Assembly (NCBI GenBank): GCA_028344855.1
Contig: JAOMCC010000005.1
Span: forward strand, 1-44,210
Origin: Nitrosomonadales bacterium
Lineage (GTDB): Bacteria > Pseudomonadota > Gammaproteobacteria > Burkholderiales > Methylophilaceae
DNA length: 44,210 nt
Reading direction: 5' to 3'
Part shown: positions 1-44,210 of the stretch, in pieces
How the letters are laid out: every line of letters starts with the position of its first letter
How positions within the stretch are numbered: the first letter of the stretch is position 1
Position numbers and translations under genes: made by a program
Notes under the pieces: generated by a model
What the model was told of the DNA's origin: nothing
Seen by the model: only the letters and a program-made list of their open reading frames with translations
Databases searched by the model: none

Positions 1-664
1 TGTCAAAGATTTTGTAGAAGATCAATATATTTTTATGGCTACCTCAAAAGGAACAGTTAAAAAAACTCCTCTTTCTGATTTTTCTAATCCAAGAAAATCA
101 GGAATTATTGCTATTAAATTAGATAATGGTGACTTTTTAATTGGAGCTTCAGTAACAAATGGTAAAAATGATATTGTTTTAGTATCTAATGGTGGTAAAG
201 CAGTATGGTTTGATGAGACTGCTGTTAGAAGTATGGGAAGAAATGCTCGTGGGGTAAGAGGCATGAAATTACCAGAAAAACAACAAGTTCTATCCCTTTT
301 AGTTGCTTTTTCAGAATCCGAATCAGTTTTGGTAGCTACAGAAAATGGTTATGGAAAAAGGACGCAACTTTCTGAATTTAGACGTTCAGGAAGGGGAACA
401 CAAGGTGTTAAAGCAATACAAGTTAGTGATAGAAATGGAATTGTAGTTGCTGCAAGACTAGTAGGCGATCAGGATGAAATCATGTTAATTACAACTGGCG
501 GTGTTTTAATTAGAACTCGTGTAAGTGAAATCCGCGAGCTTGGAAGAGCTACTCAGGGAGTCACTTTGATTAATCTAGGAGAGGATGAAAAATTATCTGG
601 ATTAGAAAAAATTGTAGAAACAGATATTATTGTTGATGATGGTCAAGATGAGTTGCAAATTTAA
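1..664 (+). CDS. gyrA: DNA gyrase subunit A, C-terminal part (5' end outside the window)
   Basis: The reading frame is open from base 2, so the gene enters from the left edge and only the last 220 or so residues are present. GyrA with GyrB forms the enzyme that introduces negative supercoils; the C-terminal domain is a beta-pinwheel that wraps DNA. The visible part shows the repeated blade signature of that domain, for example GRNARGVRG, GRGTQGVKA and GRATQGVTL, spaced about 50 residues apart, and an acidic tail (DDGQDELQI). The breakage and religation tyrosine and the GyrA box lie outside the window. The stop codon overlaps the start of serC by 17 bases, so the two are translated from one message. 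The order gyrA-serC-pheA-hisC is common in betaproteobacteria. The identification is firm. Confidence 0.96.
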   Translation, partial: VKDFVEDQYIFMATSKGTVKKTPLSDFSNPRKSGIIAIKLDNGDFLIGASVTNGKNDIVLVSNGGKAVWFDETAVRSMGRNARGVRGMKLPEKQQVLSLLVAFSESESVLVATENGYGKRTQLSEFRRSGRGTQGVKAIQVSDRNGIVVAARLVGDQDEIMLITTGGVLIRTRVSEIRELGRATQGVTLINLGEDEKLSGLEKIVETDIIVDDGQDELQI

Positions 665-1724
665 TTTTTCTGCTGGCCCAGCAATATTGCCTAAAAAAGT
701 TCTTTTAAAAGTGCAGACTGAATTATTAAATTGGCAAAACTCTGGAATGTCTGTAATGGAAATGTCACATAGAGGAAAAGAATATGCTCCTATTATCGAA
801 AATGCAGAACTAAATTTAAGAAAGTTATTAAATTTACCAAATAACTATAAAGTACTTTTTTTGCAGGGAGGAGCGGTCACACAAAACTTTATGGTTCCAA
901 TGAATTTATTAAATAGCAAAACTGCAAGTTATGTAATATCAGGTTATTGGTCAAAAAGAACTTTTAATGATGCTCAACCGTTTTCAGGGATTAATATAGC
1001 TGCTTCTTCTGAAAGTATAAATTATACAAAAGCACCCGAAGTTAAAACTTGGGATTATAAAAAAACCGATTCTTATATACATTACTGTTTAAATGAAACT
1101 ATCCATGGAGTTGAATATTTTGATGATCCAAACATTAAAAATATTCCTATTGTTTGCGATATGTCTTCAACAATATTATCTAGACCAATTGACGTTTCTA
1201 GCTACGGAGTTATTTATGCTGGAGCTCAAAAAAATATTGGCCCTGCGGGATTAACCATATTAATTGTTCGTGACGACTTATTAGATTTTGCTGACAAAAA
1301 AACTCCATCAACATTTAACTGGAAAACACAATCAGAAAATAATTCTATGATCAATACCCCATCTTCGTTTGGCATTTATGTGGCTGGATTAGTTTTTGAT
1401 TGGATAATTGATAGTGGTGGACTTCAAGCCATGGAAAAAATTAATATTAAAAAATCAAATTACTTATATGATTTTATTGATTCAACTGATTTTTACATTA
1501 ATAATGTAGATAATCAAAATAGGTCAAGAATGAATGTTTCATTTACAATTCATAATGATGAATTATTAGCTGATTTTTTAAGTGGAGCTGAAAAAAACGG
1601 CCTGTTTGGTTTAAAGGGTCACAGATTGATTGGTGGCTTGCGAGCATCAATATACAATGCTATGCCATATGAAGGTGTCGTTGCTTTGGTAGATTATATG
1701 AAAGAATTTAAAGATAATCATTAA
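648..1724 (+). CDS. serC: Phosphoserine aminotransferase
   Basis: SerC is a PLP-dependent transaminase that converts 3-phosphohydroxypyruvate and glutamate to phosphoserine in serine synthesis; it also acts on the analogous substrate in pyridoxine synthesis. I chose the ATG at 648 because the protein then begins MSCKFNFSAGPAILP, matching the usual FNFSxGPAxLP start of the family. An open frame extends back to a TTG at 630, but the extra residues have no family counterpart. Supporting motifs are LFLQGGAVTQN near residue 75, CDMSSTILSRP near 175 and YAGAQKNIGPAGL, where the lysine of AQKN is the PLP Schiff-base residue. The C-terminal GGLRASIYNAMP is also typical. The start lies inside gyrA and the stop abuts the pheA ATG with no gap. 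Confidence 0.96.
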   Translation: MSCKFNFSAGPAILPKKVLLKVQTELLNWQNSGMSVMEMSHRGKEYAPIIENAELNLRKLLNLPNNYKVLFLQGGAVTQNFMVPMNLLNSKTASYVISGYWSKRTFNDAQPFSGINIAASSESINYTKAPEVKTWDYKKTDSYIHYCLNETIHGVEYFDDPNIKNIPIVCDMSSTILSRPIDVSSYGVIYAGAQKNIGPAGLTILIVRDDLLDFADKKTPSTFNWKTQSENNSMINTPSSFGIYVAGLVFDWIIDSGGLQAMEKINIKKSNYLYDFIDSTDFYINNVDNQNRSRMNVSFTIHNDELLADFLSGAEKNGLFGLKGHRLIGGLRASIYNAMPYEGVVALVDYMKEFKDNH

Positions 1725-2786
1725 ATGAAAAAAAATCTTAATAAGTTAAGAACTGATATCGATAATATTGATAACAAATTATTAGATTTACTATCTAAGA
1801 GAGCTGCTGTAGCTCAAGAAGTAGGAAAACTGAAAAATGATGGCATTATATACAGGCCAGAAAGAGAGGCACAGGTTCTTTCAAAGTTATTAAAAAATAA
1901 TAAAGGACCACTATCAAATGAAAGTATTAAAAATATTTTTAATTCAATAATTTCTAATTGTCGTGCATTAGAAAAAAAATTAAGTGTTTCTTTCCTTGGC
2001 CCATTGGGAACATTTAGTGAGGAGGCAACAATTCGTCAATTTGGTGAAAATATTAAGGGTGTTCCTACAAATAGTATTGATGAAGTTTTTAATGATGTTC
2101 AATCTGGTATCGCTCATTACGGAGTAGTGCCTGTAGAAAATTCAACAGAGGGTGCAATCAGTAGAACATTAGATTTATTATTAACAAAAGATTTAAAAAT
2201 TTGTGGAGAAATCATACTCCCTGTTCATCATTTTTGTCTTTCGAAAAATACTAATTTAACAAAGATTACAACTATTTATGCCCATGGACAATCATTGGCA
2301 CAGTGCCATGACTGGTTAATGAATAATTTACCAGATATTAAAAAAGTTGCCGTAATGAGTAATGCTGAAGGAGCAAGGCTTGCTTCTAAAGAAAAAAATA
2401 CTGCAGCAATTGCAAGTAATAGAGCTGCAGATTTATTTAAATTAAATGTCTTACAACAAAATATTGAAGATGAACAAAATAACTCTACTCGTTTTTTGGT
2501 TTTATCTACGCAAGATGTTAAACCTTCCAATAAAGATAAAACATCAATTATTGTTGCAACAAAAAATAAACCTGGCGCTATTGCAGAACTAGTAGCACCT
2601 TTCGCAAAAAATAAAGTGAGTATGACAAAGCTTGAATCTAGACCAGCAAAGATTGGTATGTGGGAGTATGTTTTCTTTATTGATATTGAAGGACATCAAA
2701 CTAAAAAGTCTGTTAAAGCAGCTTTAAATGTTATTGAGTCCAAAGCATCTTTTTTGAAGATCCTTGGCTCTTACCCTAAAAATTAA
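1725..2786 (+). CDS. pheA: Bifunctional chorismate mutase / prephenate dehydratase (P-protein)
   Basis: This enzyme carries out two steps of phenylalanine synthesis: chorismate to prephenate, then prephenate to phenylpyruvate. Residues about 1-85 form an AroQ-type chorismate mutase helix bundle (LRTDIDNIDNKLLDLLSKR). Residues about 90-270 form the dehydratase, with FLGPLGTFSEEA at its start and the catalytic TRF motif in NNSTRFLVLS. Residues about 275-353 are an ACT domain with GAIAELVAPF and ESRP, the motifs that bind phenylalanine for feedback inhibition. At 353 residues the length is normal for the P-protein. It starts directly after the serC stop and is followed 6 bases later by hisC, so it belongs to the same operon. 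Confidence 0.96.
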   Translation: MKKNLNKLRTDIDNIDNKLLDLLSKRAAVAQEVGKLKNDGIIYRPEREAQVLSKLLKNNKGPLSNESIKNIFNSIISNCRALEKKLSVSFLGPLGTFSEEATIRQFGENIKGVPTNSIDEVFNDVQSGIAHYGVVPVENSTEGAISRTLDLLLTKDLKICGEIILPVHHFCLSKNTNLTKITTIYAHGQSLAQCHDWLMNNLPDIKKVAVMSNAEGARLASKEKNTAAIASNRAADLFKLNVLQQNIEDEQNNSTRFLVLSTQDVKPSNKDKTSIIVATKNKPGAIAELVAPFAKNKVSMTKLESRPAKIGMWEYVFFIDIEGHQTKKSVKAALNVIESKASFLKILGSYPKN

Positions 2787-2792
2787 TTTCAG

Positions 2793-3893
2793 ATGGTTAT
2801 TCAAGTTGCAAATTATATTTCTGATATAGAACCTTATGAAGGGGGAAAACCAATATCAGAAGTTGCTCGTGAGCTTGGAATCCCTGAAAATAAAATTATT
2901 AAATTAGCCTCGAATGAAAATCCAATTGGAATAAGTCAGCTTGCAAAGCTAGCAATTAATAGCGCATTAAAAGAAGTTGAAAGATATCCAGACGGAAACG
3001 GATTCCATCTCAAAAAAATAATTTCAGAAAAATTTTCTATTACACCTAGTCAAATTATTTTGGGTAATGGATCTAACGATATTCTAGAGCTAGCCGCAAG
3101 AACTTTTGTAACTTTAAAAGATGAAATAATATATTCTCAACATGCTTTCGCAGTTTATAAACTTGTAACCAAAGCAATTGGTGCTAAAGGTGTTGAGGTT
3201 CCTGCTACAAAATATTGTCATGATCTGAATAAATTCTCAACTTCGATTACAAAAAAGACTAAATTAATTTTTATAGCAAATCCAAATAACCCTACTGGAA
3301 CATTAATAGACAAAAAGACATTAAAATCTTTTTTGGATTCTATCCCTAAGCACATCATCGTGGTTCTCGATGAAGCATATGATGAATATTTATTAGATGA
3401 TTTGAAATCTAATTCATTTGAATGGATAGATACTTTTAGAAACCTAATTGTTTCTAGAAGTTTCTCAAAGGCTTATGGATTAGCCGGCTTAAGGATAGGT
3501 TATGGTGTTGGCTCTCCAAATTTAATAGAGTTAATGAATAGAGTACGACAACCTTTTAATGTAAACCATCTTGCACAAGAAGCTGCAATAGCATCACTCA
3601 ATGATAAAGATTTTATTGAACAAAGCAGAAAGCTCAATAATGAGGGAATGTCTCAAATAGTTCAGGCATTTAAAGAATTAAATATAGAGTTTATTCCTTC
3701 ATATGGAAATTTTGTGAGCTTTAAATTACAAGACGAGAAGACAACAATGCTGTATTATCACCACTTATTAAAAAATGGTGTGATTGTAAGGCCAATTTCA
3801 AATTATGATTTACCAGAATTTTTAAGAGTCAGTATTGGACTTAAAAACGAAAATAAGATATTTACTAAGTATCTAAGTAACTGCAACATATAG
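2793..3893 (+). CDS. hisC: Histidinol-phosphate aminotransferase
   Basis: HisC is a class I/II PLP aminotransferase acting on imidazole-acetol phosphate in histidine synthesis; members in aromatic clusters often also transaminate phenylpyruvate and hydroxyphenylpyruvate. Visible motifs are KLASNENPIG near residue 40, FIANPNNPTGT near 160, VLDEAYDEY near 190 and SRSFSKAYGLAGLRIGYG near 220, whose lysine forms the PLP Schiff base. The length of 366 residues is usual. Being placed behind pheA and ahead of a DAHP synthase, it may serve aromatic amino acid transamination as well as histidine synthesis; that second role is inferred from position only. There is no strong Shine-Dalgarno sequence in the 6-base gap, suggesting translational coupling to pheA. 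Confidence 0.93.
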   Translation: MVIQVANYISDIEPYEGGKPISEVARELGIPENKIIKLASNENPIGISQLAKLAINSALKEVERYPDGNGFHLKKIISEKFSITPSQIILGNGSNDILELAARTFVTLKDEIIYSQHAFAVYKLVTKAIGAKGVEVPATKYCHDLNKFSTSITKKTKLIFIANPNNPTGTLIDKKTLKSFLDSIPKHIIVVLDEAYDEYLLDDLKSNSFEWIDTFRNLIVSRSFSKAYGLAGLRIGYGVGSPNLIELMNRVRQPFNVNHLAQEAAIASLNDKDFIEQSRKLNNEGMSQIVQAFKELNIEFIPSYGNFVSFKLQDEKTTMLYYHHLLKNGVIVRPISNYDLPEFLRVSIGLKNENKIFTKYLSNCNI

Positions 3894-3901
3894 GATTTTT
3901 T

Positions 3902-4924
3902 ATGATTATAGTAATGAATAAAACAGCAACAGAAGAGCAAATTGAACTTGTTGTTTCTAGAATTAAGGACAAGGGTTTAGAGGCGAGTATATCTAAAGGT
4001 ACTGAAAAAACTGTAATCGGTGCTGTTGGAGATGAGAGATTACTTGATCCTAAACTATTGGATAATTTGCCTGGCGTAGAACAAGCAATGCATATTGTTA
4101 AGCCATACAAAATTGTTGCGCGTGAATGGCATCCTAAGGATACGGTTTTAGACATAAAAGGTCATTTAATTGGCGGAAAACATATCCAAATTGTTTCAGG
4201 ACCATGTTCGGTCGAAACACCAGAACAGATGAAAAAATCAGCTAAAGCTGTTAAGGCAGCGGGTGTAAAGTTAATGCGAGGCGGGGCTTTTAAACCAAGA
4301 ACTAGCCCCTACACTTTTCAGGGAGTAGGTTTTGATGGCTTAGAGATGTTCAGAAAGGCAGCTGATAATGAAGGCTTACCAATCGTCACCGAACTTTTAG
4401 ATGTAAGACATCTTGATAAGTTTTTAGAACATAAAGTTGACGTAATTCAAATAGGTACAAGAAGTATGCAAAATTTTGAATTACTAAGGGAAGTAGGAAC
4501 CCTCAAAATTCCGGTTATTTTAAAAAGAGGGATGTCAGCAACAATTTCTGAATGGTTAATGGCTGCAGAATATATTGCTTCTGGAGGAAATCATAATATT
4601 ATCTTTTGTGAAAGAGGTATAAGAACATTTGAAACTTATTATAGAAATGTTTTAGATGTTACAGCGATTCCAGTTTTAAAAAAAGAAACACATTTGCCTG
4701 TAATTATTGATCCTTCTCACGCAGGTGGAAAAGCTTGGATGGTGGCAGCTCTATCTCGGGCTGGTATCGCCGCTGGTGCTGATGGCTTACTTGTAGAAAT
4801 GCATCCAAATCCATGTGAAGCATGGTGTGATGCAGATCAGGCTATAACGCCAACTGAATTAAAAGATTTAATGAAAGATTTGACTGCTATTGCGAAGATA
4901 TTAGGTCGTAATATATCAAATTAA
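3902..4924 (+). CDS. aroF: 3-deoxy-7-phosphoheptulonate (DAHP) synthase, type I-beta with N-terminal ferredoxin-like domain
   Basis: DAHP synthase joins phosphoenolpyruvate and erythrose 4-phosphate, the first step of the shikimate pathway. Residues about 1-75 match the ferredoxin-like regulatory domain (MIIVMNKTATEEQ start) found in the Thermotoga-type enzymes, where aromatic amino acids bind. The TIM barrel follows with VSGPCSVETPEQ (metal-ligand cysteine), RGGAFKPRTSPYTFQG (substrate-binding KPRTS), ILKRGMSATISEW and IIDPSHAGGKAW (metal-ligand histidine). This is unlike the E. coli AroF/G/H subtype. An AGGA ribosome-binding site lies just before the ATG. In many betaproteobacteria tyrA and aroA follow hisC; here this gene holds that position and the next gene is pqqB. 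The symbol aroF is used in the broad sense. Confidence 0.93.
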   Translation: MIIVMNKTATEEQIELVVSRIKDKGLEASISKGTEKTVIGAVGDERLLDPKLLDNLPGVEQAMHIVKPYKIVAREWHPKDTVLDIKGHLIGGKHIQIVSGPCSVETPEQMKKSAKAVKAAGVKLMRGGAFKPRTSPYTFQGVGFDGLEMFRKAADNEGLPIVTELLDVRHLDKFLEHKVDVIQIGTRSMQNFELLREVGTLKIPVILKRGMSATISEWLMAAEYIASGGNHNIIFCERGIRTFETYYRNVLDVTAIPVLKKETHLPVIIDPSHAGGKAWMVAALSRAGIAAGADGLLVEMHPNPCEAWCDADQAITPTELKDLMKDLTAIAKILGRNISN

Positions 4925-4943
4925 CTCATGGATTTCATGAGTT
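4923..4943. repeat. Perfect 8-bp inverted repeat at the end of the DAHP synthase gene
   Basis: AACTCATG at 4923-4930 and CATGAGTT at 4936-4943 form a perfect 8-bp stem around a 5-base loop, beginning within the stop codon. It could act as a weak terminator or a 3' stabilising hairpin, but the bases after it (TGCTTTAGATATTTT) are not a clear uridine run, so I do not call it a Rho-independent terminator. Confidence 0.5.
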
Positions 4944-5019
4944 TGCTTTAGATATTTTCCCCTGTTCTGATTTAACGTCCTCAGTCAATATTCGGTTTTA
5001 ATTGGATTAAGGGTTATTA

Positions 5020-5934
5020 ATGCATATTCGTGTTTTAGGTTCCGGTGCTGGGGGTGGATTTCCGCAATGGAATGATAATGGTGAAAATTGTCGAGGTGTT
5101 AGAGCAGGAAATCCAAATTTTAAAGCAAGAAACCAATCTTCAATAACAGTCAGCTCAAATGGTGTAGATTGGATTTTATTCAATGCATCCCCAGACATAA
5201 GAGCTCAAATTGAATCTTTTCCGCCGCTTCAACCAGCTAGAAAAATAAGAGATACAGGTATTTCATCTATTATTGTTACTGATAGTCAAATAGATCATAC
5301 AACAGGTCTATTAAGTTTAAGAGAACACGATAAGCCTTGGGATATATATTGCACAAAATCTGTATATGAGGATATGACAACAGGATTTCCTATTTTTAAT
5401 ATTTTGGAGCATTTTAGAGGAGTAAACTGGCACGAGGTATCAACTGAGCAAATTCCATATGAAATTCCAAAAGCTGATAATATAATTTTTACAGCTGTCC
5501 CACTTCAAAGTGAAGCCCCACCATATTCACCGCATAGGCATAATACTGTTCCTGGCGACAATGTAGGTTATAAAGTAGAGGATACAAAAACAGGGAAAAA
5601 TCTTTTTTATGCTCCAGGACTAGGGGTTATTGAAGATCATGTGTATAGGTATTTGAAAAATGCAGATGTGGTTTTAATTGATGGGACAGTATGGACCAAC
5701 GATGAAATGTCAAGAGCCGGAGTTAATGATAAATTAGCTAGTGAGATGGGTCACCTAGATCAGTCAAGTGAAGGGGGTATAATTGACACCCTTAACTCAC
5801 TCCAAAAACCTCGTAAGATTCTTATTCATATTAATAATACCAATCCAATCCTTAATGATGAATCTGAAGAGAGAAAATTCTTGAATTCAAATAATATAGA
5901 AGTGTCCTATGATGGTATGGATATTATTATTTAA
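5020..5934 (+). CDS. pqqB: PQQ biosynthesis protein PqqB
   Basis: PqqB is a metallo-beta-lactamase-fold protein in synthesis of pyrroloquinoline quinone, the cofactor of methanol and other periplasmic dehydrogenases; an iron-dependent tyrosine hydroxylase role on the PqqA-derived dipeptide has been described for the family. The start IRVLGSGAGGGFPQWN is the family hallmark, followed by CRGVRAGN, QSSITVSSNG and TDSQIDHTTGLLSLRE, which holds the His/Asp metal-site region. The C-terminal ILIHINNTNPIL is also typical. The length of 304 residues is normal. An AAGGG ribosome-binding site precedes the ATG. The 95-base gap upstream holds no pqqA-like peptide. It is the first gene of pqqBCDE; the next gene starts 9 bases after the stop. 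Confidence 0.97.
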   Translation: MHIRVLGSGAGGGFPQWNDNGENCRGVRAGNPNFKARNQSSITVSSNGVDWILFNASPDIRAQIESFPPLQPARKIRDTGISSIIVTDSQIDHTTGLLSLREHDKPWDIYCTKSVYEDMTTGFPIFNILEHFRGVNWHEVSTEQIPYEIPKADNIIFTAVPLQSEAPPYSPHRHNTVPGDNVGYKVEDTKTGKNLFYAPGLGVIEDHVYRYLKNADVVLIDGTVWTNDEMSRAGVNDKLASEMGHLDQSSEGGIIDTLNSLQKPRKILIHINNTNPILNDESEERKFLNSNNIEVSYDGMDIII

Positions 5935-5943
5935 GGAAAAAAA

Positions 5944-6678
5944 ATGACAAAGCCTTGGACAAGAGAAGAATTTGAGAACAGATTAAGAGAAAAAGGTAAG
6001 GGATATCATATTTACCATCCTTTTCATGTAATGATGTATGAAGGTAAATTATCTAAAGAGCAACTTCAAAGTTGGGTCCTAAACAGATTTTATTATCAGA
6101 TAAGTATTCCACTAAAAGACGCTGCAATTTTATCTAATTGTCCTAATCAAGAAATTAGAAAAGAATGGATTGTAAGAATTCTTGATCATGATGGTGAGGG
6201 AGAAGTTGAAGGGGGTATAGAAGCTTGGATAAACCTTGGTAAGGCTGTTGGTTTGTCAAGAGAGGATGTAACTTCTTTAAAACACGTTAGTCCTGGAGTT
6301 AAATTTGCTGTTGATGCTTATATTAATTTTGCTAAACAGCGCTCATGGCAGGAATCAATCTGTTCCTCATTAACAGAGCTATTCGCTCCTCATATCCACC
6401 AACAGAGAATAAGTTCTTGGCCAAAAATGTATCCTTGGATTAATGAATCAGGACTTAGTTATTTTAAAAAGCGTTTAACAGAAGCTAGAAGGGATGTGGA
6501 GCATGGTTTAGGCGTTACTTTAGATTATTTTAGTCAAACAAGAGAGATGCAAGAGCAAGCTTTAGAAATTCTCCAATTCAAATTAAATGTTTTATGGGTG
6601 ATTGCTGATTCAATTATGCTTGCATCATCAAATATAAAAGTAGAAGATAGAGATTATTTAAGGCAGCCAATAAATTAA
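5944..6678 (+). CDS. pqqC: Pyrroloquinoline-quinone synthase PqqC
   Basis: PqqC is the cofactorless oxidase that performs the last ring closure and eight-electron oxidation to PQQ. It has the all-helical heme-oxygenase-like fold. Visible family segments are [11 protein letters not shown] near residue 22, WVLNRFYYQ near 43, [48 protein letters not shown] and [13 protein letters not shown]; the conserved histidines, tyrosine and arginines of the active site are in these blocks. The length of 244 residues is close to the usual 250. AAGGA lies just before the ATG. pqqD follows after 2 bases. Confidence 0.97.
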
Positions 6679-6680
6679 TT

Positions 6681-6959
6681 ATGACCATTGACACCAAAGA
6701 TATATATAAAATTGCAGCACATCATCGATTCCAGTGGGAAAAAGCACAAGACTGTTATGTAATTTTATTTCCAGAAGGTATGGTTAAATTAAATGGAAGT
6801 GCTGGTGAGGTTTTAAACTTAGTTAACGGTGAATCAACTGTTGAATTTATAACAGAGACATTAAGTAAGAAATTTACAGATGTTCCAAATATTGCTAAAG
6901 ATATTGAAGGAATGATAGAGTTAGCTTTAGATAAAGCATGGATTGAGAAGGTAAACTAA
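6681..6959 (+). CDS. pqqD: PqqD, peptide chaperone for PQQ synthesis
   Basis: PqqD is a small protein of the RiPP recognition element type that binds the PqqA precursor peptide and presents it to the radical-SAM enzyme PqqE. At 92 residues the length is right. Family features are HHRFQWEKAQDCYVILFPEG, in which the arginine and the beta-strands form the peptide-binding surface, then VKLNGSAGEVLNLVNGE, the conserved LN..A.E.L..G pattern. It sits between pqqC (2-base gap) and pqqE (4-base gap) and is surely co-translated with them. Its presence implies that a PqqA peptide exists somewhere in the genome. Confidence 0.95.
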   Translation: MTIDTKDIYKIAAHHRFQWEKAQDCYVILFPEGMVKLNGSAGEVLNLVNGESTVEFITETLSKKFTDVPNIAKDIEGMIELALDKAWIEKVN

Positions 6960-6963
6960 AAAA

Positions 6964-8154
6964 ATGGTATTAGATAAAAAAAATAATGGTGTTTCAGCTT
7001 CAACAACAGCAACACAGCCATTGTGGTTGCTTGCTGAAATTACTTATCAATGCCCACTTCAATGTGCATTCTGTTATAACCCAACAGATTTTGACAAACA
7101 TACTCAAAATGAACTAGATACTAATTCTTGGATAAAGGTTTTAAGGCAAGCAAGAGATTTGGGGGCTGCTCAGCTTGGACTCTCTGGAGGAGAGCCATTA
7201 CTTAGGAAGGATATTGAAGAAATTGTTACTGAGGCAAGCTCTTTAGGTTACTACAGTAATTTAATAACCTCCGGTGCAGGAATGAATGAAAAAAGAATTG
7301 ACGCATTGAAAGATGGAGGCCTTGACCATATTCAATTATCAATGCATGACATAACTGAAGAAATAAATAATTTTATAACCAATACTAAAACCTTTAAATT
7401 AAAACAAAAAATAGCGGCTATGATTAAAGATAGAGGTTACCCGATGGTGCTTAATGTTGTATTACATCGATATAATATTGATCATATTAAAGAAATTCTT
7501 GAAATGGCAGAAGGTTTGGGAGCAGACTATATTGAGTTAGCTAATACACAATATTATGGATGGTCTTTAGTTAATAGAGATCAGTTAATGCCAAAAAGAG
7601 AACAAGTTATACATGCTGAAAAAGTTACAAATGAATTTCGTGAGCGTATTGGTAATAAGATGAAGATATTTTTTGTAGTTCCAGATTATTATGATGAAAG
7701 ACCAAAAAAATGTATGAATGGTTGGGGTGAAGTATTTATGATAGTAACCGCTAATGGCGACGTACTTCCTTGCCATTCTGCCAGAGTTATTCCTAACTTA
7801 GAATTTCCTAATGTCAAAGATACAGGTTTAAAAGGTGCATGGTATGATTCTCCAGCTTTTAATAAATTCCGGGGTGACGACTGGATGAAAGAGCCATGCA
7901 GAAGCTGTTCTGAGAAAGAAAACGATTTAGGTGGATGTAGGTGTCAAGCTCTATTATTGTCCGGTGATGCAGAAAGTGCTGATCCTGTTTGTACGAAATC
8001 TCCAAATCGTCATTTAATTGATCAAGCAATAAAGGATACTGAAAATCCAGGTGTCGAAGCCAAACCTATTATGTTTAGATCAAATAAAAATTCTAAAAAA
8101 ATATCTGATGGTGAAGAAAAAGAAAGACTAGAAAAATTTCACGCTACTCCATAG
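6964..8154 (+). CDS. pqqE: PQQ biosynthesis radical SAM enzyme PqqE
   Basis: PqqE makes the carbon-carbon crosslink between the glutamate and tyrosine side chains of PqqA, using S-adenosylmethionine and a reduced [4Fe-4S] cluster. The CX3CX2C cluster motif is in YQCPLQCAFCYNP near residue 33, followed by LSGGEPLLRKD. The C-terminal SPASM domain for auxiliary clusters carries cysteines in KKCMNGWGE, VLPCHSA, EPCRSCSEKE and LGGCRCQA, ending with DPVCTKSPNRH. At 396 residues it is slightly longer than average because of a lysine- and glutamate-rich tail after about residue 360. It is the last gene of the pqq operon; 21 bases later an exporter gene starts on the same strand. Confidence 0.97.
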   Translation: MVLDKKNNGVSASTTATQPLWLLAEITYQCPLQCAFCYNPTDFDKHTQNELDTNSWIKVLRQARDLGAAQLGLSGGEPLLRKDIEEIVTEASSLGYYSNLITSGAGMNEKRIDALKDGGLDHIQLSMHDITEEINNFITNTKTFKLKQKIAAMIKDRGYPMVLNVVLHRYNIDHIKEILEMAEGLGADYIELANTQYYGWSLVNRDQLMPKREQVIHAEKVTNEFRERIGNKMKIFFVVPDYYDERPKKCMNGWGEVFMIVTANGDVLPCHSARVIPNLEFPNVKDTGLKGAWYDSPAFNKFRGDDWMKEPCRSCSEKENDLGGCRCQALLLSGDAESADPVCTKSPNRHLIDQAIKDTENPGVEAKPIMFRSNKNSKKISDGEEKERLEKFHATP

Positions 8155-8175
8155 TTACATTTACATTAGGCTAAT

Positions 8176-9354
8176 ATGAGTCTTTTTTTAAATCCAAAGG
8201 TAATAACCTTAGCAGCATTATCATCACTTGCTCCTTTCGCAATTGATACATATCTTCCTGCATTTCATATTATTAGTAAAGATTTATTTACCACTCCTGA
8301 AGGTATTCAGCAAAGTTTAACTTTTTACCTTTTACCTTATACAGTAATGCTTTTATTCCATGGCCCAATATCTGATGCTATTGGCCGAATAAAAACTCTT
8401 CAATGGGGATTAATGTTATTTTTTATTGCTTCTTTAGGATGTGTATTTTCAACAACTATCGAATCATTATGGTTCTTTAGAGCTCTACAGGGTATTGGGG
8501 GGGGAGCTGGAAGTGTTGTTGCTAGGGCAATGGTAAGAGATATATATCATGGAGCTGAGGCCCAGAGAGTTATGGCTACTGTTCAAATATTATTTGGAAT
8601 TGCACCAGCCATTGCGCCAATGATTGGTGGACTTCTTTTAGGATTTCATTGGCAAGCTATATTTATTTTTCTTGCTGTTTATGCAGGAATAGCAATATTG
8701 ATGGGTTCTACAATCCTGTCCGAAACTGTAAAAAAATCAATGCGAGTACCTTTTTCAATTATGGGAGCTATTGGTAGATACAAAACTTTATTATTGAATA
8801 AAGAGTTTTTATTATTAATTGTTTCTGTTTCATCAAATTTTGCAGCTTTTTTTATATATGTTTTGGCTAGCCCTATATTTTTAATCGACCATCTTGGATT
8901 TACACCTCAACAGTTCGGGTATTTATTCATACCAACTGTTTCAGGAATGATGTTTGGATCATTAATAGTAAAAAAAGCTGCAGGCGTTATTGATTCCAAA
9001 TTAGTTCTAAGATTTGGTTATTATTGGATGTTTGCAATATCTTTAATTAACTTATTGTTTTGTTATTTTATGCCAAATAATGCGCCTATTAATATCGGTT
9101 TTATTGCTTTATATAATATTGGTATGGCTTCCGCTATGCCAATTATCTCAATTGCAGCTTTAGATTGTTTTCCTAAGATTAGAGGTACAGCTGCATCAGG
9201 TCAAGCTTTTATGCAGATGTTATTTTCTTCAGTTGTAGCAGGACTCCTTGTGCCTATTCTTTGGTTTTCTACTTTTGGATTATCGTTAGGATTATTTTTA
9301 TTGATTAGTTTCGGTTTCTTTACAATAAGAAAAACTCGACTATGGAATGTGTAA
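8176..9354 (+). CDS. Major facilitator superfamily exporter, Bcr/CflA family
   Basis: This is a membrane protein with about 12 hydrophobic segments across 392 residues. The first loop carries the MFS motif GPISDAIGR, and helix 4 carries FRALQGIGGGAGSVVARAMV followed by RDIY, which is the signature of the Bcr/CflA drug-H+ antiporters. The N-terminal LAALSSLAPFAIDTYLPAF is also characteristic of that group, where a conserved aspartate lies in helix 1. The substrate cannot be told from sequence. It follows pqqE by 21 bases on the same strand and may be cotranscribed, but I know of no role for this family in PQQ export. It ends convergently, 5 bases from the end of the ferredoxin reductase gene. 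Confidence 0.85.
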   Translation: MSLFLNPKVITLAALSSLAPFAIDTYLPAFHIISKDLFTTPEGIQQSLTFYLLPYTVMLLFHGPISDAIGRIKTLQWGLMLFFIASLGCVFSTTIESLWFFRALQGIGGGAGSVVARAMVRDIYHGAEAQRVMATVQILFGIAPAIAPMIGGLLLGFHWQAIFIFLAVYAGIAILMGSTILSETVKKSMRVPFSIMGAIGRYKTLLLNKEFLLLIVSVSSNFAAFFIYVLASPIFLIDHLGFTPQQFGYLFIPTVSGMMFGSLIVKKAAGVIDSKLVLRFGYYWMFAISLINLLFCYFMPNNAPINIGFIALYNIGMASAMPIISIAALDCFPKIRGTAASGQAFMQMLFSSVVAGLLVPILWFSTFGLSLGLFLLISFGFFTIRKTRLWNV

Positions 9355-9359
9355 TTAAT

Positions 9360-10115
9360 TTACCAGTATTTTTCTATTGTTATATTACCAGGGTTGCTTC
9401 GTCGATTAATTTCTAGACCTTTATTTTTTAAATTATTAATTGTTTCTTTTATCATATCTGGATTACCACATATCATGAATTGAGAAGTTTTAGATATTTT
9501 GATTTTAGTAGTAGTTTCAAATATACCATTTTCAATTGCGTTTGGTATTCTTGTATTTAAACACCCATCGATTTTTTCTCTTGTAACAGATTTGATGTAA
9601 TGAAATTTTTGTGGATATTTATTTTTAAATTTAGCTATTTGATCTAAATAGGTTAATTCTTCTTTATTTCTCACTCCATGAATTAAGATAACTTTTTTAA
9701 ATCTATTCCAAGGAGCATCTGTTTTTAATAACGAAATAAATACACCTGAACCAGTTCCTGTAGCCAATAACCATAAGTTATCACCTTTTGGAATCTCGCT
9801 CATAACAAAATAACCAAAAGCATTATTATTAACCAATATGTTATCGCCAGATTTAAGTTCGCTTAGTTTTGGTGTGAGTTTTCCATCAGGTATTTTAACG
9901 TAAACGATTTCTAAGAAATTATCTGAAGGAGCACTAACATAAGAGTAAGGCCTGCTAATAATTTCATTATTTATTTCTAGCGCTATTCTAGTAAATTGAC
10001 CTGAGATATATGGATTTACTCTAGCAGCAATTTTAATTGATGCTAATGAGTCAGTCCAATTTTTATGTTCCAGAACCTTACCTTCAATCCAATTACTTTT
10101 TGAAATAGGCTGCAT
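9360..10115 (-). CDS. fpr: Ferredoxin--NADP(+) reductase
   Basis: A 251-residue flavoprotein matching the bacterial Fpr subfamily. FAD binding is shown by RPYSYVSAP near residue 54. NADP binding is shown by LWLLATGTGSGVFISLL near residue 113 and by MICGNPDMIKE. The C-terminus NPGNITIEKYW ends in the aromatic-terminated tail typical of E. coli Fpr. The enzyme moves electrons between NADPH and ferredoxin or flavodoxin. It lies 55 bases downstream of a 7Fe ferredoxin gene, itself downstream of the sulfate assimilation genes on the same strand. From that position I infer that it helps reduce the ferredoxin used by the CysI sulfite reductase, since no cysJ flavoprotein is present. Confidence 0.93.
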   Translation of the reverse strand: MQPISKSNWIEGKVLEHKNWTDSLASIKIAARVNPYISGQFTRIALEINNEIISRPYSYVSAPSDNFLEIVYVKIPDGKLTPKLSELKSGDNILVNNNAFGYFVMSEIPKGDNLWLLATGTGSGVFISLLKTDAPWNRFKKVILIHGVRNKEELTYLDQIAKFKNKYPQKFHYIKSVTREKIDGCLNTRIPNAIENGIFETTTKIKISKTSQFMICGNPDMIKETINNLKNKGLEINRRSNPGNITIEKYW

Positions 10116-10170
10116 ATATTAATTATAGAAATACATAGGAATTATAAAGCTGTTAATAGCATTAATAAAT

Positions 10171-10497
10171 TTATTCTTCTACCAGTAACTTACGTTTATC
10201 TGTTTCTTTACTATATTTATCTGCATCTGGGAGCGGATCTTTTCGTGCAGTAATTATTGGCCAAACTTTTGCTAGTTTTGCATTAATTTCTATAAATTCT
10301 TGTTGGTCCTCTGGAACATCGTCTTCAGCATAAATTGCTTCAACTGGACATTCTGCAACGCATAAAGTGCAGTCAATACATTCTTCGGGATCAATTGCAA
10401 GAAAATTAGGTCCTTCCACAAAACAGTCAACTGGGCATACATCTACACAATCAGTGTATTTACATTGAATACAAGATTCAGTTACAACATAAGTCAT
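10171..10497 (-). CDS. fdxA: Seven-iron ferredoxin (FdxA, Azotobacter ferredoxin I type)
   Basis: A 108-residue ferredoxin with one [3Fe-4S] and one [4Fe-4S] cluster expected. The cysteine pattern is in [17 protein letters not shown] and in [15 protein letters not shown], and the rest ([40 protein letters not shown]) follows Azotobacter FdI closely over its whole length. It carries one or two low-potential electrons in the cytoplasm. The gene starts 34 bases after cysN and is followed by fpr on the same strand. This places an NADPH-to-ferredoxin pair directly behind a sulfite reductase operon that lacks cysJ. An AAAGG sequence lies ahead of the start codon. Confidence 0.95.
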
Positions 10498-10531
10498 TTT
10501 TACTTTACCTTTTATTTAATAATATTTTAAG

Positions 10532-11833
10532 TTATTTTTCTTTCTTATCCAATAATTCAATCATGCCTGCTCCAACTGTATGAAATGAAGTTTCATCAAT
10601 TACAATAAAGGAACCAGTGCCTCTATTTTCAAAATAGTTATCAACAATTAGTGGTTGGGCTAATTTAAAAGAGATACTTGCAATATCGTTTGTTTTAAGT
10701 TCATTTTGTACCTCTTCATGCTCAAGCGTCTCAATATTAATTTTATAATTAATATTAGTTATTTTGGCCTTAGAGGTTCTAGTCGTATGCATCAATAGGT
10801 ATGTTCTATTTATAGAAAGTGGATTTTCAGAAAGCCAACAGACTGTTGCTGTAAAATTTTTAATAGCATTGATTGGATCATCGTGATGGACTAACATATC
10901 ACCTCTGGATATATCAATCTCATCTTTTAATAGAACAGTAATTGATTGTTCAGATATAGCTTCATTAATATTCTTCTCACCAATTTTAATCTCTTTTATT
11001 AAGGACTCATTGCCAGATGGTAAAACTTTAACTTTATCATTTACTTTTAGAAACCCAGATTCAATCCGACCCATAAAGGCACGAAAGTCATGGAGTTTTT
11101 GATTTGCTGATTCTCTTGGTCGACATACGTATTGAATAGGAAATCTAAATGATGACTCTTTAAAATCATTAGTTGTATCAAGATTATCCAGTAATTCTAA
11201 AAGAGTCAATCCTTTGTACCAACCCATTGAATTACCTCTGTCAACAATCATATCCCCTTTTAATGCAGAGATTGGAAGGAATTTTATATCTGTTTTAGTA
11301 TTTTTAGGAAAAATATTTTTTTCAAATTTTTTATAATTTTCACAGATAGAATTATATTTCAATTCGTCGAAATTAATTAAATCCATTTTATTTATTGCCA
11401 CAATAATATGTTTGATGCCAAGTAATTTAGCTATATAAGTATGTCTTTTTGTTTGGGTTAAAATTCCTTTTCTGGAATCTATTAGTATTATTGCAAGTTG
11501 TGCAGTTGATGCACCTGTAACCATATTCCTAGTATATTGTTCATGACCAGGCGCATCAGCAATAATATATTTTCGATTACCGGTACTAAAATATCGATAA
11601 GCTACATCAATAGTAATTCCTTGTTCTCTCTCTGCTTGAAGCCCATCAGTTATTAATGACAAGTCAATTTCTGTCATTCCCTTTTTCTTTGATGTATTTT
11701 CAATTTGAGCTAATGTATCAGTTAAAATAGTTTTTGTATCAAATAAAAGTCTTCCTATAACAGTACTTTTCCCATCATCAACACTTCCACAAGTCATGAA
11801 TCTAAGAACAGTATCATTTATATTTTTTTTCAT
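10532..11833 (-). CDS. cysN: Sulfate adenylyltransferase subunit 1 (GTPase)
   Basis: CysN is the GTPase subunit of ATP sulfurylase; it couples GTP hydrolysis to formation of adenosine 5'-phosphosulfate by CysD. I chose the ATG at 11833, which gives MKKNINDTVLRFMTCGSVDD as the start; it is separated from the cysD stop by one base. The frame is open further upstream into cysD, but those residues have no family match. Motifs: P-loop GSVDDGKST, switch II DAPGHEQYTRNM, NKMD for guanine, and later EF-Tu-like beta-barrel domains with CRPRESANQKLHDFRAF. At 433 residues it is a stand-alone CysN with no fused CysC kinase domain. No APS kinase gene is seen in the window. Confidence 0.95.
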   Translation of the reverse strand: MKKNINDTVLRFMTCGSVDDGKSTVIGRLLFDTKTILTDTLAQIENTSKKKGMTEIDLSLITDGLQAEREQGITIDVAYRYFSTGNRKYIIADAPGHEQYTRNMVTGASTAQLAIILIDSRKGILTQTKRHTYIAKLLGIKHIIVAINKMDLINFDELKYNSICENYKKFEKNIFPKNTKTDIKFLPISALKGDMIVDRGNSMGWYKGLTLLELLDNLDTTNDFKESSFRFPIQYVCRPRESANQKLHDFRAFMGRIESGFLKVNDKVKVLPSGNESLIKEIKIGEKNINEAISEQSITVLLKDEIDISRGDMLVHHDDPINAIKNFTATVCWLSENPLSINRTYLLMHTTRTSKAKITNINYKINIETLEHEEVQNELKTNDIASISFKLAQPLIVDNYFENRGTGSFIVIDETSFHTVGAGMIELLDKKEK

Positions 11834-11834
11834 T

Positions 11835-12737
11835 TTAGAAATACCCTTCTTTTTTTCTTTGCTCCATTGAAGCCTCAGATACTTGATCATCTAGTCTTGT
11901 TTCACCTCTTTCTGAAATTGAAGTAGATGCTGTTTCTAATATTATTTTCTCTACTGTATCTGCATTACTTTCAACAGGTGCAGTGCAGGTTATATCGCCA
12001 ACAGTACGAAATCTGACTGTAATATTTTCAATAATTTCATTAGATTTTGCAGGTGTCACATTTGTTATTGGTACAATTGTATTGTTTCTTCTGACTATTT
12101 CTCTTTTATGTGCAAAATATATATTAGGTAGCGAAAGATTTTCTCTTTCAATATATTGCCATACATCCATCTCCGTCCAATTAGAAATTGGAAACGCCCT
12201 AATATTCTCTTCATTATGAACTTTAGCGTTATATATATCCCAAAGTTCAGGCCTTTGATTTTTTGGATCCCATTGTCCAAACTCATCACGAAAACTCATG
12301 ATTCGTTCTTTTGCTCTAGCTTTTTCTTCATCTCTTCTTGCTCCCCCAATACAGCAATCAAATTTGTTTTCTGAAATAGCTTCAAGTAATGTTATTGATT
12401 GATACTTATTTCTTGGCTCATCATCAGTTTTTAAAACGACAGAGCCTTTTTTCATTGATTCTTCAAGCGAAGCAACAATAAGCCTTTCACCAAGCTCATT
12501 CACTTTTTCATCTCTAAAATTAATCACTTCTGGGTAATTGTGTCCGGTATCAATGTGCATTAAGGGGAATGGAAATCTACCAGGTCTGAAAGCTTTTTCA
12601 GCAATTCTTAATAGACAAAGCGAATCTTTTCCTCCAGAGAAAAGTAAAACAGGATTACTGCATTGTCCCGCAACCTCCCTCATAATATGTATCGCTTCGG
12701 ATTCCAACCAATCTAGATGAGTTAATAATTTTTTCAT
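11835..12737 (-). CDS. cysD: Sulfate adenylyltransferase subunit 2
   Basis: CysD is the catalytic subunit of ATP sulfurylase and converts sulfate and ATP to APS and pyrophosphate. The PP-loop pyrophosphatase motif LLFSGGKDSLCLL is at residue 31 or so. Other family segments are FPLMHIDTGHNYPEVINFRD, CCIGGARRDEEKARAKERI and FPISNWTEMDVWQYI. The end ERGETRLDDQVSEASMEQRK matches the usual C-terminus (RxDD, SxxxME..KK). At 300 residues its length is normal. Its start overlaps the cysH stop by one base (TAATG) and its stop is one base from the cysN ATG, so cysH-cysD-cysN are translationally coupled. Confidence 0.96.
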   Translation of the reverse strand: MKKLLTHLDWLESEAIHIMREVAGQCSNPVLLFSGGKDSLCLLRIAEKAFRPGRFPFPLMHIDTGHNYPEVINFRDEKVNELGERLIVASLEESMKKGSVVLKTDDEPRNKYQSITLLEAISENKFDCCIGGARRDEEKARAKERIMSFRDEFGQWDPKNQRPELWDIYNAKVHNEENIRAFPISNWTEMDVWQYIERENLSLPNIYFAHKREIVRRNNTIVPITNVTPAKSNEIIENITVRFRTVGDITCTAPVESNADTVEKIILETASTSISERGETRLDDQVSEASMEQRKKEGYF

Positions 12738-13363
12738 TATTTATCACCTTGATTATGAAGACCGCATTCTCTTTTTTCATCAACTTTTGTTGGGTCAAAA
12801 TAGTCAAATTCATTTTCTAGATTATTTTCATCCATATAATCCTCTAGTTCCAAATCTGACCAATAGTAAAAAGGGCTTATTTTTAATAATCCTTCATTTG
12901 ATTCACTTACAATATCTATATTATCCCTAAATTTTGTCTGTCCTTTTCTTAAGTTAGTAATCCATAAATCAGGCTTTATTTCTTTCATCGCTCTTTTAAA
13001 AGGTTCTAGTTTTACTTGCTCTGTGAATTCTTTATGTTTTGGGTCGCTAATTTCTGGAATTTGACCCATAAAAACTTCTCTGTGTGCAGATGTATGAATA
13101 GGAATATAGAGTTTTAGGTTTAAATTAAAGGATGAAATAATCTTTTCAGCATAAACATATGTAGCTTTAGTGTTATATCCAGAATCACACCATAAAACTT
13201 TAATATCTGATTTTTCTTTTACACATAAATGAATTATTGCAGCTTCATAAGGACGAAAATTTGTCGTTAAAATAGGGTTTGTACTATTTTCTAGTGCCCA
13301 TCTAATAATTTCTGAAGGCCTTCTATCTCTTAATTCTTTATTAATAATTGTTAGATTTTTCAT
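12737..13363 (-). CDS. cysH: Phosphoadenylyl-sulfate (PAPS) reductase
   Basis: CysH reduces activated sulfate to sulfite with electrons from thioredoxin or glutaredoxin. The start of the PP-loop-like fold is altered as usual for the family, the segment VLWCDSGYNTKATYVYAEKI corresponds to the conserved VDTGYLFPETY region, and the C-terminal RECGLH carries the catalytic cysteine. The paired cysteines that bind a [4Fe-4S] cluster in APS reductases (CC...CxxC) are absent, which points to a PAPS-using enzyme and thus to an APS kinase gene elsewhere. At 208 residues it is short compared with E. coli CysH (about 244). It sits between the DUF934 gene and cysD. Confidence 0.88.
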   Translation of the reverse strand: MKNLTIINKELRDRRPSEIIRWALENSTNPILTTNFRPYEAAIIHLCVKEKSDIKVLWCDSGYNTKATYVYAEKIISSFNLNLKLYIPIHTSAHREVFMGQIPEISDPKHKEFTEQVKLEPFKRAMKEIKPDLWITNLRKGQTKFRDNIDIVSESNEGLLKISPFYYWSDLELEDYMDENNLENEFDYFDPTKVDEKRECGLHNQGDK

Positions 13364-13371
13364 GATAAATT

Positions 13372-13974
13372 TTATCGTTTAATACGTTTCCAAACTGGAT
13401 CTAAAATATCAAATGCTCCTTGGTAAGGCTCAGTAAAGTCATCAAGACTTTTTATTGCATCGTTTGGATCTCGATCCTTTCTAATTAAATAACTTGTGAA
13501 TCCAGAGCGCTTGAGAAAATATATCTGATCTTTTAAAACATCTCCAAGTGCTCTTAATTCATTTCTAAATTTATATTTATTTCTTAATTGATTACCAATG
13601 GAGAAAATTCTTCCATCTGAGAACTTTTCAACATATATTGCAATTAAAGGAAAATTGTTTAAATCACCTAAGACTTCTATAAATTTATGAATTTCTTCAT
13701 GTGTTGAAAACCATATTCCAATTTCTTTATTTAAAAATCTTTTGTTTAGTTTTTCTTGATGATAACGAAAAACTTTTAAAGGAAGTAAAATTTTACCAGT
13801 TTCTGGATATTTAGTTTTAATTACTTGATCATCTGTAGGATAGTCTTCTCCTGATAATTTAAATGCTACTACTTTTCCAGCTTGCATTTTAATTTTTTGT
13901 TCTATTTTTGGTAATTCAACAGTAATCCACTCATCATTAACAATATTTTTATTTTTTATTAATTGTGATTTCAT
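13372..13974 (-). CDS. DUF934 family protein associated with CysI
   Basis: A 200-residue soluble protein whose gene overlaps the cysI stop by four bases (ATGA). DUF934 proteins are found almost exclusively next to proteobacterial cysI genes that lack cysJ, and are often labelled as probable sulfite reduction oxidoreductases; a direct biochemical role is not established to my knowledge. Segments seen include VVAFKLSGEDYPTD, LPLKVFRYHQE, IYVEKFSDGRIFSIGNQLR, LRALGDVLKDQIYFLKRSGF and the tail EPYQGAFDILDPVWKRIKR. There are no cysteine clusters or obvious nucleotide-binding motifs, so a cofactor-binding claim cannot be made from the sequence. Confidence 0.85.
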   Translation of the reverse strand: MKSQLIKNKNIVNDEWITVELPKIEQKIKMQAGKVVAFKLSGEDYPTDDQVIKTKYPETGKILLPLKVFRYHQEKLNKRFLNKEIGIWFSTHEEIHKFIEVLGDLNNFPLIAIYVEKFSDGRIFSIGNQLRNKYKFRNELRALGDVLKDQIYFLKRSGFTSYLIRKDRDPNDAIKSLDDFTEPYQGAFDILDPVWKRIKR

Positions 13975-15628
13975 TCAGTGGCCTCTGAATTTTGGTAAAC
14001 ATATTTTTTAAAAGGATCAAGACCTATTCGAGAAACACAGTCTATAAATATTTCCTCCTCATTTCTGTTATTTAAATAGACTTCAATAATTTTTTTAATA
14101 ACAATAGGCATTTCTTTGGCAGAAAAGGAGGGACCAATTACTTTTCCTATGCTGGCAAAGTTTCCTTGATTGCCTCCAATAGTTACTTGATACCACTCAC
14201 TTCCATCTTTATCTACGCCTAATATACCAATATGACCAACATGATGATGACCACAAGCATTCATACATCCTGATATATTTAGATTTACATCTCCAATATC
14301 ATGCAAATAATCTATATCTTCAAAAAGATCCTGAATCGATTGAGCTATTGGAATACTTTTAGCATTTGCTAAGGAACAGAAGTCACCTCCTGGGCAGCAT
14401 ATAATGTCTGTTAAAAGTCCAATATTTGGGGTAACTAGATGATACTTTTTAGCTTTAATCCATAATTCATGAAGTTTATCTTCTTGAACATCAGCTAAGA
14501 TCAAATTCTGTTCATGAGATACTCTAATTTCACTAAAGCTATATTCCTCAGATAAATTTGCAACGGCTCTCATTTGAGAAGAGGAAGCATCACCAGGAGG
14601 GTTTCCGGTCTCTTTTAAAGAAAAAATAACAGACCGGTACCCTTTCTTTTTATGAGGATTGGTACATTTAGAAACCCATTGATTAAAAGATTTATCTTTT
14701 TCATGACTCTTTAAACTATCTTTTTTAATTTTTTTATAATCAGGTTCTGAAAAATATTTTTTTATTCGATTTAACTCTTCAGAATTAATAGTATTTGGAC
14801 CGTCTTTTATATATTTCCATTCCTCATCAACAAGTTTTTTAAATTCTTCAATCCCAAGAGATTTTACTAAAATTTTTATACGTGCTTTATAGATATTATC
14901 TCTTCGACCATAAAGATTATAAACTCTTAATATTGCCTCACAATAAGTTAGGATATGCTTCCATTCAAGTTCATTTTTTATAACGGATCCAATTACTGGT
15001 GTTCGGCCTAAACCACCACCAACCCAAATTTTAGTAACGATTTCATTATTTTTATTCTTAAAAAATTCTAGGCCGATATCGTGACATTGGACTAGAGCCC
15101 TATCTTTTTTTGAGCCAGTTATTGCAATCTTAAACTTCCTTGGAAGTAGGGCAAATTCTGGATGAAAAGAACTCCATTGCCTTAAAATTTCTGCAATATG
15201 CCTTGGGTCTATAATTTCATCATAAGTAACTCCTGCAAATTGATCCGTAGTTATATTTCTAATACAGTTTCCTGAAGTTTGAATAGCATGCATTTCAACT
15301 TTAGCTAATTCTTTTAAAATATTTGGAGTTTCTTCTAGTTTTGGCCAATTAAATTGAATATTTTGTCTTGTACTAAAGTGACCATAACCTCTGTCATATT
15401 TATCAGCAATATCAGCTAATTTAAATAATTGATTGGATGAAAGAAGTCCATAAGGTATCGCAACTCTTAACATAGGTGCATGACGTTGAATGTAAAGACC
15501 ATTCTGAAGTCGAAGCGGTCTAAATTCTTCATCAGATAAATCTTTTTTAAGTAACGATCTAGTTGATTTTGGTATTGATTTACTCTTTCATCAACTATTT
15601 TTTTATCAATGTGATCATATTTGTACAT
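13971..15628 (-). CDS. cysI: Sulfite reductase hemoprotein beta-component, reading frame broken once near the N-terminus
   Basis: CysI carries siroheme coupled to a [4Fe-4S] cluster and reduces sulfite to sulfide. The cluster cysteines are visible in CCPGGDFC and SGCMNACGHHH. The gene is in two frames. An ATG at 15628, preceded by AAAGG, encodes 29 residues starting MYKYDHIDKKIVDERVNQYQ and ending in YLKK; that frame then stops at 15467-15469. The rest of the protein, from DLSDEEFRPLRLQNGLYIQR on, is in the -1 frame, continuous to the stop at 13971. Both parts match the usual betaproteobacterial CysI N-terminus when joined, giving 552 residues. The join falls at AAAAAAG (15542-15548), a known -1 slippery heptamer. 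The cause may be a one-base deletion in an A-run, a sequencing error, or programmed or slippage-based frameshifting. Confidence 0.9.
15542..15548 (-). other. A AAA AAG heptamer at the cysI frame change
   Basis: Read on the minus strand, the zero-frame codons are TTA AAA AAG. This is the same heptamer that drives -1 frameshifting in E. coli dnaX. A slip of one base back makes the next codon GAT and continues as DLSDEEF, exactly the conserved CysI sequence. Five bases downstream a modest hairpin can be drawn: TCT and GAAG (within 15524-15536) against CTTC and AGA about 17 bases further on. I see no Shine-Dalgarno-like stimulator upstream. The match of motif, phase and position is seen directly; its use by the cell is unproven. 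Confidence 0.6.
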
Positions 15629-15643
15629 ATTGAACCTTTTTTA

Positions 15644-16411
15644 TCACTTAATTAGCTGAATGCCAACAATTAATAAAACGATAGCCAAAATAAAACGTAA
15701 CCATTTCTCATCAATTTTTGCACTCAAATTACTTCCTAATGAAATTCCTGGTATTGAACCTACTAATAATGAAAGTAATAAATAACTATTTACTGTCCCT
15801 AGATTTAAATGACCTAATCCGGCAAATAATGTTAAAGGAACTGCATGGGCAATATCAGTTCCAATGACTTTTTTTATACTCAGAGAAGGGTAAAGTAAAA
15901 TTAAAGCTGTAACACCCAGCGCTCCTGCTCCAACAGATGTTAATGTAACTAATACACCTAATAATAAACCTAATAGTATAGTTAGAATAGTTGTATTTTT
16001 TTCATTCTTAATAATTTTTTGCCTAGATTTTTTTAAAATAAATGGTTGTAAAATGACTGCAAAGGCAGTGAGTACTAATGCAATTCCTAAGAAAAAATTA
16101 ATGATTTCTACATTTTCAAAAGCATATAAATCAATCCCTTTTAAATAGAAAGTTGTAAAGAATGAAGCAGGAATACTTCCTAGCATTAAATTTTTAACAA
16201 TCTTCCATTCAATATTATTTAAACGTGAATGAGAAATAACTCCAGCAGATTTGGTAATTGCTGCGTAAAGTAGATCTGTACCAATTGCTACAGCTGTTGG
16301 AAATTTAAATAATAAAACAAGAAGAGGGGTCATTAATGACCCGCCTCCAACACCTGTCAACCCTACCAGGAGACCAACAACAAAACCAGAAAATACAAAC
16401 TCAAAATTCAT
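15644..16411 (-). CDS. TSUP-family membrane transporter (TauE/SafE, former DUF81)
   Basis: A 255-residue integral membrane protein with about eight hydrophobic segments arranged as two similar halves. The first half starts VVGLLVGLTGVGGGSLMTPL and the second carries LLGVLVTLTSVGAGALGVTA; these repeated glycine-rich segments are the hallmark of the TSUP family, whose members move sulfite, sulfonates, sulfate or other sulfur compounds. The gene ends 15 bases before cysI and is divergent from cysB, so it is the first gene of the sulfur assimilation unit. No sulfate ABC transporter or SulP permease lies nearby, so an uptake role for sulfate is a reasonable inference; efflux of excess sulfite is the alternative. 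Confidence 0.87.
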   Translation of the reverse strand: MNFEFVFSGFVVGLLVGLTGVGGGSLMTPLLVLLFKFPTAVAIGTDLLYAAITKSAGVISHSRLNNIEWKIVKNLMLGSIPASFFTTFYLKGIDLYAFENVEIINFFLGIALVLTAFAVILQPFILKKSRQKIIKNEKNTTILTILLGLLLGVLVTLTSVGAGALGVTALILLYPSLSIKKVIGTDIAHAVPLTLFAGLGHLNLGTVNSYLLLSLLVGSIPGISLGSNLSAKIDEKWLRFILAIVLLIVGIQLIK

Positions 16412-16505
16412 AAGATAAAACTTTAATTTAATTGGAGTGAAATATAGCAGATTTTGATATACTATTTTAATAATAAATATTTCTATTAATATAACTTTTG
16501 AATAT
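16412..16505. promoter_or_regulatory. Divergent control region between the sulfur assimilation unit and cysB
   Basis: This 94-base, very A+T-rich region must hold the start signals for the minus-strand sulfur operon and the plus-strand cysB gene. A TATATT sequence lies on the minus strand about 40 bases before the transporter ATG, and TTGATA at 16456-16461 is a possible -35 element for cysB. CysB-type regulators usually bind next to such starts, but their sites are poorly conserved and I cannot point to one. Confidence 0.4.
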
Positions 16506-17426
16506 ATGAAACTTCAACAATTAAGATGCGTTTATCAGATAGTACAAAATGATTTTAATATCTCTAAAGCTGCTGAAGTTCTGCATACTTCGCAACCTGG
16601 AGTAAGTAAACAAATTCAACTTTTAGAGGATGAGATTGGTATTAAAATTTTTCAAAGGAATGGAAAAAGATTGACTGGCCTAAGCGATGCTGGAAATGAC
16701 TTATTTAAATCAATTTCAGAGATTATTAGAGAGGTATCAAATATAAAAAATATTTCTAATGAATACGAAAAAGATGATACAGGCACATTTACAATTGCAA
16801 CTACACATACGCAAGCAAGATATAAATTACCTAATATAGTTGAGGCTTTTGTAAAAAAATATCCTAAAATTAATCTTAATATTCATCAAGGCGACCCTTC
16901 TCAGGTAACTGAGCAAATTTTGAAAGGGGAGGCTGATGTTGGGATTGCAACCGAATCAATTGGTCAAAATGATAAAATCTTATGTATTCCATGCTATTCA
17001 TGGAATCGCGTTTTGGTATTTCCAAAAAATCATTCGTTAATGCAAATCAAAGAAATCACATTAGAAAATATTGCTTCTTTCCCAATGATTACCTACGACT
17101 ATGCTTTTACCGGCAGTACAATCGTTTCAAAAGTATTTAAGGAAGTCAATATTAAACCAAATATTATGTTAACCGCAATTGATGCTGACGTAATTAAAAC
17201 TTATGTAGAATTAGGTTTAGGGATTGGATTGATTGCTGAAATGGCTTATGACAAATATAAAGATTCAAATTTAGATTGCAGAGATGTTAGTCATTTGTTT
17301 CCAACAAGCACTACTTTTATTGGAATTAGAAGAGAAACTTTTGTTAGAGGGTTTACCTATGACTTTATAAAGATGTTTACTCCTGAAATTCAGGAATCGG
17401 AATTAAGAAATTTTTTAAAAATATAA
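16506..17426 (+). CDS. cysB: LysR-family transcriptional regulator, CysB type
   Basis: CysB is the activator of sulfate assimilation genes, responding to N-acetylserine and to sulfide or thiosulfate. Residues about 1-60 form the winged helix-turn-helix (LQQLRCVYQIVQNDFNISKA then LHTSQPGVSKQIQLLEDEIG), with QPGVSKQIQLLE as the recognition helix typical of CysB/Cbl. The ligand domain follows, with FTIATTHTQARYKLP near residue 95, the segment that in CysB binds the inducer, and VELGLGIGLIAEMAYD near residue 235. At 306 residues it is a little shorter than E. coli CysB (324). Its divergent placement from the sulfur operon supports the assignment and suggests control of that operon. Confidence 0.93.
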   Translation: MKLQQLRCVYQIVQNDFNISKAAEVLHTSQPGVSKQIQLLEDEIGIKIFQRNGKRLTGLSDAGNDLFKSISEIIREVSNIKNISNEYEKDDTGTFTIATTHTQARYKLPNIVEAFVKKYPKINLNIHQGDPSQVTEQILKGEADVGIATESIGQNDKILCIPCYSWNRVLVFPKNHSLMQIKEITLENIASFPMITYDYAFTGSTIVSKVFKEVNIKPNIMLTAIDADVIKTYVELGLGIGLIAEMAYDKYKDSNLDCRDVSHLFPTSTTFIGIRRETFVRGFTYDFIKMFTPEIQESELRNFLKI

Positions 17427-17455
17427 ATTTTGAGTTAATATCACTAAGTTTTTTA

Positions 17456-18022
17456 TTAAAAAGAATAGGTTTTATTGGGAGTAACACAATGTGTCAAAGG
17501 TATATCTTGTTCAGTTATATTTTCTATGCCTTTACAATGGCTAAAAAAGCTGATTCCAATTCTTTTCACATCCTTATGTAAAGAAGCAAAAAAACGATCG
17601 TAAAATCCTTTTCCATAACCTACTCGATAACCTTTAGGATCAAAAGCCAAAAGAGGTGTGATTACAATAGCAATATTATCGTTTTTTTTCCAAACAGGAT
17701 CAATTGGTTCGGTAATATTATATTTTGTTTGTTTTGTTTTGGTATGAGGTCTAAATTCTGCATTTTTTAGTGTTCCGTCTTTAAAGTTACTAATAGGCAC
17801 AACAACATTTATGTTATTTTTCCAGCAATACTGAATGATTGGCGTAGTGTTTATTTCACCTTTTGAATGGATAGGTAAAAAGCAATGAATACATTCAGGT
17901 TTAAAATTTTCAATAAGCGCAATAGTGTTTTGAACAAGTTGGGATGACTCTTCCTCAAATTTGGAAGAAGATAATTCTTGACGCTTTTTTAAATATACTT
18001 TTCTAACTATATCTTTTTTCAA
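17456..18022 (-). CDS. ygfA: 5-formyltetrahydrofolate cyclo-ligase
   Basis: This 188-residue enzyme uses ATP to convert 5-formyl-THF to 5,10-methenyl-THF, recycling a storage or inhibitory folate form. The conserved nucleotide-binding and catalytic region is VITPLLAFDPKGYRVGYGKG followed by FYDRFF; HCFLPIHSKGEINTTPII near residue 45 is the substrate side. The protein begins at a TTG at 18022 (MKKDIVRKVYLKKRQEL), since no ATG is in frame upstream before a stop and the next methionine would remove conserved sequence; no good ribosome-binding site is visible. It converges on cysB and shares the neighbourhood with formate-THF ligase, fitting a folate one-carbon cluster. Confidence 0.92.
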   Translation of the reverse strand: MKKDIVRKVYLKKRQELSSSKFEEESSQLVQNTIALIENFKPECIHCFLPIHSKGEINTTPIIQYCWKNNINVVVPISNFKDGTLKNAEFRPHTKTKQTKYNITEPIDPVWKKNDNIAIVITPLLAFDPKGYRVGYGKGFYDRFFASLHKDVKRIGISFFSHCKGIENITEQDIPLTHCVTPNKTYSF

Positions 18023-18458
18023 AATAATGTCGGAAGGAGAGGGTTACGAATTAAACCTTTAATATTTATTATCACTCCTTATAATCCTCTGAAACACCTT
18101 AAAGGTAGCATATCATACTCTTGTTAAATCTAACTGAATACTTAGCTTTAAAAAGGCGCTACAAAAAAACTAATTTTTTTTAAAATAAAAATAATTAAAA
18201 GGAAAAATTCATAAAAAATAATTGTAAAAATAATATATAATAAATTTTCGATCGTAATCACGGTCAATAACAAAAGCAAATCACGACCAAAAGTCTTCCC
18301 TTTGTTTAAAACATGATGATTAATCTCGTTCAATCAAAAATAGGATTAAAACGTGATTTAACTTTTATTACTCATAGGCACAAGTAATTATCTTTAATTA
18401 TTTCGAATTGCTCATGGTTAATCATCACCGTAAAATTTAATAATTAGAGGAAACAAAT
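18023..18458. other. 436-base intergenic region between ygfA and the PanB-like gene
   Basis: This is the only long stretch without a convincing gene. It separates two divergent genes and so should hold both promoters. The palindrome ACCTTAAAGGT lies at 18096-18106, and a minus-strand TATGAT (18112-18117) could be a -10 element beside it. The motif AATCACG occurs at 18256-18262 and 18279-18285, within near-identical 12-mers 23 bases apart, and in inverted form (CGTGATT) at 18352-18358. A GATTAATC palindrome and a related GGTTAATCA lie further right. The middle, 18160-18240, is almost pure A and T. In many proteobacteria the 6S RNA gene lies just upstream of ygfA; I looked on the minus strand and could not fold a convincing 6S RNA. 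A 61-codon minus-strand frame here is low-complexity and not called. Confidence 0.5.
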
Positions 18459-19262
18459 ATGAGTGTATTAGAAAATTTCAAAAAGTTAAAAGCAGAAGGA
18501 AAGAAAATTGTAGTTGTTACTTCACATGAATACTGGAGCGCAAAGATTCTTAACGAAACTGACATAAACGGTATTTTAATTGGTGACGATTTGGCTATGG
18601 TAGTGCATGGTCATAAAGATACTCTAAATTGTGATGTGGAAACAATTGCGATGCATACCAGAGCGGTAAAAAAGGGAGCAAAAGATAAATTCCTTATTGC
18701 TGGCATGCCCTTCATGAGCAATAGAAAGGGGTTTAAGGAGGCAATGGATAACGTTGAAATCTTAATCAAGGCTGGAGCAAATGCACTTAAAATAGAAGGT
18801 GTTGACGGAAACGAAGAGCTCTATGCTCATCTATCTCAATCAGGCATTCCATCAATCGGACACATTGGTCTTACACCATCCCACCATAATGCAATTGGTG
18901 GATTTAAAGCTCAGGGTAAAACTAAAGAAAGTGAGCTTAGTATCATTGAAGAAGCTAAAAAACTAGATAAGCTTGGATGTATAGCAATCGTTTTAGAAGC
19001 TGTTCCACAACATGTAGGTGCTGCGGTTAGAGACGCAGTTTCTATTCCAGTAGTCGGCGTTGGTGCAGGATTGGATGTAGATGGACAAGCGCTGGTTCTT
19101 CCAGATATGCTAGGATTTTCTACAGACTTTAAGCCTAAATTTGTAAGAACATATATGAATGGAGCCGATCTTATTAAAGATGCAGTAAATCAGTTTGCAG
19201 CAGATGTGCATGCAGAAGCATTCCCATCGGCAAAAGAAACTTACGCGCCGGCTAAGGAATAG
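18459..19262 (+). CDS. PanB-like protein (ketopantoate hydroxymethyltransferase family), divergent
   Basis: The 267-residue protein aligns along its whole length with 3-methyl-2-oxobutanoate hydroxymethyltransferase, a TIM-barrel enzyme that adds the one-carbon unit of methylene-THF to a keto acid in pantothenate synthesis. Conserved blocks are LIGDDLAMVVHGH, KAGANALKIEG, GHIGLTPSHHN, GGFKAQGK, AIVLEAVPQ and VGVGAGLDVDGQALVLPDMLG. By comparison with E. coli PanB from memory, the metal ligands D45 and E114 and the catalytic E181 correspond to D43, E113 and E180 here, but D84 is replaced by G82 and S46 by D44. Such changes in the metal and substrate site suggest an altered activity. It has a good AGAGGAA ribosome-binding site and lies directly upstream of formate-THF ligase, so a role in one-carbon metabolism is plausible. 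True panB may be elsewhere. Confidence 0.75.
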   Translation: MSVLENFKKLKAEGKKIVVVTSHEYWSAKILNETDINGILIGDDLAMVVHGHKDTLNCDVETIAMHTRAVKKGAKDKFLIAGMPFMSNRKGFKEAMDNVEILIKAGANALKIEGVDGNEELYAHLSQSGIPSIGHIGLTPSHHNAIGGFKAQGKTKESELSIIEEAKKLDKLGCIAIVLEAVPQHVGAAVRDAVSIPVVGVGAGLDVDGQALVLPDMLGFSTDFKPKFVRTYMNGADLIKDAVNQFAADVHAEAFPSAKETYAPAKE

Positions 19263-19324
19263 CTATACTTAAAAAATAAATAGTTTTAAAAATCAATTAA
19301 TAAATAATATTAAAAAGGTTACGT

Positions 19325-20983
19325 ATGAAATCTGATTTAGAAATTTCACAAAGTGCACATTTACAAAAAATTGAAGAGGTTGCAAAGAAAATAAAAGTTA
19401 CTCAAGATGCATTGGTTAATTTTGGTCCTTATATGGCAAAAATTAATCTTAAAGAGTTAAGACAAGCAGAGAAAAAAGATGGAAAACTAATCTTGGTTAC
19501 TGCAATGAGTCCAACTCCAGCAGGTGAGGGTAAAACAACAACAACAATTGGATTAACTGACGCTATTGCAAGCCAAGGTAAGAGTGTAGTAGCGTGCTTG
19601 CGTGAACCTTCATTAGGGCCTGTTTTTGGTATGAAGGGCGGTGCTACAGGAGGTGGGTATGCACAGGCAATTCCGATGGAGAATATTAACTTACATTTTA
19701 CTGGAGACTTCCATGCCATCACCTCAGCAAATAATCTTCTTTCAGCGTTGATTGATAATCATATTTATCATGGAAATGAATTAGGAATTGATCCAGATGC
19801 AATTACCTTTAAAAGAGGTTTGGATATGAACGATAGGTCCTTAAGAAAGATCAATATTGATAATGCTCGTTATCAATATCAAGGTGGATTTGATATTTCA
19901 GTTGCAAGTGAGGTGATGGCAATTTTTTGCTTAGCATCTTCATTAGATGATTTGACAGATAGATTGGGAGAAATACAAGTTGCACAAAATCTTGATAAGA
20001 ATAAATCACCTATATTTGCAAAAGATTTAAAAGCTCAAGGTTCAATGGCTGCTTTGTTAAAAGATGCTTTTATGCCTAATTTGGTTCAAACATTAGAGCA
20101 TAACCCAGTCTTAATTCATGGAGGCCCTTTTGCTAATATTGCACATGGATGTAATTCATATATCGCTTCTCAATTAGGAGTAGATATGGCTGACTATGTT
20201 GTGACTGAAGCTGGTTTTGGTGCTGATTTAGGAGCAGAAAAATTTATTGATATCAAATGTCGTCAAACAGGATTAAATCCTAGTTTAATTGTTATTGTAG
20301 CCACTATAAGGGCAATGAAATACCACGGTGGGAAAAAAGTTGAAGATCTCAATGATCAGGATTTGGACGCACTTGAGAAAGGATTTTCTAATCTTGAGCG
20401 CCATATTGAAAACTGTAGTCAACATTTTGGTTTAAATATAGTAGTTGCTATTAATCATTTTCAGACAGATACCGATGAAGAGGTCAAATTTGTTCAAGAT
20501 AAAGTTGAGAGCTTAGGTTTCAAGGCTATTTTATGCTCACATTGGGGAAATGGTTCTAAAGGTGCGGAATTATTAGCCCAAGAAGCAATAAAACTTGTTG
20601 AAAAGCCAAAGCAATTTAAATTTCTTTACGATACAAAAGATTCTATCGTATCCAAATTATCAACAATTGCTCAAAAAATTTACCGAGCTAAAGATGTTGT
20701 ATTTGAGGATGAAGCTTTAATGCAACTTAAAAAAATTGAAGATGAATATGCACATTTTCCAGTGTGTATTGCAAAAACACCATATTCTTTTTCTGGAGAT
20801 CCAAAGGGTATTGGCGCTGTTTCGGATCACTCACTTATTATTAGAGAGATTAGGTTGGTTAGGGGTGCAGGCTTTATTGTTGCCATTTGCGGAAGTGTTA
20901 TGACTATGCCTGGATTACCCTTAAAACCAGCAAGTGAAGGAATTTCTATTAATAATAATGGAGAAATTGAGGGTCTTAGTTAA
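19325..20983 (+). CDS. fhs: Formate--tetrahydrofolate ligase
   Basis: This enzyme, called FtfL in methylotrophs, makes 10-formyl-THF from formate, THF and ATP, feeding formate carbon into purines, serine and assimilation. The ATP-binding loop is in TPAGEGKTTTTIGL near residue 63. Further family segments are REPSLGPVFGMKGGATGGG, FHAITSANNLLSALIDNHIY, VTEAGFGADLGAEKFIDIKC, CSHWGNGSKGAELLAQ and MTMPGLPLKPASEGI at the C-terminus. At 552 residues it is full-length. An AAAAAGG sequence precedes the ATG. The 62-base gap from the PanB-like gene has no terminator, so the two are probably cotranscribed, and the YigZ-type gene follows after 2 bases. Confidence 0.96.
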   Translation: MKSDLEISQSAHLQKIEEVAKKIKVTQDALVNFGPYMAKINLKELRQAEKKDGKLILVTAMSPTPAGEGKTTTTIGLTDAIASQGKSVVACLREPSLGPVFGMKGGATGGGYAQAIPMENINLHFTGDFHAITSANNLLSALIDNHIYHGNELGIDPDAITFKRGLDMNDRSLRKINIDNARYQYQGGFDISVASEVMAIFCLASSLDDLTDRLGEIQVAQNLDKNKSPIFAKDLKAQGSMAALLKDAFMPNLVQTLEHNPVLIHGGPFANIAHGCNSYIASQLGVDMADYVVTEAGFGADLGAEKFIDIKCRQTGLNPSLIVIVATIRAMKYHGGKKVEDLNDQDLDALEKGFSNLERHIENCSQHFGLNIVVAINHFQTDTDEEVKFVQDKVESLGFKAILCSHWGNGSKGAELLAQEAIKLVEKPKQFKFLYDTKDSIVSKLSTIAQKIYRAKDVVFEDEALMQLKKIEDEYAHFPVCIAKTPYSFSGDPKGIGAVSDHSLIIREIRLVRGAGFIVAICGSVMTMPGLPLKPASEGISINNNGEIEGLS

Positions 20984-20985
20984 CA

Positions 20986-21567
20986 GTGCTTATAGTAACT
21001 TCAGAGGGAAAATCTGAGTTAGTAGTAAATAAATCAAAATTCATAGGTTATAGCATCATATCAAGATCAAGAGAGCAATTTTTAGATAAAGTTGGAGAGA
21101 TAAAGAAAAATAACCCATCTTCAAGCCATACGGTTTTTGGTTTAAGGATTAAAAAGAGTATTGTTGAACCTCATTTTAGTGACGACGGTGAACCATCAGG
21201 GACAGCAGGAAGGCCATTAATTAATATATTAGAATCCAAAAAAATCATCAATTGCGGTCTTGCAGTTGTTCGTTATTATGGCGGCATTAATTTAGGTATG
21301 GGCGGGCTTGCAAGAGCTTATAGTCAAGCAGGAATAGGTGCATTGATCAACTCTAAAATAGCTATTTTTATTAACTATAATAATTATAAAATATCTATAG
21401 AATACAATAAGTTAGATAAATTAATTAATGTAATTTATAAAAATAAAGGTAAAATATATGAAAAAAAATTTAAAGAAAAAGTTGAAGTTTTTATTTCATT
21501 ACCAATTGGAGCTGAGAAACTAATAAAAGAAGAATTTAAAATGATTGATATAACATTAATCGATTAA
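20986..21567 (+). CDS. YigZ / IMPACT family protein
   Basis: A 193-residue member of the UPF0029 (IMPACT N-terminal) family. The conserved block FSDDGEPSGTAGRPLINILE is near residues 64-85, followed by CGLAVVRYYGGINLGMGGLA, which is the family signature. The C-terminal part, about residues 135-190, corresponds to the small DUF1949 domain. The molecular role of bacterial YigZ is not established; the eukaryotic relative regulates the Gcn2 kinase. The gene starts at GTG 20986, two bases after the fhs stop, and the start gives LIVTSEGKSELVVNKSKFIG, matching the family N-terminus. Its lysine-rich C-terminal third is more A+T-rich than its neighbours. Confidence 0.86.
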   Translation: MLIVTSEGKSELVVNKSKFIGYSIISRSREQFLDKVGEIKKNNPSSSHTVFGLRIKKSIVEPHFSDDGEPSGTAGRPLINILESKKIINCGLAVVRYYGGINLGMGGLARAYSQAGIGALINSKIAIFINYNNYKISIEYNKLDKLINVIYKNKGKIYEKKFKEKVEVFISLPIGAEKLIKEEFKMIDITLID

Positions 21568-21608
21568 AGAAATATTGTTAAATAGGTATTTCTTTATCTG
21601 GTAATATT

Positions 21609-21643
21609 TAACTAATAACTAATAACTAATAACTAATAACTAA
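21609..21643 (+). repeat. Five perfect tandem copies of TAACTAA upstream of metY
   Basis: The 7-base unit TAACTAA is repeated five times without error at 21609-21643. It ends 16 bases before the metY start codon and just before the AGGGAG ribosome-binding region. Since seven is not a multiple of three, the array places stop codons in all three forward frames. A change in copy number would move any promoter relative to the ribosome-binding site. No SAM-riboswitch motif is recognisable in the leader. Confidence 0.95.
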
Positions 21644-21659
21644 TAGGGAGCGAACTGAG

Positions 21660-22934
21660 ATGAAATTAGAAACTATTGCTTTACATCATGGATACGAATC
21701 AGAGAAAACAACAAAAGCTGCTACGACGCCAATTTATCAAACCTCATCGTTTACTTTTGATAATACTCAGCATGGTGCTGATTTATTTGATCTTAAAGTT
21801 GAGGGTAATATTTATACCAGAATAATGAATCCTACAAATGCGGTTCTTGAACAAAGAGTTGCTGAGATGGAAGGTGGAATTGCTTCTCTTGCATTAGCAT
21901 CTGGAATGGCAGCTATTACAGCTTCAATTCAGTGTATTACGCGAGCAGGGGATAATATTGTTAGTACCAACCAATTATATGGGGGTACTTATAATTTATT
22001 CGCTCATACCTTTCCTCAACAAGGCATTAATGTAAAAATGGTTGACGCAGGAGATTTTGATGCCATTGATTCTGCTATTGATGATAAAACTAAAGCTCTC
22101 TATTGTGAATCTATTGGTAATCCTTTGGGCAATATTGTTGATTTAAAAGAACTAGCTACTATTGCGCATCGACATAATATTCCTTTAATCGTTGATAATA
22201 CTGTACCAACGCCTTATTTATGTAAGCCATTTGATTTTGGTGCTGATGTTGTTATTCATTCTTTAACTAAATATATTGGTGGTCACGGTACAACAATTGG
22301 TGGAATTATAGTTGATTCTGGAAAATTTGATTGGGCTAAAGAGCCAAAAAAATATCCAATGCTTAATGAACCAGATCCTTCTTATCACGGAGTTGTTTAT
22401 ACAGAAGCTTTAGGTCCCGCTGCATTTATTGGCCGTTGTAGAGTTGTTCCTTTAAGAAATACAGGCGCAGCACTCTCTCCAAATAGCGCCTTCTTAATTA
22501 TGCAAGGCCTCGAAACACTTGGTCTGAGGATGGAAAGGCATTGTGATAATGCCTTAGCATTGGCAAAATTTCTTGAATCGCATGAACAAGTAGATTGGGT
22601 TAATTATGGAGCGCTACCTAATGATAAATATAATGCAAATTGTAAGAAAATTACGCAAGGAAAAGCTTCTGGAATAATAAGTTTTGGAATAACAGGGGGT
22701 ATTAAGGCAGGTACAAAATTTATTGATGCCTTACAAATAATTCTAAGATTAGTAAATATAGGAGACGCTAAATCTCTTGCCTGTCATCCTGCTTCTACGA
22801 CTCATAGACAGTTAAATCCAGAGGAATTGAAAGCAGCAGGTGTTAGCGAGGATATGGTAAGAATTTCAGTAGGTATTGAACATATTGATGATATTATTTC
22901 TGATGTGAAGCAAGCACTTGAAACAGCTAAGTAA
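21660..22934 (+). CDS. metY: O-acetylhomoserine aminocarboxypropyltransferase (sulfhydrylase)
   Basis: MetY joins sulfide to O-acetylhomoserine to give homocysteine, the direct route from assimilated sulfide to methionine. It belongs to the Cys/Met metabolism PLP family. The N-terminus MKLETIALHHGYESEKTTKA and the segment TPIYQTSSFTFDNTQHGADL are characteristic of the O-acetylhomoserine branch. The PLP lysine is in HSLTKYIGGHGTTIGG near residue 200; YTRIMNPTNAVLEQRVAEME and SIGNPLGNIVDL are further family blocks. The length of 424 residues, longer than cystathionine gamma-synthase, also fits MetY. It links functionally with the cys operon elsewhere in the window. The ribosome-binding site AGGGAG follows the heptanucleotide repeat; rmuC begins 2 bases after the stop. 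Confidence 0.95.
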   Translation: MKLETIALHHGYESEKTTKAATTPIYQTSSFTFDNTQHGADLFDLKVEGNIYTRIMNPTNAVLEQRVAEMEGGIASLALASGMAAITASIQCITRAGDNIVSTNQLYGGTYNLFAHTFPQQGINVKMVDAGDFDAIDSAIDDKTKALYCESIGNPLGNIVDLKELATIAHRHNIPLIVDNTVPTPYLCKPFDFGADVVIHSLTKYIGGHGTTIGGIIVDSGKFDWAKEPKKYPMLNEPDPSYHGVVYTEALGPAAFIGRCRVVPLRNTGAALSPNSAFLIMQGLETLGLRMERHCDNALALAKFLESHEQVDWVNYGALPNDKYNANCKKITQGKASGIISFGITGGIKAGTKFIDALQIILRLVNIGDAKSLACHPASTTHRQLNPEELKAAGVSEDMVRISVGIEHIDDIISDVKQALETAK

Positions 22935-22936
22935 AA

Positions 22937-24127
22937 ATGATTGTTGAGATTCTTCTATTAGTAATTATTACTATTTGTTTGATTATTTTATGGAAGATAT
23001 CTCAAGCTAAAAAAGAGGATGATATTCCAAAAGCTTTAGAAGAAAAACATCGTCAGATGCTTGTTGATATAAATGATGCATTAAATAAGCTTTCAGATAG
23101 ACTCCATAAAACATTATCTGAACAAGGTAAAACTCAACAAGAAACTGTTCAATCTTCTTTTAAGAATACTTCATTACAATTAATGGCGAGCGTTGAAAGT
23201 TTGACTAAAACTGTTGATAAAAGACTCCATGAGATAACAGGCAAAGTGCATGAAAGGTTAGAAGAAGGTTTTAAGAAAACAAATGCTACTTTCGTAAGTG
23301 TTATGGAAAGATTAGCTACAATAGATGAAGCTCAGAAAAAAATTGATGGTTTAACAACCAATATGGTTAGTTTGCAGGAATTATTGGGCGATAAAAAATC
23401 TAGAGGCGCTTTTGGTGAACTTCAGCTTGAAAGCCTTATTAAGAACATACTGCCTCCTGATTCATTTGCATTCCAGCATACGTTTAAGAATAATTTAAAA
23501 GCAGATTGTGTGTTATTTCTCCCAGAACCAACTGGGACTGTTGCTGTAGATTCAAAATTCCCGATGGAAAATTATCAAAAAATGTTTGATGTTTCAGCAT
23601 CAGAACCAGATAAACTAAAAGCCCAAAAACAATTTAAATTAGATGTTCGTAAGCATATTGTTGATATTGCTTCTAAATATATTATTCCAGGTGAAACTTC
23701 AGATGGGGCAGTTATGTTTATACCTGCAGAAGCAGTTTTTGCCGAGATTCACGCATATCATCCAGAGTTAATTCAAGAATCAATGGCAAAAAAAGTATGG
23801 TTAGTCTCACCTACAACCCTGATGGCTGTTTTAAATACAGCTAGAGCAGTTCTAAAAGATGTTGAAACAAGAAAACAAGTTCATGTGATTAAATCAGAAC
23901 TTGGTAAATTAGGAAAAGATTTTGATCGATTTGATACCAGAATGAAAAAACTAGCAGATAATATCCGCTTAGCTCATGAAAATGCTCAAGATGTTCATGT
24001 TTCTAGTCAGAAAATTTCAAAAAGATTTTCACAGATAGAGAGAGTAGAGTTAAAAGAAAATTCAAATGATTTGTTAGATTTTGATGACCAAATTTCAAAT
24101 GATAAGGCGCAAGAGAATGAAGATTAA
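22937..24127 (+). CDS. rmuC: DNA recombination protein RmuC
   Basis: RmuC is a membrane-anchored coiled-coil protein with a nuclease-like core, linked to limiting recombination at inverted repeats; its exact biochemical activity is not settled. The N-terminus has one hydrophobic helix (residues about 2-20), then a long predicted coiled coil to about residue 150. The conserved core contains GDKKSRGAFGELQLESLI, VDSKFPMENYQKM, KHIVDIASKYIIPGETSDGA, VMFIPAEAVFAEIH and WLVSPTTLMAVLNTARAV. At 396 residues it is a shorter form of the family. It begins 2 bases after metY and its end overlaps moaD by 11 bases, so metY-rmuC-moaD-moaE form a unit. Confidence 0.93.
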   Translation: MIVEILLLVIITICLIILWKISQAKKEDDIPKALEEKHRQMLVDINDALNKLSDRLHKTLSEQGKTQQETVQSSFKNTSLQLMASVESLTKTVDKRLHEITGKVHERLEEGFKKTNATFVSVMERLATIDEAQKKIDGLTTNMVSLQELLGDKKSRGAFGELQLESLIKNILPPDSFAFQHTFKNNLKADCVLFLPEPTGTVAVDSKFPMENYQKMFDVSASEPDKLKAQKQFKLDVRKHIVDIASKYIIPGETSDGAVMFIPAEAVFAEIHAYHPELIQESMAKKVWLVSPTTLMAVLNTARAVLKDVETRKQVHVIKSELGKLGKDFDRFDTRMKKLADNIRLAHENAQDVHVSSQKISKRFSQIERVELKENSNDLLDFDDQISNDKAQENED

Positions 24128-24377
24128 TGTTCTATTTTTTGCAAGTGTAAGAGAAATTGTTGGTATAAATGCTAAAGAAGTAGATATTCAAGACTCTGAA
24201 AATTCCCCTCATAAATTATTAAATTTTTTAGTTAAATCGGAACAAGGTTCATGGGTATCTCTTCATAAAGATAAACATTTAATTAGATTAGCAATTAATC
24301 AAGAGCTTTCAGATTGGAATGATTTATTAAAAGATGGAGATGAGTTAGCCTTTTTCCCTCCAATAACGGGTGGTTAA
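24117..24377 (+). CDS. moaD: Molybdopterin synthase small subunit (sulfur carrier)
   Basis: MoaD is a ubiquitin-like carrier whose C-terminal glycine is thiocarboxylated and donates sulfur to make the dithiolene of molybdopterin. I chose the ATG at 24117, giving MKINVLFFASVREIVGINA, the standard MoaD start; an earlier ATG in the same frame lies inside rmuC and adds unrelated residues. The protein is 86 residues and ends FFPPITGG with the required Gly-Gly. It overlaps the rmuC end by 11 bases and is followed without a gap by moaE. Molybdopterin would be needed by formate dehydrogenases in a methylotroph, though no such gene is in this window. Confidence 0.94.
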   Translation: MKINVLFFASVREIVGINAKEVDIQDSENSPHKLLNFLVKSEQGSWVSLHKDKHLIRLAINQELSDWNDLLKDGDELAFFPPITGG

Positions 24378-24851
24378 GTGACTGTTTGTATTCAAGAAGA
24401 TGTATTTAATGTAGAAAAAATAATTTCTAACATAAGAAAAAACAAGTCTAGCATAGGAGCAATTGTATCTTTTATTGGGTATGTAAGAGAGTTTAATAAA
24501 AGTAAGAAAACTAAAAAATTATTACAAATGGATTTAGAACATTATCCTGGCATGACTGAAAAAGCCCTAAATAAAATTGAATTAAATGCCAAATCTAAGT
24601 GGCAGCTTGAGGACGTTTATATAATTCATCGAATTGGAAAATTAAAACCCACTGAAGCTATTGTTGCAGTTGTGGTTGCTAGTGAACATAGGAAAAATGC
24701 TTTTGAAGCTTGTGAATTTATAATTGATTTTCTTAAAACAGATGCACCTTTTTGGAAGAAGGAAATTTCAGATCAGCAGATTGAGTCTTGGGTGCAAGGA
24801 AGAGAAGAGGATTATAAAAAAAAAGAAACTTGGAATTTTCATAAAGAATGA
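24378..24851 (+). CDS. moaE: Molybdopterin synthase catalytic subunit
   Basis: MoaE forms a heterotetramer with MoaD and converts precursor Z (cyclic pyranopterin monophosphate) to molybdopterin. Family motifs are GAIVSFIGYVREFNK near residue 30, LEHYPGMTEKAL near 54, IIHRIGKLKPTEAIVAVVVA near 85, SEHRKNAFEACEFIIDFLK and APFWKKE, whose lysines contact the substrate and the MoaD tail. At 157 residues it is typical. The start is GTG at 24378, immediately after the moaD stop, which fits translational coupling. Confidence 0.94.
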   Translation: MTVCIQEDVFNVEKIISNIRKNKSSIGAIVSFIGYVREFNKSKKTKKLLQMDLEHYPGMTEKALNKIELNAKSKWQLEDVYIIHRIGKLKPTEAIVAVVVASEHRKNAFEACEFIIDFLKTDAPFWKKEISDQQIESWVQGREEDYKKKETWNFHKE

Positions 24852-24903
24852 ATAAATCCTTTGCTATTATAACTATTTAAAAAAAACATGAGGCTGAAGC
24901 TAA

Positions 24904-25773
24904 ATGAAGCTTAATAAGATTGTCTTTCCAGTTGCTGGATTAGGATCACGTTTTCTTCCAGCAACCAAAGCTACTCCAAAAGAAATGTTGCCTATTCTAG
25001 ACAAACCTTTGATTCAATATGCCGTTGAAGAAGCAATAGATGCAGGTTTTACTGAATTCATATTTGTTAATGCTAAATCAAAGATATCTATTAAGGAGCA
25101 TTTTGATAATAACTTGAATTTAGATATATCAAATCTTACTAAAGAAAAAAAAGAATTATTAAATCAGACAAACCAAATTTTGCCAAACAATGTTTCCTGT
25201 TCTTATATAATTCAAGACGAACCCTTAGGTTTAGGGCACGCAATTTTGTTAGCTAAATCAGTTATTAAGCAAGATCCATTCGCGGTTATTTTAGCTGATG
25301 ATTTAATTGATTCTCAAAAGGGTGTTTTAAAACAAATGGTGGAAGAATATAAGGATAATAGTTCATCCATCGTATCAGTACAGAAAATTGATAAATCAAA
25401 TTCTATTCATTACGGGATGGTTTCCATTCGCGAGGATAATTTAAAAAGTATGCAATTAAATAATATTATTGAAAAACCTTTACCAGAAGATTCACCATCA
25501 AATTTAGGCGTTGTTGGACGATATATTTTTTGTAATAAAATCTTAGATTTTTTAGAAGATACATCTTTTGGAACTGGTAATGAAATTCAATTAACTGATG
25601 CTATCAAATCAATGCTTTCGTCTTATCCTGTCTTTGCTTATGAATTTGAGGGTGTGAGATATGACTGTGGGGATAAGTTAGGATTTATCAAAGCCAATAT
25701 TGAATATGCCCTAAAAAGTAGCATCTTTGGAGATGAGTTAAAAGAATATCTTAAGACTCGTTTAATACGATGA
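24904..25773 (+). CDS. galU: UTP--glucose-1-phosphate uridylyltransferase
   Basis: GalU makes UDP-glucose from glucose 1-phosphate and UTP for envelope polysaccharides and glycosyl transfer. The nucleotide-binding start is VFPVAGLGSRFLPATKATPK with EMLPILDKPLIQYAVEEA after it. Other features are IIQDEPLGLGHAILLAKSVI near residue 103, LADDLIDS, GVVGRYIF and GTGNEIQLTDAIKSM. At 289 residues it is normal in length. Its stop overlaps the start of the next gene by four bases (ATGA). The upstream 52 bases contain an A+T-rich TATTATAAC sequence that may be a -10 element. Confidence 0.95.
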   Translation: MKLNKIVFPVAGLGSRFLPATKATPKEMLPILDKPLIQYAVEEAIDAGFTEFIFVNAKSKISIKEHFDNNLNLDISNLTKEKKELLNQTNQILPNNVSCSYIIQDEPLGLGHAILLAKSVIKQDPFAVILADDLIDSQKGVLKQMVEEYKDNSSSIVSVQKIDKSNSIHYGMVSIREDNLKSMQLNNIIEKPLPEDSPSNLGVVGRYIFCNKILDFLEDTSFGTGNEIQLTDAIKSMLSSYPVFAYEFEGVRYDCGDKLGFIKANIEYALKSSIFGDELKEYLKTRLIR

Positions 25774-26303
25774 ATTTAAATAAGCTAATATCTAATTCTT
25801 CTCTTATATATTCAAATGAAGAAATTAATGAGGCTATAGAAAACTTAGCAAAAACTTGTAATTCAAAATTTATTGATCAGAAAGTTACAGTCTTACCGGT
25901 AATGAAAGGCGCATTAGTTTTTGCCGGCCAGTTAATATCAAAATTTAATTTTTTCTGTGAACTTGACTATGTTCATGCTTCTAGATATTTAAATAATGAA
26001 GCAAAATCAAAAGTTGACTGGAAATATCAGCCAAATATCGATTTAATAAAAGATAAAGTTATCCTAGTTTTAGATGATATTCTAGATGAAGGTATAACTT
26101 TAAATAATATTAAAAAAAAGCTAATTGAGATGGGAGCAAAAGAAGTCTTAATAGTTGTTCTTTTCGATAAAAAATTAGATAAACAAAAACCTATTAAAGT
26201 CGATTTTATTGGTTTAGAAGTACCTGATTCCTATGTTTATGGATTTGGGTTAGATTTCAAAGGAATAGGGCGTAATATCCCTCATCTTTATTCATATAAT
26301 TAA
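25770..26303 (+). CDS. hpt: Hypoxanthine(-guanine) phosphoribosyltransferase
   Basis: A 177-residue type I phosphoribosyltransferase that salvages hypoxanthine, and probably guanine, to the nucleotide. The PRPP-binding motif is VILVLDDILDEGITL near residues 95-109, the form with two aspartates typical of purine salvage enzymes; VLPVMKGALVFAGQLI near residue 43 carries the dipeptide loop region; VPDSYVYGFGLDF near the end forms the purine pocket. It overlaps galU by four bases and rnr follows 17 bases later. The choice of hypoxanthine over other purines rests on overall resemblance, not on a decisive residue. Confidence 0.87.
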   Translation: MNLNKLISNSSLIYSNEEINEAIENLAKTCNSKFIDQKVTVLPVMKGALVFAGQLISKFNFFCELDYVHASRYLNNEAKSKVDWKYQPNIDLIKDKVILVLDDILDEGITLNNIKKKLIEMGAKEVLIVVLFDKKLDKQKPIKVDFIGLEVPDSYVYGFGLDFKGIGRNIPHLYSYN

Positions 26304-26320
26304 CGATAAATTTAAATTTA

Positions 26321-28558
26321 ATGTCTAAAAAGAGTATTAAAATTAGAGATAATGACCCGGAAATTGATAGGGAAATTCAATTATATGAAAATCCAATCCC
26401 AAGTAGAGAATTAATTCTTCAGGTTATGTCAGAACATGGCATACCGATTAATAAAGATGAATTAATCGAAATACTTGAAATTAATAATGATGAAATTACT
26501 TTTTTTGAAAAACGTCTAAGAGCGATGGTTCGCCAAGGACAAATTTTGATTAATAGAAAAAATGTAATTTGCATCTCAGATAAACTTAATTTGATAACTG
26601 GAAAAATTTCAGGACATCCTGATGGTTTTGGTTTTCTTATTCCAGATGATAAAACCCACAATGATATATTTTTATCTCCTAGAGAAATGAGTCAAGTATT
26701 TAATAATGATCGAGTAATGGTTCAAGTAACAGGTCAAGATCGAAAAGGAAAGATGGAGGGTAAAATTGTTGAGATCTTGGAAAGAGTAAATCCTTTAATA
26801 GTTGGTAGAATTCTTCAAGCTCAGGGAGTAACGATAGTAGCTGCAGAGGATAAAAGAATTTGTCAGGATATTTTAATACCATATGATTCTGATATGAAGG
26901 CTAAAGTTGGACAAATTGTTGAAGTTGAAATTACTACACAGCCAAGCTTTAAATCAAAACCTATGGGTAAGGTAGTGAGTATTCTCGGAGACTATAATGA
27001 TAGTGGAATTGAAATTGAGATTGCTTTAAGAAAACATAATCTTCCTTATAATTTTCATAAAGATGTTTTGGATGAAGCAAATAAATTTTCTTCTAAAGTT
27101 AAGCCATCAGATTTCAAGGGACGAAAAGACTTAAGAGATTTAGCATTAGTTACAATTGATGGTGAAACCGCTAGAGATTTTGATGATGCAGTTTTTGCAG
27201 AACCAGATGGAGATAATTGGCGTTTAGTTGTTGCAATAGCTGATGTCAGTGCTTATGTTAAAACTTCGAGCAAGCTAAATACTTCTGCTGCCGAAAGAGG
27301 AAATTCTGTTTACTTTCCAAGACGAGTAATTCCTATGTTACCAGAAGCTCTTTCTAATGGTCTATGCTCTTTAAATCCAAATGTTGATAGATTATGTATG
27401 GTTTGTGACATGATAATAAACAATAAAGGAAGATTAGATTCTTATGAATTTTACCCTTCAGTAATGAATTCAAAAGCAAGATTAACCTATACTAATGTAA
27501 ATAAAATTTTAAATCATGACGATAAAGATTTAAAAAGAGAATATAGTTTTATTCTTTCAGATCTAGAAAATTTAAAAAAACTTTATCACATAATGCTTAA
27601 TGAAAGAGAAAAAAGAGGTGCTTTAGAATTTGACTCTACAGAAACAGCTATTGTATTTAATGAGCAAGGAAAAATTGATTTTATAAAACCTATTTTTAGG
27701 AATGAAGCTCATAAAATTATTGAAGAATGTATGCTTGCAGCAAATGTTTGTGCAGCAAACTTTTTACTTGATAATAAAACAGATGGACTTTTTAGAAATC
27801 ATGAATGTCCTTCCGAGGAAAGGCTTGAAAACTTAAGAGGTTTCTTAAACGAATTTGGATTATCACTTCAAGGAGGAAACAAACCCACTCCTAAAGACTA
27901 TAAAAATTTAATTAACAAGATATCTAATCGACCAGAATCCCATCTTTTACAAACTGTTTTATTAAGATCGATGCAGCAAGCCGTTTATAGTGAAAAGAAT
28001 TTAGGTCATTTTGGATTAGCATATGATTCATATACTCACTTTACTTCTCCAATTAGAAGGTATCCGGACTTAATTGTCCATAGGGCAATTAAAACAAAAT
28101 TAGATAAAAAACTTTTTAAGTTAAAAGATATTTCTAAGATTGCAGAACATTGTTCAAGTACAGAAAGAAGGGCGGATGAGGCTACACGAGATGTGGAGTC
28201 ATGGTTAAAGTGCTATTTTATGCAAGACAAAGTTGGTCAAATTTTTGAGGGTATAGTTGCTGGTGTTACAGGTTTTGGTTTATTTATTGAATTAGATGAA
28301 ATTTATATTGAAGGTTTACTCCATGTTACAGAGCTTGGTAACGATTATTTCACATATGACAAAAGTAAGCATGCAATGGTTGGTGAGAGAACTAAATTAT
28401 CTTATCGTTTGGGAGATAGATTAAAAGTTAAGGTAGTAAGAGTTGATTTAGAATCAATTAAAATTGATCTTTCCTTAGAAACTATAAAAGAAATTCCAAG
28501 ACAAACAAAAATGCGCAAGAAAAAATCAAATTTCACGAAAAAATATAAAAAAAGATGA
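26321..28558 (+). CDS. rnr: Ribonuclease R
   Basis: RNase R is a processive 3'-5' exoribonuclease that degrades structured RNA, including rRNA and mRNA fragments. In order the 745-residue protein has an N-terminal winged-helix segment (PSRELILQVMSEHGIPINKD), two cold-shock domains (SGHPDGFGFLIPDD), the RNB catalytic domain with TIDGETARDFDDAVFAEP (metal-binding aspartates) and YTHFTSPIRRYPDLIVHRAI, an S1 domain (GIVAGVTGFGLFIELDE) and a basic tail ending TKKYKKR. That architecture separates it from RNase II. Its stop overlaps rlmB by four bases; the rnr-rlmB pair is conserved in many proteobacteria. Confidence 0.96.
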   Translation: MSKKSIKIRDNDPEIDREIQLYENPIPSRELILQVMSEHGIPINKDELIEILEINNDEITFFEKRLRAMVRQGQILINRKNVICISDKLNLITGKISGHPDGFGFLIPDDKTHNDIFLSPREMSQVFNNDRVMVQVTGQDRKGKMEGKIVEILERVNPLIVGRILQAQGVTIVAAEDKRICQDILIPYDSDMKAKVGQIVEVEITTQPSFKSKPMGKVVSILGDYNDSGIEIEIALRKHNLPYNFHKDVLDEANKFSSKVKPSDFKGRKDLRDLALVTIDGETARDFDDAVFAEPDGDNWRLVVAIADVSAYVKTSSKLNTSAAERGNSVYFPRRVIPMLPEALSNGLCSLNPNVDRLCMVCDMIINNKGRLDSYEFYPSVMNSKARLTYTNVNKILNHDDKDLKREYSFILSDLENLKKLYHIMLNEREKRGALEFDSTETAIVFNEQGKIDFIKPIFRNEAHKIIEECMLAANVCAANFLLDNKTDGLFRNHECPSEERLENLRGFLNEFGLSLQGGNKPTPKDYKNLINKISNRPESHLLQTVLLRSMQQAVYSEKNLGHFGLAYDSYTHFTSPIRRYPDLIVHRAIKTKLDKKLFKLKDISKIAEHCSSTERRADEATRDVESWLKCYFMQDKVGQIFEGIVAGVTGFGLFIELDEIYIEGLLHVTELGNDYFTYDKSKHAMVGERTKLSYRLGDRLKVKVVRVDLESIKIDLSLETIKEIPRQTKMRKKKSNFTKKYKKR

Positions 28559-29301
28559 GTGCAGAAAAAATAATTTATGGTTTTCATGCAATTACTAGTT
28601 TAATAAGGATAGATCCTATGTCTATTAAAGAAATTTTTATTGATGAATACAGAACTGACGGAAGAGTTAATGACTTAATGAAATTAGTTGAAATACATAA
28701 AATTAAATACCATCTATCAAATAAAGAAAGACTCGATGGTTTTGTATCTAATCAGAATCATCAAGGCGTTGTTGCAATGACTCATGAGGTAAAAAATAAG
28801 TATGTAACAATTGAAGATATTGTTGAAACTAATCAATCTGAATCACTTTTGCTATTAATATTAGATGGTATTGAGGATCCACATAATTTAGGGGCATGCT
28901 TTAGAGTAGCAGATTCAATGGGTGTTCATGCTATTATTTGCCCTAAAGATAATGCGGTTGGGTTAAATTCTACTGTAAGAAAAGTTTCATCTGGAGCGGC
29001 AGAGTCAGTACCATTTGTTGTTGTAACGAACCTAGCTAGAACAATAAGGTATTTAAAAGAAAAAGGTGTATTTATTTACGGTGCTGAAGATCATTCCATA
29101 AAAACGATTAGTGAAATTACTTTTCAAGGTTCTATAGCTCTAATTATGGGTTCAGAAGGAAAAGGAATGAGACGTTTAACTAAAGATTTATGTGATGAAA
29201 TATTTTCAATTCCAATGATGGGACAGGTTGAAAGTTTAAATGTAAGCGTTGCATCAGGAATTTGTCTATATGAAATAAATAGACAGAAGAATGTTAATTA
29301 A
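28555..29301 (+). CDS. rlmB: 23S rRNA (guanosine-2251-2'-O)-methyltransferase
   Basis: RlmB methylates G2251 in the P loop of 23S rRNA. It is a SPOUT (TrmH) family enzyme. The N-terminal substrate-binding domain begins KIIYGFHAITSLIR. The knotted catalytic domain has LDGIEDPHNLGACFRVADSM, then KVSSGAAESVPFV, IMGSEGKGMRRL and IPMMGQVESLNVSVASGICL, the three classical motifs. At 248 residues it is full-length. It starts within the rnr stop (ATGA overlap). A hairpin follows its stop codon. Confidence 0.95.
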   Translation: MSAEKIIYGFHAITSLIRIDPMSIKEIFIDEYRTDGRVNDLMKLVEIHKIKYHLSNKERLDGFVSNQNHQGVVAMTHEVKNKYVTIEDIVETNQSESLLLLILDGIEDPHNLGACFRVADSMGVHAIICPKDNAVGLNSTVRKVSSGAAESVPFVVVTNLARTIRYLKEKGVFIYGAEDHSIKTISEITFQGSIALIMGSEGKGMRRLTKDLCDEIFSIPMMGQVESLNVSVASGICLYEINRQKNVN

Positions 29302-29303
29302 AA

Positions 29304-29323
29304 AAGGCTCCTACTGGAGCCTT
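29304..29323 (-). terminator. Rho-independent terminator for tRNA-Asn
   Basis: AAGGCTCC and GGAGCCTT form a perfect 8-bp stem around a four-base loop. Read on the minus strand, the stem is followed by a TTTTTT-type run, so it is a strong terminator for the tRNA-Asn transcript. On the plus strand, after rlmB, the following AGTGTTT is weaker, but the hairpin may serve both directions. Confidence 0.88.
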
Positions 29324-29329
29324 AGTGTT

Positions 29330-29405
29330 TGGCTCCCCAACCTGGGCTCGAACCAGGGACACATGGATTAACAGTCCATTGCTCTACCAACTGAGCTATT
29401 GGGGA
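29330..29405 (-). tRNA. tRNA-Asn (anticodon GTT)
   Basis: The minus strand reads as a complete 76-base cloverleaf. The acceptor stem TCCCCAA pairs with TTGGGGA, followed by discriminator G and an encoded CCA. The D arm holds AGCTCAGTTGGTAGAGC, the anticodon loop is CTGTTAA with anticodon GTT, and the T arm has GGTTCGAGCC. The gene is downstream of the aminotransferase gene on the same strand, with its own possible promoter. Confidence 0.97.
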
Positions 29406-29423
29406 TTATCTTAGAAAGCGAGC

Positions 29424-29429
29424 ATTTTA
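29424..29429 (-). promoter_or_regulatory. Possible -10 element for tRNA-Asn
   Basis: On the minus strand TAAAAT lies about 19 bases ahead of the tRNA 5' end, a suitable distance for a -10 box with transcription starting near 29417. A TAGATT sequence 18 bases further upstream could be the -35 element. The assignment rests on sequence similarity and spacing only. Confidence 0.4.
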
Positions 29430-29450
29430 GCATAAGCTTGCATTATGAAT

Positions 29451-30656
29451 CTAGTCTTCTATAGCTTCTTTAATCCTAGATAAAGCTTCTTTTAGATTAT
29501 CTATTGATGTAGCAAAAGAAATTCTAAAGTAATTTTCAGCACCAAATGCTGATCCTGGGACTACAGCAACTCCTTTTGAATCTAATAAATATTCACTAAA
29601 AGTTATATCATCATTTTTTTTAATTTTGCCATTTTTATAAAGTGTATCAATTGCGATTTTAGCAAAAGGAAAGGAGTAAAAAGCACCTTTTGCATCAATA
29701 CATTTTAATCCTTTAATATCATTAAATGCATTCACAACAAAGGCATGTCTTTCTCTAAAGGCATTCAACATAGGTTTAATGCAGGATTGATCTCCTAATA
29801 AAGCAGCTTCAGCAGCAGCTTGAGATATTGAAGTAGGATTTGATGTTGATTGTGATTGTAAATTACTCATAGCTGAAATAATTTTTTCAGGCCCAGCTGC
29901 AAAACCAATTCTCCACCCAGTCATTGAGTAAGCTTTAGAAACACCATTTACAATAATACATCGTTCTTTCAATTTAGGCTCTACCATTATAATATTATTA
30001 AAAGGCTCATTATCTAATCTAATATGTTCATAAATATCGTCGGTTAGTATATGAATATCGGGGTACTTAAGTAAAATTTTACTGAGTTCTTGAAGTTCTC
30101 TTTTAGAATATACTGACCCAGTTGGATTCGAAGGTGAATTAAGGACAACAATTTTAGTTTTTTTACTAATTGATTTATCTAACTGTTGAGGACTTATTTT
30201 AAATGATTGATCTATTCCACATCTTACTAGAATTGGAGAAGCACCAGTAAGCGCTACAATATCTGTGTAAGAAACCCAGTAAGGGGTTGGAATAATAACT
30301 TCATCACCAGTATTTAATAATGCTAGAAATAAATTAAAAATACATTGTTTTCCGCCAACACCCACTAAAACTTCATTAATTTTATAAATAAGATTATTAT
30401 CACGATTAAATTTTTCAATTACAGCTTTTCTTAATGATGTTAATCCAGGGACAGGTGTGTACTTTGTGAGGCCATTATTAATTGCGTCAATAGCTGCCTT
30501 TTTTATAAAATCTGGAGTATCAAAATCAGGCTCACCTGCGGCAAGCCCTATAATATCTTTACCTTCAGATTTTAATTTCGCAGCTTTAGCTGTGATGGCA
30601 AGTGTTGGGGATTCTTTTATTCGACCTACGCAATTAGATAGCTTTATATTAGACAA
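29451..30656 (-). CDS. aspC: Class I aminotransferase, aspartate aminotransferase type (I-beta/gamma-like)
   Basis: A 401-residue PLP enzyme that transfers the amino group between aspartate and glutamate; relatives of this subgroup also act on prephenate. Family features: IIGLAAGEPDFDTPDFI near residue 35, KYTPVPGLTSLRKAV near 70, VVLNSPSNPTGSVYS near 170 and NGVSKAYSMTGWRIGFAAGP near 233, with the PLP-binding lysine in SKAYSMTG; the C-terminal FRISFATS holds the arginine that binds the substrate carboxylate. The sequence resembles the Thermus/rhizobial type rather than E. coli AspC, so the symbol is used loosely. The gene lies upstream of tRNA-Asn on the same strand. Confidence 0.9.
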   Translation of the reverse strand: MSNIKLSNCVGRIKESPTLAITAKAAKLKSEGKDIIGLAAGEPDFDTPDFIKKAAIDAINNGLTKYTPVPGLTSLRKAVIEKFNRDNNLIYKINEVLVGVGGKQCIFNLFLALLNTGDEVIIPTPYWVSYTDIVALTGASPILVRCGIDQSFKISPQQLDKSISKKTKIVVLNSPSNPTGSVYSKRELQELSKILLKYPDIHILTDDIYEHIRLDNEPFNNIIMVEPKLKERCIIVNGVSKAYSMTGWRIGFAAGPEKIISAMSNLQSQSTSNPTSISQAAAEAALLGDQSCIKPMLNAFRERHAFVVNAFNDIKGLKCIDAKGAFYSFPFAKIAIDTLYKNGKIKKNDDITFSEYLLDSKGVAVVPGSAFGAENYFRISFATSIDNLKEALSRIKEAIED

Positions 30657-30728
30657 AATTTATTCCATTACCCATAAAAAATTTGATAACTAATTTTACT
30701 TAAAAACTCAGTAAGTACAAATATCTTT

Positions 30729-31721
30729 TTATTTTAAAATAATTTCTAATTCAAGACCTTTAACTTCATCTATTATTAATAAATTTTCCTGTATAAGTTT
30801 TGCTTTAGTTAAGTCACCTTTATTTTTATGAAGTATAGCTAATCTGAATAAAGAATCTGAATTATTTTGATTTAAATCTATAGACTTCTGGTATGCATTC
30901 AGTGCAATTTTGTGATTAGATAATTTTTCATTTGCATACCCATATTCATACCAAGCCTCAGAATTTTTACTTTCTTTTTCCGTCCATTCTTTTGCTATAA
31001 TAGATAATTCAACCCAATCATTTTTTGCTTTTGGGACTGCTATTTTTAAGAAAAATGGTTTTTTATTTTCATCTTCCTCCCATAAAGCTTTGCCTTTGAT
31101 TAAAAAATCTTTTTGCCTTTCTTTTTTTCTCAAACTTTTAAGCCAGTCTATAGGCATTGCATAATATGATCCATAACCAGTCGTTTTGAAGGTATTAATA
31201 CCAACTAAATTACCATTCATGTTAAATAAACCACTACCACTAGCACCCAATCTAAATTTTGCTGAACTTAAGATAATGTTTGCATCATCATATTCATATG
31301 TGGACACTACATAACCTCCTGAAGTTAATGGAACTGGTGACCCACTTGAATGACCAATTGCTGCAAGAGCTTGTCCTTTTACTAAATCTTTACTGCTTCC
31401 AACTGGAATTGGATCACGATTCAGATTATGGATACTAAAAAGACATAGGTCATGCCATGTATCAACTCTTACATCAACAATTGAGAAGCTATCTTCCCCT
31501 TGAGAAATCCATGGTTGCTTAGTTCTTCTTAATACATGGCAGTTAGTTATAACTTCACCTTCTCCTACAATTACTCCAGAGCCATATGCTAGACTTCCAC
31601 TTTCTGTATAACCTCTAACCATAACTATTGATCCGAATGCTTTCAACATGAGAGCTTTATCAATAGCCATAGCAATTGAGGTGTTTGTTAAGAGTAGAAG
31701 TAGAAGAAAAATTTTTTTCAT
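30729..31721 (-). CDS. Secreted trypsin-like serine protease with C-terminal TPR repeats
   Basis: I set the start at the ATG 31721 because it yields a clear signal peptide (MKKIFLLLLLLTNTSIAMA, cleavage after AMA); the frame is open 22 codons further upstream but without a leader. The mature protein has an S1-type protease domain with a full catalytic triad: His in VITNCHVL, Asp in WHDLCLFSI and Ser in LGASGSGLF, with GSGVIVGEGEV before the histidine. From about residue 250, NSEAWYEYGYANEKLSNHKI and NNSDSLFRLAILHKNKGDLT are two TPR-like helix pairs, so the enzyme may dock to another envelope protein. There is no PDZ domain, unlike DegP. It is divergent from uvrB. The substrate is unknown. Confidence 0.82.
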   Translation of the reverse strand: MKKIFLLLLLLTNTSIAMAIDKALMLKAFGSIVMVRGYTESGSLAYGSGVIVGEGEVITNCHVLRRTKQPWISQGEDSFSIVDVRVDTWHDLCLFSIHNLNRDPIPVGSSKDLVKGQALAAIGHSSGSPVPLTSGGYVVSTYEYDDANIILSSAKFRLGASGSGLFNMNGNLVGINTFKTTGYGSYYAMPIDWLKSLRKKERQKDFLIKGKALWEEDENKKPFFLKIAVPKAKNDWVELSIIAKEWTEKESKNSEAWYEYGYANEKLSNHKIALNAYQKSIDLNQNNSDSLFRLAILHKNKGDLTKAKLIQENLLIIDEVKGLELEIILK

Positions 31722-31824
31722 GGTGGTACTTTCTATGTGAGTTATTAATCTTGTATCTTGACTAATTGTATCTATTAAAGTTCGCAAACTGTTAAAATAA
31801 AGTTTTTTTTGTTGAAATAATATT

Positions 31825-33858
31825 TTGAACCAGAAATTTCCTAATAGTCCATTTGAGTTATACCAACCCTTTTTGCCAGCAGGTGATCAGCCTCAGGCAA
31901 TTAAGCAGCTAGTTCACGGTGTTGAGTCTGGGGAAAAATTTCAAACCCTTTTAGGCGTTACTGGTTCGGGTAAAACTTTCACTATTGCTAATGTAATTGC
32001 AAAAACAGGAAGGCCTGCAATAGTTTTAGCGCCAAATAAAACATTAGCCGCTCAACTATATTCTGAATTTAGGGAATTTTTTCCTAATAACGCAGTAGAA
32101 TATTTTGTTTCTTATTACGATTATTATCAACCAGAAGCATATGTTCCAGGAAGGGATGTCTTTATAGAAAAAGATTCAAGTATTAATGATCACATTGAAC
32201 AAATGAGACTGTCTGCTACAAAAGCGTTATTAGAAAGAGATGATTCTGTTATTGTTGCTACAGTTTCTGCTATATATGGTATTGGAGATCCTGTTGATTA
32301 TCAAGGTATGGTTTTATATATTCAAGTCGGGGAAAAATTACTTCAAAGAAATATTATTTTACGTTTAGTTTCGATGCAGTATACAAGAAATGATTTTGAT
32401 TTTTCTCGAGGTTGTTTTAGAGTTCGTGGAGATATTATTGATATTTTTCCTGCAGAAAATTCAGAGACTGCTATTAGAATAAGTTTATTTGATGATGTTA
32501 TTGAGTCAATCACAGCATTTGATCCTTTAACTGGACAATTATTTGATAAAGTTAAACGATTTACTGTATATCCATCTAGTCATTACGTTACACCCAGAGA
32601 TACTACTTTAAGAGCAATTGAAAGAATCAAGTTAGAGTTATCTGATAGGATAAAAGATTTTGTTAGTCAAAATAAATTAATCGAAGCGCAACGAATTGAG
32701 CAAAGAACGAAGTTTGATATTGAAATGCTAAATGAAATTGGTTTTTGTAAAGGAATAGAAAATTATTCAAGACATTTATCTGGAAGAAACGCCGGAGAAC
32801 CTGCTCCTACATTATTAGATTATCTTCCCAATAATTCTCTAATGGTTATTGATGAAAGTCATGTAACAATTCCTCAAATAGGAGGAATGTCAAAAGGAGA
32901 TAGAGCTAGAAAAGAAAATCTAGTTGATTATGGTTTTCGTCTTCCTTCTGCACATGATAATAGACCTTTAAGATTTGAAGAATTTGAAGGTGTAATGCGG
33001 CAATGTATATTCGTAAGCGCCACTCCTGCAGACTATGAAGCAGAGCATTCTAATTTGATTATTGAGCAAGTTGCTCGCCCAACAGGTTTAGTTGATCCAG
33101 AAATAATTGTAAAACCTGCTGATACTCAAGTAGATGATTTATTAAGTGAGATTAAGGATAGAGTTAACTCAAAGGAAAGAGTTTTGGTAACAACTTTAAC
33201 TAAGCGAATGGCTGAAGACTTAACTGATTACCTTGATGAACATACAGTAAAAGTAAGATATCTTCATTCAGAAATTGATACTGTTGAAAGGGTTGAGATT
33301 ATTAGGGATTTAAGAATTGGTAAATTTGATGTAGTTGTTGGAATTAATTTGCTAAGAGAAGGTTTAGATATTCCAGAAGTATCTCTCGTGGCAGTTTTAG
33401 ATGCAGATAAAGAGGGGTTTTTAAGATCTGAAAGATCATTGATACAAACAGCAGGAAGAGCTGCAAGAAATCTTAATGGGCAAGTGATTTTCTATGCCAA
33501 TAAGGTTACTAAAAGTATGCAGTTAGCAATTGATGAAACAGAAAGAAGAAGAAAAAAACAAATGAAATTTAATTCAGATAATAATATTACCCCTGTGGGG
33601 ATTGTAAAAAAAGTTAAAGATATTATTGAAACCCTTGAAGATGAAGAAGAACATAAAAAACAGCGAGCTTTGTCAAAAGAAAATAGGAAATATGAAGATT
33701 TAACAGAGCCAGAAATAATTAAAGAGATATCAAAATTAGAAAATTCAATGCAGACAGCTGCAAAAAATCTGGAATTTGAGAAAGCAGCCAATATTAGAGA
33801 TCAAGTTAAATATTTAAAAGAGAAAATATATGGCGCTAATATAAAGGATAGAATTTAA
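31825..33858 (+). CDS. uvrB: Excinuclease ABC subunit B
   Basis: UvrB is the damage-verifying helicase-like subunit of nucleotide excision repair. The 677-residue protein carries the Walker A loop [12 protein letters not shown], the beta-hairpin region [18 protein letters not shown] with [10 protein letters not shown], the helicase motifs [12 protein letters not shown] and [11 protein letters not shown], then [20 protein letters not shown] and [10 protein letters not shown], and the C-terminal UVR domain for UvrC contact ([20 protein letters not shown]). The start is TTG at 31825: a stop lies close upstream and no ATG is available before conserved sequence. No clear ribosome-binding site is visible. 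It is flanked by the divergent protease and the rpsF operon. Confidence 0.96.
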
Positions 33859-33871
33859 TTTTTAAATGTCA

Positions 33872-33899
33872 TTGATTTTATTAAAAAAAACAATATAAT
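33872..33899 (+). promoter_or_regulatory. Sigma-70 type promoter of the rpsF operon
   Basis: TTGATT at 33872-33877 and TATAAT at 33894-33899 are separated by 16 bases, close to the consensus. Transcription would start near 33906, giving a leader of about 55 bases before rpsF. Confidence 0.75.
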
Positions 33900-33915
33900 A
33901 CTGTTCTTTATCCTT

Positions 33916-33940
33916 GCTTCACAACATAAATGTTGGAGGC
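33916..33940 (+). promoter_or_regulatory. Hairpin in the rpsF leader
   Basis: GCTTC (33916-33920) pairs with GAGGC (33936-33940), and CAACAT pairs with ATGTTG inside it around a two-base loop, with a single bulged A. The hairpin sits between the promoter and the AAGGA ribosome-binding site of rpsF. Leaders of rpsF in other bacteria are bound by the S6:S18 complex for autoregulation; whether this hairpin is such a site is an inference, as the CCG bulge known from that motif is not evident. Confidence 0.5.
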
Positions 33941-33960
33941 TACAACCATAAGGAAATTTT

Positions 33961-34377
33961 ATGAGACACTATGAATTAGTATTTATTGTTCACCCAGATC
34001 AGAGTGAACAAGTTCCGGCAATGATTGAAAAATATCAAGCATTAATTAAAAAAAGTAAAGGTGTAATTCATCGTTTGGAGGATTGGGGTCGACTTCAGCT
34101 TGCATATCCAATTCAAAAAATTCATAAAGCTCATTATGTTTTAATGAATATTGAATGTAACTTAGAAACATTGGCTGAAATAGAGCACACCTTTAAGTTT
34201 AATGATGCAATTATTCGTCATCTTCTTTTTGCAACTAAAGTTCCTGTGACAACTCAATCACCCATGATGAAAGAGGAAAAATCTAAATCACTAGTTGGTG
34301 ATAGTGACACTAGTGAGAATCCAAAAAAAGAAAATAATAAAGAGCCTATTAAAGAAGCAGAAGGAGGAGGAGAATAA
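33961..34377 (+). CDS. rpsF: 30S ribosomal protein S6
   Basis: S6 binds the central domain of 16S rRNA together with S18 on the platform of the small subunit. The protein starts [20 protein letters not shown] and contains [20 protein letters not shown] and YVLMNIECN, all standard S6 blocks, then [10 protein letters not shown]. After about residue 100 there is a tail rich in lysine, glutamate and serine, ending EAEGGGE; E. coli S6 has a comparable extension that receives added glutamates. rpsR follows one base after the stop, with no priB gene between them. Confidence 0.96.
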
Positions 34378-34378
34378 A

Positions 34379-34606
34379 ATGGCAAGAGATATGTACAAAA
34401 GAAGGCGTTATTGTAGATTTTCTGCAGAAGGAATTGAAGAGGTTGACTATAAAGATGTAGCTCTTTTAAAAGACTTTATAAGTGAAAATGGCAAATTAAT
34501 TCCAGCAAGGATAACAGGTACCAAATCAAGATATCAAAGACAACTAACAACAGCAGTGAAGCGTGCGCGATTTTTAGCACTTTTACCTTTTACTGATAAA
34601 CACTAA
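34379..34606 (+). CDS. rpsR: 30S ribosomal protein S18
   Basis: S18 partners S6 on the 30S platform. I chose the ATG at 34379 ([20 protein letters not shown]), which is preceded by the GGAGGAG ribosome-binding site located in the rpsF tail; an open extension upstream runs through rpsF in another frame and is not real. The protein is 75 residues. Family blocks are [20 protein letters not shown] and [20 protein letters not shown], then [13 protein letters not shown]. rplI follows after 10 bases with a good AAGGAG site. Confidence 0.96.
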
Positions 34607-34616
34607 GGAGTATTTA

Positions 34617-35066
34617 ATGGAAATAATTTTATTAGAGAAAATTGTAAACCTTGGTGAACTTGGGGACATAGTTAATGTAAAAGATGGTTATGGAAGGAAT
34701 TTCTTAATTCCTCAAGGTAAAGCTAAAAGGGCTAACGAAGAAAATAAGGCAGAATTTGAATCTAAACGGGCAGAAATAGAAAAACAACAAGCTGCATTAT
34801 TAAAAGCTGCACAAAAAAGGGCTAAAGAGTTTGATGGTTTTGAGCTAGAAATAACTCAAAAATCAGGTATTGATGGAAAACTTTTTGGGTCAGTTACCAA
34901 TATTGATATTACAGAATCTGTTACCAATGCTGGTCATGAGATTGTTAAGTCAGAAATCAGAATGCCTGATGGCCCAATTAAGCTTACTGGTGAGCATATG
35001 ATCACTTTGGTTCTTCATCAAGAGGTTACAATTCAAATTAAGCTAACAGTAATTGGTGAAGAATAA
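34617..35066 (+). CDS. rplI: 50S ribosomal protein L9
   Basis: L9 is a two-domain protein at the base of the L1 stalk that affects frame maintenance. The N-terminal RNA-binding domain is clear: MEIILLEKIVNLGELGDIVN then VKDGYGRNFLIPQGKAKRA. A long connecting helix follows (about residues 42-75), then the C-terminal domain with GKLFGSVTNIDI and the tail HQEVTIQIKLTVIGEE. The length of 149 residues equals that of E. coli L9. A strong terminator lies after the stop, so it closes the rpsF-rpsR-rplI operon. Confidence 0.97.
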   Translation: MEIILLEKIVNLGELGDIVNVKDGYGRNFLIPQGKAKRANEENKAEFESKRAEIEKQQAALLKAAQKRAKEFDGFELEITQKSGIDGKLFGSVTNIDITESVTNAGHEIVKSEIRMPDGPIKLTGEHMITLVLHQEVTIQIKLTVIGEE

Positions 35067-35088
35067 AAATAATTATTTTTAATTTTTT

Positions 35089-35116
35089 AAGCTGCCAATA
35101 GGGCAGCTTTTTTTTT
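35089..35116 (+). terminator. Rho-independent terminator after rplI
   Basis: AAGCTGCC (35089-35096) and GGCAGCTT (35102-35109) form a perfect 8-bp stem with a five-base loop, directly followed by a run of nine T residues that includes the last two stem bases. This is a textbook terminator and separates rplI from dnaB. Confidence 0.95.
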
Positions 35117-35122
35117 ATTGGT

Positions 35123-35128
35123 TATAAT
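35123..35128 (+). promoter_or_regulatory. TATAAT -10 element just before dnaB
   Basis: A perfect TATAAT ends 6 bases before the dnaB ATG at 35135. If it is used, transcription would start at or within a base or two of the start codon, giving a leaderless message; no ribosome-binding site is seen between. A -35 element at the normal distance would fall in the terminator loop and is not consensus. Confidence 0.5.
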
Positions 35129-35134
35129 CATATT

Positions 35135-36508
35135 ATGGCTGATGATAAAATTAATAATTTAAAATTACCCCCTCATTCAATAGAGGCTGAACAATCATTA
35201 TTGGGTGGGTTATTAATCGATAATTCTGCACTGGCTCAAATCACTGATATTATTTCTGTTAAAGATTTCTATAGGCAAGATCATCGCTTAATTTTTACAC
35301 ACATCATCAATCTTATTAATCTTGATAATCCAGCAGATGTAATCACAGTTGCTGAATCTTTAGAAAAAAAATCTGAGTTAGCTTCAACTGGTGGAGTCGT
35401 TTATCTAGGTAGCCTTGCAGAAAATATGCCATCGGTTGCAAATATACGTGGGTATGCAAAAATTATTCGTGATAATTCTGTTTTACGTAATTTAATTACA
35501 GTTGGATCTGATATTGTCGAGGGAGCTTTTTCTCCTAAAGGTAAAGAAGCTCAAGCATTATTAGATGAAATGGAAGCAAAGTTATTCTCAATTGCTGAAG
35601 ATCAAAATAACAGGTTGGGATATAAAGACTTCCAAAAAGTTGTTGCTGATGTTGTTAGAAATCTTGAAGACAGAGGACAAAATCCTGGCACTGTAAATGG
35701 TTTAGCTACTGGCTTTACTGATTTAGATAAATTAACAACAGGATTGCATGGAGGTGAATTAGTTATAATTGCAGGAAGACCTTCTATGGGTAAAACAGCT
35801 TTAGCAATGAATATTGCAGAAACTTGCGCACTTAAACAAAATAAAGCGGTAGCAATATTTTCTATGGAAATGGGTGCAGAACAAATAGTAACTAGACTGT
35901 TAGGTTCTGTTGCTAAAGTCCACCAACAAAAAATGCGAACAGGTGAATTAACTGATGCTGACTGGGCAGAAATTGCCGATGCCTTAGGAAAGCTTAATGA
36001 GGCTCCAATTTTTATAGATGAAGGTTCAGCTTTAAATTCTTATGAGCTTAGAGCACGCGCTAGAAGATTACATCATTCTACGGAGGGTGGTTTAGGTTTG
36101 ATTGTAGTTGACTATATTCAACTGATGTCACCTTTAGGAAATGGAAATGGAGAAAATCGTGCTACAGAAATATCTGAGATTTCTCGGTCTTTAAAATCAC
36201 TTGCTAAAGAATTAAATATTCCAGTAATTGCTTTATCTCAGTTAAATAGAAATGTAGATAGTCGTCCAGATAAAAGACCACAAATGTCTGATTTAAGAGA
36301 GTCTGGGGCTATAGAGCAAGACGCAGATGTCATTATGTTTATATATCGTGAGGAGGTATATAACCAAGAAACACTCGATAAGGGCATTGCTGATATCATT
36401 TTAGCAAAGCAAAGAAGTGGTCCAATTGGAGATATTAAGCTGACATTTGTTGGGGAATATACTCGTTTTGAGAATTACGCTAACCCTGGATATGAATCTG
36501 GTTATTAA
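35135..36508 (+). CDS. dnaB: Replicative DNA helicase
   Basis: DnaB is the ring helicase that unwinds DNA at the replication fork. The N-terminal domain begins LKLPPHSIEAEQSLLGGLLI, the typical DnaB start. The RecA-like core has Walker A in IIAGRPSMGKTALAMNIAE near residue 210, FSMEMGAEQIVTRLL, the Walker B region LGLIVVDYIQLM, ALSQLNR and DLRESGAIEQDADVIMFIYR with the arginine finger region, and AKQRSGPIGDIKLTF near the end. No intein is present. At 457 residues the length is normal. alr follows after 5 bases and radA overlaps alr, so dnaB-alr-radA form a unit. Confidence 0.97.
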   Translation: MADDKINNLKLPPHSIEAEQSLLGGLLIDNSALAQITDIISVKDFYRQDHRLIFTHIINLINLDNPADVITVAESLEKKSELASTGGVVYLGSLAENMPSVANIRGYAKIIRDNSVLRNLITVGSDIVEGAFSPKGKEAQALLDEMEAKLFSIAEDQNNRLGYKDFQKVVADVVRNLEDRGQNPGTVNGLATGFTDLDKLTTGLHGGELVIIAGRPSMGKTALAMNIAETCALKQNKAVAIFSMEMGAEQIVTRLLGSVAKVHQQKMRTGELTDADWAEIADALGKLNEAPIFIDEGSALNSYELRARARRLHHSTEGGLGLIVVDYIQLMSPLGNGNGENRATEISEISRSLKSLAKELNIPVIALSQLNRNVDSRPDKRPQMSDLRESGAIEQDADVIMFIYREEVYNQETLDKGIADIILAKQRSGPIGDIKLTFVGEYTRFENYANPGYESGY

Positions 36509-36513
36509 ACTCA

Positions 36514-37590
36514 ATGAGACCATTAAAAGCAACTATAGACCATAAAGCATTATTATTTAACTTCAATTATATAAAAAAAATAGCTAGCAAAAGTAAGGTA
36601 ATGTCTGTTCTAAAAGCTAACGCATATGGTCATAATTTACTTGACGTTGCAAAGACGTTGATAAATTCTGATGGGTTTGCGATTCTTTCTATTGAAGAAG
36701 CCCTTTTATTAAGGAAAAATGATTTTAATCAATCTATTTTATTATTAGAAGGATTTTTTGATAAAGATGAAGTAAAAATCGCTTCAAAATTAAGAATTAA
36801 TGTTGTTGTTCATAACCAGAGACAAATTGATTTAATTGATCAAGTTAAACCAGATATACCACTTAATATTCATTTAAAAATTAATACAGGTATGAACAGA
36901 TTGGGCTTTCCTTCTTCTGAAGTTGATTACCTCCTAGAATCACTGAGTAGTAATTCATATATTGAAGATATTACTTTAATGACTCATTTTGCTACAGCCG
37001 ATGAAAAAGAGGGGATTGATAAACAATTTAAGGTATTTACCCAAATTACCGATAATTATAATCATTCTGCGTCTGCAGCAAATTCTGCAGCAATTCTTAA
37101 ATTTCCTGAATCGAGACTGGATTGGGTGCGGCCTGGAATTATGCTTTATGGTCTTTCTCCTTTTCAAGATAAAACTGCTCAAGACTTAGGATTAAAACCT
37201 GCTATGGCTTTAACTTCTGAAATCATTGCTCTTCAGGATATAAAATCTGGAGAATCAGTAGGATATGGTTTAGATTTTATAGCAAAGCAAAATATGAAGA
37301 TTGGAATTGTAGCTTGTGGTTATGGAGATGGCTATCCTCGACATGCAAAAAATGGAACACCCGTTTCAGTTGATGGGAATTTAACCTGCTTGATAGGCCG
37401 TGTGTCGATGGATATGTTATATGTTGATTTATCAAACCTACCTGATGCTCAGATTGGCTCACAAGTTGAATTATGGGGTGAAAGTATCTCAGTCGATTCT
37501 GTGGCTCAATTTTCTGGAACCGTAGGTTATGAGCTTGTTTGTGCCATATCTGCTTCACAAAGAGTGCCTCTAAGGAATATTAATGCCTAA
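36514..37590 (+). CDS. alr: Alanine racemase
   Basis: Alr interconverts L- and D-alanine, supplying D-alanine for peptidoglycan. The PLP lysine is in VLKANAYGHNLLDVAK near residue 33. Other blocks are HLKINTGMNRLGFPSSEVDY, RPGIMLYGLSPF and the catalytic tyrosine in GYGLDFIAKQ, then GYGDGYPRHAKNGTPVSVDG and GRVSMDMLYVDLS. The length of 358 residues is standard. Its placement after dnaB is common in proteobacteria. It overlaps the radA start by 8 bases. Confidence 0.95.
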   Translation: MRPLKATIDHKALLFNFNYIKKIASKSKVMSVLKANAYGHNLLDVAKTLINSDGFAILSIEEALLLRKNDFNQSILLLEGFFDKDEVKIASKLRINVVVHNQRQIDLIDQVKPDIPLNIHLKINTGMNRLGFPSSEVDYLLESLSSNSYIEDITLMTHFATADEKEGIDKQFKVFTQITDNYNHSASAANSAAILKFPESRLDWVRPGIMLYGLSPFQDKTAQDLGLKPAMALTSEIIALQDIKSGESVGYGLDFIAKQNMKIGIVACGYGDGYPRHAKNGTPVSVDGNLTCLIGRVSMDMLYVDLSNLPDAQIGSQVELWGESISVDSVAQFSGTVGYELVCAISASQRVPLRNINA

Positions 37591-38950
37591 AAGTAAAATA
37601 ATTTATCAATGCTCAGAATGTGGTGGTCAATCGACTAAATGGCAAGGTCAATGTCCTCACTGTTTTGCGTGGAATACTCTAGTTGAAGAAGTTATTGAAA
37701 GCAAAGGTATAAAAAGATATGCCTCTTTGGCAAAAACAAATGCACTAACAAAATTAGATGAGGTTGAAACAGTAGATATTTTAAAAAGAAGAACTAAAAT
37801 TTCTGAATTTGATCGAGTCTTAGGTGGCGGGTTTGTTCCTGGGGGAGTAATTTTATTAGGCGGGGACCCAGGAATTGGTAAGTCTACAATATTAATTCAA
37901 GCCTTATCAAAAATAACTCAGTCACCCGATGAGCCCTGTAATGTGATTTATATCAGTGGTGAAGAATCTTCCCAGCAAATAGCTATGCGTGCGAAACGAC
38001 TTGAGTTAGAGGTTTCAGATATTTCAATTTTATCTGAGATTAATTTAGAGAAAATAATGAAAACAATTGAAAAAGATAAACCTGATGTTGTTGTAATTGA
38101 CTCAATACAAACAATTTTCTCAGAAGAGCTTTCATCTGCTCCAGGTTCAGTAACGCAAGTAAGAGAGTGCTCGGCACAGTTAACAAGAATAGCAAAGCAG
38201 TTAGATATTACAATGATTCTTGTTGGACACGTCACTAAAGAAGGGACATTAGCTGGCCCTAGAGTATTGGAGCATATTGTTGATACTGTTCTATATTTCG
38301 AAGGCGATCCAAGTTCAAGCTTTAGAATGATTCGAGCATTTAAGAATAGATTTGGAGCTGTGAATGAATTAGGTGTGTTCGGCATGACTGAAAAAGGTCT
38401 CAAAGAAGTTACTAATCCATCAGCTCTTTTTTTGTCGCATCATAATAAACAAGTTAATGGCTCATGCATAAGTTGCATACAAGAAGGATCAAGACCAATG
38501 TTAATTGAGATTCAAGCTCTAGTTGATAACACTCATGGCCAATCACCAAAGAGACTTTCTGTGGGATTAGATCAAAATCGATTAGCAATGTTATTAGCAT
38601 CGTTAAATAGACATGCCGGAGTGGCATGTTACGATCAAGATGTTTTTGTGAATGCAGTTGGTGGAGTTAAAATAACAGAACCTGGAGTTGATTTGGCTAT
38701 ATTGTGTGCGATTGTCTCTTCATTTAAAAATCAACCATTAGATAATAAAACTGTAATTTTTGGAGAAATTGGGTTGGCTGGAGAAGTAAGGCCGGTTCAA
38801 AGGGGACAGGAAAGATTAAAAGAAGCGGCAAAATTAGGTTTTACAAGAGCAATTATTCCAAAAGCCAATCAAGCTAAACAAAAAATAAAAGGTATTGATG
38901 TGTTACCAGTTGAAAATTTATCGCAAGCTTTAGAGTTAATTATTAATTAA
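37583..38950 (+). CDS. radA: DNA repair protein RadA
   Basis: RadA (Sms) is a RecA-like helicase that promotes branch migration in recombination. The N-terminal C4 zinc finger is seen in YQCSECGGQSTKWQGQCPHC. The RecA core has Walker A in LLGGDPGIGKSTILIQAL, Walker B in VVVIDSIQTIF, and the RadA-specific KNRFG motif in AFKNRFGAVNELG. The C-terminal Lon-like domain contains VFVNAVGGVKITEPGVDLAI and VIFGEIGLAGEVRPVQRG. At 455 residues it is full-length. Its 3' end overlaps that of hpnD on the opposite strand by 15 bases. Confidence 0.97.
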   Translation: MPKSKIIYQCSECGGQSTKWQGQCPHCFAWNTLVEEVIESKGIKRYASLAKTNALTKLDEVETVDILKRRTKISEFDRVLGGGFVPGGVILLGGDPGIGKSTILIQALSKITQSPDEPCNVIYISGEESSQQIAMRAKRLELEVSDISILSEINLEKIMKTIEKDKPDVVVIDSIQTIFSEELSSAPGSVTQVRECSAQLTRIAKQLDITMILVGHVTKEGTLAGPRVLEHIVDTVLYFEGDPSSSFRMIRAFKNRFGAVNELGVFGMTEKGLKEVTNPSALFLSHHNKQVNGSCISCIQEGSRPMLIEIQALVDNTHGQSPKRLSVGLDQNRLAMLLASLNRHAGVACYDQDVFVNAVGGVKITEPGVDLAILCAIVSSFKNQPLDNKTVIFGEIGLAGEVRPVQRGQERLKEAAKLGFTRAIIPKANQAKQKIKGIDVLPVENLSQALELIIN

Positions 38951-39787
38951 ATTCACATTAAAAAGAGTGCATAAAGTAATTTGAAATTTTTCAAATTTTG
39001 ATAATGATATTTTTTGATTAAGTATATTGCTTGGCTGATTACTGATAATCTTAGATAGTAATGCATAGTATATGTTGGCCATAATAAGTCCTGGTTTTTG
39101 ATTTTTTTTATCAATATTAGGCAGATTTGAAAGTGCCAGCTTATAAAAATAGATGGCACGTTTAGCTTGATCTAAAACAAGGTCTTCCATCTTTTTATCT
39201 TGAATAAAATTTAGAATTTCTGATTCAGTAATATTAAATTTTTTTAATTCTTCAAGAGGGATATAGATTCGATTTCGTTTTACATCATCTCCTAAATCTC
39301 TAATTATATTTGTTAACTGAAGGGCAATACCCAAATTATGCGCGTATTTTAAAGTTGCGTTATCTTTATATCCAAATATATGAGCAGAAAGGATTCCAAC
39401 AGTAGATGCAGCCCTATAGCAATAAAGCTGTAATTCTTTAAAATCTTTATATCTATTTGAGTTAAGATCCATTTCCATACCATCAATAATTTCAATAAAA
39501 TAGGGCTTACTGAGATTGAACTTTGAAACATAGGGTTTTAAAGCTTTAGTAACTTGGTGTTGAGGTTTGTTTTCAAATAGTTGGTCGATTTCTAATCGCC
39601 ACCAATTTAATTTTTTTTTACTTTCCTCATATTCATCTGACTCATCAACGATATCATCAATTTCTCTGCAAAACGCATATAGCGCAATAAGAGCATTTTT
39701 TTTATTTTTTGGTAAAAAGATAAAAGCTGACAAAAAGTTAGAATGACTTTTTTTTGTGACTTGATTGCAATATTCTTGTGGATTCAT
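38936..39787 (-). CDS. hpnD: Presqualene diphosphate synthase HpnD
   Basis: HpnD condenses two farnesyl diphosphates to presqualene diphosphate on the three-enzyme HpnCDE route to squalene. I set the start at ATG 39787 (MNPQEYCNQVTKKSHSNF), which matches the family; the frame is open 12 codons further upstream inside hpnC. The trans-isoprenyl synthase motifs are ALYAFCREIDDIVDE near residue 45 and LQLTNIIRDLGDDVKRNRIY near 165, each with the metal-binding aspartates. The length is 283 residues. It overlaps the hpnC stop by four bases. No hpnE follows; the gene runs into the radA 3' end. Confidence 0.92.
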   Translation of the reverse strand: MNPQEYCNQVTKKSHSNFLSAFIFLPKNKKNALIALYAFCREIDDIVDESDEYEESKKKLNWWRLEIDQLFENKPQHQVTKALKPYVSKFNLSKPYFIEIIDGMEMDLNSNRYKDFKELQLYCYRAASTVGILSAHIFGYKDNATLKYAHNLGIALQLTNIIRDLGDDVKRNRIYIPLEELKKFNITESEILNFIQDKKMEDLVLDQAKRAIYFYKLALSNLPNIDKKNQKPGLIMANIYYALLSKIISNQPSNILNQKISLSKFEKFQITLCTLFNVNLINN

Positions 39788-40629
39788 TTTAAAAGGATAC
39801 ATCGACAAAATAATACTAGCCAATCTAATTTTGATAATTTAGGAGGGTTATTGAATAAATCACAATTATCTTTCTGCATTCTTTCAATTAATAAACTGAC
39901 AGCAGCGAGCATAATCTTTATTTGAAGACTGAGCCTACCTTTTGTATTATTTTTTAATGGGACTCCTTTATTTAAGATTAATTGAACTCTCTTTAACCAA
40001 AATCGTTTAAATATTTTCCAATTATTATTAAAGATTTTATTCTGAATATCTGAAATATTAAGATTAAATCTTTTCATTTCAATTGTTGGAATATATAACC
40101 TATCCTTTAAGATATCATCATTAAAATCTTGAGCCATTCCAATTAACGCAAAAGCCTGACATATTGCATTTGAATATTTTATATTTTGTTTAGTATTTTG
40201 TTTAAATAAGCTTAAAATCATTTCTCCTGCAGGAGCGGCAGCATTATCTATATAGTTCGTGAGTTGTGCAAAATTATTGTAACGATTTTTAGTAATATCT
40301 TGTTTGAAAGCCTTAATAAATCTTTCAAACAAATTAATTGAAATTGAAAAATTATCAATTATTTTAAAAATATCTTGAAATAGTGGGTCTACATTTTGAT
40401 TATTGTTTTTGATTTTTTTTAAGTTTTCTTCGTAACCCTGAATTTTCATCAATCTTTCTTTTTTAGCTAAATTTCCTTCATCAGCAATATCATCAGCAGT
40501 TCGAGCAAAATGGTAAAGAATTATCGCAGCTTCTCGGATTTGTTTAGGATATAAAAGTGTAGCCACAGGAAAGTTTTCATAATGCTTTTTCTTTTCCCTT
40601 CCTTGCTTCAAGGTAATATAATGTTTCAT
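39784..40629 (-). CDS. hpnC: Hydroxysqualene synthase HpnC
   Basis: HpnC converts presqualene diphosphate to hydroxysqualene. The sequence has the hallmark HYENFPVATLLYPKQIREA near residue 16, ILYHFARTADDIADEGN with the first aspartate motif, and DFNDDILKDRLYIPTIEM with the second. The length of 281 residues fits. hpnC-hpnD are translationally coupled. The product may be hopanoids or C30 carotenoids, or squalene itself; nothing in the window decides, because neither hpnE, a squalene-hopene cyclase nor a desaturase is nearby. The A+T content is especially high here. It is divergent from the phosphorylase gene, with only 50 bases between them. Confidence 0.9.
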   Translation of the reverse strand: MKHYITLKQGREKKKHYENFPVATLLYPKQIREAAIILYHFARTADDIADEGNLAKKERLMKIQGYEENLKKIKNNNQNVDPLFQDIFKIIDNFSISINLFERFIKAFKQDITKNRYNNFAQLTNYIDNAAAPAGEMILSLFKQNTKQNIKYSNAICQAFALIGMAQDFNDDILKDRLYIPTIEMKRFNLNISDIQNKIFNNNWKIFKRFWLKRVQLILNKGVPLKNNTKGRLSLQIKIMLAAVSLLIERMQKDNCDLFNNPPKLSKLDWLVLFCRCILLK

Positions 40630-40679
40630 AAATAAAGTATGCCATAGTTAGTTTATTATATTTTTATCATAGGAAATTT

Positions 40680-41429
40680 ATGTTTGGTGTTATTGGTGGA
40701 ACAGGTTTAGATAAAATAGAAGGCTTAGTAGTTGGAAAATATGAAACTATTAAAACACCCTATGGAGAGACTTCAGAGCCATTAGCTTTTGGATCAATTG
40801 CTGGTCAATTAATGATTGTCTTTATAGCAAGGCATGGTAAAAATCATTCCATTGCTCCACATTTAATTAACTATCAAGCAAATATATGGGCGCTTCATTC
40901 TGTAGGAGTAAAGAATCTCATAGGCATAAATACGGTTGGATCAATTGATACAAGATTTTTACCGGGTGATTTTGTATTTCCAGATCAAATTATTGACTAT
41001 ACATATTCCAGAAAAAATACCTTTTTCGATGGAGTGGATAATCCAATTCAGCATATTGATTTTACTTATCCATTTGATAGTAATTTACGTAATCATTTTT
41101 CGAGAGCTTCAAGGATGCTAGATTTAAAATTTCATACGAGTGGTGTTTATGCATGCGTTCAAGGTCCTCGTCTTGAGTCAGCTGCTGAAATTAATCGATA
41201 TGAAAATGATGGGGCAGATATTATTGGAATGACAGGGATGCCAGAAGCTTCTCTTGCAAGAGAAATTGGTTTAAATTATGCATTAATATGTCCAGTTGCA
41301 AATCATGCAGCAGGAAGAGGGTTGAATAAAGATGGAATTTCTCATGAGGAAATTAATGCAAATTCAGAAAAAATGGCTTTAAATATAGAAAATTTAATTA
41401 AAAGAATAATTGGGTCGTATGGCAATTAA
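40680..41429 (+). CDS. Methylthio-nucleoside phosphorylase (MTAP/MTIP family)
   Basis: A 249-residue purine nucleoside phosphorylase of the MTAP family, which cleaves 5'-methylthioadenosine or 5'-methylthioinosine with phosphate to recycle the by-product of polyamine synthesis. Family features: [13 protein letters not shown] at the N-terminus, [20 protein letters not shown] near residue 50, GINTVGSID near 80, [16 protein letters not shown] and [19 protein letters not shown], which bind substrate and phosphate. The base-recognition segment reads [10 protein letters not shown] rather than the TDYDCW of adenosine-specific MTAP, which favours a methylthioinosine or hypoxanthine-type substrate; that choice is an inference. 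It overlaps def by 11 bases. Confidence 0.85.
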
Positions 41430-41931
41430 AGAAATAATAAAGATGGGTCATCCTCTATTGCTTGAAAAAGCAAAACCGGTTACTGAATTCGATACTCCCG
41501 AACTACATAAATTAGTGGAAGATATGATTGAAACAATGGAGTCAGAAAATGGGGCAGGTTTAGCCGCACCTCAGATTAACGAAGGTATTCAATTAGTTAT
41601 CTTTGGGTATGATACTGAACGATATCCAGATGCCGAAGACGTCCCATTCACTGTTTTAATTAATCCAACAATAAGACCTTTAACTAAAGAAACTGAGGAT
41701 GGATGGGAAGGGTGTCTATCTGTTCCTGGCATGAGAGGTTTAGTTCCTAGGTATAAAAAAATTAATTACAAAGGTTTTGATCAGTATGGCAAACCAATTG
41801 ATAGGGATGTGGAAGGTTTTCATGCAAGAGTTGTTCAACATGAATGCGATCATTTAATTGGAATGCTTTATCCATTAAGAATAAAAGATTTAAGATTTTT
41901 TGGTTTTGAAGATACATTATTTTCTGAATAA
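41419..41931 (+). CDS. def: Peptide deformylase
   Basis: Def removes the formyl group from the N-terminal methionine of new proteins. I chose the ATG at 41419, giving [20 protein letters not shown]; an in-frame ATG three codons upstream is less likely. All three motifs are present: GAGLAAPQI near residue 44, WEGCLSVPG near 100 with the metal-binding cysteine, and QHECDHLIG near 142 with the two histidines and catalytic glutamate. The protein is 170 residues. It overlaps the preceding phosphorylase gene by 11 bases. def is here separated from its frequent partner fmt. Confidence 0.95.
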
Positions 41932-41972
41932 GGCTTCAAGATAATTCTTCCATATGATAAAATTCGCACTCC

Positions 41973-42062
41973 GGAAGAGTGGCAGAGCGGTTTAATGCAC
42001 CGGTCTTGAAAACCGACGTGGGTTCGCGCCCACCGTGAGTTCGAATCTCACCTCTTCCGCCA
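41973..42062 (+). tRNA. tRNA-Ser (anticodon TGA)
   Basis: A 90-base class II tRNA. The acceptor stem GGAAGAG pairs with CTCTTCC, followed by discriminator G and an encoded CCA. The D arm is GGCAGAGCGGTTTAATGCAC, the anticodon loop CTTGAAA gives anticodon TGA, a long variable arm (GTGGGTTCGCGCCCAC) marks it as serine, and the T arm has GAGTTCGAATCTC. A TATGAT sequence at 41953-41958 is a possible -10 element, and a short T run follows the gene. Confidence 0.97.
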
Positions 42063-42073
42063 ATTTTTTATTG

Positions 42074-42286
42074 TTACAAATCTAAATCTTGATTATCAAT
42101 GAGCTCTTGAGTTTTTTGTTGCTGGGCTATCCAATTTTCAATTACTGCATAACTCCATAAGGTTGTTCTGTCGCCTATTTTGATAGCTGGCGGAAACTTA
42201 CCGTCTTTAATCCATTTCTTGAGGGTATCTTTGTCTATCTTTAGAGAGCTTGTAATGTCATCAATATTTAAGTAACTATCTTTCAT
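42074..42286 (-). CDS. Small AlpA/excisionase-like helix-turn-helix protein
   Basis: A 70-residue protein with the winged-helix pattern of AlpA regulators and phage excisionases: YLNIDDITSSLKIDKDTLKK then WIKDGKFPPAIKIGDRTTLW and VIENWIAQQ. In that family a helix-turn-helix is followed by a wing containing FPPPxKxGxR and a final VexWI helix, which is what is seen here. Such proteins regulate or direct excision of integrated elements, and this one converges on the 3' end of a tRNA-Ser gene, a common integration site. No integrase gene is visible before the window ends. It could also be a resident regulator; family assignment is good, role uncertain. Confidence 0.72.
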   Translation of the reverse strand: MKDSYLNIDDITSSLKIDKDTLKKWIKDGKFPPAIKIGDRTTLWSYAVIENWIAQQQKTQELIDNQDLDL

Positions 42287-42371
42287 ATTCTAAATACTAG
42301 CAAAAATTTAACTACCATGCCTCTATATATAGACGGCGAAGTTACATAGGGATTTAAGGTAAACTATTGAT

Positions 42372-43265
42372 ATGAAAATTATAAGCTTATTACCTGCAGC
42401 ATCAGAAATACTATGTGACTTAGGTGTAATAGACAATATTAATGCAGTAAGTCATGAATGTAACTATCCTAAGTTATTAAAAGAAAAAGTTCAGATAACT
42501 TCAAGTAACATTCCTAATAATATTGAACAGAAGTTAATAGATAACTTAGTCTCAGAGGCAATTAAAAATAAACTTCCGCTTTATAATATTGATACAGATA
42601 AACTTAATAGTATTAGTCCAGATCTAATTATTACTCAGGGTTTATGCGACGTCTGTTCAATTTCTAAAAATAAAATTGAAGCAACACTTAAAGATAAAAG
42701 GTGCATACTACCTTCAAAAACAAAAATTGTTTCCTTAAATGGTGAAACGTTTGATGAAATTTGTTCAGATATCTTGAAGGTAGGCAAACTTGTTAACAGG
42801 GAGGAAATTGCAAATAATATAGTTAGCAAAGCTAAAAAAACTAAGATTCAAATGAGTAAAAATGATATTAATAAAAGTATACTTTTACTTGAGTGGATTG
42901 ACCCATATTTTAGCGCTGGCCATTGGATTCCAGAACAAATTGAAATGGCAGGGCTTAAGTCAGCATTAGGTGAAAAAGGAGAAAAATCAAGGAAAATTAG
43001 TGCTGATGAAATAATTCAATCAGATCCTGACTTCATTGGATTAATATGTTGTGGTTATAATTTCATTCAAAACAAATCATTTGCAAAACAAGTTTATAAT
43101 GACGAAAAAATAAATCATTTAACTGCTATTAAAGATGAAAGAATTTATGCGTTTGATTCAGATTCTTATTTCAGCAGACCTTCTTTAAGAATTTTAGAAG
43201 GAGCTAAGCAGCTTAGAAATGCAATTATGAATAATGACAATAAGTTTCATTGCAAAAGAAATTAA
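42372..43265 (+). CDS. BtuF-like (periplasmic-binding-protein fold) protein without signal peptide
   Basis: A 297-residue protein of the cobalamin or iron-siderophore binding protein superfamily. It starts directly at the fold (MKIISLLPAASEILCDLGVI) with no leader sequence, and continues AVSHECNYP, ISPDLIITQGLCDVCSIS, LEWIDPYFSAGHWIPEQIEM and IYAFDSDSYFSRPSLRILEG, which define a distinct subgroup often annotated as cobalamin-binding protein. The ITQGLCDVCSIS segment with two cysteines is conserved in that subgroup as I remember it. There is no ABC permease or ATPase gene beside it and no cobalamin riboswitch in the leader, so transport is doubtful; a cytoplasmic binding or enzymatic role is possible. 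AAGG lies ahead of the ATG. Confidence 0.7.
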   Translation: MKIISLLPAASEILCDLGVIDNINAVSHECNYPKLLKEKVQITSSNIPNNIEQKLIDNLVSEAIKNKLPLYNIDTDKLNSISPDLIITQGLCDVCSISKNKIEATLKDKRCILPSKTKIVSLNGETFDEICSDILKVGKLVNREEIANNIVSKAKKTKIQMSKNDINKSILLLEWIDPYFSAGHWIPEQIEMAGLKSALGEKGEKSRKISADEIIQSDPDFIGLICCGYNFIQNKSFAKQVYNDEKINHLTAIKDERIYAFDSDSYFSRPSLRILEGAKQLRNAIMNNDNKFHCKRN

Positions 43266-43280
43266 AGTTTTTAAAATAAT

Positions 43281-43808
43281 ATGAAAAAAATATTCCTACT
43301 CAAAATATGTTTTACTTTACTCTTAACAATTTTCTCAAGTGTTTACGCTAATGAATTTATGGAAAATATAGAAGAGGTAAGAAAAAATAAAGACAATGTT
43401 ACTTTTATATTATCAGATACGCTTAATGAATATATATCTAAAAATCCATCCTGGAACTCATCCGATAAGTCATCACTTTCATATATAGCATCTAGGTGTG
43501 GAATATTGAATAAAGTCATTTCAAAGCGTTTAAAAAATAATGCCGCTGCCCAGGATATTTATAATTTGTCATTAATAGATGCTGTTCTTTTTTCAAGCGC
43601 CTCATCAGATATTTATAAAACAAGATGTATTAATTATGACTGTATTAAAGAGAAAAGAAAAATCGCTCAAGAAAGAGAAAAAAAATGGACATTAATATAT
43701 GAAGAAGAGGCAGAGAAAAATATTGATATTTATGGCAAGATGATTAGTGAAGATATAAATAGTGATTTCTCAACTTGTATGAATAAAGTAAAGCCTATTT
43801 TAAAATGA
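43281..43808 (+). CDS. Small secreted protein of unknown function
   Basis: I do not recognise this 175-residue protein. It has a clear signal peptide: a KK start, a hydrophobic stretch (IFLLKICFTLLLTIFSS) and a probable cleavage after VYA. The mature part is hydrophilic and helical in character, with four cysteines (in SRCG, TRC, YDC and TCM) that could form two disulfides in the periplasm, and a lysine/glutamate-rich segment KEKRKIAQEREKKW. It starts 15 bases after the binding-protein gene and overlaps the next gene by four bases (ATGA), so the two small secreted proteins are probably made together. Confidence 0.7.
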   Translation: MKKIFLLKICFTLLLTIFSSVYANEFMENIEEVRKNKDNVTFILSDTLNEYISKNPSWNSSDKSSLSYIASRCGILNKVISKRLKNNAAAQDIYNLSLIDAVLFSSASSDIYKTRCINYDCIKEKRKIAQEREKKWTLIYEEEAEKNIDIYGKMISEDINSDFSTCMNKVKPILK

Positions 43809-44170
43809 AAAAACTACTCCTACTCTTATTCTTAATACCTAATCTGGTGATGGCCGATGGGTACCAATCATGCAAGCAACTTGAGAAAAGCGAGAAAAGA
43901 TACCTTCCCGATGTTGTTAATAGAATTTTAACCATTGAATCATTTAAATGCTCTAAAAAAAATAATCGTGTTATCGGAACATATACCCACTTTGTAGACC
44001 CTTCAATTTATGATTCACAAAAGATAAAAAATATTTTTGATAAAGTCTTAAATACCATATGTAAATATTCAAAAAATAATATAAGAAAATTTGACCTTAA
44101 ATATAGTTACTATTCAAAACAAGGGGATTATATTGGAAGCAATTCGTACAGATTTAGTGACTGTAATTAA
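43805..44170 (+). CDS. Small secreted cysteine-containing protein of unknown function
   Basis: I do not recognise this 121-residue protein. The signal peptide is MKKLLLLLFLIPNLVMA, with likely cleavage before DGYQSC. The mature part of about 104 residues has four cysteines (QSC, FKC, TIC and SDC at the very end), suggesting two disulfides, and several aromatic residues near the end (KYSYYSKQGDYIG). It overlaps the preceding gene by four bases. Its first 40 or so coding bases recur, with few changes, directly after its stop codon, so it is probably one member of a tandemly repeated gene family. Confidence 0.68.
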   Translation: MKKLLLLLFLIPNLVMADGYQSCKQLEKSEKRYLPDVVNRILTIESFKCSKKNNRVIGTYTHFVDPSIYDSQKIKNIFDKVLNTICKYSKNNIRKFDLKYSYYSKQGDYIGSNSYRFSDCN

Positions 44171-44210
44171 ATAAAAAATTACTCTTACTCTTATTGTTAA
44201 TACCTAATCT
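44171..44210 (+). CDS. Start of a further copy of the small secreted protein, with ATA in place of ATG (cut by window edge)
   Basis: Directly after the previous stop codon the sequence reads ATA AAA AAA TTA CTC TTA and continues to encode IKKLLLLLLLIPNL, almost the same signal peptide as in the gene at 43805. The expected start codon ATG is ATA. It may be a decayed copy, may start at another codon beyond the edge, or may use ATA or a TTG within (such as 44195) as a poor start. Only 40 bases are visible, so coding status is open. Confidence 0.5.

Follow-up and report, generated by a model that had tools for sequence, protein, structure and literature searches.

A frame break at an in-phase A AAA AAG heptamer in a cysI-like gene of a Methylophilaceae draft genome is very probably a private one-base deletion

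The window, a stretch of 44,210 nucleotides, is contig C33 of a draft genome (G000) that comprises 814,801 bases in 37 contigs and is estimated to be 61% complete. The GC content of the window is 32%. Named near relatives are Methylophilaceae, including Methylophilales bacterium HTCC2181, and the group is presumably marine OM43. A cysI-like gene, which is split over two reading frames, heads a minus-strand cluster that continues with a DUF934 gene, a cysH-like gene, cysD, cysN and the genes for FdxA and a ferredoxin-NADP reductase-like protein, all of them in open frames. Upstream of the cluster lie a TauE-type exporter and a divergent CysB-family regulator. The features of the locus are listed here in window coordinates.

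13971..15628, minus strand: cysI-like NIR_SIR hemoprotein gene, split over two frames (Pfam NIR_SIR and NIR_SIR_ferr; frames of congeners)
15542..15628, minus strand: first part of the protein, read in frame 0 for 29 codons as far as YLKK (90% identity with the first 29 residues of the orthologue in G009)
15542..15548, minus strand (read 15548-15542): AAAAAAG heptamer in the phase A AAA AAG, the site of the frame change
15481..15534, minus strand: predicted downstream stem-loop, not exceptional (fold energy compared with shuffles and relatives)
15467..15469, minus strand: TAA closing frame 0 after 53 codons
13971..15473, minus strand: open reading frame of 500 amino acids in the -1 frame, counted from its first ATG (relatives have 52 further residues at the N-terminus)
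13372..13974, minus strand: DUF934 gene directly downstream of the cysI-like gene, frame open
12737..13363, minus strand: cysH-like PAPS/APS reductase gene, frame open (Pfam PAPS_reduct above its gathering score)
11835..12737, minus strand: cysD, frame open (three CysD models above their curated cut-offs)
10532..11890, minus strand: cysN, frame open (TIGR02034 above its cut-off, two longer CysN models just under theirs)

Profile searches with the 500-residue part of the split gene placed both Pfam domains above their gathering scores (NIR_SIR, PF01077, 211.5 bits; NIR_SIR_ferr, PF03460, 104.1 bits). The same part matched ten NCBIfam models, all under their curated cut-offs, and the equivalog cut-off for NADPH-type CysI (TIGR02041) was missed with 98.3 versus 756.55 bits, a score that refers to the 500-residue part only. 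The context of the cluster makes an assimilatory sulfite reductase the natural reading of the gene. The NCBIfam cysH-type models likewise remained under their cut-offs for the cysH-like gene, as did the best model scores for the ferredoxin-NADP reductase-like gene. For the region 9360-17426, a ferredoxin donor for this 'CysI' seems plausible, because the protein falls under the NADPH-CysI cut-off and the cluster contains FdxA together with the ferredoxin-NADP reductase-like gene. The open frames of cysD and cysN share 56 bases (11835-11890); the CysN models align to the cysN frame only from residues 15-29 onward, and the true cysN start therefore probably lies further inside it.

Translation of the cysI-like gene verified the break. 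Frame 0, starting at the ATG at 15628, encodes MYKYDHIDKKIVDERVNQYQNQLDRYLKK over 29 codons and out-of-frame codons thereafter, with a total of 53 residues, and the -1 frame encodes KKDLSDEEFRPLRL... (DLSDEEF onward) up to a stop that ends at 13971. A first-pass annotation of this DNA had described an N-terminus to YLKK in one frame and the remainder in the -1 frame, and had noted that AAAAAAG at 15542-15548 sits at the frame change in the correct phase; both descriptions are accurate. The run at the site consists of six A's (15548-15543). No further stop or frame change was found in the rest of the -1 frame, and a search for a second intact cysI copy returned a single match only in the available 61% of the genome. 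The internal ATG at 15473 was considered as the start of a deliberate product and set aside, as no ribosome-binding site was seen by eye upstream of it.

The first-pass annotation had also pointed to related genomes, and to runs of seven A's in particular, as the place to compare the site. This comparison was carried out with genus-level relatives, none of which belongs to the same species as the window. The gene was found in 26 of 31 genomes, including the window's own, and in all 14 with a completeness of at least 90%. Besides the window's genome, 24 of these span the N-terminus, and the match in G027 starts at a contig edge. Every one of the 24 congeners reads through the N-terminus in a single unbroken frame, and the open frames of the 24 congeners that cover the whole gene comprise 548-559 residues. 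An in-phase A AAA AAG was detected at the site in none of the 24. AAAAAAG in the other phase (AAA AAA G) is present in six of them, an in-frame run of at least seven A's in three and the residues K-K at the site in seven. The four nearest relatives (G003, G028, G009 and G017), which are 84-87% identical over 500 residues, carry TTA AAC AAA GAA or TTA AAT AAA GAA (TTA AAY AAA GAA), encoding L-N-K-E. Beyond the genus, a search with a strict motif missed many distant loci, and counts were therefore limited to the genus. A family-wide search matched 172 of 187 genomes. The matches listed omit both G000 pieces and weak hits, for example those in G027, G144, G156 and G187; each listed match spans query residues 1 to 98-100 without a change of frame. 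A number of the listed open frames are short, e.g., those in G083 (143) and G111 (226), which may represent contig ends or breaks further on.

Selection on the gene was analyzed with the Nei-Gojobori method on the 500-codon part. The dN/dS ratios of the window against G003, G028, G009 and G017 are 0.062-0.070, at the high end of the values among these four relatives (0.042-0.068). Several pairs have a dS close to saturation, and with G018 dS is undefined in most comparisons. These ratios are close to those of intact orthologues and no second lesion is present, which leaves three possibilities for the break: a recent origin, an artefact or a bypass. An old pseudogene was rejected as an explanation on the same grounds, namely the ratios of 0.062-0.070 and a single lesion with no second break or stop.

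The presence of a slippery heptamer exactly at the frame change has to be judged against the frequency of such words in this DNA. AAAAAAG occurs 47 times in the window versus 45.22 expected occurrences and is not enriched, and the in-phase form A AAA AAG is frequent, with 220 occurrences in 1271 open reading frames of the complete relative G018. One-base deletions were simulated in the A or T runs of these 1271 mechanically called frames, excluding runs 30 bases or less from the end of a frame. Deletions that left an in-phase heptamer of the form XXXYYYZ at their position numbered 322 of 6329 in runs of five bases, 177 of 2949 in runs of six, 701 of 1524 in runs of seven, 482 of 671 in runs of eight and all 132 in runs of more than eight. 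Since 701 of 1524 deletions in seven-base runs leave such a heptamer behind, the heptamer, its phase and the frame change are not an independent coincidence. Removal of the third base of the Asn codon from TTA AAY AAA G yields TTAAAAAAG, in which the heptamer is phased such that slippage by -1 would restore the frame. An ancestral TTA AAY AAA GAA that lost one base would thus have given rise to A AAA AAG in a repairable phase. With the codons seen in the nearest relatives as the starting point, a deletion within the Asn codon would suffice, and a run of seven A's would not be required. Along an alternative route, the Asn codon changes to Lys first, as in the congeners with K-K, and one A is then lost from the run of seven with the same heptamer as the result. 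We infer that the heptamer originated as a by-product of the deletion and that the deletion has no function.

The surroundings of the heptamer were searched for signals that stimulate frameshifting. None of the five Shine-Dalgarno-like words tested (AGGAG, GGAG, AGGA, GAGG and AAGG) occurs between the ATG at 15628 and the heptamer. Downstream, a stem-loop is indeed predicted, as the first-pass annotation had claimed, but its stem starts after seven unpaired bases and not after about five. Its fold energy is -16.7 kcal/mol (z -1.37), and 20 of 200 shuffled sequences are at least as stable. The same stretch in 21 relatives ranges from -9.4 to -21.6 kcal/mol, with the window more stable than 17 and less stable than four of them, and in G012 and G005 the same outer pairing is seen by eye in the absence of an in-phase heptamer. 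The downstream stem does not clearly stand out, and the fold test is compatible with a weak effect.

Frame breaks elsewhere in the assembly were surveyed with 1271 open reading frames of G018 as queries. Open reading frames of at least 100 residues were compared, matches were accepted at an E value of 1e-10 or better, one query was kept per target interval and pieces were scored at E <0.01. In 589,640 bases of G000, the frame is broken in 4 of 462 orthologues matched by the G018 queries, namely the cysI-like gene and the three genes described below, and in stretches of four relatives in 1 of 218, a gene of G017 that breaks at a G-run and that we take to be serC-like. This is no significant excess of breaks in G000 over the relatives (4/462 versus 1/218, Fisher p = 1.0); a first, smaller survey had given 3/300 versus 1/218. 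That a break adjoins an A/T run means little in such DNA, since runs of at least six A or T occur 4.2 times per kb in the window. A run of nine A's (4697-4705) marks the frame change of a fur-family gene (Pfam FUR) on contig C10 of G000 (L201). This gene is in two pieces in G000 and G029 and in a single piece in the other 27 of 29 matched genomes of the genus, and the break in G029 lies at a different base further upstream and is not shared. On contig C1 (L230), a gene beside a run of seven T's at about 79702-79738 is read in two frames. We take this gene, named from its sequence, to be miaA-like; among 29 matched genomes it is in two pieces in G000 alone, and the match in G012 contains a TAA. 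A frame change with weak support was also seen near the 3' end of an ArsC-family gene on contig C19 at about 1184-1195 (L210), next to runs of six A's and four T's, with the second piece matched at E = 0.008. Breaks in conserved genes such as fur suggest errors in the assembly without proving them. The order of the G000 contigs agrees with assembler names that were ranked by length and sorted as text, and the near relatives G028 and G009 carry NODE-type names; these are presumably single-cell genomes.

The best explanation of the observations is that the cysI-like gene, normal in other respects, lacks one nucleotide in this single assembled genome. That this is a private one-base deletion, either an error of the draft or a recent private mutation, with the heptamer as its by-product and not as a recoding site, we regard as very probable. 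The base would be missing either from the draft alone, through an error of amplification, reads or consensus, the assembly being fragmentary and 61% complete, or from the cell itself through a recent private mutation. Loss of a single base, through either mutation or error, was one of the two branches put forward in the first-pass annotation, and the single frame in all 24 congeners supports it. Between the two origins we lean towards error. It is slightly more likely than not that the cysI of the living cell is intact and that the draft dropped one base, in keeping with the presence of the gene in every near-complete congener, the open frames of the neighboring cys genes, the lack of a second lesion, the low dN/dS, the broken frames of other conserved genes of the assembly such as fur, and its 37 contigs at 61% completeness. 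Nevertheless, the break rate is not significantly higher than in the stretches of the relatives, and an ancestral AAY codon would mean that the lost base did not belong to a long homopolymer, so that a mere miscount of run length is a less natural explanation. A real and recent private mutation, after which the cell has lost sulfate assimilation or survives on leaky slippage at the heptamer, is a possible though less likely origin; the AT-rich DNA with its abundant A/T runs would suit it, and a section of PMC3812077 correlates indels in repeats of 3-8 bases with bypass under selection, but the rest of the cys cluster is open and the gene carries no further lesion. If the deletion is real, some full-length product would be expected, given the part of PMC5009743 in which A AAA AAG is set against four other heptamers in E. 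coli. That the deletion is both real and fixed in the species, and that leaky -1 slippage at the newborn A AAA AAG yields enough sulfite reductase, seems improbable to us.

The other branch of the first-pass annotation, in which frameshifting or slippage of the polymerase restricts CysI output, is not supported, with an unconserved site, none of the five words upstream, a hairpin that does not clearly stand out and a run of only six A's. Programmed -1 frameshifting at A AAA AAG as a device that sets CysI output could draw on the correct phase of the heptamer and on a hairpin seven nucleotides downstream that is more stable than those of most relatives, but the in-phase site is missing in every congener, the five words are lacking upstream, the energy of the hairpin falls inside the range of the relatives and the unshifted product would be a stub of 53 residues; this reading is unlikely. 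Even less credit is given to transcriptional slippage at the A-run that restores the frame as in insect endosymbionts. The small AT-rich genome and the precedents from Blochmannia and Buchnera (portions of PMC3017870 and PMC5009743) speak for it, but the run of six A's compares with nine or more in the relevant portion of PMC3017870 and with n > 7 in that of PMC3711429. Recoding is improbable, with nothing specific in its support.

A literature search returned no paper that combined at least four of five terms for frameshifting, recoding and cysI sulfite reductase. In common with the -1 site of E. coli dnaX, the window has A AAA AAG in the correct phase and a downstream stem-loop that can be drawn; unlike dnaX, it is without a Shine-Dalgarno-like word upstream, its hairpin does not clearly stand out, the site is unconserved in 24 congeners and the frame-0 product is the short stub. 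In an excerpt of PMC9307594, A AAA AAG is counted in 68 E. coli genes, and spontaneous frameshifting in vivo is put at 10^-4 to 10^-5. According to passages of PMC5009743, frames of endosymbionts are corrected by slippage at long poly(A) runs, and homopolymer frameshifts in Blochmannia are the subject of the accessible part of PMC3017870. The cysI-like gene resembles these Blochmannia and Buchnera cases as described there (PMC3017870) in having a break at an A-run in a conserved gene of a small AT-rich genome; it differs in a run of six and in a break that is found in one draft only and known from DNA alone. Indels in short repeats can undergo bypass (a passage of PMC3812077), and indels occur in single-cell assemblies (a passage of PMC5519541). 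The closest match is the class of singletons in the GeneTack survey, where, in the portion of PMC3711429 available, singleton frame transitions validated by BLASTp are expected to be sequencing errors and not genuine indels. Like these singletons, the cysI break is a homology-confirmed frame transition that is missing in the orthologues checked; within that portion of the survey no difference was found, and the break falls in this class.

The finding calls for caution with draft genomes: where coding DNA is AT-rich, the deletion of a single base will often produce a slippery heptamer that is in phase. For this reason, a heptamer that coincides with a frame change is weak evidence of recoding when orthologues lack it. 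Should the deletion in the cysI-like gene prove real and rescued, it would clearly illustrate how an indel can generate the site of its own bypass.
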